A stretch of DNA of 64,000 nucleotides. Source: Deltaproteobacteria bacterium HGW-Deltaproteobacteria-18 (GTDB lineage Bacteria > Desulfobacterota > Desulfovibrionia > Desulfovibrionales > Desulfomicrobiaceae). The notes beneath the pieces were generated by a model. It was not told the DNA's origin, searched no databases, and saw only the letters and a program-made list of their open reading frames with translations. This document shows, one piece after another, positions 1-64,000 of this stretch; within the stretch, counting starts at the first letter, position 1, and every line of letters starts with the position of its first letter. The stretch covers positions 62,001 to 126,000 of the forward strand of contig PHBE01000012.1 of assembly GCA_002841885.1 (NCBI GenBank), given 5' to 3'. The position numbers and the translations under genes were made by a program.

Positions 1-153
1 ATCGCGGAGAGCCGCCACCCCGTCGGCGGCATCGGCGAACCGGGCCTGCCCCCTGTGGCACCGGCCGTGGCCAACGCGGTCTTCGTCGCCACGGGCGTCA
101 GGCTCAAGGAAATGCCCTTCAGCCGCGAGGCGCTGAAATCGGACTTGGCGTAG
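1..153 (+). CDS. C-terminal end of a xanthine dehydrogenase-family molybdopterin-binding subunit (partial)
   Basis: The window opens inside a reading frame that runs to a TAG at 151-153. The 50 visible residues contain HPVGGIGEPGLPPVAPAVAN, which matches the C-terminal active-site loop of molybdenum hydroxylase large subunits; the Glu of GGIGEPGLPP corresponds to the catalytic base of that family. The isoquinoline 1-oxidoreductase beta-type aldehyde oxidases are the closest pattern I recall. The substrate cannot be told from the tail. The start lies outside the window. Confidence 0.8.
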   Translation: MAESRHPVGGIGEPGLPPVAPAVANAVFVATGVRLKEMPFSREALKSDLA

Positions 154-641
154 GCTTTGCCTTTGCCCGGGACAGGCTCATCCCCCCGGCCGAAATGTAA
201 GTGTTTGTAAAATCCGACAGAATGCCTGCATCGGATATCATGACCTTTTCCGCACCAATCGTCGTATTGCAGACATCGTCCTTCGATGCCTGCAATACGA
301 CGGGATCATTCTTTATAAGACGTGTCTTAATATCCTGAAACAGAACCCCATACTGGAACTTTCCGAGCAAACCGGAAGCGACAGAGTCCTCCGTTCAACC
401 AGAAAATGGAGTTTATCTCTGCTGCTCGATACGTATTCTCACGTATTCTTCGCTCTCTTCAACTCATCACTGCTCCCAATTCAACGCCACGCGGCATTCG
501 TCTAAATTCGAATGCTTCTATGTTTTCAAGCTCAAATTGAATAAAATTTGATGGCACGGCCCATTTTTGCATCAGCCCGAAGACATTGCAGAACATTCGT
601 TGCATCGGTCTATCAAAAAACAGCCGTCGACAGGAGCGTGC
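154..641. other. Intergenic region, no gene recognised
   Basis: About 490 bases between the oxidoreductase tail and the PAS regulator. Besides the hairpin at 260-302 it holds only short spurious frames. The Shine-Dalgarno for the next gene is the GGAG at 633-636. Confidence 0.5.
260..302. repeat. Long near-perfect inverted repeat (19-bp arms, 5-nt loop)
   Basis: Arms at 260-278 and 284-302 (beginning CGTCGTATTGCAG) pair over 19 bp with a single mismatch around the loop TCCTT. It lies 107 bp after the upstream stop codon and has no T-run, so it is not an ordinary terminator. It could be an RNA hairpin stabilising the upstream 3' end, or a protein-binding palindrome. Confidence 0.7.
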
Positions 642-1961
642 ATGCGTGATTTCGAGAAATCCAGGGCCCAGTTTCTCGCCGAACTGCACGGAACGCGGCA
701 GAAGCTGGCGGAACATGAGACCGGCACGACGAGCCTTGAAGAGACCGAACGAAAGTATCGCGCCTTGCTGAACTCCTTCCGCGTAGGAGTGGCCGTCTTT
801 GACCGCGACGGGAGCATCATCGAGTCAAGCGGGTTCGCGAGCACCTTGCTGGGAATGCCCGGCTCGGAGCTGCCCCCCCGCAACAGTGATGGGGAGCAAA
901 GGGTGATCATTCGTCCCGACGGCTCACCCATGCCGCCCGCAGAGCATGCCTGCATGCGGGCCCTGCAAGAGAACCGCCTGATCGAGAACGTCGAAATGGG
1001 CGTCACGATACCGACCGGCGGGGTTACCTGGGTCAACACCTCTGCCCTTCCGCTGCGCCTGGGAGATGCCGACCTTGTCGTCGTCACGTTCTGCGACATC
1101 ACCGAACGCATGCAGGCGGAGCGCATGCTGCGGGAGAGCGAGATAAAGTTCCGCACGCTGTTCAATTCCCTTCCCATGGCCACCATCATCAGTTCCCTTG
1201 AAGACGGAAAACTTCTGGAAGTGAACGATGTGTTCGCGCGGAGCATGGGCTATTCCAGGGAGGAAGCCCTGCAGAAAACCACGGTCGATCTGGGAATATG
1301 GACCAGCCCGGAGCACAGGGCGCGTTACGCAGCTCTATTGAAGCAGTACGATGCCGTACGGAATTTCGAGACGGTGCTTCGCAGGCGGGACGGAAGCCTC
1401 GCCACGGTTCTGATCAGCGGCGAACTGGTCGAGATCGCCGATACGAAGCGGATCATCACGGCCGGTCTGGACATTACGGAGCGTAAACGCCTGGAGGAGG
1501 ACCTCACCGCCACCACCGCCCGTCTCCAGGACATGAACGTGGCGCTGCGCGTAGTCTTTGAACAGCGCGAGCAGGACCGCCTGGAAATGGAACGCCGCGT
1601 GCTCGACAACATGCGCATGCTCGTGACGCCGTATCTGGTTGCCGTACGCGGCGAGAACCTTTCGTCACAGGCTGCGCACAATCTGGACTTCGCCGTCAAG
1701 GCTCTTGAAGACATCACTTCCGGTTTCGCCCGCATCCTCAATGATGAATACAGGACGCTCACCGGAAACGAAATCCGGGTCGCGGACATGATCCGCTCCG
1801 GCATGACCAGCAAGGAGATCGCCGCCGCGCTCGGTTTGTCCGTGACCACGGCGAACTTCTATCGTGCGTCGATCCGGAAAAAGCTGGGTCTTGTGGGCAA
1901 GAAGGTTACTCTTGGCGCATATCTGATGACCCTGATGGATGAAAAGACAAAAATGCGATGA
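642..1961 (+). CDS. PAS-PAS-LuxR type transcriptional regulator
   Basis: A 439-aa soluble protein with two PAS domains and a C-terminal LuxR/GerE helix-turn-helix. PAS 1 starts near residue 37 (ERKYRALLNSF) and ends with the S-box tail DITERMQAE; PAS 2 runs from about 166 (KFRTLFNSLP) to 285 (DITERKRLEED). A short coiled coil follows, then the HTH at about 369-413 (LTGNEIRVADMIRSG, SKEIAAALGLS). The ATG at 642 is chosen over the upstream ATG at 567 because GGAG sits 5 nt before it. No kinase, receiver or membrane segment is seen, so it probably senses a cytoplasmic ligand or redox state directly. The histidine kinase gene starts 142 bp downstream in the same direction; the targets are unknown. 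Confidence 0.85.
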   Translation: MRDFEKSRAQFLAELHGTRQKLAEHETGTTSLEETERKYRALLNSFRVGVAVFDRDGSIIESSGFASTLLGMPGSELPPRNSDGEQRVIIRPDGSPMPPAEHACMRALQENRLIENVEMGVTIPTGGVTWVNTSALPLRLGDADLVVVTFCDITERMQAERMLRESEIKFRTLFNSLPMATIISSLEDGKLLEVNDVFARSMGYSREEALQKTTVDLGIWTSPEHRARYAALLKQYDAVRNFETVLRRRDGSLATVLISGELVEIADTKRIITAGLDITERKRLEEDLTATTARLQDMNVALRVVFEQREQDRLEMERRVLDNMRMLVTPYLVAVRGENLSSQAAHNLDFAVKALEDITSGFARILNDEYRTLTGNEIRVADMIRSGMTSKEIAAALGLSVTTANFYRASIRKKLGLVGKKVTLGAYLMTLMDEKTKMR

Positions 1962-2103
1962 CAGTATTTCCCCATGATGCAACCTTTATTCAATTCGTAT
2001 TGCCCTCACCTTCGTTCTCAGTATTTTCTTGTTCATGAAAAGTCCCGACCGGGAGTTTCCGCCAAGCGGACCTGCGTCAGTATTCCTTATCAAGGGGGCG
2101 AAC

Positions 2104-2889
2104 ATGAACAAGTCAACCAGAACACAAACACAGACAACACTTGAGCCGCCCGTCCGGCATGACGTCCAAAATCCCCGGAACAGAAACGCCCGGTCGACCC
2201 GGATAGGGATCGAAGAGGCGGACCGCATCACAAAGCACAATCTCCTGACCCCCTTAAGTTCCGTCATCAGCCTGTCGCAACTGTTGCTCCTTGACTCGGA
2301 CCTGACCCAGAGACAGCTGGAAACAGTCAGGCTGATAACGGTTTCGGCTCAGAGGATGCAGGACATGATCCTCCTTTCCCAGCGCCTGTTCCTGATGGAG
2401 GAAGGACGCTACGAACTCAGTCCTGTCGCCGTCGATCTGGCCCGGATTCTGTGGGACATCTGGACCGAAATGGAAAGCCTGCTGAGTCGGCGAAACGTGT
2501 GCCTGGAGCTGGAACGGGAAGGTTGGCCGCTGATATGGGACGACCCGTTCATGGTCCAAGGAGAGACACTTCTGTGTTATTCGGTACTGGCCAATCTGAT
2601 TCGGAACGCCATCGAGGCTTCGCCCTGCGGAGACGGGGTGACCGTATCCCTTGAACGGTTCAGCGGGTGCTATGTCATCATCAGCAACTCAGGCGAAGTG
2701 CCGGTCGAATTGCGGGACGTATTTTTCGAGAAGTACGCCACATCCGGCAAGAAGGGGGGCCTGGGGCTTGGGACCTATTCGGCCCGGCTGATGGCCAGGG
2801 CCATGGGCGGCGACGTCGAACTGGACTGCTCGAGACCCGGCAGCACCACTGTCCGCGTCTGCTTGCCCTGCAATGGGTCAGCCCTTTGA
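2104..2889 (+). CDS. Small soluble sensor histidine kinase
   Basis: A 261-aa protein with the two catalytic parts of a two-component kinase and no membrane segment or sensory domain. The dimerisation helix carries the phospho-acceptor His45 in TKHNLLTPLSSVI. The ATPase part shows the N box (NLIRNAIEASP, about 164-174), an F-box-like FFEKYATSGK, and the G2 box GGLGLGTYSARLMA at 218-231. The start at ATG 2104 follows an AGGGGG at 2093-2098; an in-frame ATG at 2029 lacks a ribosome site. Its sensory input and response regulator are not encoded nearby. The CBM48 gene begins 45 bp later and may be cotranscribed. Confidence 0.85.
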   Translation: MNKSTRTQTQTTLEPPVRHDVQNPRNRNARSTRIGIEEADRITKHNLLTPLSSVISLSQLLLLDSDLTQRQLETVRLITVSAQRMQDMILLSQRLFLMEEGRYELSPVAVDLARILWDIWTEMESLLSRRNVCLELEREGWPLIWDDPFMVQGETLLCYSVLANLIRNAIEASPCGDGVTVSLERFSGCYVIISNSGEVPVELRDVFFEKYATSGKKGGLGLGTYSARLMARAMGGDVELDCSRPGSTTVRVCLPCNGSAL

Positions 2890-2934
2890 AGCATGCCCAA
2901 ACGGCCTTGAGCCGACAAACCAAAGGAGGATAAT

Positions 2935-3240
2935 ATGCCCATCACCAAGAGTTACCACAAATCCAAACCGGTCTGCAGGGTTGATTTCACGTTCGATGGC
3001 GAAGAGGCGCAGTCGGCCTCAAGCGTCTCCCTGGCAGGCGACTTCAACGATTGGAACGTCACTGCCACCCCCATGACGAAAAACGAGAACGGCTTCGAAT
3101 GCAGCATGGATCTGTCCGCCGGGCGGCAATACAGGTTCCGCTACGTCGTCGATGGGCAGGATTGGCACAATGATGTCCAAGCAGACAGTTACGAATACAG
3201 CGGGATCGGTGACAGCATGAATTCGGTGATCTCGGTCTGA
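2935..3240 (+). CDS. Small CBM48/isoamylase N-terminal-domain (glycogen-binding type) protein
   Basis: A 101-aa protein that is essentially one early-set beta-sandwich of the CBM48/AMPK glycogen-binding type. Diagnostic residues are VSLAGDFNDWN (about 32-42), where the Trp stacks on glucan, and GRQYRFRYVVDG followed by W and N (about 63-78). A strong AAAGGAGG lies 5-6 nt before the ATG. Stand-alone CBM48 proteins of this length occur in many Desulfovibrionales; they are thought to bind glycogen or regulate partners, but no enzyme is attached here. A perfect terminator follows 30 bp after the stop. Confidence 0.85.
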   Translation: MPITKSYHKSKPVCRVDFTFDGEEAQSASSVSLAGDFNDWNVTATPMTKNENGFECSMDLSAGRQYRFRYVVDGQDWHNDVQADSYEYSGIGDSMNSVISV

Positions 3241-3270
3241 AATATATGACGGTGCGATGCGATGCCGGAA

Positions 3271-3310
3271 AAGGGGCCTTGCAGCGTGGTGGCTGCAAGG
3301 CCCCTTTCTT
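3271..3310 (+). terminator. Rho-independent terminator, 15-bp perfect stem
   Basis: Arms 3271-3285 and 3292-3306 (AAGGGGCCTTGCAGC and its complement) enclose the loop GTGGTG and are followed by TCTTCTTTC. It ends the CBM48 transcript and lies between convergent genes, so it may also serve the GNAT-nitrilase gene on the other strand. Confidence 0.9.
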
Positions 3311-3381
3311 CTTTCATCCAGGCCTGACGTGCCTGAATATGAGAGCTCAATCGAAAATAGAGAGTTGGCTCTCAAAACAGT

Positions 3382-4917
3382 TTACTCTCCGCCTTTCCAG
3401 CGCAGCTCGTAGAGGTCGGTCCTCCGGCTTGCGACGTTGCGCACACTGCCCTGAGTGCGCAGTTCCTTGAGCAGATCGAGATCGAGGTCTGTGATGAGCG
3501 TGGTCTCGATGCCCGGAGTCACCTCCGAGGCGATGGCGTCATGGGGGAAGGGGAAGTCCGACGGGGTGAATATGGCGGACTGAGAGTACTGAATGCCCAT
3601 GGTTTCAACCTTGGGGATGTTGCCCACGCTGCCGGAGATGGCCACGAAGCATTCGTTCTCGATGGCCCGGGCCTGTGCGCAGCGGCGAACGCGCAGATAC
3701 CCGTTCTTGGTGTCGGTCCAGAACGGGACCAGCAGCATCTTCATTCCCTTCATGGTCTGCAGCCTGGCCAGTTCCGGAAATTCCACGTCATAGCAGATGA
3801 GGATGCCGATCTTGCCCACGTCGGTTTCAAAGACCTTGAGGCTCTGCCCGCCCGTAAAACCCCAGTGCGCATCCTCTTCCGGGGTTATGTGCAGTTTGGC
3901 CTGGCTGTCCCAGGTGCCGTCGCGCCTGCACAGGAAGCTGACGTTGTGCAGGGTGCCGTCCTCCTGGACCTGAGGCACGCTGCCGGTGACGATGTTGACG
4001 TTGTAACTCAGAGCCATCTCGGTCATGGCCTGGCGCATGGGCTCGGTGTATTCCGAGAGCTGACGCATGGCATCGATGGGATGCATGCCTTCGTACATGC
4101 GGATGAGCGGCGCGTTGAGCAGTTCGGGAAAGAGGATGATGTCCGCCTTGTAGGCGCTGACCGTATCCACGAAAAATTCCACCTGCTGCATGAAGTCGTC
4201 AAATGACTCGAAGCGACGCATTTCCCACTGGACCACGCCGAGACGGGCGATGGACTTGGTGCGCCCCACCAGTCGCGTCTTTTTTTGATAATAGATGTTG
4301 ATCCATTCCAGGAGCACCGCATTGCCCCGGGATTCGTGATCGCCCGGCCAGTAGTCGTCGAGGAGGTTGCGGACATGGAAATCGTTGGACATCTGGAAGG
4401 TGAGCACCGGGTCGTACAGTTCGCGGCTCTTGACCTTGAGGATGTACTCCTGGGGGGTCATCTCCTTTGAAACCTTGTGATATCCGGGAATGCGCCCGCC
4501 CAGCAGGATACCCTTGAGATTGAGATTCTCGGCGATCTCCTTGCGTGCGTCATAGAGGCGCCGTCCCAGCCGCATGCCCCGGTATTCCGGGTCCACGAAG
4601 ACCTCGATGCCGTAGAGATAGTCCCCCTCCGGGTCGTGGGATTTGAAGGTGCCTTTGCCGACGATCTGGTCATAGGTGTGCTGGTCGCCGAAGAGGCTGA
4701 AGTCGATGATGACGGACAGGGCGACAGCCACGATTTCCCCATTGTCCTCGATGCAAACTTGTCCTTCTGGAAAAATGGTAGTCAGCAGGGCAATCTGCTT
4801 GTGCGTCCACGGAGTATCGAGACTTTTGTAGACCCGCTTGTGGAGTTCTCGCAAAGCTTCATAGTCATCTATGGAAAGATGCCTTGTCTGTAATTTATGT
4901 TCAATTTCTTTTGTCAT
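3382..4917 (-). CDS. GNAT acetyltransferase-carbon/nitrogen hydrolase (nitrilase-family) fusion
   Basis: A 511-aa two-domain enzyme. The N-terminal 200 residues form a GNAT fold with the acetyl-CoA loop in VDPEYRGMRLGRRLYDARKE. From about residue 225 (ARLGVVQWEMRRF) it is a nitrilase-superfamily hydrolase with the expected triad: Glu in ILFPELLNAP, Lys in SQAKLHITPEE, and Cys in ILICYDVEFPE. This fusion is a conserved family in many bacteria, annotated as bifunctional GNAT/carbon-nitrogen hydrolase; the substrate is unknown. The gene stands alone, convergent with the CBM48 gene, with an AT-rich upstream region likely to hold its promoter. Confidence 0.9.
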   Translation of the reverse strand: MTKEIEHKLQTRHLSIDDYEALRELHKRVYKSLDTPWTHKQIALLTTIFPEGQVCIEDNGEIVAVALSVIIDFSLFGDQHTYDQIVGKGTFKSHDPEGDYLYGIEVFVDPEYRGMRLGRRLYDARKEIAENLNLKGILLGGRIPGYHKVSKEMTPQEYILKVKSRELYDPVLTFQMSNDFHVRNLLDDYWPGDHESRGNAVLLEWINIYYQKKTRLVGRTKSIARLGVVQWEMRRFESFDDFMQQVEFFVDTVSAYKADIILFPELLNAPLIRMYEGMHPIDAMRQLSEYTEPMRQAMTEMALSYNVNIVTGSVPQVQEDGTLHNVSFLCRRDGTWDSQAKLHITPEEDAHWGFTGGQSLKVFETDVGKIGILICYDVEFPELARLQTMKGMKMLLVPFWTDTKNGYLRVRRCAQARAIENECFVAISGSVGNIPKVETMGIQYSQSAIFTPSDFPFPHDAIASEVTPGIETTLITDLDLDLLKELRTQGSVRNVASRRTDLYELRWKGGE

Positions 4918-5571
4918 GCATTTAGTCCTTGTGCATTATTTGGATATTGAAAATATATAAATTTTTCTATAAGATTATTATCAATATCATATAAGAAAAG
5001 AAAAAAATTGCAAGTTTAATATATGCTGCGATTGCGGAGTTTGCCAACATCCCAGGAGATGTATTGGAAAATCAAGATGAGTTATCCGACACAGATCATG
5101 GGATTACTGGATGCATCTACCTAAAACATTTTGATTTGAAATTGCACAAAAAAGGGGACGAGTTCGTCGTTGAATTATGTGTGGATCATGCAAAAATGAC
5201 TATAACCAGAAATTAAAACCAGGCTACAAACCGTATTTCTCTGAGCCCATACAAACACCCTGCTCACCGCATATTCAAAAATTACTTTCTGGAGAGAAAG
5301 CGCGGACAAGGAAGATATTGCATGCAAAACCGAAGTGTTACAACATTCATCAGCATAAATCACCCCTGAATCCGTTTTTCGGATCTTTCCTGCGTTCTTG
5401 ATGCCAGTAAAGTCAAAAGCAGCCTCATTTTCCGCACCCTTTTCTTCCGGGAAAAAATTTGAGAGGCATGGGAAGAATGATCGCTGACTGCTGGAAAAAT
5501 CAAAACTTGCAGGCCGCTGAAAAAATGGCGGCCCGCCATGCCCATCATCCGTCAACATACCGGAGTTCAAG
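4918..5571. other. AT-rich intergenic region with a degenerate repeat element
   Basis: The first 120 bases are very AT-rich and probably hold the promoter of the minus-strand GNAT-nitrilase gene; they include 8-bp inverted arms GATATTGA...TCAATATC at about 4943-4990. From about 5034 to 5215 a start-less frame reads through without stops and may be a decayed gene fragment. The rest is the repeat element listed at 5153-5428. No intact gene is supported. Confidence 0.5.
5153..5428. repeat. Degenerate copy A of a MITE-like element with inverted ends
   Basis: This stretch is a diverged homologue of 13472-13750. Shared blocks include TTATGTGTGGATCAT near the left end, CTCAAAAATTACTTTC-like and AAAGCGCGGA motifs in the middle, and CTTGATG-CAG-AAAGTCAAAAGCAG at the right end. 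The left end starts GGGGACGAGTT and the right end finishes GTCAAAAGCAGCCTCA, both degraded versions of the inverted terminal repeats of copy B. No transposase is inside. Confidence 0.6.
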
Positions 5572-6093
5572 ATGAAATTAAAAGACCAAAAAGTCCTGAT
5601 GTTTGTGGAGCACATCTTTGAAGACATGGAACTTCTCTATCCATACTACCGCCTGATCGAAGAAGGCGCCGAAGTGGTCGTTGCCGGGCCTCAGGCGGGA
5701 GTCGTCTACACAGGCAAAAACGGGTATCCCTTCAAATCCACTGCCGCCATTGCGGACCAGCAGGCAAGGGACTTCGACCTGCTTGTCGTTGCCGGAGGGT
5801 TCGCCCCCGACAAGCTCAGACGTGACCCCAAGGTCCTGGAACTTACCCGCGAAATACACGAAGCAGGGAAAATAGTCGCCCACATCTGCCACGGCGGATG
5901 GATTCCGATCTCGGCCGAGATCATGAAAGGCTTCACCTGCACATCCACCCCCGGCATCAAGGATGACCTGGTGAACGCCGGCGCTACGTGGGTCGACAGG
6001 GAAGTCGTCGTGGACCGGAATCAGATATCCTCACGCAAGCCTGACGATCTGCCTGCATTTTGCCGCGCCATCATAGCGCAGGCCGCAAAATAG
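5572..6093 (+). CDS. DJ-1/PfpI family protein (class I glutamine amidotransferase-like)
   Basis: A 173-aa single-domain protein of usual family length. The nucleophile-elbow Cys lies in VAHICHGGWIP (about residue 109), with the conserved acidic residue in EHIFEDMELLYP near the N-terminus and GFAPDKLRRDP in between. Members act as deglycases, chaperones or peptidases against carbonyl stress; the exact activity cannot be assigned from sequence. It is monocistronic, 470 bp after the edge of the repeat-bearing intergenic region, without a clear Shine-Dalgarno beyond a weak GGAG-like site. Confidence 0.85.
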   Translation: MKLKDQKVLMFVEHIFEDMELLYPYYRLIEEGAEVVVAGPQAGVVYTGKNGYPFKSTAAIADQQARDFDLLVVAGGFAPDKLRRDPKVLELTREIHEAGKIVAHICHGGWIPISAEIMKGFTCTSTPGIKDDLVNAGATWVDREVVVDRNQISSRKPDDLPAFCRAIIAQAAK

Positions 6094-6412
6094 GCCTGCC
6101 AAGGCTCATGGGGCAGATAAACTGGAATATGATGGGGGTATCAGAAAACTTCAATTGAAAACGGTTTGAGAAACTGGCTTCGCCACATCTTGGTGGCAGA
6201 AAGGTCAAAAGCAGGCTTGAGCGATTTTGCTCTGTTATCTTGAAATGTTCTGCTTGGTTTCAGACATCCCCCCTTCCTTTGAAAGGTGAAACGATCATTA
6301 CGCTGCGGCCGGGTGTGCTTGCATGCAAAACAAGGCAATATGCCTGTTTGACATCGCATCAGACTCGTAAATCCCTCAAGCCAGGAGAAAACATGCTCGC
6401 AAAGGAGATCGC
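6094..6412. other. Intergenic region with a solo repeat end
   Basis: It contains GGTGGCAGAAAGGTCAAAAG (about 6189-6208), followed by CAGGCTTGAGC, which matches the right end of the MITE-like elements at 13.7 and 5.4 kb, but no left end. No gene is seen. The ribosome site AAGGAGAT for the next gene is at its end. Confidence 0.5.
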
Positions 6413-7498
6413 ATGACGAATTTGAACTCTTTGGTGCTTGAGTTCGCCAGGCTTGAAGGGGCCGCAGCGGTCGGTATCACCACCAAGGCGACCCTGGCAG
6501 GCGGGCCGCCTTCGGTCGATCTTGATTACGTGCTTGGTGGCGCTCGCTCGGCAATCACTTTTGCCGTGGCGATGGATGCACGCTGCATCCCTCCCTATCT
6601 GACGAAAGAGGACCGCCTCTGGTTCGAGCAGGAGGTAATGCAGGCCAATGTCGCAGCCAGCGGCATTGCCCTGCACCTTTCGAACTACTTGCGAGGCAAG
6701 AAGCATCGGGCTGAGCCTGTTGCGGCAAATCTCGTTTTTCGACCTTCCGGGAAACCCGGCGCCACGTATGATCCGACGGCGCCGGTCTATCCTGATCTGT
6801 CACATCGATATCTGGCCGTTCAGGCGGGGCTCGGCCATCTGGGGCGTTCCGGCAATTTGATCATGCCGGTGCATGGAGCCGCGGTCATACTCGGGTCCGT
6901 GGTCACTGATGCAAACCTCCTCCCTACTCCGCCTCTGCCTCCAGAGGACAACTACTGCGACGACTGCGGCCTGTGCCGGGCCGCGTGCGTGTCCGGATTT
7001 ATGGATTTCGGCAGCGATGAACGAGTCACCATGGGCGGCGAGGAGTACACGTACTCAAAACGGCGCAACCTCGCCCTCTGTGATTTGGTCTGCGGTGGCT
7101 ATACCGGCCTCGCCAAGAACGGAAAGTGGTCCACATGGTCGCCGGGACGGTTTTCAATTCCCGAAAAGCTGGAAGACATTCCGGCTGCCTATGAGCGTAT
7201 CACCAAGGCTCATGCGCAGTGGCCGCTTCCTCCGGGCGGGCGGCTTTTCTACTATTCCGATGTTATCCACCGCATCGCCTGCGCCCATTGCCAGGCAATC
7301 TGCGCCCCGACCCTTGAAACGCGCAAAGCCCGATTCCGCATGTTGCGGGAATCCGGAGTGATCGTACAGAACGAGGACGGCAGCCTTGAAAGGGTAAGCC
7401 CGGAAGAAGCGAAAAAGCGCCTTGAATCAATGGCGCCAGAGAGAAGAAGGCTCTACGAAGACGACGCCCCCGTTTCAATGGAAAGTCAGTCGGATTAG
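6413..7498 (+). CDS. QueG-like double [4Fe-4S] reductase-family protein
   Basis: A 361-aa cytoplasmic protein related to epoxyqueuosine reductase and the iron-sulfur half of reductive dehalogenases. The first cluster motif is CDDCGLCRAAC (Cys182, 185, 188, 192); Cys290, 293 and 297 in CAHCQAIC belong to the second cluster. The N-terminal half has the corrinoid-domain-like pattern AVQAGLGHLGRSGNL seen in QueG relatives. It differs from true QueG in length and in lacking C-terminal HEAT repeats, so a role in queuosine synthesis is uncertain. AAGGAG precedes the ATG. It is flanked by its own intergenic regions, so it is probably monocistronic. Confidence 0.8.
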   Translation: MTNLNSLVLEFARLEGAAAVGITTKATLAGGPPSVDLDYVLGGARSAITFAVAMDARCIPPYLTKEDRLWFEQEVMQANVAASGIALHLSNYLRGKKHRAEPVAANLVFRPSGKPGATYDPTAPVYPDLSHRYLAVQAGLGHLGRSGNLIMPVHGAAVILGSVVTDANLLPTPPLPPEDNYCDDCGLCRAACVSGFMDFGSDERVTMGGEEYTYSKRRNLALCDLVCGGYTGLAKNGKWSTWSPGRFSIPEKLEDIPAAYERITKAHAQWPLPPGGRLFYYSDVIHRIACAHCQAICAPTLETRKARFRMLRESGVIVQNEDGSLERVSPEEAKKRLESMAPERRRLYEDDAPVSMESQSD

Positions 7499-7501
7499 GA
7501 T

Positions 7502-7527
7502 ACTGTGGCGCAACCTCTTGCCACAGT
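7502..7527 (+). terminator. Hairpin after the QueG-like gene, weak terminator
   Basis: Arms ACTGTGGC (7502-7509) and GCCACAGT (7520-7527) pair perfectly 3 bp after the stop codon, but no T-run follows. It could be a Rho-assisted or 3'-stabilising hairpin. Confidence 0.4.
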
Positions 7528-7615
7528 CCGGATTTCGTGTCTGAACCCCGACTTCGCGAGAAGTGAGCGGTCCGAAGTTTCCCAGCAGGTCAACCCCATG
7601 CAGGACAGTGACCGA

Positions 7616-8179
7616 CTATATGCGAGAAGCTTTGAGCACCTGAATCCGTGCTGGAGGGATGTTGCTCCAGACATATTCATGCGCGTGTTCGTAAAAACCA
7701 TACTTGAGAAACGCATCGGCACCATTCAACGCATACGTGAACTGAACCACAATCCCTTGGGGAGCGAGGACAGAATGCCACTGCTGTGTGATTGAGAAAA
7801 TCTTCCTTTCGGAAAATGAACGGAACGGCAGACATGACACAATGATATCGACCGGAAGCGCCGGAATAAGACAGGATAATTCTGATGCGTCTCCGCAAAC
7901 GATGTTCGCTTCGGGGAATTTCCTGTTCAGATGACTGACAAAATTTGTCGAACGCTCGACAACCCATAACTGTTCCACTTTATTCATCCGTGCCCACAAA
8001 GCTTGCGTGACTACTCCGGTACCCGCACCCAATTCAACGACCAGTCCTTCCCCCTGAGGCAACCACGCTGACATCCGTCGTGCGAGTCTGTGCGCACTCG
8101 GCAAGATTGCTCCCACCGCATGCGGGTTTTTGAATAACTCCCGGAAAAACAAGAAAAACGGCTCAATTTGCTTTGACAT
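7616..8179 (-). CDS. SAM-dependent methyltransferase (phospholipid N-methyltransferase-like)
   Basis: A 187-aa class I methyltransferase. Motif I is VVELGAGTGVVTQAL (about 47-61), the acidic end of strand 2 is WVVERS, and motif IV is DIIVSCLPFRSF (about 111-122), resembling the PmtA/KsgA-like branch where aromatic residues follow the LP. The N-terminal FFLFFRELFKNPHAVGAILPS is typical of phospholipid N-methyltransferases. It would methylate phosphatidylethanolamine or a related lipid at the membrane face; another small-molecule target is possible. It is transcribed away from the QueG-like gene's strand and has no obvious operon partner. Confidence 0.75.
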   Translation of the reverse strand: MSKQIEPFFLFFRELFKNPHAVGAILPSAHRLARRMSAWLPQGEGLVVELGAGTGVVTQALWARMNKVEQLWVVERSTNFVSHLNRKFPEANIVCGDASELSCLIPALPVDIIVSCLPFRSFSERKIFSITQQWHSVLAPQGIVVQFTYALNGADAFLKYGFYEHAHEYVWSNIPPARIQVLKASRI

Positions 8180-8442
8180 GCGGCCCCTACCTTATGAGAA
8201 ATCTCCGCTGTTCTCAAACAGGAAGCAAGAGCGTGGGATACCCTTATCCGATCAGGGCGTGCGCAGGTCAATACATGCACCCTGCAGGACAAGCAAAAGG
8301 CCAGGACGAGGCATTTTGTACAGCATTCTCACGGACGACAATTGATTATTTGAACCAGAGGAATTAAGGCTCAAAACAGTGTGGAAGTCTGGTGTTATTC
8401 GCCAATATAATTGGACAGATGTAAAAAACAGGAGATTTGACC

Positions 8443-8970
8443 ATGGATTACAATGCCATTTTGACGCCTTATGCGGATGGACAGATCATCAACGTCGTCA
8501 TCGAGATTCCCAAGGGTTCTTCGCACAAGGTCGAGTTCGACCGGAAAAGAAAAATCATGGTTCTGGACCGGGTTGAGCCTGCAATCTTCGCAAAGCCGGT
8601 CAATTACGGCTTTATCCCGGCAACCCTGGATGACGACGGGGATGAATTGGATGTTCTCTTTGTCACCGACGAGCCCATGCCTACCGGAGTTGTTTCTGAA
8701 GCCAAGGTTCTTGGTGTATTGGAATTCGAAGATGACAGCGAAATGGATCACAAGGTGATCTGCGTCCCTGCCGACGATCGGAACACCGGAAACCGGATCG
8801 CAACACTGGACGATCTGGGCGAACAGTGGAAAAAACAAATTACCCACCATTTCTCTCATTACAAAGATCTCAAGAAACCTGGCACGACCAAAGTGATTGG
8901 GTTTGGCAATGTCGCCAAGGCCCATGAAGTTATCAAGGAGTGCATTGAACGTTGGGATAAGCAAAAATAG
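8443..8970 (+). CDS. ppa: Family I inorganic pyrophosphatase
   Basis: A 175-aa enzyme of the usual family I length, hydrolysing PPi to phosphate in the cytoplasm; in sulfate reducers it pulls ATP sulfurylase forward. The signature DDDGDELDVLF (about residues 64-74) carries the Mg-binding aspartates, and KVEFDRKRKIMVLDRV and YGFIPATL match the conserved core. ATG 8443 is preferred because GGAG at 8431-8434 is 8 nt upstream; the TTG two codons earlier is less likely. It is monocistronic. Confidence 0.93.
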   Translation: MDYNAILTPYADGQIINVVIEIPKGSSHKVEFDRKRKIMVLDRVEPAIFAKPVNYGFIPATLDDDGDELDVLFVTDEPMPTGVVSEAKVLGVLEFEDDSEMDHKVICVPADDRNTGNRIATLDDLGEQWKKQITHHFSHYKDLKKPGTTKVIGFGNVAKAHEVIKECIERWDKQK

Positions 8971-8974
8971 AGTT

Positions 8975-8993
8975 TAACAGTCGTTGACTGTTA
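8975..8993 (+). terminator. Short hairpin after ppa
   Basis: TAACAGTC (8975-8982) and GACTGTTA (8986-8993) form an 8-bp stem with a GTT loop four bases after the ppa stop. The following bases CGACATTTG give only a weak T-tract, so termination is tentative. Confidence 0.4.
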
Positions 8994-9142
8994 CGACATT
9001 TGTATTCGAAAGCGCCTGCTCCGCGCGTCAAACAATTCGTTGTCACGCAAAGAGGAGACGCTTTTTTTAATACTGTCTGCGAGATGACTCCTGCCGCTTG
9101 AGTAAAATGATGCCTTGAAAAATTTCCTGGCCGGGATAAGCC

Positions 9143-9394
9143 TCAAAAAAATCTTCTGTATGGAATCATCCAGCAAAGACAGGACACAATCCAGACAACA
9201 CTGCCCGAAACAGTCAAAAAATCACCATTCTGCACTCCGGATACGATAAACAAGACGCCGGACAGGCAAAAGCCGGACAAAGCGAGCAACTCCAGCTTCC
9301 AGTCTTTAGCGTATTTCTCGTTTGCTGCTTCCTTCTCGCTCTTGAAGGCACTTTTCTTGAAATCAACTTTTCGATTATCTGATGTGTAATTCAT
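9143..9394 (-). CDS. Small membrane protein, unknown function
   Basis: An 83-aa protein with a charged N-terminal 30 residues (many Lys/Glu) and two predicted membrane helices, LLALSGFCLSGVLFIVSGV and FLTVSGSVVWIVSCLCWMI, ending in a basic YRRFF. AAGGTG lies 6 nt before the ATG, which supports translation. I do not recognise a named family. It stands alone between ppa and the NifU-like gene. Confidence 0.55.
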   Translation of the reverse strand: MNYTSDNRKVDFKKSAFKSEKEAANEKYAKDWKLELLALSGFCLSGVLFIVSGVQNGDFLTVSGSVVWIVSCLCWMIPYRRFF

Positions 9395-9697
9395 GAAAGC
9401 ACCTTACAATAGACAATGCCAAAAGTCATTCCTGGGCGCTGCTTCGTATTGAAGCAACGATCTTCCGACTCTGTGGCATGTACAACCACGATCTGATCGC
9501 TCTCGGGATCAACCTATGGAACAGCCAAAAGCTGACTTGGTCCCTTTTCTGTCTTTGAGAAGGTATTTCTGACCATTTTGGTATATGTTCAAGTCTTTGG
9601 TAACTGGTGTTGCCGAATTTCGGAGGGGGTGTTACCAGCTCGCATTGGTCTGTTCCCAGCGGGAACACATGGAATCACTCAGCAAACGGACGTGACA
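9395..9697. other. Intergenic region, nothing recognised
   Basis: About 300 bases between divergent genes, expected to hold both promoters. No repeat or RNA gene was recognised. Confidence 0.4.
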
Positions 9698-10150
9698 ATG
9701 CCCAGTTTTGACGACATCGTGAATGAACTTCAGGGAAAAATTTTTGACGAAGCGGTTCAGGCCTACGGGCAGGCCGGGTTTGAACGCTGGCGCAACAAGC
9801 CGTACCACGGCCGGCCAGCCAAGGCCGAGTACATGGGCGTATCCATCGGCACGTGCGGCGACACCATCCGCATCTTTCTGCACATCGAAAACGACCGGGT
9901 CTGTGACGCGGGTTTCGGCACCGACGGGTGCGGTTCCAGCCAGATCAGCGGGTCCATGGCCGCGGAATTGGCTGTGAACAAGACCTGCGAAGAGGTGGCT
10001 GCCATCACGGGCGAGACCGTACTGGAAGCCCTGGGCGGAACGGACTGCATGCCCGAAGAAGACCACCATTGCACCCGGCTGGCCGCCAACGCGCTGCACG
10101 AGGCTCTGGGAGATTACTACTCGAAGACGCTGGGCACGCGAGAACGCTGA
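9698..10150 (+). CDS. NifU-like N-terminal-domain protein (IscU-type scaffold)
   Basis: A 150-aa protein with the IscU/NifU-N fold. The three conserved scaffold-type cysteines are in TDGCGSSQISGSMAAEL (about residue 73), ALGGTDCMPEEDHHC (about 115) and its second Cys (about 123); GTCGDTI adds a fourth upstream. The family in Desulfovibrionales is annotated as iron-sulfur cluster assembly scaffold, often unlinked to isc genes, as here. The ATG at 9698 fits the family N-terminus (MPSFDDIVNELQ); longer frames upstream would add unrelated residues. The Shine-Dalgarno is weak. Confidence 0.8.
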   Translation: MPSFDDIVNELQGKIFDEAVQAYGQAGFERWRNKPYHGRPAKAEYMGVSIGTCGDTIRIFLHIENDRVCDAGFGTDGCGSSQISGSMAAELAVNKTCEEVAAITGETVLEALGGTDCMPEEDHHCTRLAANALHEALGDYYSKTLGTRER

Positions 10151-10184
10151 AGACTCTACGTCCTGTCTGGCGGGTTCTTTGGAA

Positions 10185-10225
10185 AATGGCTTGAGACTGT
10201 TGAATCTCAAGCCATTGCTTTCAGA
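10185..10225 (+). terminator. Terminator-like hairpin after the NifU-like gene
   Basis: AATGGCTTGAGA (10185-10196) pairs perfectly with TCTCAAGCCATT (10205-10216) around an 8-nt loop and is followed by GCTTTC. It lies 34 bp after the stop; the remaining bases to 10429 show nothing recognisable. Confidence 0.65.
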
Positions 10226-10429
10226 TGGTGGGGCCTGATTCTGTGTTGCTTGTGCCTCAAATTCTTTGGACACGTACTTGGACTTAATCATCAGCCTGTG
10301 CAGGCCTGTGACTGACGTGGCGTTTCAACAGTATTTCAGGATCGACCAGATAGGTCGAAATTATTCAATATTCGGGATCTGAGCTCATTTCAGTGCGTTA
10401 TGATTTCCACATCAAAATTCGAAAAACCA

Positions 10430-11160
10430 CTATTTTATGCTCGGATTAATATTATGCGGACAGGATGTTTGCTTGAAGAATTCTGACAAAAATGTACAGT
10501 CAAGTTTTGGAGTTCTCTCAATCACAAACATTACATAGACAAGGACAATGGTTGACACCAGCATGAACAGTGGGCCGAAAAGCCAGAACACAAGGGGAAC
10601 GAGATAATAATACGCGCGCATGCCGATGTAGAAATACGTTCCAGCCTTGCTAAGCTGCATGGCGACAAACGTTATCGATGTGCCGTAGTTCCCGTCTGTT
10701 ATCGGTGTATTGATGATGAATCCCACATGACTGAACAACCGGATCGAAAACGAAAAACTGAAAAAAGCGATGAAGAGATCCCCCAATATCACGATCATCT
10801 TCAGCGTCATTGTATTTTGCGTCGTTGATCCGTACAGGTTCAACATATGCCAGGCATCTCCCAACTTATCCGCCTGCCCGGACGGGTAAGCACTCCCACG
10901 GCAAGCAGTATCGCCGTTGAAGCAAGAAACGTGGCTGCCATTGTAGAATTACGCAGCGTCTGTACGGCTAGTATATCCCTCTTTTCTTCCATGATGTTTA
11001 CAACCCATCCTGTTCTTGCCAGCTTCGTTGCTCCATAGAGCGAATAAATAGGATTTATTTTTAGCTTCCACGATAAAAACAAATGGTAGAATGAAAAAAG
11101 GCCTATGGATATGGCAAGACAAATGATATCGAGATAATATGGCTCTATCAAAACATTCAT
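10430..11160 (-). pseudogene. DUF599 family membrane protein, interrupted by a frameshift
   Basis: Two overlapping frames on the minus strand make one DUF599-type protein of about 240 aa. The upstream part (from ATG 11160) has DIICLAISIGLFSFYHLF, then RTGWV, AVQTLRNSTMAATFLASTA; the downstream part has KMIVILGDLFIAFFSFSFS, the Phe-rich helix typical of this family, and further membrane helices. The frames join near 10885-10890, in CCGGGC, where one missing base would explain the break. It may be a true pseudogene or a sequencing error. Function of the family is unknown. GAGG precedes the start. Confidence 0.7.
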
Positions 11161-11342
11161 GCTATGCAACCTCACGGGACGGAATACCGAAAATGACGGT
11201 ATCTGAATTTTTACTTAAAAAATTTTCATTGAATTTATCGTCATGCCTTCAAATTCTATGCCTTAACTGTTCAAAACAGTCTTTCAGTTCGTATTTTTCC
11301 TGGCAAAGCGTCTGCTCTCATCAAGATTTTGCGTCCTCATGC

Positions 11343-12401
11343 TCAAACAGTGCATGTGACGAAACGGGTGATCCAGTATCCGCCAACCATAAGCCAAACC
11401 GCAAGGATACCTGCCAGCACGAAAGGCTTGAGGCCGACGACTTTGACCTTCTCGATACTTGTCTCCATCCCAAGCGCACACATAGCCATGGTCAGGAGGT
11501 AGATGTCGAGAGAGTTGATAAACCGAACAACAAAGCTGGGGATGACGCCAGTGGAATTGATGCCGATGCACAGCACGAACAAAAGAGCGAACCAGGGAAA
11601 TGACCTTTTGCCTGCTTCCGCGTTGCAGTCGTCCCTTGCGTGATCCCGGTCAGGGAAATACGTGATGAAGAGACCAACAAGAATCAAGAGCGGGGCAAGC
11701 AACACGACCCGGAGCATCTTCACAATGACGGCAATATTGCCTGATTCGTGAGAGATTGCGTTTCCAGCCGCCACAGCGTGAGCGACTTCATGCATGGTGG
11801 AACCAACCCAGATGCCGTACCCGGAGTCCGTCAGGTGCAGCAGCCCGTTGCGATAAAGCAAGGGATACGTCAACATGGCGACTGTGCCAAAGACCACTAC
11901 GGTTCCCACAGCGATGCTGCTTTCATGCGACTTGGCGCGGACCACGGGCTCTGTTCCCAAGATGGCGGCAGCCCCGCATACTGAACTGCCTGCAGCAGTC
12001 AGCATGGCCAGGCGTCTCGACATGCCGAGCACCTTTGTTCCCACCAGCGTACCTCCCACAAAAGTCAGGCTGATAATGACAACATCCGCGATGACACCAG
12101 GCATGCCCACTGACGCAAGGTCCTGGATCGTAAGCCTGAACCCGTAAAGCACAATGGCGGCACGCAGCAGATTGCCGGACGAAAACAGAATGCCCGGAAC
12201 CCAATTGTCCGGCAGGTGGGACCGCAACGTGCTCCCGTATACCAAGCCCATGGCGATGCCGATGATCAGCGGACTGATTCCGACAGCCTGCACGACGGGG
12301 AGTGAAGAAATTTGCGATGCGGCGGAAGCAAAAAGAGCAACAAACAGGACGCCATTGATAATTTTAAGTGAAGAAGAGAAATCTGCATTATCGACATTCA
12401 T
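11343..12401 (-). CDS. yeiH: YeiH/UPF0324 family putative sulfate or sulfite exporter
   Basis: A 352-aa integral membrane protein with about ten hydrophobic helices. Family landmarks include GILFSSGNLLRAAIVLYGFR, LAMLTAAGSSVCGAAAI and GSTMHEVAHAVAAG, all well conserved in YeiH. The family is annotated as putative sulfate exporter; in a sulfate reducer, sulfite or another sulfur oxyanion is a plausible substrate but unproven. A LysR regulator is divergently transcribed from the 76-bp gap, the same arrangement as yeiH-yeiE in enterobacteria. A GGGA lies upstream of the ATG. Confidence 0.85.
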   Translation of the reverse strand: MNVDNADFSSSLKIINGVLFVALFASAASQISSLPVVQAVGISPLIIGIAMGLVYGSTLRSHLPDNWVPGILFSSGNLLRAAIVLYGFRLTIQDLASVGMPGVIADVVIISLTFVGGTLVGTKVLGMSRRLAMLTAAGSSVCGAAAILGTEPVVRAKSHESSIAVGTVVVFGTVAMLTYPLLYRNGLLHLTDSGYGIWVGSTMHEVAHAVAAGNAISHESGNIAVIVKMLRVVLLAPLLILVGLFITYFPDRDHARDDCNAEAGKRSFPWFALLFVLCIGINSTGVIPSFVVRFINSLDIYLLTMAMCALGMETSIEKVKVVGLKPFVLAGILAVWLMVGGYWITRFVTCTV

Positions 12402-12477
12402 AAATTCTATCCCGCCTTATTATTGAATTAATCGCCAGATAGTCCCGTCTTGACTTTTTCGCAAACGGGAACAGCTT

Positions 12478-13407
12478 GTGGCAATGACAATAATAAATTA
12501 TCAATCACCTATGAATCTCAGAAGCTTTGAAATTTTTTTGGCGTTGGCACGCACGCCGAATATGCGCGAAGTGGCGTCCCGCCTGTATCTCACACAGGCG
12601 GGAGTCTCGAGCGCGTTACGCGGAATGGAATCGGAGTTGGGAGTGGCGCTGTTCGATCGCGTAGGCCGCAGCATCCGTCTCAACGAAAAAGGACGCCTGC
12701 TGGCCTCTCGTCTCGCGCCCCTGTACCGACAACTCGACGAAAGTATTCATCTTGTGGTGGCGGACACCATGGTGGGTGATGTCCGCATCGGCGCATCAAC
12801 GACGCTTGCCGACTATGTCCTCCCGCAAACACTCTACAACTTCAAAATTCAACACGAATTGGTGAACATCTCCGTTGTGTCCGCCAATACCCGAGAGGTA
12901 GTGAGACGAGTCGCAAACGGCGAGCTGGACATGGGATTCGTCGAAGGCGAGGTGCACGATATAAAAGTCCGGACAGCGGTACTGCACGAAGAAGCCCTAG
13001 TCGTGGTCACATCCGACAGAAACCTGGCAGCAGCAGGCCCCTATCCGCTCAAGGAGCTCATGGACAAGAAATGGCTGATTCGACAAGAAGGATCGGGCAC
13101 AAGGGAAACTTTTCTGCAGCAAGTCATGCGCCACGGGCTCACTCCTCATATTTTCCTGGAGTTTAGCAACAACGAGGCCATCAAAACTGTGCTGCACAAT
13201 CCCGAAACGCTGGTCTGCATTTCCCCGCTGGTGGTGGACACCGAACTGCGGCACAAGGAATTCTTCATTGTTCCGATCGAAGAGACAACCTTCACTCGTT
13301 TGTTCATGCGGGTAATGCACCGAGAGAGACCCCCCTCTCCCTTGATGCAGAGCGTGACGGAAGCCTTGAGCGACAATCTTCACCAGATCATCCCAAATCC
13401 ACAGTAG
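12478..13407 (+). CDS. LysR family regulator, divergent from yeiH
   Basis: A 309-aa LysR-type regulator: winged HTH at about 15-72 (FEIFLALARTPNMREVASRL, TQAGVSSALRGMESELG) and a periplasmic-binding-like effector domain from about 100 (GDVRIGASTTLADYVLP). The effector half resembles the CysB/YeiE/Cbl group. Given the divergent yeiH, it likely controls that exporter from the shared 76-bp intergenic region. The start may be ATG 12478 or the in-frame ATG 12511 (NLRSFEIF); neither has a strong ribosome site. Confidence 0.85.
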   Translation: MAMTIINYQSPMNLRSFEIFLALARTPNMREVASRLYLTQAGVSSALRGMESELGVALFDRVGRSIRLNEKGRLLASRLAPLYRQLDESIHLVVADTMVGDVRIGASTTLADYVLPQTLYNFKIQHELVNISVVSANTREVVRRVANGELDMGFVEGEVHDIKVRTAVLHEEALVVVTSDRNLAAAGPYPLKELMDKKWLIRQEGSGTRETFLQQVMRHGLTPHIFLEFSNNEAIKTVLHNPETLVCISPLVVDTELRHKEFFIVPIEETTFTRLFMRVMHRERPPSPLMQSVTEALSDNLHQIIPNPQ

Positions 13408-13471
13408 ACCCGGGAGTGATACCGGAAAATTTGCAGGAGCCTTTTTTGCGGGAACTCCGCTCGAAGAAATT

Positions 13472-13750
13472 GGGGTCAAGTCTGCCTTTGACTTATGTGT
13501 GGATCATTCAAATGCGACTATCACAAGAAGCTGCTCTCAGGCCTCAATCCGTATTGCTTGATTCCACCCAGGCACCCTGCGCTCCGAATACTCAAAAATT
13601 ACTTTCCGGGGACAAAGCGCGGATTAAGACGATATTGCAAGTCAAATCTTTATCTTACAATTTCCGACGGCAGAAATTACCTGCGATGTATCGGTTTGCG
13701 GATTTTCCCCGCAGTCTTGATGGCAGAAAAGTCAAAAGCAGACTCGCCCC
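13472..13750. repeat. MITE-like element, copy B, with 22-23-bp inverted terminal repeats
   Basis: The left end (13472-13494, GGGGTCAAGTCTGCCTTTG then ACTT) and the right end (13729-13750, AAGTCAAAAGCAGACTCGCC then CC) are inverted copies with about two mismatches and one gap. The 279-bp interior has no transposase and is homologous to 5153-5428. It fills the space between the convergent LysR and alpha/beta hydrolase genes. Ends of this kind recur at 18.6-19.0, 35.06 and 6.2 kb. Confidence 0.7.
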
Positions 13751-13760
13751 CCCTTTCTAT

Positions 13761-14618
13761 TCAGACATGCCTGCCGCACCATCTCTCAATGGCCTCGCGC
13801 ATGCCCTGCGGCTGCTCAGTGGGAATCCAGTGTACGGAGTCGAGATGCTCGACCCGGCAGTCCGGAAGCTCTGCCAGGCACCTGACGGTGATCCCCGGGT
13901 CGCCAAACATTCCGCCACTGGACAGCAGGGACAATGCCGGCGTGGCGATTTCCGACAGATCGGGCAGCGGATCCGTCACGGCCAGAAGGTCCTGTATGTA
14001 GGCCACGGTGGGAAGGATGCGCAACTCGTGATGGGGCGAGGCGTAGCGATCCGTTGGGAAGGAGCCGCCGGCCATGGAGGCGTAGGCGGCCTGGTCGAGG
14101 ATTTCGAGGTCCAGGGATGGCAGGGTTTTCCGGTGGATGCCGGCGGCCGCCAGGGCCCTGAGGGATGGCGTCACGGCGGCCAGCAGAGGACGCAGGTGCA
14201 GGACGTGTTTCATGCGGCCGGTGATGGCGGCGCGGAACATGGGCTCAATGAGCACCAGCCCCGAGACGAGACCTGGTTCAAGCCGCGCGAACCACAGAGC
14301 CAGGTTGGCGCCCAGGCAATGCCCTACGACCTCGGCCGGCCCGGTCGCCTCCGAACGCAGGATTCCGGCCAGGTCCGAGGCCCACACACCCATGCCGATC
14401 CTCCCCCTCCACACGGAGCCGCCATGTCCGCGCAGGTCCATGCGCAGAATGTCCCAGCTGTCGACCAGGCGCGTCTCGTCCAGAAACCTCCACCATCTGG
14501 TCATGTTGCTGGCCACGCCGTGCAACAAGACCAGAGTTCGCCGCGGCTTCCCGGCCCCGGTCAGACCGTAGGCGATGCGCGCCCCGTCCGGTGCTGCGTA
14601 TACCTTGCGTACCTCCAT
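13761..14618 (-). CDS. Alpha/beta hydrolase with a Cys in the nucleophile elbow
   Basis: A 285-aa hydrolase: oxyanion region LVLLHGVASNMTRWWRF, nucleophile elbow VVGHCLGANLALW and a C-terminal SVHWIPTEQP carrying the likely catalytic His. The usual elbow G-x-S-x-G reads G-H-C-L-G, so the nucleophile would be Cys, as in dienelactone-hydrolase-like members. The start at 14618 is set by GGAGGAG 6 nt upstream. A longer frame to 14738 exists, but its first 36 residues belong to the IS3 OrfB remnant, so the insertion sequence abuts the gene's ribosome site. Substrate unknown. Confidence 0.8.
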   Translation of the reverse strand: MEVRKVYAAPDGARIAYGLTGAGKPRRTLVLLHGVASNMTRWWRFLDETRLVDSWDILRMDLRGHGGSVWRGRIGMGVWASDLAGILRSEATGPAEVVGHCLGANLALWFARLEPGLVSGLVLIEPMFRAAITGRMKHVLHLRPLLAAVTPSLRALAAAGIHRKTLPSLDLEILDQAAYASMAGGSFPTDRYASPHHELRILPTVAYIQDLLAVTDPLPDLSEIATPALSLLSSGGMFGDPGITVRCLAELPDCRVEHLDSVHWIPTEQPQGMREAIERWCGRHV

Positions 14619-14638
14619 GGCATCTCCTCCAAGGATCG

Positions 14639-14780
14639 ACGAATCATCTCTCGGTTTGGGCTCATACCGGTGCACCGTCCGGCTAAGGCCCAGTGCCGCG
14701 CATGCCTGACGTTCACTGAAGCCATGCTCACTGTGCATGTAATCCGCTAACTCGCGCTTCTCGGCTGGCCTCAGAGCTTT
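14639..14780 (-). pseudogene. IS3-family transposase OrfB, 5' fragment
   Basis: In the -1 frame relative to OrfA the translation reads ALRPAEKRELADYMHSEHGF then SERQACAALGLSRTVHRYEP, the conserved start of IS3-group OrfB. The sequence AAAAAAG at the end of OrfA is a typical -1 slippery site. Homology stops after about 47 residues (PKPRDDSS), so the integrase core with the DDE motif is gone and the element cannot move by itself. Confidence 0.8.
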
Positions 14781-15037
14781 TTTGTGATGACGTCCTTCAA
14801 GGCCTCGTTTTCGAGACTGAGATTGGCGAACATGCGCTTGAGCTTGCTGTTCTCTTCTTCAAGCTCCTTGATCCTGCGGATATCCGAGGCCTCCATGCCG
14901 CCAAACTTGGCCTTCCACTGGTAGTAGGTGGCCTGGCTCACGCCGTGTTCGCGGCAAATATCGGCAACCTTGCGACCGCCATCGGCTTCTTTCAAAATCC
15001 GAATGATCTGACTCTCCGAAAATCGAGACTTCTTCAT
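14771..15037 (-). CDS. IS3-family transposase OrfA
   Basis: An 88-aa OrfA with an N-terminal HTH (SESQIIRILKEADGGRKVAD, CREHGVSQATYYQWKAKFGG) and a C-terminal leucine zipper (ELEEENSKLKRMFANLSLEN), the normal architecture. It looks intact, but its partner OrfB is truncated just downstream. About 220 bases upstream (15038-15265) carry no gene; the insertion sequence end probably lies there, but I could not place a convincing terminal repeat. Confidence 0.9.
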   Translation of the reverse strand: MKKSRFSESQIIRILKEADGGRKVADICREHGVSQATYYQWKAKFGGMEASDIRRIKELEEENSKLKRMFANLSLENEALKDVITKKL

Positions 15038-15265
15038 CTTGCCCTCCGTGAGGCAATCTTTACCAGAAATCTCTATTTTTCAATGCCCCTGTTTTACGGG
15101 AAGGCTACAAGGATGAGGCAGCCCATAAATGACGAACGTACGTTGCCTCATTCCGCCGCATGCGGTATCGAAACCTTAAAAACACGAAAATATTGTGGGC
15201 GCGGAAGACGGCATCCGTAGCTCGAAGCATTGTGCCCGCCCGTTGCCCGAGAAGGAGGCTGTGCC

Positions 15266-16294
15266 ATGATGACGAAAAAGAGCGTATCCCGCATCGCGGC
15301 GGACGGGGAACGGCATTCCGGGCGGGTGATGCCGCCCTGGCATGCCGCCATGGCGGACTATCGGGAGAGCAGCAGCCTGAAGGCCGGCTGGCAGGTCATG
15401 AATACCCTGCTGCCGTACGGAGGGCTGTGGCTGCTGATGATCTGGAGCGTGCGGAACGGATACCCGTATGGATTGACCTTGGCGTTGGGTGTCGTGGCCG
15501 CAGCGTTTCTTGTCCGGATCTTCATTTTATTCCATGATTGCGTGCACGGCTCGCTGTTCCGAAGCAAGGGCCTGAACACGTTCTTCGGCTATCTCTTCGG
15601 GGTACTGGTCTTCACCCCCTTCGAGGACTGGAAATTCAGCCATCTCAAGCACCACGGCAACTACGCGAACCTCGACGTGCGTGGGTTCGGCGACATCTGG
15701 ACTCTGACCCGGGCCGAATACGAAGGGGCCTCGCCCACCAAGCAACTGAGCTACCGGCTGTACCGAAATCCGCTGTTTCTCCTGGGATTTGGCGCACTGT
15801 TCAGCTTCCTGCTCCGCTTCCGCCTGCCGGGGCAGCAGACCAGGCGCAAGGAGCGGATGAGCGTCCTGCTGACCAACCTCCTGATCGTCGGCGTGGCGCT
15901 GCTGGTAGGCTGGACCGTGGGCTGGAGAACGTATCTCCTGATCCAGATGCCGGTGCTCTGGCTGGCCGGCGCGTTGGGGATCTGGCTCTTCTATGTCCAG
16001 CACCAGTTCGAAGGCGTCTACTGGGCGCGCAGACAGGACTGGGACCCCGTGCGGGCCGCCATGGACGGCAGTTCCTTTTATGACCTGCCGCCGGTGCTGC
16101 GCTGGTTTTCCGGGTACATCGGCTACCACCACATCCACCATCTGGGCCCCCGGATCCCGAACTACCGCCTGAAGGAATGCTTCGACGCCCTTCCCGCCCT
16201 GCAGGCCAAGCGTCCCCTGACCATCAGGGAAAGCCTGGGCTGCGTCCGCCTCAAGCTCTGGGACGAGGAGCATCAGGTGCTGACCGGATTCTGA
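15266..16294 (+). CDS. Membrane fatty acid desaturase
   Basis: A 342-aa membrane-bound di-iron desaturase. The three histidine boxes are HDCVH, HLKHH and HHIHH, in the usual order and spacing, with hydrophobic pairs GGLWLLMIWSV, AAAFLVRIFILF, LLIVGVALLVGW and LLIQMPVLWLAGALGIWLF. It resembles acyl-lipid omega desaturases (FADS family). An O2-dependent enzyme in a likely anaerobe is notable and may reflect transfer or oxygen-defence use. AAGGAGG lies 7 nt before ATG 15266. It is monocistronic. Confidence 0.85.
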   Translation: MMTKKSVSRIAADGERHSGRVMPPWHAAMADYRESSSLKAGWQVMNTLLPYGGLWLLMIWSVRNGYPYGLTLALGVVAAAFLVRIFILFHDCVHGSLFRSKGLNTFFGYLFGVLVFTPFEDWKFSHLKHHGNYANLDVRGFGDIWTLTRAEYEGASPTKQLSYRLYRNPLFLLGFGALFSFLLRFRLPGQQTRRKERMSVLLTNLLIVGVALLVGWTVGWRTYLLIQMPVLWLAGALGIWLFYVQHQFEGVYWARRQDWDPVRAAMDGSSFYDLPPVLRWFSGYIGYHHIHHLGPRIPNYRLKECFDALPALQAKRPLTIRESLGCVRLKLWDEEHQVLTGF

Positions 16295-16562
16295 CGGTGC
16301 GCTCTGCACGAGCACTGCCTTGACCTCGGTCCTTTTGGGAGACCCTTTTACCGCCGCAACGTTGATAATCCGACAAAGGCAGAAGGCAAAGAAATCTGAG
16401 GTGTTATCCTGGGATTGTTACCCGAGGCGAGAAAACCTGATTTTCTGTCCCGCTGGAGCGCTTTCTCTTGACCTCGGTTTTTTTGATGGGTTCCCCCCTT
16501 TTCATCCTCTACGAAAATCTCTGCTTCTGGACGGCACGAGCGTGAGGAGGCTGCACTCCCGG

Positions 16563-17660
16563 TCAGCCCATGCGGAAGAAGTCTTTTGTCCCGTGGGGCC
16601 GACAGCGCAGGTACTGCGGCGGCACGTCTATTCCGGGGCCCAGTTTCTCAGCCGCATGCCAGGGCCAGCGCGGGTTGTAGAGCATGGCCCTGCCCAGAGC
16701 CGTCATGTCGGCCTTTCCCGATGCGACGATCTCCTCGGCCTGTCCGGGCTCGGTAATCAGCCCTACCGTGATGGTGGTCATGCCGGTTTCGCGTTTAATG
16801 CGTTCGGCAAAGGGAACCTGATAGCCCGGCGCGACAGGAATCTGCTGTGTGGGAGCCAGTCCGCCGCTGGACACGTGGATGTAACTGCACCCCTGCTCCG
16901 CAAGGCGTTTGGCGAAAGTTACGCTCTGCTCCAGGTCCCATCCACCCTCGATCCAGTCCGTGGCCGAGATGCGAACTCCGAGCGGAAAGCCCTGTGGAAG
17001 CGCGTCGCAGACTTGCCGGAAAATCTCCAGAGGCAGACGCATCCTGTTTTCCAGGCTGCCTCCATACTGGTCCGTACGGGTGTTGGACAGCGGAGACAGG
17101 AACTGATGCAGCAGATACCCGTGGGCGCAGTGCAGCTCCACGCAGTCGAAGCCGCAGGCCAGGGCGCGTTCAGCTGCCTGGCGGAAGGCCTGGGTGACCC
17201 GGGCGAGGCCGTTGTCGTTCAGTTCCACGGGCGGGGCATCCCCGGGGTTGAAGGCGATGGCCGAAGCCGAGGACGTCGTCCAGCCGCCCTGTGGGAAGCT
17301 GATGGGCTTGCCCCCTTCCCAGGGACGGTTCGTCGACGCCTTGCGTCCGGCGTGGGCCAGTTGGATCGCCACGGGCATCGATGAGTACTCCCGCAGATCC
17401 TTCCGCAGCTTGGCCAGGGCGGCTTCGGTCTCGTCGGACCACAGCCCGAGATCCTGGGACGTGATGCGCCCGGCAGGCTCCACGGATGTGGCTTCAATGA
17501 TGAGCAGTCCAGCCCCGGAGAGCGCGAGCTGCCCGAGATGGATCAGATGCCAGTTGCTGGGCATCCCGTCCCGAGCCGAATACTGGCACATCGGGGCGAC
17601 GACGATGCGGTTTTTCAGATGCAGGTTGTCAAGAACGATGGGTGAGAAAAGTGCGCTCAT
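16563..17660 (-). CDS. Old yellow enzyme family NADH:flavin oxidoreductase (YqjM-like)
   Basis: A 365-aa FMN-binding TIM barrel of class III (YqjM/thermophilic-like) ene-reductases. APMCQYSARDG near residue 23 carries the redox-tuning Cys, the active-site region is VELHCAHGYLLHQFLSP, and SNTRTDQYGGSLENR is the family signature. SSGGL and ALGRAMLYNPRW form the FMN phosphate site. It reduces activated C=C bonds with NAD(P)H; the natural substrate is unknown. The 268 bases after its 3' end hold no gene. Start ATG 17660 has an AGGAG-like site. Confidence 0.9.
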   Translation of the reverse strand: MSALFSPIVLDNLHLKNRIVVAPMCQYSARDGMPSNWHLIHLGQLALSGAGLLIIEATSVEPAGRITSQDLGLWSDETEAALAKLRKDLREYSSMPVAIQLAHAGRKASTNRPWEGGKPISFPQGGWTTSSASAIAFNPGDAPPVELNDNGLARVTQAFRQAAERALACGFDCVELHCAHGYLLHQFLSPLSNTRTDQYGGSLENRMRLPLEIFRQVCDALPQGFPLGVRISATDWIEGGWDLEQSVTFAKRLAEQGCSYIHVSSGGLAPTQQIPVAPGYQVPFAERIKRETGMTTITVGLITEPGQAEEIVASGKADMTALGRAMLYNPRWPWHAAEKLGPGIDVPPQYLRCRPHGTKDFFRMG

Positions 17661-18163
17661 GGTAACTCCTTATGGCCTCCCGTGCTACATCTGTGATGGC
17701 GGGAAGACAAGGTCGTGAAAGTTTCCATAGGTGCTCAAGAGTGCGAAAAGCCACAGTTTTCATCTTCGCTGAAGGACTGGTAGCCGGACGAGCCGTCGAT
17801 CTGGAGTACCACTTTTCCCGCGACCGCTGCGTATACAATTTCGCTGTCGGATGAAAACAAATTCTCCCCCGCGCATTGCAACTGCGTCTGAAACTCCGTA
17901 TGTTAAAAAAAGGATTCTCTACATGCCCTGGTCGTTCCGATGGCGCGCCACGCCCGGAAAATTCGATGAAACGTGTGTCAGAGTATATCCGCAAGATGCA
18001 CCGTCCAACCGGAAGCTATCCCGCCTCTGCAGAGGTAGATGGACACCGCGGAGGAGCGAGCGTCTGCGCTGGACGATGCGTTTCATGAAATCGCCAAGAT
18101 ATCCTCGACTCGGGCGATGAGGAAAATGTTGTTCCATCACTAAACCCCAACGGAGATGACATC
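17661..18163. other. Intergenic region, no confident gene
   Basis: About 500 bases. A 34-codon frame at 18039-18143 (starting MDTAEERASALDDAFHEIAK) has a GAGG just 3 nt upstream, and a partly overlapping frame begins at ATG 17967; neither is convincing alone. The sequence could be a decayed small gene. Confidence 0.35.
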
Positions 18164-18478
18164 ATGAAGAACTCTTCCAACATCATGAAAATCGTACTGT
18201 GCGCCCTGCTTCTGTCCTTCGTCATTGGCTGCGCCGGGACCTCTACCCGCGAAAGCACCGGACAGTACATCGACGATTCCGCGATCACCGCCAAGGTCAA
18301 GGCGGCCATATTGGCCGAAGAATCACTGAAAACCCTGCAGATCACGGTCGAAACCTTCAAGGGTACTGTGCAGTTGAGCGGCTTCGTCGATACCCCGGAA
18401 CACGTCGTCAAGGCTGGACGGGTTGCCCGCAATGTTGAAGGCGTGAGGGCTGTTCGAAACAGCCTCTTGGTCAAATGA
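18164..18478 (+). CDS. BON-domain lipoprotein (OsmY-like)
   Basis: A 104-aa exported lipoprotein. Residues 1-23 form a signal peptide with the lipobox FVIGC, so Cys is lipidated. The rest is a single BON domain: DDSAITAKVKAAIL, VETFKGTVQLSGFVDTPEH, VEGVRAVRNSLLV. BON proteins bind phospholipid and support envelope integrity under osmotic stress. A clear terminator follows 73 bp after the stop. Confidence 0.9.
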   Translation: MKNSSNIMKIVLCALLLSFVIGCAGTSTRESTGQYIDDSAITAKVKAAILAEESLKTLQITVETFKGTVQLSGFVDTPEHVVKAGRVARNVEGVRAVRNSLLVK

Positions 18479-18550
18479 CGCCAGCGGCGAGGATCTTTCA
18501 GTCCCTGTGAAACGGACAGCCTGACGCGTCCGTACATTAGTAAAACGAAC

Positions 18551-18590
18551 AATGTCCCTCCCAGGCGTAACCGGGAGGGACATTGTTTTT
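18551..18590 (+). terminator. Rho-independent terminator after the BON lipoprotein
   Basis: AATGTCCCTCCC (18551-18562) pairs with GGGAGGGACATT (18573-18584), followed by GTTTTTG. Confidence 0.9.
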
Positions 18591-18601
18591 GCGAAAGAAA
18601 T

Positions 18602-19025
18602 GGGGTCAAGTCTCGCGTTGACTTTTCATCAAGCACTTCTTGCGCCATGCCATCGCTTTTTTTGAATTTCGCACTTTCCAGCGGAAGGCAAAGAATGACT
18701 TGATTCAGCGCTGGCTTTGACCATTCTCCGATCCTGCGAATTTTTAAAGAACCTGCACTACAAGAAAAGCTTCACCAACGGCAAGTTCTTCCTCTGTCAC
18801 ATATAGTTATGAGGTCACAGCCAGCATATACGTACATAAAACAAAATCCACCCGTTGCCGGATGGCCTCATATTGAATGGTCGAGTTCAGACCGACGAAC
18901 CCACGCGGAACCCGCAAAGAAGTAAGGGATTTCAGTCTTTTGACTGAAATCCCTTACTTTCTAATGGCGGGGCCGATGGAATTCACACTCTCGGTACAAA
19001 GAAGATTCAAAAGCAGACTGGACCC
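18602..19025. repeat. MITE-like element enclosing a tRNA-Asp 3' relic and terminator hairpin
   Basis: The left end GGGGTCAAGTCTCGCGTTGA (18602 on) and the right end TTCAAAAGCAGACTGGACCC (to about 19025) are inverted copies of the element ends seen at 13.5 kb. Inside, in order, are a palindrome CCACCCG-TTG-CCGGATGG (about 18848-18865), a perfect 17-bp hairpin at 18921-18958 (AAGGGATTTCAG core), and GGCGGGGCCGATGG (18966-18979), which equals the start of the minus-strand-read tRNA-Asp 3' end at 59970. No coding gene. Confidence 0.65.
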
Positions 19026-19030
19026 CTTTT

Positions 19031-19933
19031 CTAGGTCGCTGAAAACGTACCGATCGCTTTTTCCAAAGCGGAATTGAATTCCTCTACACGATTCAGCATG
19101 AGAAAATGATCCGCGCCCTTCAGGACAATGGCATCGAAGGAAAACATATGGCGCCGGTTTGCTTCGTAATTGATGGGCCCCATATCGCCGTTCACGGTCA
19201 TGACGGGAATGCGGATGTCCTCGAATATCTTGGCGGCTTCACCAGTGATGTACTGTGACATCATGTCTTTCATTGCACTCAATGCGACATCCGGCGGTGC
19301 GGCAGACATGTCAGCGAGAATCCATTCGCGAAGCTCTGCATCGGTGCGCGGCGAAATCATCGTCGCTACGAATTGCCGACAGCCGTTCTGAAAATCCATT
19401 TCGAGCGGCGCGATCATGCCTTCGAAGTCTTCTTGAGTCATCGGGTATTCGATGTTCTCAAGCGTATCGATACCGACGAGACCGATCACACGGTCCGCCA
19501 TGAGCCGCGCAGCCTCGGCGATGACGGAACCGCCCATGGAATGTCCGACCAGGATGACGCTGCGGCTGCCGGTTGCCTCGGCAACGGCTTTCACATCCTC
19601 TCCGAATGATCTCATGGTATATTGAGTACGCCCCATGCCCGAATGGCCATGACCTGCGAGATCAAGCACAATCACGCGGTGATTTTTCGAAAAGTGTGAG
19701 ATTTGTTCACGCCAGTAGCGGGCATCACAGCTCCAGCCATGGACAAACACGAGCGTCGGTTCTCCAGAACCATACGATTCAAAGGAAATCGGGGTCCCAT
19801 CTGCAGAAATGGCGAGACGTGGCCATTCGGCTTTGGCGTGCGTTGGTGCCAAGAAGAAAAAGATAAAAGCAAAAGAGGTAATCAGGCTTATTGAATATCT
19901 TGTCATGTACTTGTAGAAAATATCCTGATGCAT
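19031..19933 (-). CDS. Exported alpha/beta hydrolase
   Basis: A 300-aa hydrolase with a signal peptide (about residues 1-34, hydrophobic SLITSFAFIFFFLAP, cleavage after THAKA). The catalytic Ser is in ILVGHSMGGSVI, the oxyanion motif is FVHGWSCDARYW, and the likely His is in GADHFLMLN; D in VNGDMG is the probable acid. It resembles periplasmic esterases/chloroperoxidase-like enzymes. ATG 19933 is chosen because AAGGA is 7 nt upstream; the frame is open further but would hide the signal peptide. Confidence 0.85.
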   Translation of the reverse strand: MHQDIFYKYMTRYSISLITSFAFIFFFLAPTHAKAEWPRLAISADGTPISFESYGSGEPTLVFVHGWSCDARYWREQISHFSKNHRVIVLDLAGHGHSGMGRTQYTMRSFGEDVKAVAEATGSRSVILVGHSMGGSVIAEAARLMADRVIGLVGIDTLENIEYPMTQEDFEGMIAPLEMDFQNGCRQFVATMISPRTDAELREWILADMSAAPPDVALSAMKDMMSQYITGEAAKIFEDIRIPVMTVNGDMGPINYEANRRHMFSFDAIVLKGADHFLMLNRVEEFNSALEKAIGTFSAT

Positions 19934-20116
19934 AAAGATTTCCTTTATGGGTAATAAAATAGAGATTATGGATACTAAACGTCTTGCTGAAATATCAGAT
20001 ATCATGGGAATTCGTTCCAAAAGAACTACAAGAAAGGATGCGTCAACGGCAAGTGTTTCTTGAGTACACTTGTTCCAGAAGAGGCGGTCGATTAGAGACA
20101 AGTGAATCAAACAGCA

Positions 20117-20140
20117 AAGCCATCCGTCACCGGATGGCTT
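20117..20140. repeat. REP-like palindrome
   Basis: AAGCCATCCG-TCAC-CGGATGGCTT, perfect 10-bp arms. Similar palindromes occur at about 18848, 32887 and 36249, each upstream of a tRNA-Asp relic. This copy has no relic adjacent. Confidence 0.6.
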
Positions 20141-20166
20141 CATCTTGAATCGTCATCGCTCCAAAA

Positions 20167-20202
20167 GAGCTTAAGGTTTAAACAGCCTCAAGCTCCTTTT
20201 TC
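20167..20202. terminator. Terminator-like hairpin after the C39-type lipoprotein gene
   Basis: GAGCTTAAGG (20167-20176) pairs with CCTCAAGCTC (20186-20195) with one mismatch. T-tracts occur on both sides (CTTTTTC on plus, TTTTGG on minus), so it can end the minus-strand gene at 20259. Confidence 0.6.
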
Positions 20203-20258
20203 TTGTGTGGGTTTGGCGCCGCATAATCGCCCCTTGATTAGCCAAATGCGGGAATATC

Positions 20259-20870
20259 TTACTTATCTGGAAAAAGAATGAATGCAGATTGTTTGTATCT
20301 TCCCTTAGGATATGTCAAATTCGCCCACCAATTGTCCTTAAAATACTGATATTTTTTTCTGTAAATAAATGACTTACTCGGATCTCTTATATACAAATCA
20401 TCTTTATCGTATCCTATTACTACCACAGCGTGAGATGTGTTGCCAAAGAAATCTCGGATGTTAACTACGACTGGGACACCGTGAGCGATGTATCTGCGAA
20501 TTTCGTCTGTACTTATATTGTTACGAAACTCAAACTCAGTAAATCCATAAGCTTTCGCTGCCTTTTTTAGCCCGAACATATCGTTTCCAAAGCGAAGTAC
20601 ATCATTGCTGCTCGAACCTGAGGCCTTCCATACTTCTTTCGGATCGTAGATCTTCTTGTCGTAGAAAGACATTACCATCGCAAGTGATGTTGTGGCGCAT
20701 GAATAATTATCACGCTGTTGAACCAGAGGAACATCCAGATGTGCTTTTTCTGGAATGTTGTCATTGTCCGGTATTCTGGCAGTTTTTGAAGTGCATCCGG
20801 AAGCGAAAAGAAAAAATGTGATGATGAGCAACCCGTTCACAACGCGCGCAATATTGCCTTTTGACATCAT
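20259..20870 (-). CDS. C39-like cysteine peptidase-domain lipoprotein
   Basis: A 203-aa lipoprotein. The signal peptide ends in the lipobox LFASGC. The mature part matches the bacteriocin-processing C39/papain-like fold: DVPLVQQRDNYSCATTSLAM carries the conserved Gln and the putative catalytic Cys, and TSHAVVVIGYDKDDLYIRDP carries the His and Asp. It may be a peptidase or a non-exporter C39 domain protein trimming a peptide at the membrane. ATG 20870 lies 7 nt after GGAG. AT content is higher than in neighbours, suggesting transfer. Confidence 0.8.
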   Translation of the reverse strand: MMSKGNIARVVNGLLIITFFLFASGCTSKTARIPDNDNIPEKAHLDVPLVQQRDNYSCATTSLAMVMSFYDKKIYDPKEVWKASGSSSNDVLRFGNDMFGLKKAAKAYGFTEFEFRNNISTDEIRRYIAHGVPVVVNIRDFFGNTSHAVVVIGYDKDDLYIRDPSKSFIYRKKYQYFKDNWWANLTYPKGRYKQSAFILFPDK

Positions 20871-21020
20871 TTGCATGCTCCTGTCGCAAGTTTTTTTGAA
20901 AGGTCTGCATGTCAAAAATATGCGTATTTTTCAAGACAATATTTCCTGCCTGTGTACTCTATATTCCTGAAACTCTTTCTTTTTCCGCTCTCGGTGACAC
21001 AGGGCGTTTGGAATAGAGAC

Positions 21021-21160
21021 GTGCTTCGAGCCCCTTCGACCCCGCCATATGAAAGCAAAGGATCTCAGTCGAAAGGCTGTGATCCCTTGTTTCGTTGTGG
21101 ATTTGCGCTCCGCGGTTGACGCATCAAGGAGAGCCATCCAGCAGCGGGTGGTTTTTTTCG
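21021..21160 (-). repeat. Inverted tRNA-Asp 3' relic with terminator hairpin and REP-like palindrome
   Basis: Read on the minus strand this has the same order as the other copies: a GGATGGC palindrome (around 21133-21157), an AAGGGATCACAG...CTGAGATCCTTT hairpin (21057-21088), then ATGGCGGGGTCGAAGGGGCT and CGAA (21048 down to about 21021), a diverged version of the tRNA-Asp 3' end. It is in the opposite orientation to the copies at 18.9, 33.0, 35.0 and 36.4 kb. Confidence 0.5.
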
Positions 21161-21378
21161 CTCACGCCCGCTTGTCTGACAATCATTCCAAAAACCGTGA
21201 AATCCCCCGCCTCTGCCAGCTGATGTGCGCGTAGTGTACGAAACGCAATCCGCGAAAAACATCCCTCATACTCCGGTCCGCGTGCAAAAAACACTTCCAA
21301 CCTCTAGAAATATAATAATTTTAAAAAACTTTGCCGCAGACTCAATTTCTGCTTTGACGAGAAAAATTTCTAGGGGTA

Positions 21379-21394
21379 TTGTTTAATCAAACAA
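21379..21394. promoter_or_regulatory. Inverted repeat upstream of cooM, possible CRP/FNR-family site
   Basis: TTGTTT-AATC-AAACAA has perfect 6-bp arms. Its TTG...CAA layout over 16 bp is like sites of CRP/FNR-family dimers, the family to which CooA and HcpR belong. It lies 237 bp before the cooM start. The link to any regulator is inference. Confidence 0.35.
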
Positions 21395-21630
21395 CCAGTT
21401 TTTGTTCCGTGCTTTTTTTCACATGGGCTCCGGGTCATCCGGCAGGAAACGCATCTGGTTGAGACAGTCCGATGGAGGGCTCCCATGCACACGCTCGCGA
21501 ACGCATCACGCAGGCAGGCCTTCAGGGCAAATCGAAACGGGAAAATCTTCCCCGGGTGCCGGGGTTCATATTCGCCATCCTTGTGAACGGGCGTTCATCA
21601 GGATCAACCTTTTCCGGATAGGAGACATTC

Positions 21631-24600
21631 ATGCAACTGACCATCACGCTCGTTACGCTCGTTGGCGCCGTGATCGCTCTCGGATGCGAATGGCTGGCGA
21701 TCAGATCGCTTCATGACCTCAAAAAGGTCCTGACATATTCAACCCTTGCCCAGCTCGGATATGTACTGATCGGTGTGAACCCGGCCGCGGCCGACGGTTT
21801 CGCCGGTGCCGGGCTGCACCTGTTTTTCCAGGCTTCGTCCAGGCTTCTGTGGTACATCTGCCTGCGCAGGCTGGCGGGACCGCGGAATGATTTCACCTTC
21901 AAGGCGGTCTGCGCGGCCGGAGCCCGTCTTCCACTCACGGCGATGCTCATGGGCTTTGCCATGTTCACGGCCATAGGCCTTACGCCGTTCACCGCTCCTC
22001 CCGGCAAGGCCATGCTGCTTCTGGCGGCCATGGAGGGCGGCCACCTTCTCGCGGGGCTTCTGCTGGCCGCAGCCGGGACCATCGCCGTCGTGTACACGGT
22101 GCGCATCATCCACGGCGCATGTCAGCCCCATACCCGAAACGCCGAAGAGGAAGGCGCGACGGAATCAGGCCGGACAAGCGGCATCGTCCTGGCCGGGGCG
22201 CTGGCTCTGGCCTGTCTGCTCGCCGGGCCGCTTTTCAACATGACGGGGAGCCTGCTCCCGGGCATGTCGACCGGCACGGCCGCGCAGCACGGTTGGTCAT
22301 ACTCGGTCATGCTCCCCTATCTGGGAGCATTCGCCATGGTGGCGGTCGTCCGCCTTCTGCCCGCCCTGACCGGCCCGAGCGCCATGGTTCTGGCTGCCGC
22401 GACCGTCGCCGCCGCGATTGCGGAGCCGACCGCAGACCCGGTGCTCCGGCTGTTCGTCCTGCTCTTTGCCCTGGGCGGCGGCGTCATCGTCGTCTATTCC
22501 ACCGGCTATATCGGCACGGAAAAGGGCGCGGACAAATACTACTTCTTCCTGTTCATCATGCTCGCCTCGCTGATCGGACTGGCCAGGGCGCAGAACTCCG
22601 AGGTCTTCCACGGCTGTTTCGAGCTCATGACCTTTTCGTCCTACATGCTCGTGATCCACAAGCGCACCCGCGAATCCCTCGATGCGGGCGCGAAATATCT
22701 GATCATGTGCGTCGGAGGCGCCAATTTCATGCAGATCGGTCTGCTGGCCCTGGACTCGGCGGGCATGCACGGCGGCCTGAACCAGATGGCCGGCGCTCTT
22801 GCGGCCTACAGCCCGCTTACCGCGGCCTGCGTGACCCTCGCCCTGCTGGCCGGTTTTGCCGTGAAGGCCGGCTTCTTCCCCGCGCATTCCTGGCTTCCCG
22901 CCGCGCACCCCGTCGCCCCGTCCTCCATTTCCGCGCCCCTGTCGGGCCTGCTGACCAAGGCCGGCATCATGGGGGTGGTCTTCGTCGTGGCGGCCGTGGC
23001 GGCCAATCCGGCAGGAAACGGGCACTGGATTCTGGGCCTTCTGACCATCATGTCCGTGGTCACCTTTCTCCTTGGCGAGCTGATGGCCCTGATGCAGCAG
23101 GACATCAAGCGCATGCTCGCCTACTCCACCCTGGCCCAGATCGGTGAAATCGGCCTGATCCTGAGCCTGGGCACCTATGCCGCCACCACCGGCGCCCTGG
23201 CCCATGTGGTCAACCACGCCATCATGAAGGACCTCCTCTTCCTGGCGGCAGGCGGCTTCATCATGCGTGCGGGCAGCCAGCAACTTCAGGACCTGGCCGG
23301 ACTGGGCAAGGCCATGCCCTTTGCCGGCGCGTGCATGGCCGTCGGGCTTGTCTCCATCATGGGCCTGCCGCCCATGGGCGGATTCTTCAGCAAGTTCCTG
23401 ATGCTCAAGGCGGCCATGGATGCCGGACAGGTCTGGATGGCCGTGCTCATCTTCGCCGGCAGCGTGGCCGGCTGCGTGTACTACGGGCGCATCATCAAGA
23501 CCCTGTTCTTCACCGGCTACGAAGAAAAGCCCCTCGAGGGGCTGCCCCTGGGCATGAACCTGGGCATCGGCGTCCTGGCCGCCCTGACCCTGGCTTCGGG
23601 CCTTTTCCCGACCCAGTGGGTATCCCTCGTCCTGCCCGCGGCGACAGCGCTTTTCCCCGCGGGGGGGACGCTGCCCGACGTCGCCATCGGCTGGTCCCCG
23701 GTCGCGATCCTGCCGCTGCTGGGCGCCGTGTACGCCCTGGTCATGCGCGGCGATCTGAAGAAGAGCGCCTTGGTCGCCACGGGCAGCGTGCTGCTGGCCC
23801 TGGTCGCCGCGCTGCTCCCCGGGGGCTTCGAAACCAGCCTGCAGCGCTATTTCGCAATCCTCGTCCTGGCGCTGGGAGCCCTGAACCTCTTCTACTGCGC
23901 CGGGTACATGTCCCACAGCCGCACGACCTGGCGCTTCCTGGCCGTCTTCCTGACCATGCTGAGCGGCCTGGTGGGCATGACCACAGCCAGCTCCCTCCTG
24001 ACCTTCTTTTTCTTCTGGGAAGTCATGAGCAGCTGGCCGCTCTTCTTCGTCATCATCCATGAGGAGACGCCCGCAGCCCTGGCCGAGGGCACCAAGTACT
24101 TCCTGTTCAACATCATCGGCGCATCCGTGCTCTTCCTCGGCATGCTCCACCTCGGACACGCCAGCGGCGGCTTCGGCTTCGGCGACATCATCGCCACGGT
24201 CGGCTCCACGCCCGCCGGGGTCTGGCTGCCCGGCATGGTCCTGATGGCCGTCGGGATGCTCATGAAGGCGGCCATGCTGCCGGTGCGCATCGACTGGCAG
24301 ATGCACCCGCCCACCGCGCCCACGCCCGTCAGCGGCTACATCTCGGCCATGCTGCTCAAGAGCGGCCCCTTCGGAATACTGCTGCTGCGCTTCGTCTTCG
24401 CCCAGCACGTCAGCGCCGACGCCGCCCCCGCACTGGATGCCGTCATGTACGTCGGCGCCTGGATCGGCGGCATCACCATCCTCTACGCCGCCGTGCAGGC
24501 ACTGCTGCAGACGGGGATCAAGGAGATGCTCATCTATTCCACGGTCAGCCAGCTCGGCTACATCGTGCTCGGCATCTGCCTGGGCACGTCGCTGGGCGTC

Positions 24601-25368
24601 AGCGGCGGCCTGCTGCATCTCTTCAACCACATGCTCTTCAAGGACCTGGCCTTCCTCTGCGCCGGGGCGCTGATGTTCGCCAGCCACGCCCACAACCTCG
24701 AAGAACTCGGCGGCATGGGCCGCAGGATGCCCGTCACCTTCCTGTGCTTCAGCGTGGCCCTGTTCTCGGCCGCGGGCATGCCGCCCTTCAACGGGTTCAG
24801 CTCGAAACTCATCCTCTACCACGCCCTCATCGAACGCGGCGAGATCATCCTGGCCATCATCTCCATCCTCGCCAGCGTGATCACCCTGGCCTACTTCCTG
24901 AAATTCATGCACGGCGCGTTCTTCGGACAGCTCTCGCCGGCCGCGGCCCACGCCGAGGAAGTCGGCCCAATGATGCGCATCCCGCTGGTCATCCTGGCGG
25001 GCCTGTGCCTGCTGACCGGCATCTTCCCGGGCATCGCCCTGATGCCCATCGCCGCGCTGGAGACCACGCTGGGGCTGACGCCGCCCCCGGTCACCCTGGC
25101 GGGCATCGCCAGCGGACCCGGATCCTGCGACATGACCCTGCTGAGCTTCATGTTCTTCCTCACCGGGTTCGGCATATGGAGCGTTGTTTCACGACTCGTC
25201 GCCGGACGGGTGCGGCGAACGGCCATTCATACCTGCGGCGAGACAAGCGTGAACCAAACCTTCACCCATGTCGGCGCCGGCAACCTGTATGCGGCTCCGC
25301 TGCAGATGCTGACGTCGATGTCCAAAGGTTACCTGACCCTCAAGCGTTTTGGAGGACAGCATGACTAA
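21631..25368 (+). CDS. cooM: CooM, giant multi-module antiporter-like subunit of CO-induced-type hydrogenase
   Basis: A 1245-aa integral membrane protein made of three consecutive NuoL/M/N (Mrp antiporter)-like units. Each carries the same helix signature: DLKKVLTYSTLAQLGYV (about residue 29), DIKRMLAYSTLAQIGEIG (about 491) and IKEMLIYSTVSQLGYI (about 964). The first unit is short (about 200 aa); the second and third are near complete, with Lys-bearing helices such as AKYLIMCVGGANFMQIG and TKYFLFNIIGASVLFLG. It should conduct H+ or Na+ across the inner membrane, driven by the hydrogenase arm. GGAG at 21621-21624 supports ATG 21631. It overlaps cooK by 8 bp. Length agrees with CooM of Rhodospirillum rubrum and Desulfovibrio. 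Confidence 0.92.
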   Translation: MQLTITLVTLVGAVIALGCEWLAIRSLHDLKKVLTYSTLAQLGYVLIGVNPAAADGFAGAGLHLFFQASSRLLWYICLRRLAGPRNDFTFKAVCAAGARLPLTAMLMGFAMFTAIGLTPFTAPPGKAMLLLAAMEGGHLLAGLLLAAAGTIAVVYTVRIIHGACQPHTRNAEEEGATESGRTSGIVLAGALALACLLAGPLFNMTGSLLPGMSTGTAAQHGWSYSVMLPYLGAFAMVAVVRLLPALTGPSAMVLAAATVAAAIAEPTADPVLRLFVLLFALGGGVIVVYSTGYIGTEKGADKYYFFLFIMLASLIGLARAQNSEVFHGCFELMTFSSYMLVIHKRTRESLDAGAKYLIMCVGGANFMQIGLLALDSAGMHGGLNQMAGALAAYSPLTAACVTLALLAGFAVKAGFFPAHSWLPAAHPVAPSSISAPLSGLLTKAGIMGVVFVVAAVAANPAGNGHWILGLLTIMSVVTFLLGELMALMQQDIKRMLAYSTLAQIGEIGLILSLGTYAATTGALAHVVNHAIMKDLLFLAAGGFIMRAGSQQLQDLAGLGKAMPFAGACMAVGLVSIMGLPPMGGFFSKFLMLKAAMDAGQVWMAVLIFAGSVAGCVYYGRIIKTLFFTGYEEKPLEGLPLGMNLGIGVLAALTLASGLFPTQWVSLVLPAATALFPAGGTLPDVAIGWSPVAILPLLGAVYALVMRGDLKKSALVATGSVLLALVAALLPGGFETSLQRYFAILVLALGALNLFYCAGYMSHSRTTWRFLAVFLTMLSGLVGMTTASSLLTFFFFWEVMSSWPLFFVIIHEETPAALAEGTKYFLFNIIGASVLFLGMLHLGHASGGFGFGDIIATVGSTPAGVWLPGMVLMAVGMLMKAAMLPVRIDWQMHPPTAPTPVSGYISAMLLKSGPFGILLLRFVFAQHVSADAAPALDAVMYVGAWIGGITILYAAVQALLQTGIKEMLIYSTVSQLGYIVLGICLGTSLGVSGGLLHLFNHMLFKDLAFLCAGALMFASHAHNLEELGGMGRRMPVTFLCFSVALFSAAGMPPFNGFSSKLILYHALIERGEIILAIISILASVITLAYFLKFMHGAFFGQLSPAAAHAEEVGPMMRIPLVILAGLCLLTGIFPGIALMPIAALETTLGLTPPPVTLAGIASGPGSCDMTLLSFMFFLTGFGIWSVVSRLVAGRVRRTAIHTCGETSVNQTFTHVGAGNLYAAPLQMLTSMSKGYLTLKRFGGQHD

Positions 25369-26320
25369 TATTCTGGAAGCGACCTTCGCCATCCTGATCT
25401 TCCCGGGCGGCCTGTTCGCCCTGGCCCTGGGCCTGATGCTCAAGGGCGTAGACAGAAAGTTCTATGCCCGCCTGCAGCGCCGGGTCGGCCCGCCCGTCAT
25501 CCAGCCGGCTCTCGACATCATCAAGCTGTGCACCAAGGAGACCATGATCCCCGACAGCGCAAGCGCCGCAGCCTTTCAGCTGGCGCCGATGCTCGGACTG
25601 ACGGGCGTGCTGGTCACCGCCGCCGTGATGCCCATCGGCGGCGTCTGGAGCGGCGTGACCGGCCTGGGCGACCTGCTGATCCTGCTGTACCTGCTGCCCA
25701 TCCCGGCCATGGCCATGATGCTGGCCGGCGGCGCATCGAGCTCCCCCTACGGCGCGCTGGGCTTCTCGCGCGAGATGTGCCTGATGTTCGCCTACGAGAT
25801 GCCGCTCATCGCCTCGTTCCTGGCGGTCGCCGTGCGCGTGGGCGGGGCGGACGGGGCGGCACTGTCCCTCGATGCCATCATGTCCTACCAATACCTGCAC
25901 GGCCCGCTGCTGCTGGACCCGGTCATGATTCCCGCGGTCCTGGCCCTGCTGGTTTTCATTCCGGGCACCATGGCCAGCGGCCTGTTCGACATCCCCGAGG
26001 CGGAACCGGAAGTCATCGAGGGGCCGCTGCTCGAATACTCCGGCCCGCTGCTGGCCGTCTTCAACCTCATGAGCGCCGTGAAGCTCACGGTGGTGCTCCA
26101 GCTGGCCGTGGCCCTCATCTGCCCCAATCCCATCGGCGGGAGCGTGGTGGTCAACCTCGCCTGGCATGTCTTCAAGTGCCTGGCGCTCCTGCTCGTGTCG
26201 GTCACCTGTTTCCGGGCCGCGACCGGACGGCTGCGCCTGGACCAGGGATTCTCGTTTTTCGTCAAGTACACATCACCACTGGCACTCGTCAGCCTCGGGC
26301 TGGCGGTCATGCTGCGATAG
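25361..26320 (+). CDS. cooK: CooK, NuoH-like membrane anchor
   Basis: A 319-aa membrane protein homologous to NuoH/HycD/EchB, which docks the hydrophilic hydrogenase arm on the membrane. The cytoplasmic loop motifs are RKFYARLQRRVGPPVIQPAL (about 29-48) and LFDIPEAEPEVIEGPLLEYS (about 208-227), both hallmarks of the family. ATG 25361 follows GGAGG at 25351-25355, inside the end of cooM, indicating translational coupling. cooL follows after 12 bp. Confidence 0.93.
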   Translation: MTNILEATFAILIFPGGLFALALGLMLKGVDRKFYARLQRRVGPPVIQPALDIIKLCTKETMIPDSASAAAFQLAPMLGLTGVLVTAAVMPIGGVWSGVTGLGDLLILLYLLPIPAMAMMLAGGASSSPYGALGFSREMCLMFAYEMPLIASFLAVAVRVGGADGAALSLDAIMSYQYLHGPLLLDPVMIPAVLALLVFIPGTMASGLFDIPEAEPEVIEGPLLEYSGPLLAVFNLMSAVKLTVVLQLAVALICPNPIGGSVVVNLAWHVFKCLALLLVSVTCFRAATGRLRLDQGFSFFVKYTSPLALVSLGLAVMLR

Positions 26321-26332
26321 GAAGGGTTCACC

Positions 26333-26788
26333 ATGCTCAAATTCATGTCCAAACTCGCTCCGCGCTCACCGTGGATTTACCGGATCAATGCCGGTTCCTG
26401 TAACGGCTGCGACGTGGAAATGGCCACGGCGGCGCTTATCCCGCGCTACGATGTGGAACGCCTGGGCTGCAAATACTGCGGAAGCCCGCGCCATGCGGAC
26501 GTGGTCCTCATTTCGGGCCCGTTGACCATGCGCGTGCGCGACCGCGTCCTGCGCGTCTACGACGAGATTCCCCACCCCAAGGTCACCGTGGGCATCGGGG
26601 TGTGCCCTGTTTCAGGAGGATGCTTCCGGGAAAGCTATTCCGTGGAGGCCGATATCAGCCGGTACATCCCCCTGGATGTCATCGTTCCCGGCTGTCCGCC
26701 GCGGCCCCAGGCCATTATCGACGGCATTGTCAAGGCAGTGGATGTTCTGCGTAACCGCATTGAGGAGGGCGTATGTTCCCGTTCTTGA
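26333..26788 (+). CDS. cooL: CooL, small NuoB-like [4Fe-4S] hydrogenase subunit
   Basis: A 151-aa small subunit of a group 4 [NiFe] hydrogenase. The proximal-cluster ligands are in AGSCNGCDVEM (Cys24, Cys27), VGIGVCPVSGGCF and VPGCPPRPQAI, the NuoB pattern. It lies between the nickel subunit CooH and the ferredoxin-like CooX in electron transfer. The 3' end overlaps cooX by 16 bp. Confidence 0.93.
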   Translation: MLKFMSKLAPRSPWIYRINAGSCNGCDVEMATAALIPRYDVERLGCKYCGSPRHADVVLISGPLTMRVRDRVLRVYDEIPHPKVTVGIGVCPVSGGCFRESYSVEADISRYIPLDVIVPGCPPRPQAIIDGIVKAVDVLRNRIEEGVCSRS

Positions 26789-27300
26789 AAATCATGGTCC
26801 GCAATCTGATTCAGGGCCCCGCGACCGATCCGTACCCCTTCGCCCCGGCGCAAACGCCCGCAAAATTCCGTGGCTGCGCCGAACACGATCCGGAAAAATG
26901 CATTCTGTGCGGCATCTGCCGCCATGTCTGCGCACCCGGCGCCATACAGCTGCGCCCCAGCGAAGACGGTTCCGGCATGCAGTTCGCGCTGTGGCACAAT
27001 TCCTGTGTCTTTTGCGGCATGTGCGCCCATTACTGCCCCACCGGCGCGTTGAAGATGTCCACCAACTGGAAGCTCGCGCATCTTGGCGAAGAACGCTTCG
27101 ACAACGCCATCGCCAATTTCATCCCGTTCGGCCAGTGCGCGGAATGCGGCAAGAGAATCCAGCCGCGCCCCAAGGCCATCACCGACAGGCTCGGCGCCAA
27201 CAACCCCGACCGCTTCCTGCTTTGCCCCGAATGCAAACGTACCAGCGTGGCCCGGCTGGCGTCCGAAGAACGCCGCAGCCACGCACAGGAAACCATATGA
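26773..27300 (+). CDS. cooX: CooX, 2[4Fe-4S] ferredoxin-like hydrogenase subunit
   Basis: A 175-aa subunit related to NuoI/EchF/HycF. Two cluster motifs are CILCGICRHVCAPGAI (about 37-52) and CVFCGMCAHYCPTGAL (about 78-93). Two further Cys pairs (CAECGKR, CPECKRT) near the C-terminus look like a small zinc- or iron-binding site. It passes electrons from soluble ferredoxin-like carriers to CooL. Its stop overlaps the cooU start (ATGA). Confidence 0.92.
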   Translation: MFPFLKIMVRNLIQGPATDPYPFAPAQTPAKFRGCAEHDPEKCILCGICRHVCAPGAIQLRPSEDGSGMQFALWHNSCVFCGMCAHYCPTGALKMSTNWKLAHLGEERFDNAIANFIPFGQCAECGKRIQPRPKAITDRLGANNPDRFLLCPECKRTSVARLASEERRSHAQETI

Positions 27301-27848
27301 AAAAAAATATAATCCACTCCGTAAATCAGGCCCTGTCCCAGCTCTGCGACCAGGACAACGTGCGCTGGTCATACGACGTGAACGGCAACGCCTTCGCCTG
27401 GATCACGCCCGGCTCCCCCGATACGCTGCGCACCATCGCCCCGGCCCTGGCCGGGCTGCAGGCCCGCCTGCTGACCATCACCGCCTACCGCAGGGACAAG
27501 TTCGGACGGGCGGAAGGCCGCGAGATCGCCTACCACTTCGACATCGACGGCGTGGTCGCCACGGTGACGGTCCTCCTGGATGACGAGTTCCCGCGGGTGC
27601 CGTCCATCGCCCACTGGTTCAAAAACGCCGGCTGGAATGAACGTGAATTCGCGGAACTCTACGGGATCGGGATCATCGACCATCCCAGCCCCGGCCGCCT
27701 GTTCGTCGACAAGGACCTTGACGCGGACATCCTTGACCGGTTGATTCCGCTTTCGACCCTCATGAACGGCGCCTCGACCACAACCCTGTGGGAAAAGGTG
27801 TTCGCAGGAAAACAAATGCCTGACTGGGCCAAGGGAGAGCTGAACTGA
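27297..27848 (+). CDS. cooU: CooU, NuoC-like hydrogenase subunit
   Basis: A 183-aa hydrophilic subunit homologous to NuoC/EchD. The conserved stretch DDEFPRVPSIAHWFKNAGWN then EREFAELYGI is the 30-kDa subunit signature, followed by DHPSPGRLFV. The ATG at 27297 overlaps the cooX TGA by 4 bp, which fixes the start although the frame is open further upstream. The last base overlaps the cooH start codon. Confidence 0.92.
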   Translation: MKKNIIHSVNQALSQLCDQDNVRWSYDVNGNAFAWITPGSPDTLRTIAPALAGLQARLLTITAYRRDKFGRAEGREIAYHFDIDGVVATVTVLLDDEFPRVPSIAHWFKNAGWNEREFAELYGIGIIDHPSPGRLFVDKDLDADILDRLIPLSTLMNGASTTTLWEKVFAGKQMPDWAKGELN

Positions 27849-28942
27849 TGTCCACGACACCATCGACATACACCCTGCCGGTAGGACCGATGCATGTGGC
27901 CCTGGAAGAGCCCATGTACTTCAACATCCAGGTTGAGGGCGAAACCGTACGCAGCGTGGACCTGGCCGCAGGCCATGTGCATCGCGGCATGGAAGCGCTG
28001 GCCATGAACCGCAACTATTTCCAGAACGTCACCCTGACCGAGCGCGTCTGCTCGCTGTGTTCCAACAGCCACCCCGCGACCTACTGCATGGCCGTGGAAA
28101 ACCTGAGCGGCCTGTTTGTACCCGAACGGGCCAGGTACCTGCGCGTCATCGCCGACGAGGTCAAACGCGTGGCCTCGCACCTGTTCAACGTGGGCATCAT
28201 GGCCCACCTCGTGGGTTTCGATTCCCTGTTCATGCATGTCATGGAAGTGCGCGAGATCATGCAGGACGCCAAAGAGGGCGTCTACGGCAACCGCATGAAT
28301 CTCGGCCAGTGCGTCATCGGAGGCTGCCGTACGGACATCGACGCCGACACGGCCGCCTTTCTGCGCGGCCAGCTGGAGCAGCTCAAGCCCCAGCTCGACG
28401 AAATCCACGGCGTGTACGAGCGCGATCCGCTCATCCGCGCCCGGACCCAGGGCATCGGAGTGCTGTCGCAGGAGGAGGCCATCCGTCACGGCGTGGTCGG
28501 GCCGGTGGCCCGCGCCTCGGGCGTGGTTTACGATATCCGCGCCAAGGCCCCGTACGCGGTCTACCCCGACCTCGATTTCGAGGTCCAGTCGGACACCAGG
28601 GGCGACGTGCACTCCCGTGCCCTCCTGCGCCTGCGCGAGGCCGCGGAGTCCGTCAGGATCATCGAGCAGTGCCTGGACATGATCCCGGACGGCCCCATCG
28701 CCGTGAGCGGCATGGTGACAGTTCCTCCGGGCGAATCCGTGGCCCGCACCGAAGCGCCGCGGGGCGAGGTGGTCTACTACCTCCGCTCCGACGGCTCCGA
28801 TACGCCGCAGCGGCTCAAATGGCGCGTCCCGACCTACATGAACTGGGAGGCCCTGCAAGTGATGATGGCCGGCTGCCAGGTCGCCGACATCCCGCTCATC
28901 GTCAACAGCATCGACCCGTGCATTTCCTGCACGGAACGCTGA
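27848..28942 (+). CDS. cooH: CooH, large [NiFe] subunit of CO-induced-type hydrogenase
   Basis: A 364-aa catalytic subunit (NuoD/EchE-like). The nickel-iron ligands are the N-terminal ERVCSLCSNSHP (about Cys61/Cys64) and the C-terminal DPCISCTER. The protein ends three residues after the last Cys, so there is no C-terminal maturation peptide to cleave, a known feature of CooH. It reduces protons to H2 (or the reverse) with electrons from CooX/CooL. TGATG overlap with cooU gives coupling; hypA follows after 15 bp. Confidence 0.94.
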   Translation: MSTTPSTYTLPVGPMHVALEEPMYFNIQVEGETVRSVDLAAGHVHRGMEALAMNRNYFQNVTLTERVCSLCSNSHPATYCMAVENLSGLFVPERARYLRVIADEVKRVASHLFNVGIMAHLVGFDSLFMHVMEVREIMQDAKEGVYGNRMNLGQCVIGGCRTDIDADTAAFLRGQLEQLKPQLDEIHGVYERDPLIRARTQGIGVLSQEEAIRHGVVGPVARASGVVYDIRAKAPYAVYPDLDFEVQSDTRGDVHSRALLRLREAAESVRIIEQCLDMIPDGPIAVSGMVTVPPGESVARTEAPRGEVVYYLRSDGSDTPQRLKWRVPTYMNWEALQVMMAGCQVADIPLIVNSIDPCISCTER

Positions 28943-28957
28943 GTATTCGGGACGCCC

Positions 28958-29311
28958 ATGCACGAATCCACCCTGGCCATGAACATTCTCGAGATCGTCG
29001 TCGACCAGGCCGCAAGGGCCCAGGCGCCGGCGGTGCACCGGGTGGATCTGTGCGTGGGCGAATTCGCGGGAGTGGAGGCCACGACCCTCGTCTCCTGCTT
29101 TGCCATGCTGGCTGAAGGAACCCTTGCGGAAAAGGCCGGACTGGAGATCGAACGCATCCCGGCCACCGGAATCTGCAACCTGTGCGGCGCAGCCGCGTCG
29201 CGCCAGGGCAGGATCTTCCGGTGTCCGGTCTGCGAAACGTCAACGGTCAGGCTTGTCACCGGACGTGAAATGTACGTGAAGAGCATCGAAGTGGAAAACC
29301 CATCGCAGTGA
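28958..29311 (+). CDS. hypA: HypA, nickel-insertion protein for hydrogenase
   Basis: A 117-aa maturation factor of the usual length. The N-terminal MHE supplies the nickel-binding His2, and two CxxC pairs (ICNLCG and FRCPVCET, about 72-75 and 89-92) form the zinc site. It delivers nickel to CooH with HypB, which is not in the window. Its position inside the coo operon is the same as in Desulfovibrio vulgaris. Confidence 0.93.
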   Translation: MHESTLAMNILEIVVDQAARAQAPAVHRVDLCVGEFAGVEATTLVSCFAMLAEGTLAEKAGLEIERIPATGICNLCGAAASRQGRIFRCPVCETSTVRLVTGREMYVKSIEVENPSQ

Positions 29312-29319
29312 GGGAAAAT

Positions 29320-29832
29320 ATGTCAAACCCGTCGGAGAAGCCCACAATCCAGGCCAATGCCGAAAAATGCATCGGATGCAAGAAATGCGAGATGGCCTGC
29401 GTCAGCGCGCATATCAACCTGTCGTTCAAGGAAGCGAAAAAACGCGGCCTGCCGGTCTTCCCGCGCATCAAGGTCGTGAAGGTCGACAACCTCAAATTCC
29501 CCACGCGCTGCCACCACTGTGACGACGCCCCCTGCGTCAACGCCTGTCCCTTCGGCGTGATCCGGCAGGAAAAGGGCATCGTCACCGTCAATGAAGCCAT
29601 GTGCGTCGGGTGCAAGATGTGCGTCATGGCCTGCCCTTACGGAGCCATCGAAGTCGGCGAGGAAGGGGAAACGGGCTTTACGGGCCGCAAGAACAAGGGC
29701 GCGGCCAAGAAGTGCGACCTGTGCCAGACCTGGCGTGCCGACAACGGCAAGGACGTCTGCGCCTGCGTCGAGGCCTGCCCCAAACAGGTCCTGGAACTCG
29801 TGACGGTGCCGACGGCCGGGTTACAGCAATAG
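29320..29832 (+). CDS. cooF: CooF-like polyferredoxin, electron carrier to the hydrogenase
   Basis: A 170-aa iron-sulfur protein of the CooF/HycB/HydN type with four cysteine clusters: CIGCKKCEMAC, CHHCDDAPCVNACPFGVI, CVGCKMCVMACPYGAI and CDLCQTWRADNGKDVCACVE. In CO oxidisers CooF links CO dehydrogenase to the hydrogenase; no cooS is in the window, so its donor here is unknown. ATG 29320 has AGGGA upstream; a GTG at 29308 overlapping the hypA stop is an alternative start. Last gene of the operon. Confidence 0.88.
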   Translation: MSNPSEKPTIQANAEKCIGCKKCEMACVSAHINLSFKEAKKRGLPVFPRIKVVKVDNLKFPTRCHHCDDAPCVNACPFGVIRQEKGIVTVNEAMCVGCKMCVMACPYGAIEVGEEGETGFTGRKNKGAAKKCDLCQTWRADNGKDVCACVEACPKQVLELVTVPTAGLQQ

Positions 29833-30487
29833 ACGATACCTCGGACAGGGGAACGGGCAACGCCTGAGGCCGAAACTCAGGCAGGCCGCCCCCCCTCCTT
29901 GCAGCCATCCGCGCCCCTGTCCCCGGATTCGTATGATATATACTGCGGCAATCCTTCTGCCGCAGACCACGTTCCGCACCTCCGGATGCGGAACACTTTT
30001 TTCAGCGCCCCGGCATCCCGCCGCCGGACCACCCGCTCTCCGCCAGGCCGGAAACGTGATGCCAGTGTGGCACGGGCACGAGGACCTCACGCCGAGCGTA
30101 CACGGCGCGCCCTTCGTCCGTGCGCCCCGTCACGGCATGCCGCAGGTCACAAAGCACCGTATCCTGTTTCTGACTTCGGAAAACCGCGTGTTCCCTGCCC
30201 CTTTCCCGCCTTCGCCGCCTCATTTCTCCGTGTCGAAGACTTTTCCTGAGCCTGCAGGCAGCAAGGTTTCATGGACAAGATGAATGGCATGGGCGAAATG
30301 AGCGGTATGGACCCGCCCGGAAATACGGGAGAATCGTTCATTTTGTCCATACTGCCGGGCATTGATTTCAGTCCGGAACAATTCTTCAATGGTGACCACA
30401 ATATCAAGTGCATGCGTGATTGAATGCTGCTGTATGACATTTCTTTCATGAACAGTGCGCACGCAGAAAAATGGTCACACGCGGAAA
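29833..30487. other. Intergenic region after the coo operon
   Basis: It holds two hairpins without T-runs, GCCTGAG-N7-CTCAGGC (29862-29882) and CTGCGGCA...TGCCGCAG (about 29943-29965), which may end the operon, and one 50-codon frame listed separately. Confidence 0.45.
30271..30423 (+). CDS. Possible small methionine-rich peptide
   Basis: A 50-codon frame starting MDKMNGMGEMSGMD with four methionines in 13 residues, then a more ordinary tail ending HNIKCMRD. An AAGG lies 6 nt before the ATG. I recognise no family and cannot exclude chance; it is listed because codon choice and the ribosome site are acceptable. Confidence 0.25.
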   Translation: MDKMNGMGEMSGMDPPGNTGESFILSILPGIDFSPEQFFNGDHNIKCMRD

Positions 30488-30790
30488 AAGCGCGGAAAAA
30501 GGGTCAGATCTTTAATCATGAATTATATCGGAAAAAGAATAATCAGAATTTTCAATTTGGTTGCAGAATCAGCGCGCATAACAATGCTAGTTCTGCGTAA
30601 AATTTGTATGACAAAAGAAGGGCTTGCCGGTGATGCTACTTTTCTTGTAGCGAAAATGCGAAAAGGACTTGCTCGCTAGAAAAAGCCAAAACGAGGTTTG
30701 GTCCTTTTCCCCGTCCAGGCTTGTACTATTCAACAGTGAGTCAAATCATCCGTAAAATGGGATGATTCAAGATTCAAGCTCTGACCCCAG
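30488..30790. repeat. Repeat-derived sequence with GGGTCAG ends
   Basis: It starts GGGTCAGATCTTTAATCATG and ends ATTCAAGATTCAAGCTCTGA then CCCC (30764-30787), inverted relative to each other. The middle TTGTATGACAAAAGAAGGGC and TTGCCGGT resembles, on the opposite strand, 32780-32850. No gene; the right end cuts into the Sel1 gene. Confidence 0.5.
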
Positions 30791-31590
30791 ATTTTGCATT
30801 CGGCATACATTAGCCCAAGGAACGTTTGCGCTTCAGCATTGTTATTGTCGGCAGCTTTTCGAAGCCATTTCGCAGCCTCTTTATAGTTTTGACTAGCGCC
30901 TTCAGATTTAGCGTAAGCGATGCCAAGTGCGGTCTGAACTTCGGCATTCCCATCTTCTGCCGAATTTCGTAATAGATTAATTAATAATGTTTGGTCTTTT
31001 AAATTTGATAAAGTCATGATTAAAGCGGTTAAAGCATTTGAATCTCCATTTTCCGCTGCCATTAATATCCATTTTACAGCTTATTCTGTATCCTTAGGAA
31101 TAATTTCTCCGTCTGAATATATTGAAGCGAGAGCAGACTGGGCTTTGACATTGCCCCGCATGGCTGCTTCCTTATAATATTTGATAGCAATATCGTGGTC
31201 AACTTCTACACCAAGACCTTGTAAATACATTGAAGCTAATTCTTCTTGTGCCTTCGCGTCACCTTTGTCGGCAGCTTTTTGAAACCAATTCACAGCCTGA
31301 GTGTAATTCCTAGAAACACCTACTCCATGCGCATACATCGCGCCAATAATAGTCTGCGCACCTGTCTCTCCATTTTTTGCAGCTTTAAGAAACCATTTTG
31401 CAGCCTCTGCGTAATCTACAGGAACACCCCGTCCATAAAAATAAATCCCACCAAGTTGAAACTGCGCATCCATATCTCCGCTTTTTGCTGCGCTTAATGT
31501 ACTATCAAAAGACAAATTACTATCAGCAAAAGCATAATTTACGCACAATAATAGCACAAAAGCCAATGACACTATTTTAATTACTTTCAT
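30730..31590 (-). pseudogene. Sel1-repeat exported protein, broken by a stop codon and a repeat
   Basis: One Sel1-repeat gene on the minus strand. The first 169 codons give a signal peptide (IVSLAFVLLLCVNYAFA) and tandem 36-residue Sel1 repeats (GDMDAQFQLGGIYFYGRGV, GETGAQTIIGAMYAHGVGV, GDAKAQEELASMYLQGLGV). A TAA at 31081-31083 interrupts it; the same frame continues with AVKWILMAAENGDSNAL and two more repeats. The C-terminus then runs into the GGGGTCAGAGC-type repeat end at 30787-30764. Intact homologues scaffold protein complexes, often in the periplasm. The upstream fragment may still be made. Confidence 0.75.
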
Positions 31591-32057
31591 AAACCACCTT
31601 ATGAATATTAATATACATATAAATCAAAAAAAATATAAATAAATTATTTAAAACTTATATATAATAGCAAAACGATTAGAGTATTGCAAGCGATGTGAAG
31701 AATAACAAAGTGAGACTCACTCAGCGGATTGAATTGTCTTATGTTTTGCGTATTTCGCGCTAAATAGGCCGTCTTAGCTTCTCCGCTTAAAGATACATAT
31801 AACGCGCGTTCGTCTCCTCGCCATATTCGCAGCGCAAATCGAGGTTCAGATTTTGAATCTTGAATTATTCCATTTTCCGAATAATTTTACTTATCATTGA
31901 GCAATACAAAGCTTTCGCAGTAGCAACATGCGCCTGGGCATAGCCGAACTCAAGGCAGACCTTATGGATGGCTGCGTTTCGGTGTAAATGACCCTCTACC
32001 CCTGCTGAAACCTCCTCCAAGGCAGAGCGATCGATTTCGTGGACGCAATAGCCTCCA
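31591..32057. other. AT-rich and repeat-bearing intergenic region
   Basis: 31600-31700 is very AT-rich (likely the Sel1 promoter). At about 31798-31826 lies a sequence GTTCGTCTCCTCGCCATATT, preceded by AACGCGC, shared with 54678-54702, and at 31852-31872 a TTTTGAATCTTGAATTATTC repeat end. No gene is supported. Confidence 0.5.
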
Positions 32058-32669
32058 TCAATCTGTGAGCGCAAGTTCCGCCCCAAGGCCGACAAATGCT
32101 GAGGCAAATCCACGCCGTAGCCAGGTTTGCACTCGTGGAGACTCGATAACGGTATTGCGGAATACATGTGCAAGAAAGCCATAGATTACGAATACGATAA
32201 ACGTCATAGCCATGAAGGTAGCGCTGAGGAGTAGAAGCTGGAAAAGAGGCTGAGCTGTGCCTGGTTGAATGAATTGCGGAAGGAAAGCCAAGAAGAAGAT
32301 GGTCAGTTTGGGGTTCAGAATGTTGAGCAGGAACGCTTTTACGACCAAGCCAGCGGCCGTTTTTGTAGAGGGGTTTGCGTCAATGGCGAAAGCCGTCTTG
32401 TCACGCCATGTCGCATAGGCGACGTAGAACAAGTAAACCACACCAGCGTATTTCAGAGTCTGGAAAGCAAGCGCGCTTGTGTGCATGATGGTGGCAAGAC
32501 CCAAAACCGTAGCCATGAGATGCGGGAGTATCCCTGCCGTGCATCCTAGTGCGGCGAACACACTCGCCTTTCGGCCTTGAATAAGTCCAGTAGAGACGGT
32601 GTATATTACCCCTGTTCCAGGAATAAGCACCACAATTAACGATGTGATGAAAAATTCAATGCTGATCAT
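32058..32669 (-). CDS. LysE family amino-acid exporter
   Basis: A 203-aa inner-membrane exporter of the LysE/RhtB family with six hydrophobic segments. The family signature is LIVVLIPGTGVIYTVSTGLI then QGRKASVFAALG near the N-terminus; FLLNILNPKLTIFFLAFLPQ is the second conserved stretch. It exports an amino acid or derivative such as threonine or homoserine; the substrate is not predictable. ATG 32669 is used because GGGAG is 9 nt upstream. Repeat ends flank it on both sides. Confidence 0.9.
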   Translation of the reverse strand: MISIEFFITSLIVVLIPGTGVIYTVSTGLIQGRKASVFAALGCTAGILPHLMATVLGLATIMHTSALAFQTLKYAGVVYLFYVAYATWRDKTAFAIDANPSTKTAAGLVVKAFLLNILNPKLTIFFLAFLPQFIQPGTAQPLFQLLLLSATFMAMTFIVFVIYGFLAHVFRNTVIESPRVQTWLRRGFASAFVGLGAELALTD

Positions 32670-32679
32670 TTGATACATC

Positions 32680-33050
32680 TCCCTTGTCCTCTCATGCCCC
32701 TGTTTTGAACGCCTGGGATGGAGAGCAAATCTTGAATCTTGAATTTAACCACCATCCGGCTTTTTCTCCGAAATGGAACGTATCGCGAAAACGTCGATAC
32801 AAGCAAAGTACCGGTAACGGCAAGCGATTGCTTTGTCATACATATTTTGTGTTCATGACTTCCGCCCCTCCCCTCCCTGATACGACAAAAGCCACCCGTC
32901 ACCGGATGGTTTTTCGTCTTCCAAGTCAAAAAAGAGGTAGCTGGGGTCACATAAAACCACAGCGGAATCCGAAAAGAAAAAAGGGATTTCATTCTTCCGT
33001 CTGAAATCCCTTGTTCTCTAATGGCGGGGCCGATGGGACTCTGGAGTAGA
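32680..33050. repeat. Repeat block with REP palindrome, terminator hairpin and tRNA-Asp 3' relic
   Basis: In order: a repeat end AAATCTTGAATCTTGAATTT (about 32729-32748), a segment homologous in inverse to 30600-30660, a palindrome GCCACCCGTCACCGGATGGT (32890-32909), a hairpin AAGGGATTTCA...TGAAATCCCTT (32981-33012), then GGCGGGGCCGATGGGACTC (33023-33041), identical to the tRNA-Asp 3' end at 59970-59988. The homology stops after that. Confidence 0.65.
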
Positions 33051-33076
33051 CTCCAATTCGACCGGGCACCCTCAAA

Positions 33077-34006
33077 TCAGGTAGCACTCAAATTTTTAGA
33101 GCTTGTCAGTGCATCCTCGGCCAGTCGTACCAGGCTCTCCGCGAGGGCTTCGAGATCAGTGCGGGCTATCAGCCCCAAACGGATACCAAGGAGATTCCCT
33201 TCAGCCAACGCGGCGAAAACCACCCCGGTTCTGCGGATGGCGGAAAACGACGCGGGGAACAGCCCCATGCCTTCACCAGCAGCGATGCGTGCCAGCAGCA
33301 CGTCATGCTCGGCCGGTTCCTCCTTGAGCATCGGCGCGAAACCGGCGTGGGCAAAGACCCGTTTCGTGTGATCGAAAAACGCGGGGTGCTCTTCTCGCCG
33401 AAACCAGAAGAGAGGCTTCCCGCTCAGATCGCGCAAGTGATGGCGGCCCTGCGCGGCCTCGGGCCAGCCTTCCGGCAGGACGGCGAGCAGCGGCTCAGCG
33501 TAGGACAACGGCACGACATGCAGCCCAGGCGCGTCGAGAGGCAGCGCCACGAAGGCCGCATCGACTCTGCCCCTGCGCACATCGCGAACCAGGCGGGGCG
33601 ATGTCGCGCGCTCCAGACGCAGCCCCGGCCCATGGACGCCGAAAAGCCGCGACTCCAGGGCCGCGAAGACCCCCTGCTCGAAAGCCGTGGTCAGGCCGAC
33701 GACAGGAGCACGCGCTCCGGCGACGCGCAAGGCGTGCAGCCGCTCACGGGTGGCCGTCTCCAGTTCCAGTACGGGACGGACGATTTCGAGTACCCTTTCC
33801 CCTTCCGTCGTCAGGGTCAGGCCCCGGGAATGGCGGACAAACAGCGCCACGCCCAAGAACTCCTCCAGCCGCTTCATGTGGCGGCTCAGGGGCGGCTGGG
33901 CCATGAACAGGCGCTCCGCCGCCCGGCGCAGGTTCAATTCTTCGGCCACCACCGCGAAATAGCGCAGCTGCCGCAGGTCCAGGGATTCGAGCATCCGTTC
34001 CGTCAT
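33077..34006 (-). CDS. LysR family regulator, divergent from the carboxymuconolactone decarboxylase gene
   Basis: About 309 aa. The HTH lies at about 5-64 (LDLRQLRYFAVVAEELNLRR, RLFMAQPPLSRHMKRLEEFL), followed by an effector-binding domain. The sequence fits the BenM/CatR-like branch. It faces the decarboxylase-like gene across about 95 bp and presumably controls it. The start could be ATG 34006 or 33994; no clear ribosome site helps. Confidence 0.85.
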   Translation of the reverse strand: MTERMLESLDLRQLRYFAVVAEELNLRRAAERLFMAQPPLSRHMKRLEEFLGVALFVRHSRGLTLTTEGERVLEIVRPVLELETATRERLHALRVAGARAPVVGLTTAFEQGVFAALESRLFGVHGPGLRLERATSPRLVRDVRRGRVDAAFVALPLDAPGLHVVPLSYAEPLLAVLPEGWPEAAQGRHHLRDLSGKPLFWFRREEHPAFFDHTKRVFAHAGFAPMLKEEPAEHDVLLARIAAGEGMGLFPASFSAIRRTGVVFAALAEGNLLGIRLGLIARTDLEALAESLVRLAEDALTSSKNLSAT

Positions 34007-34101
34007 ACCGAAAAGGTATCGCAAAAAAAGTACGATGCAAAGCCTCTCCGGGCTCCTACTTCAATCGAAAGAGGACAAACACCCAACAAGGAGAGGAGAC
34101 T

Positions 34102-34482
34102 ATGACACGCTACGAGACGGGACTCGCCATGCTCGCAAAGGTCGATGGCAGCGTCGGGGAAAAGGTGATCGAGAGCCTGAAGGACATCGCGCCGGACTTC
34201 GGGCGCTACCTCGTTGAATGCTTCGGCGACATCTACTCCAGGCCGGGCCTGGACCTCAAAAGCCGGGAAATCGCCGTGGTCGCGGCCCTGACCGCGCTGG
34301 GGACGGCAGGACCGCAGCTCCGGGTCCACCTGCACGCCGCCCTCAATGTCGGCTGCACGCGGGAGGAGATTGTCGAGGTCATCATGCAGATGTCGGCCTA
34401 CGCCGGTTTTCCCGCAGCCCTGAACGGGCTCTTCGCGGCCAAGGAGGTGTTCGTTGAGCGGCGGGCCGACGGCAGGGGATGA
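34102..34482 (+). CDS. Carboxymuconolactone decarboxylase (AhpD-like) family protein
   Basis: A 126-aa all-helical protein. KSREIAVVAALTALG and LHAALNVGCTREEIVEVIMQ are the family core; the AhpD CxxC is absent (only one Cys in GCTREE), so thioredoxin-like peroxidase activity is unlikely and decarboxylase-like chemistry or another role is possible. AAGGAGAGGAG precedes the ATG. Divergent LysR regulator next door. Confidence 0.88.
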   Translation: MTRYETGLAMLAKVDGSVGEKVIESLKDIAPDFGRYLVECFGDIYSRPGLDLKSREIAVVAALTALGTAGPQLRVHLHAALNVGCTREEIVEVIMQMSAYAGFPAALNGLFAAKEVFVERRADGRG

Positions 34483-34649
34483 AGGCTCGCCCCATCCTCA
34501 GGCAGCCACGACACTCAAGGAAGTCGCTTGAAAACGACAGGAACACGGCCTATGCCGGTGCATGGGGCTCGCACGGGTTCCATGCGTCCGGCTTTAGGCA
34601 CGTCCGGACGATGCCCCATCAACATGAGATACCAACGGCTTCCCGATTT

Positions 34650-35018
34650 ATGACGCACCAATCCTTCACCATCCGGGTGATCGAAGCCATCCACAGCATC
34701 CCCTCGGGTAGGGTCGCCACCTACGGGCAGATCGCGGGCATGGCCGGAAACCTGCGAGCCGCCCGGCAGGTCGCGCGGATTCTTCACACGTGCTCGCACT
34801 CAGAAGGGTTGCCCTGGCACCGCGTGGTCAACCGGGAAGGACGCATCGCATTGCGGGTCTTCCAGGGTTACGAAGATCAGAAGCGGTTGCTCGAAAACGA
34901 GGGCGTCGAGTTCGACGGAACGGGCCGCATTGATCTGGAGCGCTTTCTGTTGGGGTCGGGTTCTGATATTGGGGCTGGTCGGGTTGGGTCTCTGAGACCA
35001 AGAGTACTTGTTCTCTAA
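34650..35018 (+). CDS. Alkyltransferase-like (ATL) DNA-repair protein
   Basis: A 122-aa protein of the O6-alkylguanine transferase fold. RVATYGQIAGMAGN (about 22-35) and RAARQVARIL carry the arginine finger region; the active-site motif reads PWHRVVN instead of PCHRV, with Trp replacing the alkyl-acceptor Cys, which defines ATL proteins. These bind O6-alkylguanine and hand it to nucleotide excision repair. The last residues (about 110 on, GSGSDIGAG...VLVL) are encoded by the tRNA-Asp relic/repeat flank, so the original C-terminus has been replaced. Upstream in-frame starts exist at 34611 and 34479; none has a strong ribosome site. Confidence 0.8.
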   Translation: MTHQSFTIRVIEAIHSIPSGRVATYGQIAGMAGNLRAARQVARILHTCSHSEGLPWHRVVNREGRIALRVFQGYEDQKRLLENEGVEFDGTGRIDLERFLLGSGSDIGAGRVGSLRPRVLVL

Positions 35019-35079
35019 CGGCGGGACCGATGGGCTTGAACTCACGGCACGAAGAAAAGTCAAAAGCAGTCCTGACCCC
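34952..35079. repeat. Degenerate tRNA-Asp relic with a MITE-type right end
   Basis: ACTTGTTCTCTAACGGCGGG followed by ACCGATGGGCTTGAACTCAC (35006-35045) is a mutated tRNA-Asp 3' end with its flank, followed directly by GTCAAAAGCAGTCCTGACCC (35059-35078), the inverted-repeat end seen at 19.0 and 13.7 kb. A possible degraded left end GGGGTC is at 34953. Confidence 0.55.
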
Positions 35080-35323
35080 TTTTCTTCTCGGCCCAGATAG
35101 TTTCAAATCTCATGGAGTCACCCTCACTTGAATCGTTTGCCCTAGCAAAAGACTGCGAAACGGATACATTGTGTGCATTACAGATCCTGGCAGTATATTC
35201 GGAGGGACTCTTTTGTTTGGTTATCACGTCTCGATTTGACTTTCTTTAATGCCGCTCGCTGCTTCTCCAATCAATTATTAAATACTTTGAGACTGACAAT
35301 ACTATCGGTACGCATCAGCCGAA
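35080..35323. other. Intergenic sequence, nothing recognised
   Basis: No gene, RNA or clear repeat is seen between the MITE-type end and the DUF4143 gene. Confidence 0.4.
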
Positions 35324-36088
35324 TCACCGCCCCCATAGAGTAGACAGCGGCGCGGCCAGGAGGTCTGGCCCCAGTGAGAATGTTTCCGCACCGTCGTAAA
35401 GGATCACTCCAAGGCGCATTTTGTCGCCCGCCGCTTCCGCGAAGCGTCGCATCCCCTGCAGATCGCGCTCGTTGACCGAAGCCGCAGCTTTCACCTCCAC
35501 CCCGACAAGTTGCCCCTGAGCATTCTCGATGACCAGATCCACTTCATACTTGGCACGGTCCCTGTAATGAAACATCCGATATTCGTTATCGGCCGTGGAG
35601 GCATGTTTGAGCAATTCCGAATGGACAAAGGATTCAAGAACATGTCCAAAACGGTTTCGCCCGGGCAGGCCCGTCGAGGGCGTCAGCCCAAGCAGGGTCG
35701 AGAGCAGGCCGGAATCCAGAAAGTGCAATTTGGGCGTCTTGACCAGCCCGCCGATTCGGTTGCGACTCCAGGCTTCGACACGGGTCAGCAGAAACATCTG
35801 TTCTAGAATGCCCACGTAACGGGCCGTGGTCTTGTGGTCGAGACCAAACTGTCCTCCCAATTGCGAAGAGTTGCACATCTGCCCGGACATTTCCGCCAGC
35901 ACGCGCACAAGACGCGGAAAAGAGTCAGATAACGCATCTCCTGCCCTGCGATCCGACGTGCCAGCCTGCCTCGGACCGCTGATTAGAACTGTCAGCGTAT
36001 CCTTCGCGTCATCAATTCGTTTAGTTAGCAAATGATGACAACCGACTGTATTCATGTTTAAATTTGTATTCAAATTGGGATTTATCAT
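35324..36088 (-). pseudogene. DUF4143 AAA ATPase with the ATPase core deleted
   Basis: The 254-aa frame joins the first 30 residues of an AAA/DUF4143 protein (LTKRIDDAKDTLTVLISGPR then QAG, the beginning of the Walker A site) directly to the DUF4143 half (SGQMCNSSQLGGQFGLDHKT, FHYRDRAKYEVDLVIENAQG). The Walker A lysine, Walker B and sensor region, normally about 130 aa, are missing, so it cannot hydrolyse ATP. The DUF4143 C-terminus with its PD-(D/E)xK-like end (EVDLVIE...VGVEVKAA) looks complete. The region before residue 20 is a low-complexity Asn/Leu stretch. Confidence 0.75.
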
Positions 36089-36248
36089 CGGACAAATTGG
36101 GATTTCAAGCTATTACAATTGGGATTTGACAGGCACCACCCCAAGTGCCTCGCATCGCTTCGATGCGTTCATGGCGCCGGGCGCCAATCACGTCCACGCA
36201 TGCAACCGCCAACAAACCCAAACCGATCCCCACCTCAAGAAACAACTC

Positions 36249-36432
36249 AAGGCCACCCGTTACCGGATAGCCTTGTCGTTTGTTTTCCACCTTGAAGAGC
36301 ACGTCAAAGCACCCAACCCACAGCGGGACCAGAAAAGAAAAAAGGGATTTCAGCGTTTGAACTGAAATCCCTTGTTCTCTAATGGCGGGGCCGATGGGAC
36401 TCGAACCCACGGCCTCCGGCGTGACAGGCCGG
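36249..36432. repeat. attL: tRNA-Asp 3' end copy with its original terminator
   Basis: 36383-36432 repeats exactly the 50 bp at 59969-60018, i.e. the 3' two thirds of tRNA-Asp through the anticodon stem. To the left is the hairpin AAGGGATTTCAG...CTGAAATCCCTT (36342-36373), which on the minus strand is a terminator with a T-run, and a palindrome at 36249-36274. This is the far end of the island; it most likely carries the tRNA terminator that stood next to tRNA-Asp before integration. Confidence 0.85.
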
Positions 36433-36619
36433 ATTTAACACTCAATCAAGGCGTCTAACCATCTGCTTTTATGGAAATATCGAGTGCAATAATGTTCATA
36501 GAGTTCACATTTTTCATCCTTTGGGACACGTGGGAGACACTTCGGTCCGGGTGCGCGTGTACCGACATGACGGATGTTCAATAAATCCGAAATTATCCTG
36601 CTCCTTAATGCGTTACAAC

Positions 36620-36671
36620 CTTTTGAATGGCATTCAAGAGGTCGTCAGTTCGATCCTGATCAGCTCCACCA
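36620..36671 (+). pseudogene. 3' fragment of tRNA-Ala(GGC)
   Basis: The sequence TTTTGAATGGCATTCAAGAG then GTCGTCAGTTCGATCCTGAT and CAGCTCCACCA folds as the anticodon arm (loop with GGC), variable region, T arm and acceptor 3' strand with encoded CCA. The 5' half is absent; upstream bases do not resemble a tRNA. This is what an attachment-site remnant left by another tRNA-targeting element looks like. Confidence 0.7.
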
Positions 36672-37390
36672 CTTATAACCGCTTCAAATGATTCTTGAAT
36701 GCCGCTTGAAAGCCGTCTATTAGGGCAGTTTTTTTGTTTTCCTGAGCCAAACAAAAAAGTTGGCACCCCCTGTTGCAGCCAGCCTGCGAGCTATTCCTCC
36801 CCACCAGAAGAAGCAAAAGAAACAGATCCACTTGAGAATGATCAAGGGGTGTTTTCTGCTGCCCTACTTTCGAATTTGGTTCAGAAATTTCTGAAAACTG
36901 GACGGGGAGTAATGACAGATGTGACCCAAAGCTGCTTGTGATTTGGAGATTGATGATTCTCTGATGGCCTGGATGATTTTCGGAGCTGGTTATTCCTAAG
37001 GGACCTGAGAATTATTCAAAATTGCTGGAACGGCTATTTGGCCGTTCTCTCAATGACATCCCGATCCATTTTGACCAGTTCAAGGCAAGGGAGCTCGAAA
37101 GACGATAGGGGTGAGACGGAGATCAGCTCAGAATTTCCAGGGCTCTGTGAATTCTGAACGCTTGTCAGACATGTTCAAATAATTTTAAAGATTAAATTGT
37201 TGCGTCATACGGTTCTGAAGAGTTATTATTCCACACTCTAAATTAATAATACAACCAACACTCCAACCAGCAAGACTCAACAGGCAATCCGAGCTTACCA
37301 TTTCCTTGCTTGAGTCACATACATCTAAGTATCAGCAACTTGGCGGCGAAATCTGCAACTATTGACTACAATTCTAATCACAGGATTAAT
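36672..37390. other. Gene-poor stretch at the left edge of the island
   Basis: About 700 bases, turning AT-rich after 37150. An 80-codon frame at 36699-36941 has no ribosome site or recognisable domain, so I do not call it. The end holds the promoter region of the lipoprotein gene. Confidence 0.4.
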
Positions 37391-38110
37391 ATGATGAGAG
37401 TATTTTTAGCTATAGTGACTTGCATAATTTCATTGAGTTGCTCAAAATTACAAACTAATAATACAACAATCGACAGTGAACTAACTAAAAGGAAAGGTTC
37501 AGAAACAAATATTCATGCAAAAGTTTCAGATCCTGCCGCAATAGAAAGTGCTAATAAAATAATTAAAGAGTTCGAAGAAAAATCTTTGCGGCAATTGTAC
37601 CTAATGATGACGATAACATCAAATGAGGCATTAAAATCGAACCAGCACACGAACTTTCATGTTAGTGACAGTCTATACAAACTAATTGAGTCTCTTCAAG
37701 AATCTAAAATTTCAATAAACGACATTAGTAAATCTTCATTTTTTTTCGATGATCCTGTCGGGCAAGATTTGCCAGGGCGTGCAGGCGATAAATATTTTGA
37801 GTGTGTTGAAGTATCACCTTTATATGAAGATGAATCGCACATTAAAATTGCCGCCTACAAGGCACTTTACGTAAATCTTGATTTTAATATTCCAGTTGAA
37901 GTGACTTGGTTTGGAATTCAACCACTCATTGGTCAAAAGCTGAACTCTGATTTTCTAATTTGTACGGGTGCAAAGACTTATATGACTATTGAGAACCAAG
38001 AGCGGACAAAAATTAATTTCATTTGGCCCATATGGGCTATCAAAAATGGATATTATCCAGACGAACTTGCTCAAGAATATCGCAATCGTCTTAATAATAA
38101 ACAGGAGTAA
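37391..38110 (+). CDS. Hypothetical lipoprotein
   Basis: A 239-aa protein, strongly AT-rich. From ATG 37391 (AGGA 5 nt upstream) the N-terminus is MMRVFLAIVTCIISLSCSK, a signal peptide with lipobox SLSC. The mature part is mostly polar with a C-terminal INFIWPIWAIKNGYYPDE. I do not recognise a family. It is followed by another unknown AT-rich gene in the same direction; the pair looks recently acquired. Confidence 0.6.
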   Translation: MMRVFLAIVTCIISLSCSKLQTNNTTIDSELTKRKGSETNIHAKVSDPAAIESANKIIKEFEEKSLRQLYLMMTITSNEALKSNQHTNFHVSDSLYKLIESLQESKISINDISKSSFFFDDPVGQDLPGRAGDKYFECVEVSPLYEDESHIKIAAYKALYVNLDFNIPVEVTWFGIQPLIGQKLNSDFLICTGAKTYMTIENQERTKINFIWPIWAIKNGYYPDELAQEYRNRLNNKQE

Positions 38111-38218
38111 AAACTACTCAAGAAGTGTTTAAAATGGATTATAAATTATGATCTTTGTTAATGTTTAATTTTATATCAATATTGCAAACAGTGTTATCCG
38201 TGAATACTTGATACAAAT

Positions 38219-39109
38219 ATGATTTTTAGCGAAATAAATGCTATTGCGTCACTCATTGAAAAAGTATTTAAAATATTTAAAAAATCAAAAAATAAAAATA
38301 TTTTAAATAACGATACAATTTCGTTACGCTTTATCAATTTATTTGAATCTCATGGCATTCACAGGAACCAAATTCCTAGAGCATTTGGTCACGGTATTAC
38401 AATATCTTCTGTTCAGTCTGATAAAGATCTTTTAATTGAGCTTACTGAACAAGCTCTTGTTGATGCTTGTATTCTTTTTAATATAAACAGAGAGTGGCTT
38501 GACGGGACTGATAACCAAATTTATCCCACATATGACTTCTATAAAAATCCAAAAGAATTTCAAATATTTGTCGACACTTTACTTTCTAAATCTCAATACA
38601 AAATTGACGGCGTATTACTTGTACCGTGTGAAAAAAAATCCGGACAGGAGTCGTTGCTTCTTCTTCAAGAAATAGTTGGATATATAGAAGAAAATCCTTA
38701 CTATAGATACTATTTGATTAACAATTGGTTTTATTCTTACTGGAAATCTAGAGCGTATTTGACATCTTGCATAGCTACTTGTTGTGCAAAAAAAATTCTT
38801 GTGAAAGGATTATATTTACCTTCTTCTACTATAAAAATAATTTCTAGTGGCAATACTCTCATGCCTATGGGAAAATGTGGGATTTATCATTTTTGCGGAA
38901 AAAAATGGCATCCAGAAGACATGATATTATTACCTGATGAATTTTTAAAAGGAATTAATCCAGAAATTAACAAATTTGGATTGAAGGCTGGGTTAAAACT
39001 GTGGCTTGAGTTAGAGTCAAATGGCCATATGACATCTGGTTTAGAAGATAAAAACACAAAAATTAAATTTAAGACTAAATTAGAAAAAATGACAGGACGA
39101 GGCACTTGA
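38219..39109 (+). CDS. Hypothetical protein with possible HTH region
   Basis: A 296-aa soluble protein, about 70% AT. Residues 36-100 (SLRFINLFESHGIHRNQIPR ... FNINREWLDGTDNQIY) resemble the CI-like repressor-type pattern in which an HTH is followed by F-x-I-x-R-x-W-L-D-G; the remainder (KIDGVLLVPCEKKS, WKSRAYLTSCIATCC) matches nothing I know. It may be a regulator or a partner of the preceding lipoprotein. It is convergent with the defence module. Confidence 0.55.
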   Translation: MIFSEINAIASLIEKVFKIFKKSKNKNILNNDTISLRFINLFESHGIHRNQIPRAFGHGITISSVQSDKDLLIELTEQALVDACILFNINREWLDGTDNQIYPTYDFYKNPKEFQIFVDTLLSKSQYKIDGVLLVPCEKKSGQESLLLLQEIVGYIEENPYYRYYLINNWFYSYWKSRAYLTSCIATCCAKKILVKGLYLPSSTIKIISSGNTLMPMGKCGIYHFCGKKWHPEDMILLPDEFLKGINPEINKFGLKAGLKLWLELESNGHMTSGLEDKNTKIKFKTKLEKMTGRGT

Positions 39110-39196
39110 TTTTGGTGCCCGATTGTTGGTGTCTAGCGATACCTTCCGCTATATCATTCAAACTTCCGGCCATGATCTCTCCCGCCTTAAGCTATG

Positions 39197-40165
39197 CTAG
39201 ACAGAACCAACTACCGTGAATTCTGTCTCGATATGATATGAAGCTGATGCTCCGGACATATGCGGCTGGAAGTCTTCTTCCAGCCTACAGCATTCCTCAT
39301 AATCAAGCATGTTGATCCGAACATGATTGCCATCATTCCTGTCTCGTCTTTGATCCAACCCCTGACCGCAATCGACACCAGCGATGTCCGTTAGAATGTG
39401 TCTATCATGGGCGTCCACTCCATGCTGTTTTTCAAAATAAACCGTGAAATTAACTTTAAAATTTAAAGGAACAAGTCTTGGAATCTGCTCCTCACACAAT
39501 CCCCTAAATTCTCTGCAAAGCTCAAGTCTTATCTCAGATCCAGGAGCTTTACCCCTGCGTTTGTCTCCCTTCAAAGCTGTGCAGACCTGAATTTCCATAA
39601 TTGGATGTACGCAATCTGGTGAAGTCAACACAGAGATTATCTCAGTAAGCACATTGCAGAATCGGTCTTCCATGAAAAAATAAGGCTCAATAAGGACGAC
39701 TCTTTTCGACCTCTTCAGCATGGGAGCCACAGCGGCTACAATATCCTTTGCGTTTCTGGTTGCCCTGCAACTCCGTGTACAATTCCATAGGTGATGGTCG
39801 CCGGTAACGATGTCGTCGAAAGGTATGACCCTTCCATGTTTTCGAGGATTGGCGTCTGCCAGAATACCATGAAATGGAAGCCGCGCATCCTCAACCTCTG
39901 CCTCGATCAGCCAATCGCCACCATTGAAGACCGAATGCTCTCGTATGACCGAATGAGGTAGCAGCCATTTATCTAAGAGGACTTCAAGTCGCATTCGGTC
40001 CATCTCAGACGCGCCTCCGAGCATCCGCATAACCTTCTGACGCCATTTACGCGGATATTGGGAAAGAACCCGACCCGTGTCGTTAAACGCATCTCTCAGA
40101 AAACCGTACTGTCGGGAGTACTCCGCGACAAGGACGCTTGGATCAAGAGCGTACTCTTGGATCAT
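39197..40165 (-). CDS. Putative PLD-like (HDR motif) effector, partner of the DUF3696 ATPase
   Basis: A 322-aa protein with no close family I can name. The region VVLIEPYFFMEDRFCNVL (about 157-173) and AHDRHILTDIAGVDCGQGLD (252-271) follow the H-D-R...G-x-G-L-D layout of phospholipase-D-like domains such as MIT-C-type domains; this is inference. The start overlaps the ATPase stop by 4 bp (ATGA), showing they are made together. As the last gene of the three-gene module it is the likely effector, cutting nucleic acid or lipid under ATPase control. Confidence 0.6.
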   Translation of the reverse strand: MIQEYALDPSVLVAEYSRQYGFLRDAFNDTGRVLSQYPRKWRQKVMRMLGGASEMDRMRLEVLLDKWLLPHSVIREHSVFNGGDWLIEAEVEDARLPFHGILADANPRKHGRVIPFDDIVTGDHHLWNCTRSCRATRNAKDIVAAVAPMLKRSKRVVLIEPYFFMEDRFCNVLTEIISVLTSPDCVHPIMEIQVCTALKGDKRRGKAPGSEIRLELCREFRGLCEEQIPRLVPLNFKVNFTVYFEKQHGVDAHDRHILTDIAGVDCGQGLDQRRDRNDGNHVRINMLDYEECCRLEEDFQPHMSGASASYHIETEFTVVGSV

Positions 40166-41841
40166 GAGAACAGCTCCTCTGATCTTTCAGCGAAGAAACC
40201 TCCTGGCCAGCGGGTCAAAAAGTCTCCGTCCTTATCAATGAGAATTTCCTTGAAAATTGTGCCATCCTCAGTTGCGCGGATGTGATAAATCGCCACCTGT
40301 TCCGGGTCTAATTTTGGGGCGTGTGGGGGTAGTTCATTACTAGACGTCTGACGAATTCGCCGCATGATCCTGAGCATTAGATGCTCACTATGAGTCTCAA
40401 TGATGAAGCAGTTCCCCTTGGTCGTGCTTTCATGGATGAACAGATCCCCAAGTCCGACCTGAAGCTTTGGATGAATATGCAGTTCGGGCTGCTCGATAGA
40501 CAATATGGAATTACGCGTTACCAGCGAAGCAACGACCACTGGCAGCACTTGGGAAATGCCGACACCTATGTCCTGAGGCATAACTTTTATGTTCTTTGCC
40601 TCTTCGACCAAATACAAACGTTTTTCTGGCCTTTGGGCCAAAATGTCATTCAGTTCTTGTTGATAATCATCAAGGCTTCTCCCAGAACGAAGGGCTGCCA
40701 TGAGACGCCCGTTTTCATTAATCCGACGGAAGATTTCCATCTCAAGACGGTAGCCGCTATCAAGCCTTTCATCACTTGCCAGCCATTTATTCGCATCTTT
40801 AATCAATGCCTCGCCTTGGTTGCAAAGAGCATCCCAGGCTGCGAGACCATTTGACCAGCGGGACGGGTCAGGAGATTTTACCTCGACGTAGTTCCGTTCT
40901 GGCACTTCCCTGATCGGCCCAAGATAGCACATTTTTTCGAGATCATTGCGCACCATTTCACCGGGGCCGGTAATAAGCGACGTCAGGCAACTGGAAATGA
41001 TGTGGGTGGCCTCTATGACGGCAGAGTAGTCCTCTAGCGGGATGTCGGATTCGAAAGATTTTGAAACAGGAAGGATACGTTCCCACTGTGGAAGAGGTGA
41101 CGTCATGCCACGCAAAATTTTTCTATGTGAAAAATAATCTACAATTTCATTGTCGAGATCATCGGGTGTTCCTGCCCACCAGTTAATTAATTTATTGAGG
41201 GCTCCTGCATCGACGCCATCATAGTCTCCACCGTCCAAGGCAGCTTCAATCTCCCGCTTAAAAGCTGCGCTACCATCATTATTATCCCAGTAGACCGAAT
41301 TGAATGGATTGAGGGAAAGGTAAACCAGTTCTTTTCCAGGAAGGAAATTCAGGGTCGCCAGAGACTCCTCGTTCACCATAACACTATATTCCGTAACAGC
41401 CGGTTTCCCCGCCATGGGGTTAAGGCTGTCGTCTTCGATAACTTGAACTGCGATGCCAACAGAGGCCGAGTTAACTCGACCGACAGCTTCTTTCAGTTCA
41501 ATTTGCTCTTGATCCCAGAGCTTGGAATCATCTGTATCGTAATAATCCGGGAGAGGGTCAGCAGAAAGATCGAGATCAAAAGTGATCTTAATTGGGAGGC
41601 TTTGATCATGTTTGTAGACAAGATTACTGAACCCGCCCAGATCCATGCTACCACCGAGCAGGGTTTTGTCAGGATCTGTATTCTGCCGTAAAAAAATTTC
41701 ACGGGCATAGTGCAGCGCTTGGACAACTGTACTTTTGCCAGCACTGTTCGCGCCGAAGAGCATGGTCAGGGGCTTCAGCTTGATGCGGCACGGCCCCTTG
41801 ATGCCTTTGAAATTTTCCAGCGTGATGGCGGTAATAACCAT
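40162..41841 (-). CDS. DUF3696 AAA/ABC-type ATPase (OLD/RecF-like), defence-associated
   Basis: A 559-aa SMC/RecF-like ATPase. Walker A is GANSAGKST (residues 30-38) after LENFKGIKGPCRIKLKPLTM; Walker B is LSIEQPELHIHPKLQ, followed by FIIETHSEHLMLRIMRRIRQ. The C-terminus DKDGDFLTRWPGGFFAERSE is the DUF3696 signature. ATG 41841 has AGGAGAG 5-6 nt upstream; a longer frame has no ribosome site. It is 16 bp after the 229-aa gene and overlaps the next gene by 4 bp. ATPases of this type power several antiphage systems (Septu-like, OLD-like); the present combination is not one I recognise. Confidence 0.85.
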   Translation of the reverse strand: MVITAITLENFKGIKGPCRIKLKPLTMLFGANSAGKSTVVQALHYAREIFLRQNTDPDKTLLGGSMDLGGFSNLVYKHDQSLPIKITFDLDLSADPLPDYYDTDDSKLWDQEQIELKEAVGRVNSASVGIAVQVIEDDSLNPMAGKPAVTEYSVMVNEESLATLNFLPGKELVYLSLNPFNSVYWDNNDGSAAFKREIEAALDGGDYDGVDAGALNKLINWWAGTPDDLDNEIVDYFSHRKILRGMTSPLPQWERILPVSKSFESDIPLEDYSAVIEATHIISSCLTSLITGPGEMVRNDLEKMCYLGPIREVPERNYVEVKSPDPSRWSNGLAAWDALCNQGEALIKDANKWLASDERLDSGYRLEMEIFRRINENGRLMAALRSGRSLDDYQQELNDILAQRPEKRLYLVEEAKNIKVMPQDIGVGISQVLPVVVASLVTRNSILSIEQPELHIHPKLQVGLGDLFIHESTTKGNCFIIETHSEHLMLRIMRRIRQTSSNELPPHAPKLDPEQVAIYHIRATEDGTIFKEILIDKDGDFLTRWPGGFFAERSEELFS

Positions 41842-41857
41842 GAGTCTCTCCTGAATA

Positions 41858-42547
41858 CTAAGCAGCAAGCCACAATGTGGCGATCTCTGTACATGCAGCC
41901 TGTACGTGCTGCATGTTGCGTTTATAGGCTTTGGGAGCATGTACGACCTTTCCCGCGAACACATCCACAACAAAGCAGTTGTGCGGCTTCACGGAGGCCT
42001 CTGACGACAATATTTCGGCCAGGTATCGATAGAGCACTGTGCCAACAATGGGCATGGCTTCATCGGAAAGCGGGTGCGTTTTACCGAGGTAGAGTTTGAT
42101 GCCGCCCACGATAGCCCCAGATTCGGAATCGGTGAGCAACACTTCTGGCCGGACACTTACATCCATACCCGCCAAGCTCATCTTGGGAACCGAATTCTCA
42201 CCTTCAACCGGAGTATAGCCGTTGGTAGGAACCTGTTCCGCGATATTGAGAAAAGAAATGAGCGCTTGAGTACAGAGGTCTGCGGTTTGTCCTTCCCAAC
42301 TTTCCTGATTCGCCATGGCGGAAAGAGATGCTATTGCTCGTTGTAACTGGTCCGTGTTGGGTCTGTGTATGGTGAAATATGCCTTGATGGCCTGTTCGGC
42401 CTTGGCATATCGCGCCACAATGAAATCCTTGGGTTCACGTTGTTCCTTAATGATGGTACTCCGACGCCCCGGCAAGGGGGCGGAAAGATACTCCCCGAGT
42501 TTGTTCAAAGACATGCGAGGATTCGTACGTTCACGCTGCGTATACAT
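41858..42547 (-). CDS. Unknown 229-aa protein, first gene of the ATPase module
   Basis: The start MYTQRERTNPRMSL at 42547 has AGGGAG 8 nt upstream. The C-terminal half contains MDVSVRPEVLLTD...VGGIKLYLGK, which looks like the core of a PD-(D/E)xK nuclease (acidic residue, then x-K), but this is weak inference. A perfect hairpin CTGGCGAC-CGGA-GTCGCCAG (42564-42583) lies just before the ribosome site and might modulate translation. Gene spacing to the ATPase is 16 bp. It could be a sensor, nuclease or adaptor for the ATPase. Confidence 0.55.
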   Translation of the reverse strand: MYTQRERTNPRMSLNKLGEYLSAPLPGRRSTIIKEQREPKDFIVARYAKAEQAIKAYFTIHRPNTDQLQRAIASLSAMANQESWEGQTADLCTQALISFLNIAEQVPTNGYTPVEGENSVPKMSLAGMDVSVRPEVLLTDSESGAIVGGIKLYLGKTHPLSDEAMPIVGTVLYRYLAEILSSEASVKPHNCFVVDVFAGKVVHAPKAYKRNMQHVQAACTEIATLWLAA

Positions 42548-42608
42548 ATCGAGAAACTCCCTGCTGGCGACCGGAGTCGCCAGCATGCAAATTGTTCTAC
42601 TCTGTGGA

Positions 42609-42791
42609 TTAATCGCGACGATCGTCCACTTCTTTGGCAACGCCTTTAAACGGCTTGCCGTCTTCTTTAACGTCCATGAACCTGCCGGTCTCCGTATCTC
42701 GTTTTACCCATTGACCAGTATTAGGATTTTGCACCTGCGTGCGATCATTGACGCTACCCTGTCGGTATCCTTTGCCTGTGTTTTTGGCCAT
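42609..42791 (-). CDS. Small conserved protein (60 aa), often near restriction genes
   Basis: MAKNTGKGYRQGSVNDRTQV, then QNPNTGQWVKRDTETGRFMD, is a small basic protein of a type I recall from many genomes beside accessory or restriction genes; its function is unknown. It sits 50 bp after hsdS in the same direction. GGAGG-like bases (TTGGAGGCC) precede the ATG. Confidence 0.6.
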   Translation of the reverse strand: MAKNTGKGYRQGSVNDRTQVQNPNTGQWVKRDTETGRFMDVKEDGKPFKGVAKEVDDRRD

Positions 42792-42841
42792 TTGTGGCCT
42801 CCAAGAGAGTTAAAGAGTTACAGTCATAAGACAAAGCTTTG

Positions 42842-44011
42842 CTATAAATCCCCCCGGAACGCGCGTTGTTGGAGGGAGGAGAAAATATTATTTGAGACAT
42901 CTGCAAGCTGTTCAAGTTTCTTCCATGTTACTTTTGCTCTGAGAACCGTATCCGAAAATTGTTGCTGCAATTTCATATCAGGAACGAGCATCTTGAAATT
43001 CGACAGTTGTGTTTTGTTGATCGTGGCAATGCCAGTGGTTTGCTTCGCTGCGCATAGAAAATATCTTTTTCCTCGAATACTTCCGATCAAAAAACTGGCG
43101 TATTCAGGAAGGACAAACGATGTGTCAAAACGGACTTTGAAAATATGATTTTGGTGTATGCAAGGAGAAATGGATCCATCCCAAACAGCACCCCTGCCCA
43201 ATTTGTCGGGATCCCCTCCTTCAGTAAGAAGAAGATCACCTTTTTTTATTGAAAACCTTGCTACATCAGTTGGGGAGACGGAAATGGATTTCATGTCAGA
43301 AGTATCAATCCAACCATCTTGGACATTCGCAACACGCATGTACGGCACTTCAACAAGCTTTAGTTCCTTGTACTTTTTGCCCTTCGTCACACCAGAACCG
43401 ATAGATGCAACATTTTTAAGAAGCACTTCATCCCACCCCATAGAATTCGTCACCGGATCACCGAACATTTTTAGAAAAACAGAGCGCAAGAAGGTGTCGG
43501 CCAGTGCAATGGCATCCTGACGCTTGCGGCGAATGGTGTCGACCTGGTCCAGAATGGCGGCAATGCGTTTTTGTTCGGGCAGGGGTGGAAGAGGGATTTT
43601 TATTTCAGCAACACTCTGAGGTCTTGCTCGAAGTAATGACCCACCAATCCCAGCAACCGTTTGCATAAAAGAATGATGAAAAACATCAGAAAGCAGAACA
43701 TGTCTGAGGTATTGAGGAAAAAAATCTTTTCCTCTAAATATAATCCACTCACTAGATGCGATTTGTCTGGTCGAGTTAGCTGGCCCGACAATCCACACTC
43801 TTCTGATATGGGGCACTATTCGAGATAAAAGTACATCATTTTCTTGGACAACCTTCTTCGACGAACCAATTTCACTACCGAAAAGGATCTCCGGAGAATA
43901 CTGATCATAGGCTGGAATGCTAAACAATTCAAAAGCTTCATCTGAGAATTTCTTTGGATCTACAGATCCTCCCCGCGAAACCATGTAGTCACCCAATGAA
44001 ACGTTATTCAT
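42842..44011 (-). CDS. hsdS: Type I restriction specificity subunit HsdS
   Basis: A 389-aa specificity subunit with two target-recognition halves, each followed by a conserved helix. The first ends IPLPPLPEQKRIAAILDQVD (about 137-156), the typical Methylase_S linker; the second ends at LADVSNNIFSSLQQRAFRGD. Each half reads one part of a bipartite DNA site. It overlaps hsdM by 8 bp. Sequence specificity cannot be predicted. Confidence 0.92.
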   Translation of the reverse strand: MNNVSLGDYMVSRGGSVDPKKFSDEAFELFSIPAYDQYSPEILFGSEIGSSKKVVQENDVLLSRIVPHIRRVWIVGPANSTRQIASSEWIIFRGKDFFPQYLRHVLLSDVFHHSFMQTVAGIGGSLLRARPQSVAEIKIPLPPLPEQKRIAAILDQVDTIRRKRQDAIALADTFLRSVFLKMFGDPVTNSMGWDEVLLKNVASIGSGVTKGKKYKELKLVEVPYMRVANVQDGWIDTSDMKSISVSPTDVARFSIKKGDLLLTEGGDPDKLGRGAVWDGSISPCIHQNHIFKVRFDTSFVLPEYASFLIGSIRGKRYFLCAAKQTTGIATINKTQLSNFKMLVPDMKLQQQFSDTVLRAKVTWKKLEQLADVSNNIFSSLQQRAFRGDL

Positions 44012-45500
44012 TGATCATCCCTTTCAGTACTTTCAAATCGCTCAGAATATCTGTCTCAAGCGCTTCCATCTTTTCAATGATAACTTTAGGCTCGTCGTAC
44101 CCCTGCTCTTCATACTTATCTTCCTTGTAACGAGTAATGGAGAGGTCGTACTTGCTGTTCACGATATCATTTTTGGGAATGAAGAACGCCTTGCTGCTTC
44201 TATCTGTATCCTTTATAGAATCACGATTTTCCCAACGTTCCAGAAGTTGTGGCAAGTCGTTAGCCGTGATCTTGGTGCGTTTGTCATCCAGAGAATAACC
44301 GTCGTTTTGCACGTCGTAGAAGAAGACGTCCCGCGTATCGCCGCCCTTGGAGAAAATAAGAATTCCGGTGGAAACTCCCGCGTAGGGCTTGAACACACCA
44401 GCAGGCAAGGAGATGACGGCTTCCAACTGATTTTCTTCTACCAGAGCCATACGCAGTGCCAAATGTGCCTGTGAGGAACCAAAAAGTACGCCATCCGGCA
44501 CGATGACCGCGGCTCTGCCGCCCATCTTCAACATTCGCAGAATAAGCAGAACAAAAAGCAACTCAGTCTTCTTGGTCTTAACCTTTTTCACTAGGGAAGG
44601 GTGTACCCGGTCGAAGTCAATAGCACCTTTGAAAGGCGGGTTGGCCAGGATGACGTTAAAGGCGTTTACCGACTTCTCCGGGAAATTGTCAGAGAAGCTG
44701 CTGGCCAGGGTATCCTGGTAGTGAATGTGGGGCACTTTCACCCCATGAAGGATCATATTCATTGCCGAGACACGCAGCATGGTGGCGTCAAAATCAAAAC
44801 CGGTAAGGAAACCGTTGTTGATGTGGTCCTTTTGTTCAGTTCTGAGCTTGTCCAGACTGTAAATTTTTCCCGTTTCCTCTGACTCAAAAATTCCTTCATC
44901 GGAAGTGTACGTTTCCATCATATGATGAAGAGTTTCGACCAGAAAGCCGGCTGTGCCGCATGCCGGATCGCATACCTTCTCATCGGGCTTGGGGTCGATC
45001 AGTTTGACGATGGTATGAATGATATGTCGCGGTGTTCGGAACTGTCCGGCGATACCCGCCTGATTCAATTTGCTGAGAAGATGTTCGTATAGATTGCCTT
45101 TCGTGTCACCACCACCAACCAAGGGCATCTTGTTTACCGCATTGACGGCGAGTTCGACCAGTTCTGGTTTCTGGATCATAAGCTGAGCGCCTTTCATAAA
45201 GGAGCCATATCCATCAACCTGTTCAAAATGTTTGAAAATCTCATCGCGTAGTAAAGGGAGAAGTTGAGCGCCGGTTTTGTCATTGAAGTCGCTCCAACGC
45301 AGATGCTGCTGGTCCTTCTTGAAAATTCGCTCCTCTTCCTTCAACGCTTTCCCCGTGCGTTTGGCGATCACCTCATGCCTAGTCTCCGTGATGTCCAGAA
45401 GTCGGGCAAAGATCAGATACGAGATCTGTTCAATGACCGTGATAGGGTTGGTGATGCCGCCGGAATGAAAATCCAGCCAGAGATTGTCCAATTTGCTCAT
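44004..45500 (-). CDS. hsdM: Type I restriction modification methylase HsdM
   Basis: A 498-aa N6-adenine methyltransferase. The SAM motif is DPACGTAGFLV (about residue 178) and the catalytic motif is NPPF in LANPPFKGAID (about 287). The N-terminal helical domain (TNPITVIEQISYLIFARLLD) is typical. It forms the M2S modification complex with HsdS. A start at ATG 45500 (GAGAAAG upstream) is preferred; ATG 45524, directly after the hsdR stop, is possible. Confidence 0.92.
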   Translation of the reverse strand: MSKLDNLWLDFHSGGITNPITVIEQISYLIFARLLDITETRHEVIAKRTGKALKEEERIFKKDQQHLRWSDFNDKTGAQLLPLLRDEIFKHFEQVDGYGSFMKGAQLMIQKPELVELAVNAVNKMPLVGGGDTKGNLYEHLLSKLNQAGIAGQFRTPRHIIHTIVKLIDPKPDEKVCDPACGTAGFLVETLHHMMETYTSDEGIFESEETGKIYSLDKLRTEQKDHINNGFLTGFDFDATMLRVSAMNMILHGVKVPHIHYQDTLASSFSDNFPEKSVNAFNVILANPPFKGAIDFDRVHPSLVKKVKTKKTELLFVLLILRMLKMGGRAAVIVPDGVLFGSSQAHLALRMALVEENQLEAVISLPAGVFKPYAGVSTGILIFSKGGDTRDVFFYDVQNDGYSLDDKRTKITANDLPQLLERWENRDSIKDTDRSSKAFFIPKNDIVNSKYDLSITRYKEDKYEEQGYDEPKVIIEKMEALETDILSDLKVLKGMINE

Positions 45501-45524
45501 AATATCTTTCTCAGGAGAGGTCAT

Positions 45525-48500
45525 TTACAGCTCAGTTCGTTTGTAGGTTTCAGGGTCAAAGGTTGTTACTATATCGATGATCGCGTCGATCTGTTCATCA
45601 TTGTCATGAAATACACCGTCCAGGCCATTGGCGTGCAGGTCGGTGAAAGGGGCGTCGTAAAGCTGGGCAACCTTAATTGCGCCGTTTTTGCTAATGATAC
45701 GCTGCAAGGTTGTCAGAAAATGACTTTGCATTGGATCCAGCCAGTATTTGGACTGAAAGTGGGCGAATTTCTCCTTTACGACCTCGATTTCCATGCCCAC
45801 GATGGACCGAAGGATCACGTCCAATGGGGCCGCTTCAGGATAAAATTCGAGTAGGTCGTCGTACTCGACATTGGGTACCTGAGCCACAGCCATGGAAAGG
45901 ACGGACTTCATTTCCCCTTCACTCACAGACTCCCCTGTCCGGATTTTCTTGAGTGTGACGTTCTCAGTAAACAGAGGTTCAAGTACCGCATGCAACCGAC
46001 GGCGATAGGCCTCCATGTCCATAGCGGTCAGGGTGGTCTTCCGGCGCTGGAACTGAATATCACCATCTTTGACGTCGATCACGGGGATGAGCGGAGGCTG
46101 GGTTCCACCTCGCTCTTTGTACTTCATAATGCCCCGTAATTCACTTCGAACTTCTTCTAAGCCATCAAAAGAAACCGAATCCCAAAAATCTTGTTTCAAA
46201 ATGTTTTTGATAGTCTCGGCCTTTTGGCGAACCTGATTCAGATGCATGGGCAGAAGGGACACCTGATCCTGAATCTCGTTTTTTAAATCCTCAAGCCGAC
46301 TGCCCTGCACAAGAAGCTCATTCTGGGTGAGGGCAATACGCATATCAAAGGCCTTGGCCTCGGCCCGGCCACGAATATTGACCCATTGCATGAGGGGCGC
46401 GATTTCTGCCTTCAGGAGCTGCGCCGTGTCTGGCGAAAATCTTTCAAGCACCTCTATGGGCTCGACAGATCGTTTCTGACGCCACTTGTCGCGCACATTG
46501 ATACTTGTTTCAGGCAAATCAATAATGTCTTTCTGGATGAGCCTAACGACCTTGCCGAAGATTTCCAGCTCACCTTTTTGGAGAGCGGTTTCCGCCAGTT
46601 TGATACGGGCCTCGAAAAGAAGTTGCATCAGTGACTTTTTGGTACCCGGTTCGGCTTCTGTGGCGTTTTCTTCGAAGTAGTCGAAATTTCCCCAATGATC
46701 GAAGATACGGAAGATACTCTTGTCCTTGCCGGGACCGTACAAGTCTTTGCACAACCGGGTGCCACGGCCAATCATCTGCCAAAATTTTACATAAGACTTC
46801 AATGGCTTGGCAAAGACGAGGTTGACCACCTCCGGCACATCGATTCCAGTGTCAAGCATGTCCACTGACACTGCAATGGTCAGATCATGGTCAGGATCTT
46901 TGAAATCATCTATGAGCTGCTCGGCACGAGGATCATAGTTGTCGATGACTTGGCAAAATTTACCTCCAAGTTGAGGATACATCTCGTCAAATAGTTCGAC
47001 TATGAGCATAGCATGCCGATGGTTTCTGGCAAATATGATGCTTTTGCCTGGAAGCTGCTCCGTGGCGTCGCGAAGACCGTACTCCATGAGATTCTTTATA
47101 ATTTTACGGTTTGTATCCTTATTGTAGATCTGCTTATCGATTTGCTGCTGCTCGAAGTCGAAAAATTCGGAATCATATCCGCTTTCTTCAAGCTCCTTGC
47201 GCTGCTCCTCGGTCATGTCCCTGTACTTGATGCCATCACGCAAGAATTTGGTTGTATGCGTGAATAGCTCAAAGGGGCACAGGAAATCGTCTTCCACACC
47301 TTCATCATAAGAATAGTAAAAGGTCGGGTCCTGATCTTGGCACTGGAACATCTCGAAGGTGTTGTGGCTGATGCTGCTGCGCGGTGTCGCGGTCAGTCCA
47401 ATCTGCAAGCTATCAAAATATTTGAAAATGTCTCCATATACATTATAGATACTTCGATGAGATTCATCCGCAATGATCAGGTCGAAAAAGCCTACGTCAA
47501 AAGTCTGATAGACCTTGAGCATTGCCGGATAGGTCGCCAGGTACACACGAAACTCTCGCTTTCTGTAGGTCGAACTCGTCACTTCAATAAGCGGGAAATC
47601 CGTCAGTTCCTGAAAGGCATTCTTGGCCTGTTTGCGTAGCTCCAAGCGATCGCAAAGAAACAGGATGCGCCTTGCCCAGCGGGCACTCGAAAGCGCCTCA
47701 GTCAAGGAAACTGCGATACGGGTTTTTCCTGTGCCAGTGCCAAGAACAAAAAGGCCTTTGCGCCTTTTATCTGTGAAAATACCCAGAGCATTGCGGATAG
47801 CGTCGAGCTGATACTTGCGACCGGCAATATCCCGATTCAATTCAACCGTGGAAAGGTCGGCCTTCACGTCCCTCTGTTTGACGAGATACTGCAAGCTATC
47901 CTTGGAATAGAAGCCGTATATTTTCCTTTCGGGATACCCCTGATTCTTGTGGTCGTCCCAAATGAAAATGTCGAAGCCATTGGTATAGAAGATGACCGGG
48001 CGTTGGCCGTATTCTTTTTCAAGCCCATCAGCGTAACACTCAGCTTGCTTCTTTCCAACCTTTGCGTCCCCGGATGTCTTTTTCGCTTCGATGACAGCCA
48101 AGGGCATGTCGTCATCGCCCCACAGGACATAGTCGGCGTACCCCTTGCCGGTCTTGGTTGGCTGGTCGGATATTTCCCACTCCAGAGAAACAGCATTAGA
48201 ATCGTCCACGTTCCAGCCGACTTCAGCTAGCTGAAGGTCTATTAGTCGCTTCCGTGTCTCTTCTTCGCTAAACTTGAGTTCGGAGGAAGCAATTTGGGCT
48301 GATTTCTTGAGAGCCTCGACGGCCATCTTGGCTTCTTTGGCCTTCTTGCGCTCTTCCTCAAGCAGTTCCGAAATCCGCTGAAGTTCACTTTCCTTCGCCG
48401 CAAGGACAGTAGCCTGGTCTCTGCTAATTTTTGGTGGAAACGCGAACTGAGTGCAATCCGACACGTTACCCTGCCCGGCGGTCACATAAAGCCAACAACC

Positions 48501-48857
48501 AAGGTCGTAGGCTTCACGCAGGACGTGCTTAGCCTCTTCCACAGTGGCAGGCCTACCGTGGGCAGCGGCATTCCCAATCTTGCGGATAATATGAAATTTG
48601 TTCTGAACAGCCGAATCGACAAGCCGGGTAAAGACATCTGCTTTGAGAAGATCATACAAATTTTGCGACTCAGGCATTTCAAGGGCGACGACTTCGTAAA
48701 TCCAGAGCACCATCTGTTCTGCATAGTTGCGAAGCTTCACCAGCGCACTTGGCGGATCATCATAGAGATATTGTTCAGCGAAGGCCCCAAGATCAGCAAG
48801 ATGAGACCATTTTGCTCTTAGCATCTCAAAATTTTGTGATTCCATGTTCAAGCTCAT
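45525..48857 (-). CDS. hsdR: Type I restriction endonuclease HsdR
   Basis: A 1110-aa motor/nuclease subunit. The N-terminus is a DUF4145 domain (about 10-130), then a coiled coil, then the PD-(D/E)xK nuclease with AVIEAKKTSGDAK (about 254). The helicase part has Walker A VLGTGTGKTRIAVS (about 371) and the DEAD-type box IIADESHRS (about 460), followed by QMIGRGTRL. It translocates and cleaves unmethylated DNA. It starts 30 bp after the sigma-54 regulator and ends flush with hsdM. Confidence 0.93.
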   Translation of the reverse strand: MSLNMESQNFEMLRAKWSHLADLGAFAEQYLYDDPPSALVKLRNYAEQMVLWIYEVVALEMPESQNLYDLLKADVFTRLVDSAVQNKFHIIRKIGNAAAHGRPATVEEAKHVLREAYDLGCWLYVTAGQGNVSDCTQFAFPPKISRDQATVLAAKESELQRISELLEEERKKAKEAKMAVEALKKSAQIASSELKFSEEETRKRLIDLQLAEVGWNVDDSNAVSLEWEISDQPTKTGKGYADYVLWGDDDMPLAVIEAKKTSGDAKVGKKQAECYADGLEKEYGQRPVIFYTNGFDIFIWDDHKNQGYPERKIYGFYSKDSLQYLVKQRDVKADLSTVELNRDIAGRKYQLDAIRNALGIFTDKRRKGLFVLGTGTGKTRIAVSLTEALSSARWARRILFLCDRLELRKQAKNAFQELTDFPLIEVTSSTYRKREFRVYLATYPAMLKVYQTFDVGFFDLIIADESHRSIYNVYGDIFKYFDSLQIGLTATPRSSISHNTFEMFQCQDQDPTFYYSYDEGVEDDFLCPFELFTHTTKFLRDGIKYRDMTEEQRKELEESGYDSEFFDFEQQQIDKQIYNKDTNRKIIKNLMEYGLRDATEQLPGKSIIFARNHRHAMLIVELFDEMYPQLGGKFCQVIDNYDPRAEQLIDDFKDPDHDLTIAVSVDMLDTGIDVPEVVNLVFAKPLKSYVKFWQMIGRGTRLCKDLYGPGKDKSIFRIFDHWGNFDYFEENATEAEPGTKKSLMQLLFEARIKLAETALQKGELEIFGKVVRLIQKDIIDLPETSINVRDKWRQKRSVEPIEVLERFSPDTAQLLKAEIAPLMQWVNIRGRAEAKAFDMRIALTQNELLVQGSRLEDLKNEIQDQVSLLPMHLNQVRQKAETIKNILKQDFWDSVSFDGLEEVRSELRGIMKYKERGGTQPPLIPVIDVKDGDIQFQRRKTTLTAMDMEAYRRRLHAVLEPLFTENVTLKKIRTGESVSEGEMKSVLSMAVAQVPNVEYDDLLEFYPEAAPLDVILRSIVGMEIEVVKEKFAHFQSKYWLDPMQSHFLTTLQRIISKNGAIKVAQLYDAPFTDLHANGLDGVFHDNDEQIDAIIDIVTTFDPETYKRTEL

Positions 48858-48887
48858 ACGCTCACTAAGGCAAGAGGCGTGCCATCA

Positions 48888-50390
48888 CTACTCCACACCA
48901 TATTTTTTGAGCCAATTCGTTAAGGTTTGATAATTGGATATGCCTAAAATTTTAGCAGCTTGCGTCTTATTTCCATGAGCATCATCAAGGGCACGGTTCA
49001 GATAATGCTGTGCAACAATGCCCATGAGTTCCTGTAAGTCGAAATCGTCTTCCATGGGCCTGTTAAGAATATCCGGGGCCTTGGTCGAAAGCGCAGGAAT
49101 CAAGGCTTCCCGCACATCTTCGCTTCGTATTGTGTCCTCATCAGTCCAGATCGTAGCACGTCGAAGCGTGTTCAACAGTTCCCGAACATTTCCAGGCCAG
49201 GAGTGTTGGAGCAGAAGATTTTTTGCGGAGACAGTAATTTTTTTATGCCGAAACCCAGGCTCATCCATGCTCTCCTCGTTAACCTGCTCAATAAGCCTTT
49301 CGATGAGGAGACTGAGATCGCCCGGTCGTTCTTTGAGAGAGGGCAGCCTGAAAACAGCAACAGCCAAGCGGTAGAACAAGTCGGAGCGAAAAGCACCGGT
49401 GACAGTTTCATCAATAAGATTCCGGTTTGTAGCGGCGATAATACGAACATCAATGTTTTTTGGCGTTGTCGTACCAAGCTTTGTGATTTCTCCCTCCTGA
49501 AGAGTTCTCAATAGCTTCACCTGTGCGGGCATTGGAAGCTCGCCGACTTCATCAAGAAACAAGGTCCCCCCCTCGGCGGCCTCGAAATAGCCGACTTTTG
49601 CTCTGTCGGCTCCCGTGAATGCACCTTTGGCGTGGCCAAATAATTCCGACTCAACAAGTTCAGACGGGATTGCGCCACAGTTCACCGCAACAAACGGCTT
49701 CTCCTTCCTCAGGCTGGCCTTGTGTATAGCCCGCGCCAATAACTCTTTTCCGGTGCCGGATTCTCCTTCAATAAGAACCGGAACTGATCGAGCAGCCACC
49801 TTCTTCGCCTTATGAATGACACGTTGCATGACTCGGCTTCGATGAATTATAGCATCAAATTCAGGGGCTTTTGGTGGAAGTGACGCTGTTTGCTCTTCTA
49901 ATTTTTTGTCCGAAGCTTTGAGGAATTCCGGGATAAACTCCGCCGACAAGTCGAAAGGAATGGAGACGGTTTGGACTCCATGCCGATAGGAGGACTCAAT
50001 AAGTTCCGCAGGGAATCGGGTTTTGGCGAGAATTATCCAGACTGCGGCCATGGCAGGGGTACCAGGACTCAGATGAAAGGTGAGTTCGGGAACAATCCTG
50101 TTTTTCTTGAGGACTGTTTCAAGTGTCTCGACTACAGCCTGATGAATTTCGCCGTAATTCGTTGGCGACGAGAGATGTTTGAAATGAATTGAGAGCGGGC
50201 TTTTGGTATGCCCGCCAAGCCAGTTTATGAAGAGCTTGGTTTCTTCATCCTGATAATCGCTTATAAGATGAATCTGGTCGAAAAGACGAGTTGACACAGC
50301 CTGTGCAATGGGGCCAAGGCCGATCGCGTCTGACTCGTTGACAGCTCTTAAATCCGTCTGGCCAACCCATGTAAAAAGTATTTTGCCCAT
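48888..50390 (-). CDS. CARF-domain sigma-54-dependent activator (RtcR-like)
   Basis: A 500-aa enhancer-binding protein. Residues 1-160 look like a CARF sensor as in RtcR (KILFTWVGQTDLRAV at the start, ELTFHLSPGTPAMAAVWIIL at 102-121). The AAA+ core has Walker A GESGTGKE (209-216), the sigma-54-contact loop GAFTGA (256-261) and Walker B TLFLDE (276-281). The C-terminus (NKTQAAKILGISNYQTLTNW) is a Fis-type HTH. CARF domains bind cyclic or linear 2',3'-type oligonucleotides. No rtcBA genes are nearby; instead hsdR starts 30 bp downstream, so the protein likely controls the restriction/ATPase block. No sigma-54 promoter was found just upstream. Confidence 0.85.
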   Translation of the reverse strand: MGKILFTWVGQTDLRAVNESDAIGLGPIAQAVSTRLFDQIHLISDYQDEETKLFINWLGGHTKSPLSIHFKHLSSPTNYGEIHQAVVETLETVLKKNRIVPELTFHLSPGTPAMAAVWIILAKTRFPAELIESSYRHGVQTVSIPFDLSAEFIPEFLKASDKKLEEQTASLPPKAPEFDAIIHRSRVMQRVIHKAKKVAARSVPVLIEGESGTGKELLARAIHKASLRKEKPFVAVNCGAIPSELVESELFGHAKGAFTGADRAKVGYFEAAEGGTLFLDEVGELPMPAQVKLLRTLQEGEITKLGTTTPKNIDVRIIAATNRNLIDETVTGAFRSDLFYRLAVAVFRLPSLKERPGDLSLLIERLIEQVNEESMDEPGFRHKKITVSAKNLLLQHSWPGNVRELLNTLRRATIWTDEDTIRSEDVREALIPALSTKAPDILNRPMEDDFDLQELMGIVAQHYLNRALDDAHGNKTQAAKILGISNYQTLTNWLKKYGVE

Positions 50391-50656
50391 GACGATCGCT
50401 ACAATTTTTTTTATGACTCAACAATTATTTTTATCACCTACATAATAATTCTGCCAAACAACTCGGATAAATGGAATGATGTACTTTCAGACTTTTCAAA
50501 CTGTACTCGAGAATCTGTCCGATTCACAAGCATCAACCTTAAAGCAATGCACATGTAAGATCGATTTCAGGCCGGCTGGTCTTGATGTGACGCACTCGTC
50601 TTGAAATCTTCAACTTTCTTATTTGAAGACTCTTTTACTCTGGATCCTCTTTCCGT

Positions 50657-51556
50657 TTAAGCTCTTTGTCCTAGCCTTAGTTCCTCACAAATTTCCTTTT
50701 CTTTTTCCAATACCTTATTGGCAGCGTCCAGTTTTGCTTCAAGAACGGCTTTCGTAGTCTCAAGTTCGGCCCGTTCCTTTTTTTCATTCTCAAGTGCTTT
50801 CCGTAACTTCTCTAATTCATCTACCATCTTCGCCTTGTCACGTTCCAACATCTCTCGTCTCTGTTCCTCGTTGCCGATATTAAGCCTTGCTGATTCCAAG
50901 CGTGCTTGAAAAACAGCTCTGTCTCTTTCAGCCTCTACGTGATCTTGCCGCGCTTTTTCATACTCTTGCCTAAGCTTTGCAACATCAATCGATAATTATG
51001 AATGTTCGTTAAGAGATAAATCAACTTTAAGTTGCATTTTCCCAAGATCTACTCGAACCGATTCTGCGTCCTTTTGCTCTCGCTTAACAATTCCTGTAAG
51101 ATTGATAATTTCTTTGTGTCGTTCAGCAGCAATAGCAGACATAGCGTCTCGTTCGGTAGCGATAGCCGCGATGGACACTTTTAACGTTTCAATCTCAACC
51201 TCAAGCGCCTCGCCAGCGGTTGCCAACTCCAATGCCTCATTTTTTGCCTGGGATAGTTGGTCTTCGATCTCCGCTTTCGCTTGTACAGCAACTCGATCAA
51301 GTTCACGAGCTATCACTGTCGTCACAGCTTCTGGCAGCGCTGCACACGCAACAGTCCTATTTTGTTGTAAATCTCTCCACTCCACCATATGCTTGTGAAT
51401 CGTGTTTGGGCTTCCGGTCCCAAGTACTTGCCGTATTCCATTTATTGTCGCCTGCTTTCCAGATCCGACGAGTTCTTCTATCGCAGATACTACCTGTCCA
51501 TAACTTATACCTTCTCTTGCCACATCCTCCTCCATTTCGTATTGTATTCGTATCAT
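50657..51556 (-). pseudogene. kfrA: KfrA-like plasmid protein, split by an in-frame stop
   Basis: The first 186 codons carry the KfrA N-terminal DNA-binding domain (ISYGQVVSAIEELVGSGKQA, GTGSPNTIHKHMVEW) and the start of a long coiled coil. A TAA at 50996-50998 interrupts it, but the same frame continues with LSIDVAKLRQEYEKARQDHV and heptad-rich sequence to 50657, giving a normal KfrA length of about 299 codons. KfrA proteins aid plasmid partitioning and repress themselves. Either a decayed gene or a stop that is read through. Confidence 0.75.
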
Positions 51557-51583
51557 ATTTATTTATGATATTATCATATGATA
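51551..51583. promoter_or_regulatory. Candidate KfrA operator: clustered palindromes at the kfrA start
   Basis: TATCATA-TTTATT-TATGATA (51551-51570) covers the start codon, and the perfect palindrome TATCATATGATA (51572-51583) follows directly. Known KfrA proteins bind palindromes at their own promoters; the match is inference. Confidence 0.45.
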
Positions 51584-51686
51584 CATATTAAATATGCATG
51601 ATATCTTATATGTTGGGATTCAAAAATTAATTTTAACTTACAAAATTTTTTGATACATTTTTTAATTAAATTATTATTAGCAGCTA

Positions 51687-51741
51687 AAATTTGAGAGTCC
51701 CCCCACATTTTCAAGAAAATTGTGGGGGGACTCTCAAATTT
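51687..51741 (-). terminator. Very long perfect hairpin terminator
   Basis: Arms 51687-51707 and 51721-51741 (AAATTTGAGAGTCCCCCCAC then A, and complement) pair over 21 bp; the stem extends further with one bulge (TTTTC/GAAAA). It follows the 96-aa gene's stop by 16 bp and precedes kfrA, so it separates the two transcripts. Confidence 0.8.
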
Positions 51742-51757
51742 AACTTAAAGCTTTTTT

Positions 51758-52048
51758 TTAAATGCCAAGCCTAATAAAATTTTCCTTGTCAATTTCTGAC
51801 GAAACGGTCTCTTCACCCGCATCAGATAGCCGTACGTCTCGAATATTGACAAGATTTATCACATATCCATGCTGTGTTAAGAGTTCTGGTTTTCTATTTC
51901 CGCTAATCATATCGTTAATTTGATCCTCATAGTCAGCAACAATTGCCTTAATATCATCTTCAACATCATCGGTAAATTCATCATCATTTACTTCGATATC
52001 AATAGTAAATTTACTGACAACTTCAAATTCAACACTGCATTTTCCCAT
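51758..52048 (-). CDS. Small acidic protein, unknown
   Basis: A 96-aa strongly acidic protein (VNDDEFTDDVEDDIKAIVAD) with no recognised domain. GGGAG lies 4 nt before the ATG. It follows the 89-aa gene by 11 bp, so they are cotranscribed and end at the long hairpin. Strong acidity recalls DNA-mimic proteins, but that is speculation. Confidence 0.55.
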   Translation of the reverse strand: MGKCSVEFEVVSKFTIDIEVNDDEFTDDVEDDIKAIVADYEDQINDMISGNRKPELLTQHGYVINLVNIRDVRLSDAGEETVSSEIDKENFIRLGI

Positions 52049-52059
52049 AATACTCCCTA

Positions 52060-52329
52060 TTACTTAAACAAACGGTTAAATTTTTTTTCCAACATCTGGA
52101 CCCGCTCAGACAGTTTTTCCACCATGGCCCTCTCAGCGTCCCTAGAAGCTGGATTGTTTGACAACACGGACTTTGATTCAACAGCTCTGCGTGCACGGGA
52201 TGCTAGAATTGATAAATAGCCGATGCTTATCCCATGACGTCTCGCAACCGACGACAACGTACCCAAACCGGCCAAAACTTCTCCAACTGCCGCTAATTTC
52301 GATTGGTCATCCAAAATCTTTGCGCTCAT
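52060..52329 (-). CDS. Small HTH-like protein
   Basis: An 89-aa protein with a helix-turn-helix-like segment LGTLSSVARRHGISIGYLSI then LASRARRAVE (about 22-50) and a C-terminal coiled coil (VEKLSERVQMLEKKFNRL). AGGAGG precedes the ATG. It is divergent from the hipB-like gene and pairs with the downstream acidic protein. Possibly a regulator; no named family. Confidence 0.55.
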   Translation of the reverse strand: MSAKILDDQSKLAAVGEVLAGLGTLSSVARRHGISIGYLSILASRARRAVESKSVLSNNPASRDAERAMVEKLSERVQMLEKKFNRLFK

Positions 52330-52395
52330 GCTTATCCTCCTATGTATCGTTTTGTTAATATGATTTTATCATAATGCTAACTTTTGTCAAGAAAA

Positions 52396-52433
52396 AAATA
52401 GCAAAATGATATAAAAATAACATTTAGCTATTT
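52396..52433. promoter_or_regulatory. Possible operator between divergent small-protein and hipB-like genes
   Basis: AAATAGC (52396-52402) and GCTATTT (52427-52433) are inverted with a 24-nt AT-rich spacer, 78 bp before the CI-like gene. TA-type repressors usually bind such sites; weak evidence. Confidence 0.3.
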
Positions 52434-52510
52434 TTGCTTTCCGGTCTCGATTAGCATATTGTGACTAATGACTGAATGACACTGCTTTTGCCGAAATCAA
52501 GGAGAAAGAC

Positions 52511-52909
52511 ATGGCTTACAAATTAGGTGCTGATCTCCCGTTCGACGAAGTCTTCAAACGAATTTCCGAGAAGACTGAAATCACAACTTCCACAGATCTG
52601 GCAAAAGTGCTCGGCATTTCCGGCCCGTCCATCTCTCGGCAAAAAAGCAACAACTCTTTTCCGGCTGCTTGGTTGGTCTTGCTCGCAGCTAAATTTGGAA
52701 TTGATCTCAACTACCTCGCGTTCGGTGAGGAGATTTGCCGCAAGCCTGTTACTTGCGACGAAGATCTTGAAACCATAGCAATTTCTTATTTCAATAGCCG
52801 ACATCCCGATATCTCTTCAAAAATTTCTTCTGCTGAAAGGGCCATCATCGTTGGTGAGGTGAAGACGTTGCTCGATCGCTTTGCGCAACACCTCAAATCT
52901 GCCGAGTAG
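52511..52909 (+). CDS. CI-repressor-type HTH protein, likely HipB-like antitoxin
   Basis: A 132-aa protein with the Bac_CI_repr N-terminal HTH: FDEVFKRISEKTEITTSTDL then AKVLGISGPSISRQKSNNSF, and PAAWLVLLAAKFGIDLNYLA. It lies 15 bp before the hipA-like gene in the same direction, the place of hipB. It would bind its own promoter and neutralise the kinase. AAGGAG precedes the ATG. Confidence 0.75.
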   Translation: MAYKLGADLPFDEVFKRISEKTEITTSTDLAKVLGISGPSISRQKSNNSFPAAWLVLLAAKFGIDLNYLAFGEEICRKPVTCDEDLETIAISYFNSRHPDISSKISSAERAIIVGEVKTLLDRFAQHLKSAE

Positions 52910-52924
52910 CCTGGGAAGGGCAAA

Positions 52925-54172
52925 ATGAACACAGCATCTTCTCCAAAAATCGTGGTCTTTATGCGGTTGCCGTCATTGCAGGAATATCTTGTGGCAGGCA
53001 CACTCTGGCAGAACGAGAAAGGCTATTGTTTTTGCTATGATCAAGAATATTTGCGCCGAGACGATGCCATTCCAATAGATCCTTGGCAGTTACCTTTATC
53101 CGATGATGAATTTATAAACCGAGAGTTATTCAGCGCACTTCGTGACGCGGCCCCGGATCGATGGGGCCGAAGGGTATTGAGTTGGATCGCTGGTCATCCA
53201 TCTGAAAAGATGTCTGAAATTGAGATCCTGACCGCAGTTCATTACCCACAGCGCATCGGAGCGCTTGCATTTGGCAGTTCAAAAACTCATCCGGAATCGC
53301 TTGCGCCTTGGACGGCGAGTCAAACTGTTTTCACTGCGCCTGAAGACATCAAGCCCGTAGCAAACATTGTTGGTCACATCGATCGAATGGAAGACGATGA
53401 AATTGAGAACGACCAATGCGCCGTCCTCGACAAAAATGCACTTCAAACTGCGCTTGCCGCGAGCTTATCCCTTGGTGGAGCGCGTCCAAAAGCTTTGGTT
53501 ATTGAGGGAGGGCAGACTTGGGTCGCGAAATTTTCATCTTGCGAAGACACTTGGCGCGAACCAATAATTGAACAAGCAACCATGACGCTGGCTGCAAAAT
53601 GCGGCATCACTGTGGCTCAAACTCGACTCACAGAAGTGGACGGACAGCCCATTCTGCTCGTAAAGCGTTTTGACCGTCTGAATGGGGTTGCCCATCATTT
53701 TGTTTCCGGGTTCACTGTGACAGGTGCCAATGAAGATGGAAACTGGGGCAGCTACCAAAATCTAGCCGAAAAAGCCCGCCTCCTCGGAGACAAAGAATCA
53801 GGCCCGGAAATTTTTCGGCGAATGGTATTTAATGCGCTGTGTTCCAACAGAGATGACCACCTCCGGAACCACGCGTTCTTTGTGACACGAGATCGCATTG
53901 CCATGACCCCCGCGTACGATCTGGTCCCGTCCCCGATACGTTGCAAAGAATGGCAACTATCACTTGTCTGCGGCCTTGAAGGCCGCGTTGCGACAAAGTC
54001 TAATCTCCTGAGCGACGTTCAGCCTTTTGGTCTTTCCTCACTTGAGGCGGGCCAGATCTGGGATGAAATGACTAATATTGTCGTAGGATGGCGCGAGCAC
54101 TTCACATCATGCGGCGTCACACAACACGAAATGGAAGATCTCAAGTACCGTTTTTTGCTGGTCGGGAGTTAA
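52925..54172 (+). CDS. hipA: HipA-like serine/threonine kinase toxin
   Basis: A 415-aa HipA-family protein. The kinase landmarks are LSLGGARPKALV (about 180, glycine-rich loop and Lys), ILLVKRFDRL, the catalytic loop CSNRDDHLRNHAFF (about 298-311, Asp and Asn) and MTPAYDLVPS. HipA kinases phosphorylate glutamyl-tRNA synthetase in known cases, slowing translation. Together with the upstream HTH gene it forms a probable toxin-antitoxin pair; RBS GGGAAGGG is before the ATG. A perfect palindromic terminator follows. Confidence 0.85.
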   Translation: MNTASSPKIVVFMRLPSLQEYLVAGTLWQNEKGYCFCYDQEYLRRDDAIPIDPWQLPLSDDEFINRELFSALRDAAPDRWGRRVLSWIAGHPSEKMSEIEILTAVHYPQRIGALAFGSSKTHPESLAPWTASQTVFTAPEDIKPVANIVGHIDRMEDDEIENDQCAVLDKNALQTALAASLSLGGARPKALVIEGGQTWVAKFSSCEDTWREPIIEQATMTLAAKCGITVAQTRLTEVDGQPILLVKRFDRLNGVAHHFVSGFTVTGANEDGNWGSYQNLAEKARLLGDKESGPEIFRRMVFNALCSNRDDHLRNHAFFVTRDRIAMTPAYDLVPSPIRCKEWQLSLVCGLEGRVATKSNLLSDVQPFGLSSLEAGQIWDEMTNIVVGWREHFTSCGVTQHEMEDLKYRFLLVGS

Positions 54173-54206
54173 CTCGTCAGAAAGTTGCTACGCTGTAAGA
54201 CAAAGA

Positions 54207-54240
54207 AAGGGGCTGCAATTGCAGCCCCTTAATTATTTTG
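54207..54240 (+). terminator. Terminator after hipA
   Basis: AAGGGGCTGCAA (54207-54218) and TTGCAGCCCCTT (54219-54230) are a perfect 24-bp palindrome, followed by AATTATTTTG. Confidence 0.85.
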
Positions 54241-55169
54241 TAATCACCCTTGCCACAGGATGATTTGTCATGTTGCCGGTTGCCACCCGACCCTAGCGTG
54301 CTTCGCCCGGACTGATTTTGCAGTCCCAGATGTCCTTCACTTCTGCGCTCGACTTTTGCTGCCGCCTCACGCTGCTCTGCACTATTTATGCAGATTCGGA
54401 CGCATCTGTTCCTTACGGAAAGGTTACGACTACCACGCCTCTGTCGCCTGGTTGCGCCATGCGCAACCAGATTCGATCACTGATTCATCAAAAACAGCAC
54501 GTACCTTTTGGCCGCCCGCTGTCGTGAGCTTCTACCTCACTATGCGTTATGTTTAACTTAGGCGCCCACTGTGCCTGTGCTTTCATCGCCGGGGCAAATC
54601 CCAGACATTATTGCTTCTTTCGGGTTACGAGGTGCCGAAGCTGACCTTACTCCAAAATTACTTGCACAAACTTTATAACGCGGGTTCGTCTCCTCGCCAT
54701 ATTAAATCGGGTTGGGATCGCTCCCTTCTATTTGCTGCTCTACACGCAAAATTTTTACCGGGGTGTCACCACCAACTTCGAGCCTGCCAGGGATCGACGG
54801 CTTATATATCTGCATGCGCAAAAACCCCTCGTGTGTCACAAATGCTCAAAGAGACACTTGCCCCACACCCCCATTTTCTGGGGCACACGACATATTTGAT
54901 TATCCAGTCGCACCACCATCAATACAATAAAAATATGAACTCAACTCCTAATCACTCCTCGCCAAACAGCGACTTGCTCATAGGAACTGGTTCCCAAACC
55001 GAACGGGCCCGTTTCCGTAGCATTCGGCTTTCCTGGTCATCTACTTCTTCAAGATCATAATCCGGATGGCTGTCCGGCTGGCTGGCACCGATCCATCAAA
55101 GTAGTGGCGACTAAACGGCAACATGACAAAATCATCAATCATCCAATCCTATATATAATCAGGCTATGC
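54241..55169. other. Gene-poor region before the RNA/ORF module
   Basis: About 930 bases of mid GC with no plus-strand gene. It holds a perfect hairpin CTGGTTGCGC-CAT-GCGCAACCAG (54448-54470), the sequence shared with 31.8 kb at 54678-54702, one small minus-strand frame (54702-54815), and CCCCATTTTCTGGGG at about 54868-54883. It might be a transfer or replication origin; nothing proves it. Confidence 0.4.
54702..54815 (-). CDS. Possible 37-aa peptide
   Basis: MQIYKPSIPGRLEVGGDTPV then KILRVEQQIEGSDPNPI has protein-like composition, and GAGGGG lies 9 nt before the ATG. Directly after its stop, one base on, another start (ATG 54700) opens a 17-codon frame MARRRTRVIKFVQVILE. No family recognised. 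Confidence 0.35.
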   Translation of the reverse strand: MQIYKPSIPGRLEVGGDTPVKILRVEQQIEGSDPNPI

Positions 55170-55395
55170 CTGTTGAAAGGGGTACGCGAGAAGGGAAAAT
55201 TGCGATGTGATATCACAAAGAAGCCGGTGAACACCGGCTTCGCGGGATACGAAAGATCCCGCCAAAGGTAGGTACATTGGGTGACTCCCGAAGGAGTCGA
55301 AGCGCACACATTTATGCGCTTGAAGACATACCCAAATGTATGGGAAAGATTTCTTTTTCACGGCAAGGCGTGAAAAAGAAAATCTAATCCGCACC
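55170..55395 (+). ncRNA. Candidate structured RNA with six consecutive hairpins
   Basis: Perfect stems follow one another: TGTGAT/ATCACA (55206-55217), GAAGCCGGTG/CACCGGCTTC (55220-55241), GCGGGAT/ATCCCGC (55242-55262), GACTCC-CGAA-GGAGTC (55283-55298), AAGCGCA/TGCGCTT (55300-55321), and a long final stem AGATTTCTTTTTCACG with its near-complement (55347-55385). No frame spans it. It leads into a set of coupled ORFs, so it is a leader or an independent RNA; strand is inferred from the downstream genes. Confidence 0.5.
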
Positions 55396-55437
55396 TCAAT
55401 GTAGTAAGCATCTATTTGATTTTTTTAAATAAAGACA

Positions 55438-55545
55438 ATGAACGAACAGGCCCCTGGCGGGCCCAAGATGGTTCTTGATAAGAATTTTGATGATCTTGTT
55501 CTAAAACCGGAAAAGAAAAATCGTTTTCCCATTCCTCTCTTATGA
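55438..55545 (+). CDS. Small ORF 1 of the coupled module
   Basis: A 35-codon frame MNEQAPGGPKMVLDKNFDDL then VLKPEKKNRFPIPLL. No strong Shine-Dalgarno, but its stop overlaps (ATGA) an ATG at 55542 that is in frame with the next small ORF, suggesting coupling. Unknown function. Confidence 0.4.
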   Translation: MNEQAPGGPKMVLDKNFDDLVLKPEKKNRFPIPLL

Positions 55546-55568
55546 AAAATCTAATTTGGGAGGTAATC

Positions 55569-55643
55569 ATGGAAAACGAAATCGCCCGTTTTGGGCTGGC
55601 AAGTGCAATCCTGTGCCCTGACCGAGGTCTGACATGGGCATAG
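55569..55643 (+). CDS. Leader-like small ORF 2
   Basis: A 24-codon frame MENEIARFGLASAILCPDRG then LTWA, with GGGAGG 5-6 nt before the ATG, the best ribosome site in the module. It ends inside the start of the 357-aa gene (ATGGGCATAG), out of frame. An overlapping leader of just this size drives repA translation in IncFII-type plasmids (tap); the parallel is inference. An alternative in-frame start is 55542. Confidence 0.5.
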   Translation: MENEIARFGLASAILCPDRGLTWA

Positions 55644-56707
55644 TCAAAGACCTTGAAGAGTCAACTCAGACAACAAATCAAGCTATTTACAAGGTGATCC
55701 AGGCGCAACGCGCCTTGGCCTTACGGCATCGCCATCCGAATCTCATGGAGTATCTGGAGCGAACGTCATGGACACAAACGGCAGCGGCCCTGACCGCCCA
55801 TTTCTGGCCCAAGACCGTATCTCAGGAACTTTTCGTGCAGGCAGAAATTGAACGGATTTATCTGGCCGGGCTTATCCTCGCGCCACTATCCGGACAATGC
55901 CCTGGCTTTTGGAATCCCTGGAGACACAATGGACATCTGGTGTGCTGGCTCAGGCAGTACACTTCTATGAAGCAGGGCAAAGTTCATTTGTTTACGCACG
56001 GGTGGAACTGGGAAGAAGCCATCGAAGGACTTGCCCAAAGTGCACAGTCATTCGGGATCATGGACCATGATTTTATCGAGTTCTGTTCTGAGTTAATAGT
56101 CAGCAATGTCTACTGCCCGACAGTTCGTGGGCAGTTCGCGCGGAAGATTTTTGCGCCACTTCTTTTTCATGAGCAGGGCTTAAAGATTTTCCGAACAGCG
56201 AAAGCAAATCAGTCTGTGACATGGTGGGACGAAAAGCATGCATTTGTACTCAGCAAAAATCGTATCATTTCCATCAAGGGGCAATGGACAGACCTCACAA
56301 CTGATTCCTGTACGCTGTGGAATTACACCGCCCGGATCAAGAACAAAGCGCTGCTCATCTTCCTTTCAGACGATTTCTTGAAATCCGTGAGGAACAATAT
56401 CGCGGATATCCTGAATTCAGGCGCTAATCCGCAGCAAAAAGTATTTTCCATATCAACGATGATGCTACGCGTTCATCGCTGGGCGAAGCATTGTCCCAAC
56501 GCAAGACCGCAATGCAACGAACTTGAACGGTGGCTGCGGCAGAAAACCGAAAAAAACTTGTTCATGAAGTACCCACGGCTTGAAGGCATGTATTTCAGCA
56601 TCGGGAAGGCAGACTGGGATAACGGGTTCTACCCTCGAAACAAAAGCGGGCTATTGGAAGACATCACATTGGACTCGTGGCTAAAATGGTGGGGGCCACG
56701 CCGGTAA
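55634..56707 (+). CDS. Unknown 357-aa protein of the coupled module
   Basis: A soluble protein rich in Trp and His (VTWWDEKHAF, FWNPWRHNGHLVCWLRQY, LKWWGPRR) with helical N-terminal part (TNQAIYKVIQAQRALALRHR). No motif for a known family was recognised; it is not a reverse transcriptase, IscB/TnpB or kinase. Translation depends on the overlapping leader ORF, since no ribosome site lies just upstream. It might be a replication initiator of the former plasmid-like element or an effector tied to the upstream RNA. The next ORF starts at its stop (TAATG). Confidence 0.55.
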   Translation: MGIVKDLEESTQTTNQAIYKVIQAQRALALRHRHPNLMEYLERTSWTQTAAALTAHFWPKTVSQELFVQAEIERIYLAGLILAPLSGQCPGFWNPWRHNGHLVCWLRQYTSMKQGKVHLFTHGWNWEEAIEGLAQSAQSFGIMDHDFIEFCSELIVSNVYCPTVRGQFARKIFAPLLFHEQGLKIFRTAKANQSVTWWDEKHAFVLSKNRIISIKGQWTDLTTDSCTLWNYTARIKNKALLIFLSDDFLKSVRNNIADILNSGANPQQKVFSISTMMLRVHRWAKHCPNARPQCNELERWLRQKTEKNLFMKYPRLEGMYFSIGKADWDNGFYPRNKSGLLEDITLDSWLKWWGPRR

Positions 56708-56886
56708 TGAGTAGGTTTTCATTGCTTGTTTTCATAGAGCCAGGGTTTTGGCTGAGGTTTTCTTCACCTTCAGGTTCCACCTATTGGCAGACACTCCTTG
56801 CCGACGGATTGAAACCGTCCCAGACTTACGAAAAGGAATTATCACCTCCACCACGTGAGTGCGCCCAGCAGGGCGCACCACAATAA
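56707..56886 (+). CDS. Small ORF 3 coupled to the 357-aa gene
   Basis: A 59-codon frame MSRFSLLVFIEPGFWLRFSS then PSGSTYWQTLLADGLKPSQT, ending inside the terminator stem. The TAATG overlap with the preceding stop and the terminator immediately after it argue it is a real last cistron. No family recognised. Confidence 0.45.
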   Translation: MSRFSLLVFIEPGFWLRFSSPSGSTYWQTLLADGLKPSQTYEKELSPPPRECAQQGAPQ

Positions 56887-56920
56887 ATAGGGCTGCATTC
56901 GCAGCCCTATTTATTGTAAT
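56881..56920 (+). terminator. Terminator of the coupled module, 16-bp perfect stem
   Basis: CAATAAATAGGGCTGC (56881-56896) pairs with GCAGCCCTATTTATTG (56901-56916) around ATTC. The GGGCTGCA core is the same as in the hipA terminator at 54207. It may serve the convergent gene too. Confidence 0.85.
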
Positions 56921-56929
56921 ATTTTATAA

Positions 56930-57253
56930 TTATTCGCTCTTTGCGGGCATCATAATTGGTAATGGCTTGGTATTGGGGGGCGTTGGTTTGTTCTTCGGGG
57001 ATCTAACTTGAGCGGATCTTGTTTCGATATCTACCTCCTCGGATGTTTCTTGTTTTCGGCGATCGAGTTCAGCCTGAATTTCTTTAAGAGCCTTGTGACA
57101 CTGTTTTTCGATGAGCAGGGCAATTTCGTCATTCAGAACAAATTTCCATTCAAGCTCCTTGCACTCCGACTTGATCAACCTGAGCTGCTCAGCAACTTTA
57201 CCGGGCACACGAAACTTAACTGCCTCATTTTTTTGGATTTCCTTAATTAGCAT
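56930..57253 (-). CDS. RHH-type plasmid protein
   Basis: A 107-aa protein starting MLIKEIQKNEAVKFRVPGKV; the KFRVP-x-x-V-A-x-Q-L motif is that of small ribbon-helix-helix proteins. The tail is proline/lysine-rich (KNKPTPPNTKPLPIMMPAKS). GAGG precedes the ATG. It may regulate partitioning, mobilisation or recombination of the island. Confidence 0.6.
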   Translation of the reverse strand: MLIKEIQKNEAVKFRVPGKVAEQLRLIKSECKELEWKFVLNDEIALLIEKQCHKALKEIQAELDRRKQETSEEVDIETRSAQVRSPKNKPTPPNTKPLPIMMPAKSE

Positions 57254-57381
57254 ATGGGTACCTCATATTTGAATTTACCCTTTCACCCGGGAAAGAAGCT
57301 TTTTTTTTCATTTCGACTCATTTTCTTGGCCAAGTTGAAAAAAAATCGCGTTTCCCGCGCCTCCGATCATCGGAGGTTAAT

Positions 57382-57654
57382 ATGAATGAAGTTGAGTTTG
57401 AAAATGAAGCGGGAGTGACCGCGAAGGAAGTAATGAAAAAATTAGGGTGTTCGCGGAGTCTGCTGTCCACTCCTGAAATGAAGATCGCACTTGGGGCATT
57501 TGTAATAGGAAAGAGCGGGATCCGATTTAAAAAATCGTACGTGAAAAGGATGATGGAGGGAGAGACTCTGATTGCTTTGCTCGAAGAGCAAATGCAAGCG
57601 ACCACCTCCCACAGCATAGAAGGAATGGCTGAGTCCAAGTTGGGACTTTGGTAG
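57382..57654 (+). CDS. Excisionase-like small DNA-binding protein
   Basis: A 90-aa protein with a winged-helix-like pattern (VTAKEVMKKLGCSRSLLSTP, IGKSGIRFKKSYVKRMME) as in Xis/AlpA/MerR-type recombination directionality factors. GGAGG is 6 nt before the ATG and the integrase starts 18 bp after its stop, the usual xis-int arrangement. Confidence 0.65.
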   Translation: MNEVEFENEAGVTAKEVMKKLGCSRSLLSTPEMKIALGAFVIGKSGIRFKKSYVKRMMEGETLIALLEEQMQATTSHSIEGMAESKLGLW

Positions 57655-57672
57655 AAAGAGGTAATAATATAA

Positions 57673-58728
57673 ATGGCTTATTATGAAGAAGAAACTGGCA
57701 AATGGCGTGGTGTCATCAAATATAGCGAAACGAAACGAAGAACAAAACTCGTAGCAACAGAGCGTGAAGCGGTGGAGTGGGAAACCCTAGGACGCGCCGA
57801 ACGGGATCGAAATCGACAACAATCAAAAAATCGCAAAGGGATATTGTCCATATCGAACTATTGTATCGGCCCTCTCGTAGAGGGATATCTGATTCATCTT
57901 CAAGGCAGGAACAAGCCTCGGGAATGGAGCGAAAAATTGAATTTTTTCAGAAGGTTTCTGTCGATTGTCCCGTCGAAAACACATGTTTCAAACATTACAC
58001 CAGACATGGTGATGGCATTCATTGACCGTGACCAGGCACGTTCGGGGAATGCTCGTAACAAAGACCTTAAGCGGCTTGATGCGGCTTGGGCATGGGGCGT
58101 AAAGCGACTTAAACTGCCATATGCAAACCCATTTGTTTTCTGCGACAGGTTTCCGGAATTAAGAAAAGCAAAGTATATACCGCCTTTTCAAGACGTTCTG
58201 AAGGTTACATTATCCGCGACAGGCGAGGAGCGTTTAATTTTGATGCTCTGTCTCGTGACAGCGGCTCGACGTGTCGAAATGTTTAGAATCAAAGTAGAAA
58301 CTGATTTTATTCCAGATGACTGCATTATTGTTCTAACAACAGAAAAGACAAATGGAAATGGCGAGAGAAGAGATAAAATAAAAATACCGGACGAGTTGAG
58401 TCAACAAATACAGAGACACATCGAAAATAATAGCATTACAGAGATGCTGTTTAATTATGTCAGTCCAGATCGTGGAAACTGGGACAAGTGGCTCAAAGAT
58501 TTTTGTATACAGAATGAAGTAAAACCATTCACGATCCATGGAATAAGGCATCGTGTGGCAACAGAGTTGATCAAGAAGAAAATTGAACTTACGGATATCC
58601 AGGCCCTTCTGAGACACACTCGGGCATCGACCACAGATAATTATATTCATAATATCGGCGAATCTCTAGATATAACTATATATACAAAATCAGTTCTAGA
58701 TTTACTGAAAATTAATAATGCAGCGTAA
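57673..58728 (+). CDS. int: Tyrosine recombinase 1 (phage-type integrase)
   Basis: A 351-aa integrase with an N-terminal AP2-like arm-binding part (YYEEETGKWRGVIKYSETKR), a core-binding domain and a catalytic domain. Visible catalytic residues: Arg in VTAARRVEMFR, H-x-x-R in IHGIRHRVAT, His in LLRHTRAST and Tyr in DNYIHNI. It is AT-richer than integrase 2 and 33-40% similar in pattern to it (MAY...KW/RWR start). A terminator follows its stop. Confidence 0.9.
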   Translation: MAYYEEETGKWRGVIKYSETKRRTKLVATEREAVEWETLGRAERDRNRQQSKNRKGILSISNYCIGPLVEGYLIHLQGRNKPREWSEKLNFFRRFLSIVPSKTHVSNITPDMVMAFIDRDQARSGNARNKDLKRLDAAWAWGVKRLKLPYANPFVFCDRFPELRKAKYIPPFQDVLKVTLSATGEERLILMLCLVTAARRVEMFRIKVETDFIPDDCIIVLTTEKTNGNGERRDKIKIPDELSQQIQRHIENNSITEMLFNYVSPDRGNWDKWLKDFCIQNEVKPFTIHGIRHRVATELIKKKIELTDIQALLRHTRASTTDNYIHNIGESLDITIYTKSVLDLLKINNAA

Positions 58729-58762
58729 AAAAAAGCGAGTCAGAGATGGCTCGCTTTTTTTG
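58727..58762 (+). terminator. Terminator between the two integrases
   Basis: AAAAAAGCGAG...CTCGCTTTTTT (58729-58760) forms an A/T-flanked stem with a 10-nt loop immediately after integrase 1. Confidence 0.85.
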
Positions 58763-58832
58763 TTGAAATAAAAAGCACTATAAAGTATACTTATTAAAGA
58801 TGGTTAGGCGTCTATGCTTATTTGGAGGCTAT

Positions 58833-59924
58833 ATGGCTTACAAAGAGAATGGACGCTGGCGGGCTGCTGTCAAATTTGACGGCACTCGCAAGACAAAGTT
58901 CTTTGACAGAAAAAAAGATGCTGAAGTGTGGGAGAAAGAGATGCTGGCATCACTCAAACAGTCAGCGACCCTTGATAATGAAACAAGTGCTCCAACGCCT
59001 CTTATCGGTCTGACTCTCAAAGAGTGGCTTGATTCATATGTGGAATCGCAAAATGGCTGCGTGAGCACGAAGACGTACAAGGAAAAGGCTCTTTGTCGCG
59101 ACATGTTCTTGGAGCAGTACCATGGCGAGGGCAGGACTGTGAAAAAAGGCGGCGGAAGAGGGAGTCTGACAGTGGTGCAAATAACGCCACTTGTCGCACA
59201 GCAATACTTCAAATCTGAGCGCAAGTTTGGACGAAGCGGTAACGCTGTGAACAAGGACCGCAAAAACTTGATAGCTGCCTGGAACTGGGGAGTTCAGTAC
59301 TACGGTTTTCCAACCGAAAATCCTTTCAAGCGAGTCAAGCGTCAGCCGGAATCCAGATCGCCACGATACATCCCATCGTTAGAGGACTTCCTGGCCGTAA
59401 TCAATATCGCCGATGGCCAGGACAAGACCCTGCTGCTGACCCTGTTTTACTCGGCGGGCCGGAAGAGTGAAGTCTTCAAGTTGATGACCGACGATGTAGA
59501 TTTGCGGGAGAATAGGCTTCGCTTATGGACCCGTAAACGGAAGAACTCAGACGTAGAGGCAGATTATGTGCCGATCCCTCCTGAATTCAAACCGGCCTTG
59601 TGCGAGCAAATGAACCGGCACCCGGACGTGGCTCATGTGTTCGTGAGTAGGCGAGGCCAAAAGCCTTTGGTCGATCACCGACGTTGGCTTTATCGTTTAT
59701 GTGAACGGGCCGGAGTCAGGGCCTTTGGGTTTCACGGTATTCGCCACCTTGCGGCGAGTGTGGCAATCGCTGACGGTTCGGTAGGTCTTCTTGATGTCCA
59801 GCAACTCCTTAGACACAAATCAGCAACTACGACGCAACGCTACATTCATCGTGTCACAACGTCTAATCGGGCCACGTCAGTTTTGGCATCGAAAATTCTT
59901 GGGACACGCAGGCGGGACACGTGA
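58833..59924 (+). CDS. int: Tyrosine recombinase 2, tRNA-Asp-proximal integrase
   Basis: A 363-aa integrase starting MAYKENGRWRAAVKFDGTRK, with GGAGG 7 nt upstream of ATG 58833. Catalytic residues: Arg in YSAGRKSEVFKLM, H-x-x-R in FHGIRHLAAS, His in LLRHKSAT and Tyr in TQRYIHRV. It ends 44 bp from the CCA of tRNA-Asp, the usual position of the integrase that uses the tRNA as attachment site, and is the best candidate for inserting the island. Confidence 0.92.
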   Translation: MAYKENGRWRAAVKFDGTRKTKFFDRKKDAEVWEKEMLASLKQSATLDNETSAPTPLIGLTLKEWLDSYVESQNGCVSTKTYKEKALCRDMFLEQYHGEGRTVKKGGGRGSLTVVQITPLVAQQYFKSERKFGRSGNAVNKDRKNLIAAWNWGVQYYGFPTENPFKRVKRQPESRSPRYIPSLEDFLAVINIADGQDKTLLLTLFYSAGRKSEVFKLMTDDVDLRENRLRLWTRKRKNSDVEADYVPIPPEFKPALCEQMNRHPDVAHVFVSRRGQKPLVDHRRWLYRLCERAGVRAFGFHGIRHLAASVAIADGSVGLLDVQQLLRHKSATTTQRYIHRVTTSNRATSVLASKILGTRRRDT

Positions 59925-59932
59925 ACAAGAAA

Positions 59933-59960
59933 AAGGGTTTACGCTTTCACGTAAACCCTT
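59933..59960 (-). terminator. tRNA-Asp terminator
   Basis: On the minus strand AAGGGTTTACG-TGAAAG-CGTAAACCCTT is followed by TTTCTTG, 8 nt after the tRNA CCA. It belongs to the island side; the original terminator is probably the hairpin at 36342-36373. Confidence 0.85.
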
Positions 59961-59968
59961 GATTTCTT

Positions 59969-60045
<77 letters not shown>

Positions 60046-60050
60046 GCATT

Positions 60051-60089
60051 TTGTAAGGCCGACGCTCTCCCAGCTGAGCTAACCGCCCC
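60051..60089 (-). pseudogene. 5' half of tRNA-Val (UAC)
   Basis: GGGGCGGTTAGCTCAGCTGG then GAGAGCGTCGGCCTTACAA matches the acceptor 5' strand, D arm, and anticodon arm through the loop (TAC). It breaks off after the anticodon loop, 5 nt before tRNA-Asp, so the T arm and 3' end are missing. It is not functional. Confidence 0.8.
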
Positions 60090-60112
60090 GTCCCGTCCAA
60101 CGAGAAACAGTC

Positions 60113-60139
60113 TTTATAGGGGCCAATGCCTGCTGTCAA
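60113..60139 (-). promoter_or_regulatory. Promoter of the tRNA unit
   Basis: On the minus strand TTGACA (60134-60139) and TATAAA (60113-60118) are spaced 15 bp, about 24 bp before the tRNA-Val remnant. Good sigma-70 match, slightly short spacing. Confidence 0.6.
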
Positions 60140-60340
60140 AGACTTTTTTCGAAAAATTTTAATTTGATTTTAAAACCCTATATTTCAACAACTTACGATA
60201 CGAGCAATCACCGCCAAATAAAGCGTTCTGCCTCGACATCAATGCGCAATATCCCCGAATCAGACAACTTTCTCTCTTCAGGACCACTCAACTCCGCCAG
60301 ACACCGCCGATTCACCCGGTCGCAAGGAGTACGCAAGTAC

Positions 60341-60769
60341 TCAAAACTGATCGTCACACTCCATCACTTCCAGAGGCGCAACCCCGGAGCGGTTCCTGAG
60401 CCAGTTGATGCCGCGCAGGACTGGCCCGCGGGAGATGATGTACCTTTCCAGGCGGTATTTGCCCGGAAAATCCATGAGCATGATGCCAAGGAAGATGGTC
60501 AGCAGGCCCTGGCCGGGCAGAAAGAGCATCAGCACCCCAGCCAGGAAGAGGACGAGGCCCAGCATGTTCTTGAGGATCAGGACGATTATGCGCAGGACGG
60601 GAAGGCGCCTGCGCCATAGCGTCTTGCCGCGCCTTTCGGCGCAGAAATAGTCGGCGGGAATGCGGGCGGCCACCAGGGGGATGACCAGCAGCGAGCCCAC
60701 GAATGTCAGGGCGGACAAAGCGGCCAGCCAGCCAAGCCCTTCCGCCCACCCTTCAAGTCCCGCCAGCAT
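60341..60769 (-). CDS. Small membrane protein with a PGQG motif (PGPGW-like)
   Basis: A 142-aa protein with two or three membrane helices (LSALTFVGSLLVIPLVAAR, LVLFLAGVLMLFLPGQGLLT) and a following IFLGIMLMDFPGKYRLER. The LPGQG-LLT-FLGI pattern resembles PGPGW-type membrane proteins of unknown function. Its start is 7 bp after the PfkB kinase stop on the same strand, so the two are an operon. Confidence 0.7.
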   Translation of the reverse strand: MLAGLEGWAEGLGWLAALSALTFVGSLLVIPLVAARIPADYFCAERRGKTLWRRRLPVLRIIVLILKNMLGLVLFLAGVLMLFLPGQGLLTIFLGIMLMDFPGKYRLERYIISRGPVLRGINWLRNRSGVAPLEVMECDDQF

Positions 60770-60775
60770 GACGTG

Positions 60776-61771
60776 CTACCGGCCCCGAAATTCGGCCAGG
60801 GTCTTGGCGTACTCTTCGGGCTTGAGCCTGGGGCCGAAGGTCTGGACCACCCTGGACGCGGCCAGGCTCGCGAACTCGCCAGCCTGGGCGTAATTCATGT
60901 CGTGGGTAATGCCGTACAGGAAGGCTCCGGCAAACATGTCCCCGGCGCCGTTGGTATCCAGGGGCGTAACCCGGCAGGCGTCGATCTCGTGCATGTCCTC
61001 ACCGTCATAAACCAGAGCGCCCTCCCCGCCGAGAGTGACCACGAAGGCCTTGGCGTTGCGGTGCAGCTTTTCCACGGCCTTGGCCAGGGTGCGGCACTCG
61101 CCCCAGAGCAGGGCCTCTTCGCGGTTGCAGAAAAGCAGATCCACCCCTTCGCCGACAATCTCCTCCAGACCCAGACGAAAGTATTTGACCATGGACGGAT
61201 CGGAGAAACTCAGCGCGGTTTTGACCCCGGCTTCACGTGCCATGTTCATGGCTGAAACAACAGCTGGCCTCGCCGTGGGCGAGGTCACCAGATAGCCTTC
61301 GGAGTAGAGAAATTCGGACTCGCGCAACTCTTCCGGGCACAACTGCGCAATTGACAGGGATTCGGAGATGCCAAGGTAGGTGTTCATGGTCCGCTCGGCG
61401 TCGGGCGTGATCATGACCAGGCATTTGCCGGTGACACCGTCGGCGCGACGTTCGGAAAGGTTGGTGCCTACCCCGGCCCGGGCCAGTTCCTGGGCATAGA
61501 AATCACCCATTTCATCGTTGCTGACCAGGCAGGTGTAAAAGGACTTTCCGCCGAAAAAGGCGTTGGCTACGACCGTGTTGGCAGCCGACCCTCCGCCCGA
61601 GCGGACGCTGCGTTCGCTGCGCAGATATTCGAGCAGCTCGAACTGCCGCTCTTCGTCGACCAGGGTCATGAAGCCCTTTTCCACGCCCATGGTTTCCAAA
61701 AAGGCATCGGGCACCTCGAATTCCATGTCGACCAGGGCGTTGCCCATGCCGTAAACATCGTACTTTTTCAT
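60776..61771 (-). CDS. PfkB family carbohydrate/nucleoside kinase (adenosine-kinase-like)
   Basis: A 331-aa ribokinase-fold enzyme. MGNALVDMEFEV starts the family; SGGGSAANTVVANAFFGGKS (about 58-77) is the substrate lid region, and PLDTNGAGDMFAGAFLYGI (about 274-292) contains the catalytic Asp and anion-hole GAGD. The pattern fits adenosine kinase-like PfkB members common in deltaproteobacteria. It phosphorylates a nucleoside or sugar with ATP. Confidence 0.88.
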   Translation of the reverse strand: MKKYDVYGMGNALVDMEFEVPDAFLETMGVEKGFMTLVDEERQFELLEYLRSERSVRSGGGSAANTVVANAFFGGKSFYTCLVSNDEMGDFYAQELARAGVGTNLSERRADGVTGKCLVMITPDAERTMNTYLGISESLSIAQLCPEELRESEFLYSEGYLVTSPTARPAVVSAMNMAREAGVKTALSFSDPSMVKYFRLGLEEIVGEGVDLLFCNREEALLWGECRTLAKAVEKLHRNAKAFVVTLGGEGALVYDGEDMHEIDACRVTPLDTNGAGDMFAGAFLYGITHDMNYAQAGEFASLAASRVVQTFGPRLKPEEYAKTLAEFRGR

Positions 61772-61842
61772 TAATTCTTCCTATCAGCTCTCAATTTTAA
61801 TTGTATTTCACAGGACCCATACGACCTATGGGACCCATAATC

Positions 61843-62904
61843 CTAACTTTCCACCAGGTATCCGCGGCGATTCTTCCAGGCGCCGAGCACCGACTGCACC
61901 AGCGAGGCCAGCGGGATGGCGAAAAATACGCCCCAAAAGCCCCATATGCCGCCGAAAATCAGGATAGCCGTGATGGAGGCGATGGGGTGCAGGTTGACGG
62001 CCCCGGACAGCAGCAACGGCACAAGCAGGTTGGCGTCCAGGAGTTGGATCACGAAATAGACGATCATGGCCCAGGTGAACTGCGCATCAAAACCCCACTG
62101 GATGAAGGCGATGATAAGCACAGGCACGGTCACGACCACGGCACCGATATACGGGATGATCACGGACAGGCCGACCAGAAGACTAAGGAGCATTGCGTAG
62201 TCCAACCCAAAAAACAAGAAGGAGGCGTAGGTCGCGATCCAGACGATGAAGATTTCCCAGATCCGGCCGCGCACGTAGTTTCCGGCCTGGGTCTTGACGT
62301 CCATCCAGACCGTGCTGGCCAGGGTATGGTCCTGGGGCAGGAAGCTGCACAACCATCCAAGGATAACGTCCTTATCCTTGAGAAAGAAGAAGACCATGAT
62401 CGGCATGAGCACCATGTAGACCACGAAGGAAAAGACGGAGCGCACGGAGGACAGGGAAAAGGCCAGGACCTGCTGACCATACTGGGAAAACTGGGTGGTC
62501 AGGGAGTCGACCACTGTCTGCACCTGGGCCTCGGTCAGGATCGGATACTGCCTCGGCAGGTGCACAAGGGCGTTCTGCGCCTTGGAGACGATCCAGGGGA
62601 TGTTGTCGATGAGGTCCGTGATCTGGGACACCAATAGCGGCACCAGCGCCAGGATCATCACCGCCAGAAAAAGCATGAACAGCCCGAAAACCAGCACCAC
62701 GGCCAGCATGCGCGGCCAGCGAAACGCGACCAGAAAACGCACCACCCCCTCCAGAAGAAAAGAGATGACCACGCTGGCGATGACAGGGGCCAACAGATTG
62801 CCCACGGAGAGGACAATCGCCCCGCTGACGACCAGCACCAGAAAAAGGATGACCAGTTGCGTGTCGGAAAAAACGGCACTCATCCATCTGCGAAAAATTT
62901 CCAT
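61843..62904 (-). CDS. AI-2E family (PerM-like) transporter
   Basis: A 353-aa membrane protein with about eight helices (QLVILFLVLVVSGAIVL, VVLVFGLFMLFLAVMILAL, LIAFIQWGFDAQF, GAVNLHPIASITAILIFGGI). The last is the conserved C-terminal PerM signature. Substrates vary (autoinducer-2, Na+/H+), so none is assigned. The start at ATG 62904 lacks a strong ribosome site; an upstream ATG at 62973 is in frame. Confidence 0.85.
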   Translation of the reverse strand: MEIFRRWMSAVFSDTQLVILFLVLVVSGAIVLSVGNLLAPVIASVVISFLLEGVVRFLVAFRWPRMLAVVLVFGLFMLFLAVMILALVPLLVSQITDLIDNIPWIVSKAQNALVHLPRQYPILTEAQVQTVVDSLTTQFSQYGQQVLAFSLSSVRSVFSFVVYMVLMPIMVFFFLKDKDVILGWLCSFLPQDHTLASTVWMDVKTQAGNYVRGRIWEIFIVWIATYASFLFFGLDYAMLLSLLVGLSVIIPYIGAVVVTVPVLIIAFIQWGFDAQFTWAMIVYFVIQLLDANLLVPLLLSGAVNLHPIASITAILIFGGIWGFWGVFFAIPLASLVQSVLGAWKNRRGYLVES

Positions 62905-62976
62905 GGGGGTTCTCACGTGCTCGGTGCAAAGACGCCACAGATATCTAGACACACCGTCGAGCGGCGTCAACACAAC

Positions 62977-63002
62977 GAAAAAAGGCTGCCCGGAGGCAGC
63001 CT
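62977..63002 (-). terminator. Terminator of glnN
   Basis: On the minus strand AGGCTGCC-TCCG-GGCAGCCT is followed by TTTTTTCG, 85 bp after the glnN stop. Confidence 0.85.
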
Positions 63003-63087
63003 GAAAATTCCGTGAACCGGCCGGTTTTCGGCAAAGACCTGGCGAGGGGAGGATGCGCTTCGACAGGCCGGTTCGGCGGAAAAAGGG

Positions 63088-64000
<913 letters not shown>

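Follow-up and report, generated by a model that had tools for sequence, protein, structure and literature searches.

The tRNA-Ala(GGC) 3' half that lies close to the left edge of a genomic island in the analyzed DNA is probably the orphan left end of a tRNA-Ala(GGC)-specific element that came from another species of the same genus and became attached to the outer left end of an island in a tRNA-Asp gene. The DNA under study (64 kb, hereafter the window) is part of contig C12 of a 3.99-Mb draft genome (G000, hereafter the host), and the island extends from position 36383 to 60045, with a tRNA-Asp 3' fragment at one end and a whole tRNA-Asp at the other.

The attachment repeat proposed in the initial annotation was recovered as a direct repeat of 55 nt with 96% identity (36383-36437 / 59969-60023). 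Its left copy is the displaced 3' part of tRNA-Asp(GTC) on the attL side (36383..36437, minus strand), which is overlapped by an Rfam tRNA match at 36386-36455 and has on its outside a terminator stem (36342-36373) like that found after tRNA-Asp in the congener G039. The right copy belongs to the whole tRNA-Asp(GTC), the restored target gene (59969..60045, minus strand), with the displaced fragment in direct orientation to it. Tyrosine integrase genes adjoin this tRNA-Asp: integrase 1 (57673..58728, plus strand, 351 aa; PF00589, E 7.1e-15) is followed by integrase 2 (58800..59924, plus strand, 374 aa; PF00589, E 1.1e-15), the latter being the one next to the tRNA gene. Besides this tandem integrase pair, island genes encode a HipA-type protein with a CI-like repressor and a KfrA-like protein, and the segment 39197-50390 comprises a type I restriction-modification system, an AAA-type ATPase (40162-41973) with unmatched neighbors and an RtcR-like regulator, a sigma-54 activator. 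No promoter-like sites were found in 36300-37320.

Both a 473-nt piece of the island (37660-38132, 97.5% identity) and a relative of integrase 2 (81%) occur in the congener G039. The left side there is rearranged: a transposase-like gene (identified by eye) stands between the tRNA operon and the common piece, and G039 therefore did not provide an empty site. At this locus (L111:8010-14355), the relative of integrase 2 is flanked by two tRNA-Val/tRNA-Asp operons, which are in facing orientation at a distance of about 6 kb. In the window, the sequence upstream of tRNA-Asp (60051-60088) corresponds to tRNA-Val(TAC), which precedes tRNA-Asp in G039, minus 47 nt that include its 3' half; the break has a 4-nt overlap, and another copy of tRNA-Val(TAC) at G000:C21:104216-104283 matches over 68 nt.

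BLAST and ARAGORN identified the fragment under study as the 3' half of tRNA-Ala(GGC), from the anticodon stem to the CCA (36623..36671, plus strand), with a likely crossover at the anticodon loop (ATGGCAT from 36627). The half begins at the anticodon loop, as is characteristic of tRNA-Ala elements, and its orientation is opposite to that of the tRNA-Asp pieces. It had been described beforehand as a 52-nt tRNA-Ala 3' end with CCA at 36620-36671, located 190 bp inside attL. The identity, the CCA and the position within the island left end (185 bp inward) held, and the extent had to be trimmed to 36623-36671, with positions 36620-36622 falling outside the match.

The comparison with the genomic tRNA-Ala(GGC) 3' end, which the initial annotation had put forward as the way to check the fragment, gave a divided result. 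The host has two tRNA-Ala(GGC) genes (G000:C7:292942 and G000:C3:145862), and BLAST against the own genome matched the fragment to both (E 5e-13 and 6e-12, 87% over 53-55 nt); each of them differs from it at 7 of the 49 positions. The same 49 nt are identical to the tRNA-Ala of G014, G052 and G079, of the same genus, and of G067 and G009, of another genus in the same family. Inspection by eye located the changes relative to the host genes in three T-stem pairs, altered on both sides with pairing kept (one as G-U), and at position 66. Such paired changes indicate that the fragment descends from a different functional gene and, since the host genes differ while relatives match exactly, the fragment was imported rather than misidentified. 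The existence of two tRNA-Ala(GGC) genes in the host would provide a source for a pseudo-tRNA of local origin. Given the differences to both of them, the exact matches in relatives and a homology that runs on through the trailer and the following block, this origin was rejected, and a pseudo-tRNA derived from the host's own genes or a chance match, the latter excluded by the E value of 5e-13, is extremely improbable.

Since congeners and another genus have the same 49 nt, these cannot by themselves identify the donor, which is indicated instead by the trailer and the block. The fragment and its trailer are 98-99% identical over 91-95 nt to G079, G014, G052 and G073, all of the same genus; in the order-wide search, carried out with a 98-nt query that included the trailer, 66 of 199 genomes gave a match at E <= 1e-10. 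This supported that part of the island left end comes from the tRNA-Ala locus of a relative, and agreed with the earlier proposal that the island is a mosaic.

For 190 to 280 bp, the homology to congeners continues through the trailer, a terminator that has decayed and a block containing inverted repeats. The tRNA-Ala trailer (36672..36711, plus strand) is part of a segment (36672-36717) in which 44-45 of 46 positions agree with G014, G052 and G079, and contains the anticodon-arm antisense TCTTGAATGCC (36693-36703, plus strand), which forms an inverted repeat. It is followed by what remains of the intrinsic terminator of tRNA-Ala (36712..36735, plus strand), missed by the terminator scan: the predicted folding energy of trailer plus terminator was -11.7 kcal/mol (z -0.08) versus -26.0 kcal/mol (z -4.49) for the same stretch in the congener G014. 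Beyond 36717, the identity to DNA after tRNA-Ala is 77-81%, reaching to ~36950 in G073 and over shorter lengths in G052 and G014. Based on its dyads and congener identity, the block (36736..36950, plus strand) is probably the left end of a tRNA-Ala-type element; the dyads are GCCAA...TTGGC at 36746-36764 and CTTGAGAATGATCAAG, of the CTTGA..TCAAG type, at 36831-36846. At E <= 0.001, the block is present in 4 of the 16 genomes of the genus, the own one included, and was not found in the remaining 12.

Complete islands at tRNA-Ala occur in relatives. The whole tRNA-Ala of G014, at C38:19792, has the block behind it and then a GmrSD-type gene; two PF00589 recombinases of 210 and 296 aa, the larger one having an AP2 match below the Pfam cut-off, are encoded at 38107-39681, and a displaced tRNA-Ala 3' half at 41085 closes a 21-kb tRNA-Ala island. 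Beyond the displaced half, homology to the corresponding G079 locus resumes. G134 and G137 have the same bracket of tRNA-Ala, recombinase pair and displaced half, and so does G135, where the AP2-type integrase is more distant (38%). Composite arrangements were found as well: two consecutive recombinase pairs, separated by a displaced half, behind tRNA-Ala in G068, a 36% integrase followed by a displaced half and then by the recombinase pair in G150, and tRNA-Ala with two divergent integrases (32-36%) and two displaced halves in G142. In G068 and G150, the DNA after the second element yielded no terminal half. One AP2 integrase of G172 is followed at 0.55 kb by a displaced half. As judged by eye, left ends after tRNA-Ala carry GCCAA...TTGGC and CTTGAA...TTCAAG repeats in G014, G068, G137, G183 and the window, and less clearly in G134; such inverted repeats were not evident after tRNA-Ala in G142, G135 and G076 or after the whole tRNA of G150.

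The distribution of the block also bears on an explanation that does not involve a tRNA-Ala integrase, in which the island acquired donor chromosomal DNA (the tRNA-Ala 3' half and its downstream sequence) through illegitimate or homologous recombination. The first ~75 nt of the block are found after the displaced half of G014 too, that is, on the chromosomal side, and in G052 the block follows an intact tRNA-Ala, with neither a displaced half nor a recombinase found in the contig of 18.7 kb; both results favor this explanation and argue against an element end. Such a capture would equally be compatible with an island in which no tRNA-Ala element genes were found. Against it, the breakpoint is within ~4 nt of the anticodon-loop crossover of tRNA-Ala elements, a place where a random break would rarely fall, and block-like dyads follow tRNA-Ala at island-bearing loci of other genera. 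We infer that the block represents the end of an element and not chromosome of the donor, and consider the capture of chromosomal DNA unlikely.

The initial annotation had regarded the two integrases of the island as fitting a tRNA-Ala fragment, an idea that the loci of their relatives did not support. For each integrase query, the 30 best-ranked loci were recounted with ARAGORN in linear mode, which gave 60 loci that include the own ones and are partly the same places. For integrase 2, a tRNA lies within 1.5 kb in 28 of 30 loci, the nearest being Asp in 6 and Glu in 22; for integrase 1, this is the case in 26 of 30, with Asp (6), Glu (16), Arg (2), Leu (1) and Lys (1) as the nearest. No tRNA was found within 1.5 kb in 6 of the 60 loci, and tRNA-Ala was within that distance in none of them, so that both enzymes were rejected as the tRNA-Ala integrase. 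Six relatives of integrase 2 are located in viral contigs.

The integrase type that resides in tRNA-Ala islands has a weak AP2 N-domain and PF00589, and is encoded next to a small partner recombinase. When the AP2 integrase of G014 was searched against the own genome, the best match (E 5.9e-6, 28%) was an integrase near tRNA-Arg at C7:235798, outside the island, and the partner recombinase gave no match at E <= 0.001 in a search run without a positive control; the own genome has no close relative of this AP2-type integrase. Together with the 60 loci devoid of tRNA-Ala, this indicates that the integrases present do not explain the fragment. Neither a tRNA-Ala-element right end nor an integrase or common cargo of such elements was found in the island. 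Comparison of 15 island proteins with 19 stretches (tRNA-Ala or AP2-integrase loci of relatives, plus L111 of G039) gave matches of 29-42% for the sigma-54 regulator, which has a common domain, whereas 37310-38110 and both integrases matched in G039 alone.

The AP2 integrase is itself not always linked to tRNA-Ala. Within 1.5-kb flanks, a tRNA-Ala half was present at 2 of 25 AP2 integrase loci and another tRNA (Thr, Pro, Pro) at 3 of 25. A search of genome contigs with the AP2 integrases returned nine loci, with a tRNA-Ala half in two of the nine stretches, one of them on the contig already described for G134. Downstream of the AP2 relatives in G115, G124 (C7, C13), G088, G078, G182 (C62, C44), G172 (C2:3613485) and G059, stretches of 2 to 40 kb gave no tRNA-Ala.

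The 185 nt that separate the displaced tRNA-Asp part from the fragment (36438..36622, strand not assigned) probably represent the outer left end of the tRNA-Asp element. They contain a putative arm-type site, TTGGGACACGTG, at 36521-36532. The motif GGGACACG occurs three times in the 64-kb window, at 36523, 59901 and 59914, on the same strand and near both island ends, the latter two being putative arm-type sites of the right end (59899..59923, plus strand); it was also found by the relative of integrase 2 in the congener G039. The restriction of GGGACACG to position 36523 and the right end is the reason for assigning the outer DNA to the tRNA-Asp element. None of the 15 other genomes of the genus matched 36438-36622 at E <= 0.01.

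The right ends of tRNA-Ala elements have a different appearance. TTGGC/GCCAA is absent from the 250 nt before 36627, versus 5, 6 and 8 copies that the right ends of G014, G068 and G134 contain over the same length; the maximum anywhere in the island is 4 per 250 nt, and no GCCAA/TTGGC-rich right end of a tRNA-Ala element was found in it. The displaced halves of related islands start at ATGGCATTCAAG in 9 of the 11 cases read, and the three bases that precede ATGGCAT (ATGGTAT in G135) in the 11 right ends read are GGC in seven, and TGC, TGT, GGA and TTC once each. The left arm in the window is TTTTGA, near the tRNA's own arm CTTGA, and none of the 11 related right ends has TTGA before the core. 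The junction resembles DNA of a tRNA-Asp element that was fused, at the crossover point, to a tRNA-Ala element's left end, which fits an insertion at a secondary site.

The left arm was also considered in the light of viral sequences. A 47-kb IMG/VR contig (L205) has at 7638-7691 a 54-nt tRNA-Ala(GGC) core identical to that of the congeners, provided with a tRNA-like left arm and located outside any whole tRNA; it was the only exact match to the tRNA-Ala core found in viral contigs, and is perhaps the attP of a temperate phage. For this reason, the left arm in the window does not single out a secondary attB, and a phage-type attP is compatible with it. The fragment could then be a second attP of an island which, itself or through an ancestor, used tRNA-Asp or tRNA-Ala and switched target. 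The viral core, with its similar arm before the half, and the two integrases of the island would agree with this, but neither integrase has a relative beside tRNA-Ala among the 60 loci, no close AP2 integrase is present, the outer side is devoid of the GCCAA/TTGGC repeats of tRNA-Ala right ends, and the terminator that an integrating copy would supply has decayed. A target switch of this kind therefore seems quite improbable.

We favor, for these reasons, a left end brought in by a tRNA-Ala element. Such an element end would consist of the tRNA-Ala 3' half from the anticodon loop, a host-like trailer, the terminator and an end block with inverted repeats, and in the donor, where the element inserts at the anticodon loop, it would make the tRNA-Ala gene whole again. 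The joining to the tRNA-Asp element was most likely carried out by a tRNA-Ala integrase at a non-tRNA secondary site, and most of the incoming element would have been lost later. The right end of a tRNA-Ala element in G068 (C1:2231906-2231919), which is followed by only 14 nt of the tRNA-Ala core and then by unrelated non-tRNA DNA, hints that these elements can occupy sites other than tRNA genes or undergo deletions at them. A tRNA-Ala 5' half is absent before the window fragment and, with the matching integrase missing as well, the fragment probably does nothing now.

The trailer has a feature of its own. In the bacterial family, tRNA-Ala(GGC) trailers contain CTTGAATGCC, an antisense of 10-11 nt to the anticodon arm of the same tRNA, just before the terminator; it is present too in the trailers of the host genes at G000:C7:292942 and C3:145862. 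Among 144 distinct tRNA/trailer pairs, the longest antisense match to the anticodon arm within 80 nt downstream was 4-6 nt in 121, and 9-11 nt, located 21-29 nt after the CCA, in sixteen tRNA-Ala(GGC) genes of the family; the sole other 9-nt case was a tRNA-Ala(CGC), at 69 nt. These loci were retrieved with a query that included the trailer and hence lean towards the motif, the wider count being a pattern search over the order: GCTCCACCA-N12-40-CTTGAATGCC was found in 17 of 22 family genomes and in none of the 177 other genomes of the order, with one match in the backward control. The island-borne trailer copies (window and G014 left end) retain the antisense. In the predicted fold of the whole host pre-tRNA, the trailer forms its own hairpin, with no pairing with the anticodon arm, and when the tRNA half was folded without the 5' part, the half paired with the trailer. 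It is conceivable, if doubtful, that the conserved antisense of the family has a function at the RNA level and that elements inserting into the gene carry it along with the tRNA 3' end, the window fragment being one such copy. The antisense trailer is in any case a separate, testable RNA feature.

These results illustrate that the trace of an earlier partner can persist in an island as a tRNA scar, with a 49-nt fragment and its flanks pointing to a second element type, a source genus and the loss of an integrase, and that the integrases present are not necessarily those to which an internal tRNA fragment belongs. Among the closest counterparts are the tRNA-Ala(GGC) islands with AP2 integrases of the same order (G014, G134, G137, G135, G068 and G150), which have in common with the window the 3' half from the anticodon loop, the terminator and, in several cases, a dyad-bearing left end; the window copy differs in being without the tRNA 5' half, the recombinases and the right end. 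In the titles and abstract beginnings of the literature on islands, tRNA-Ala in Desulfovibrio, AP2 recombinases and tRNA trailers, neither this element type nor such trailers were found, which is no proof of their absence.

Islander, according to the portion of its description considered here (PMC4383910), covers tRNA-gene islands with displaced tDNA fragments and names the anticodon loop among the crossover subsites. As in these islands, the island in the window has a whole tRNA gene at one end, a 3' fragment at the other and a tyrosine integrase; unlike in them, as far as that portion goes, the tRNA-Ala fragment is internal to the island of another tRNA, in opposite orientation and without its cognate integrase. 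A scan that pairs fragments with their own tRNA gene and integrase would probably drop it. For the joining of a second element, the excerpted account of SGI1 in Salmonella (PMC2297512), with secondary attB use and tandem arrays, offers a precedent; the target of SGI1 is there the thdF 3' end, not a tRNA gene, and in the window only one end of the second element remains. Since tRNA islands, tandem arrays and secondary sites are, from these parts of the two sources (PMC4383910, PMC2297512), already known, the tRNA-Ala fragment is a new instance of them, and a real but fairly ordinary sign of a patched-together island.
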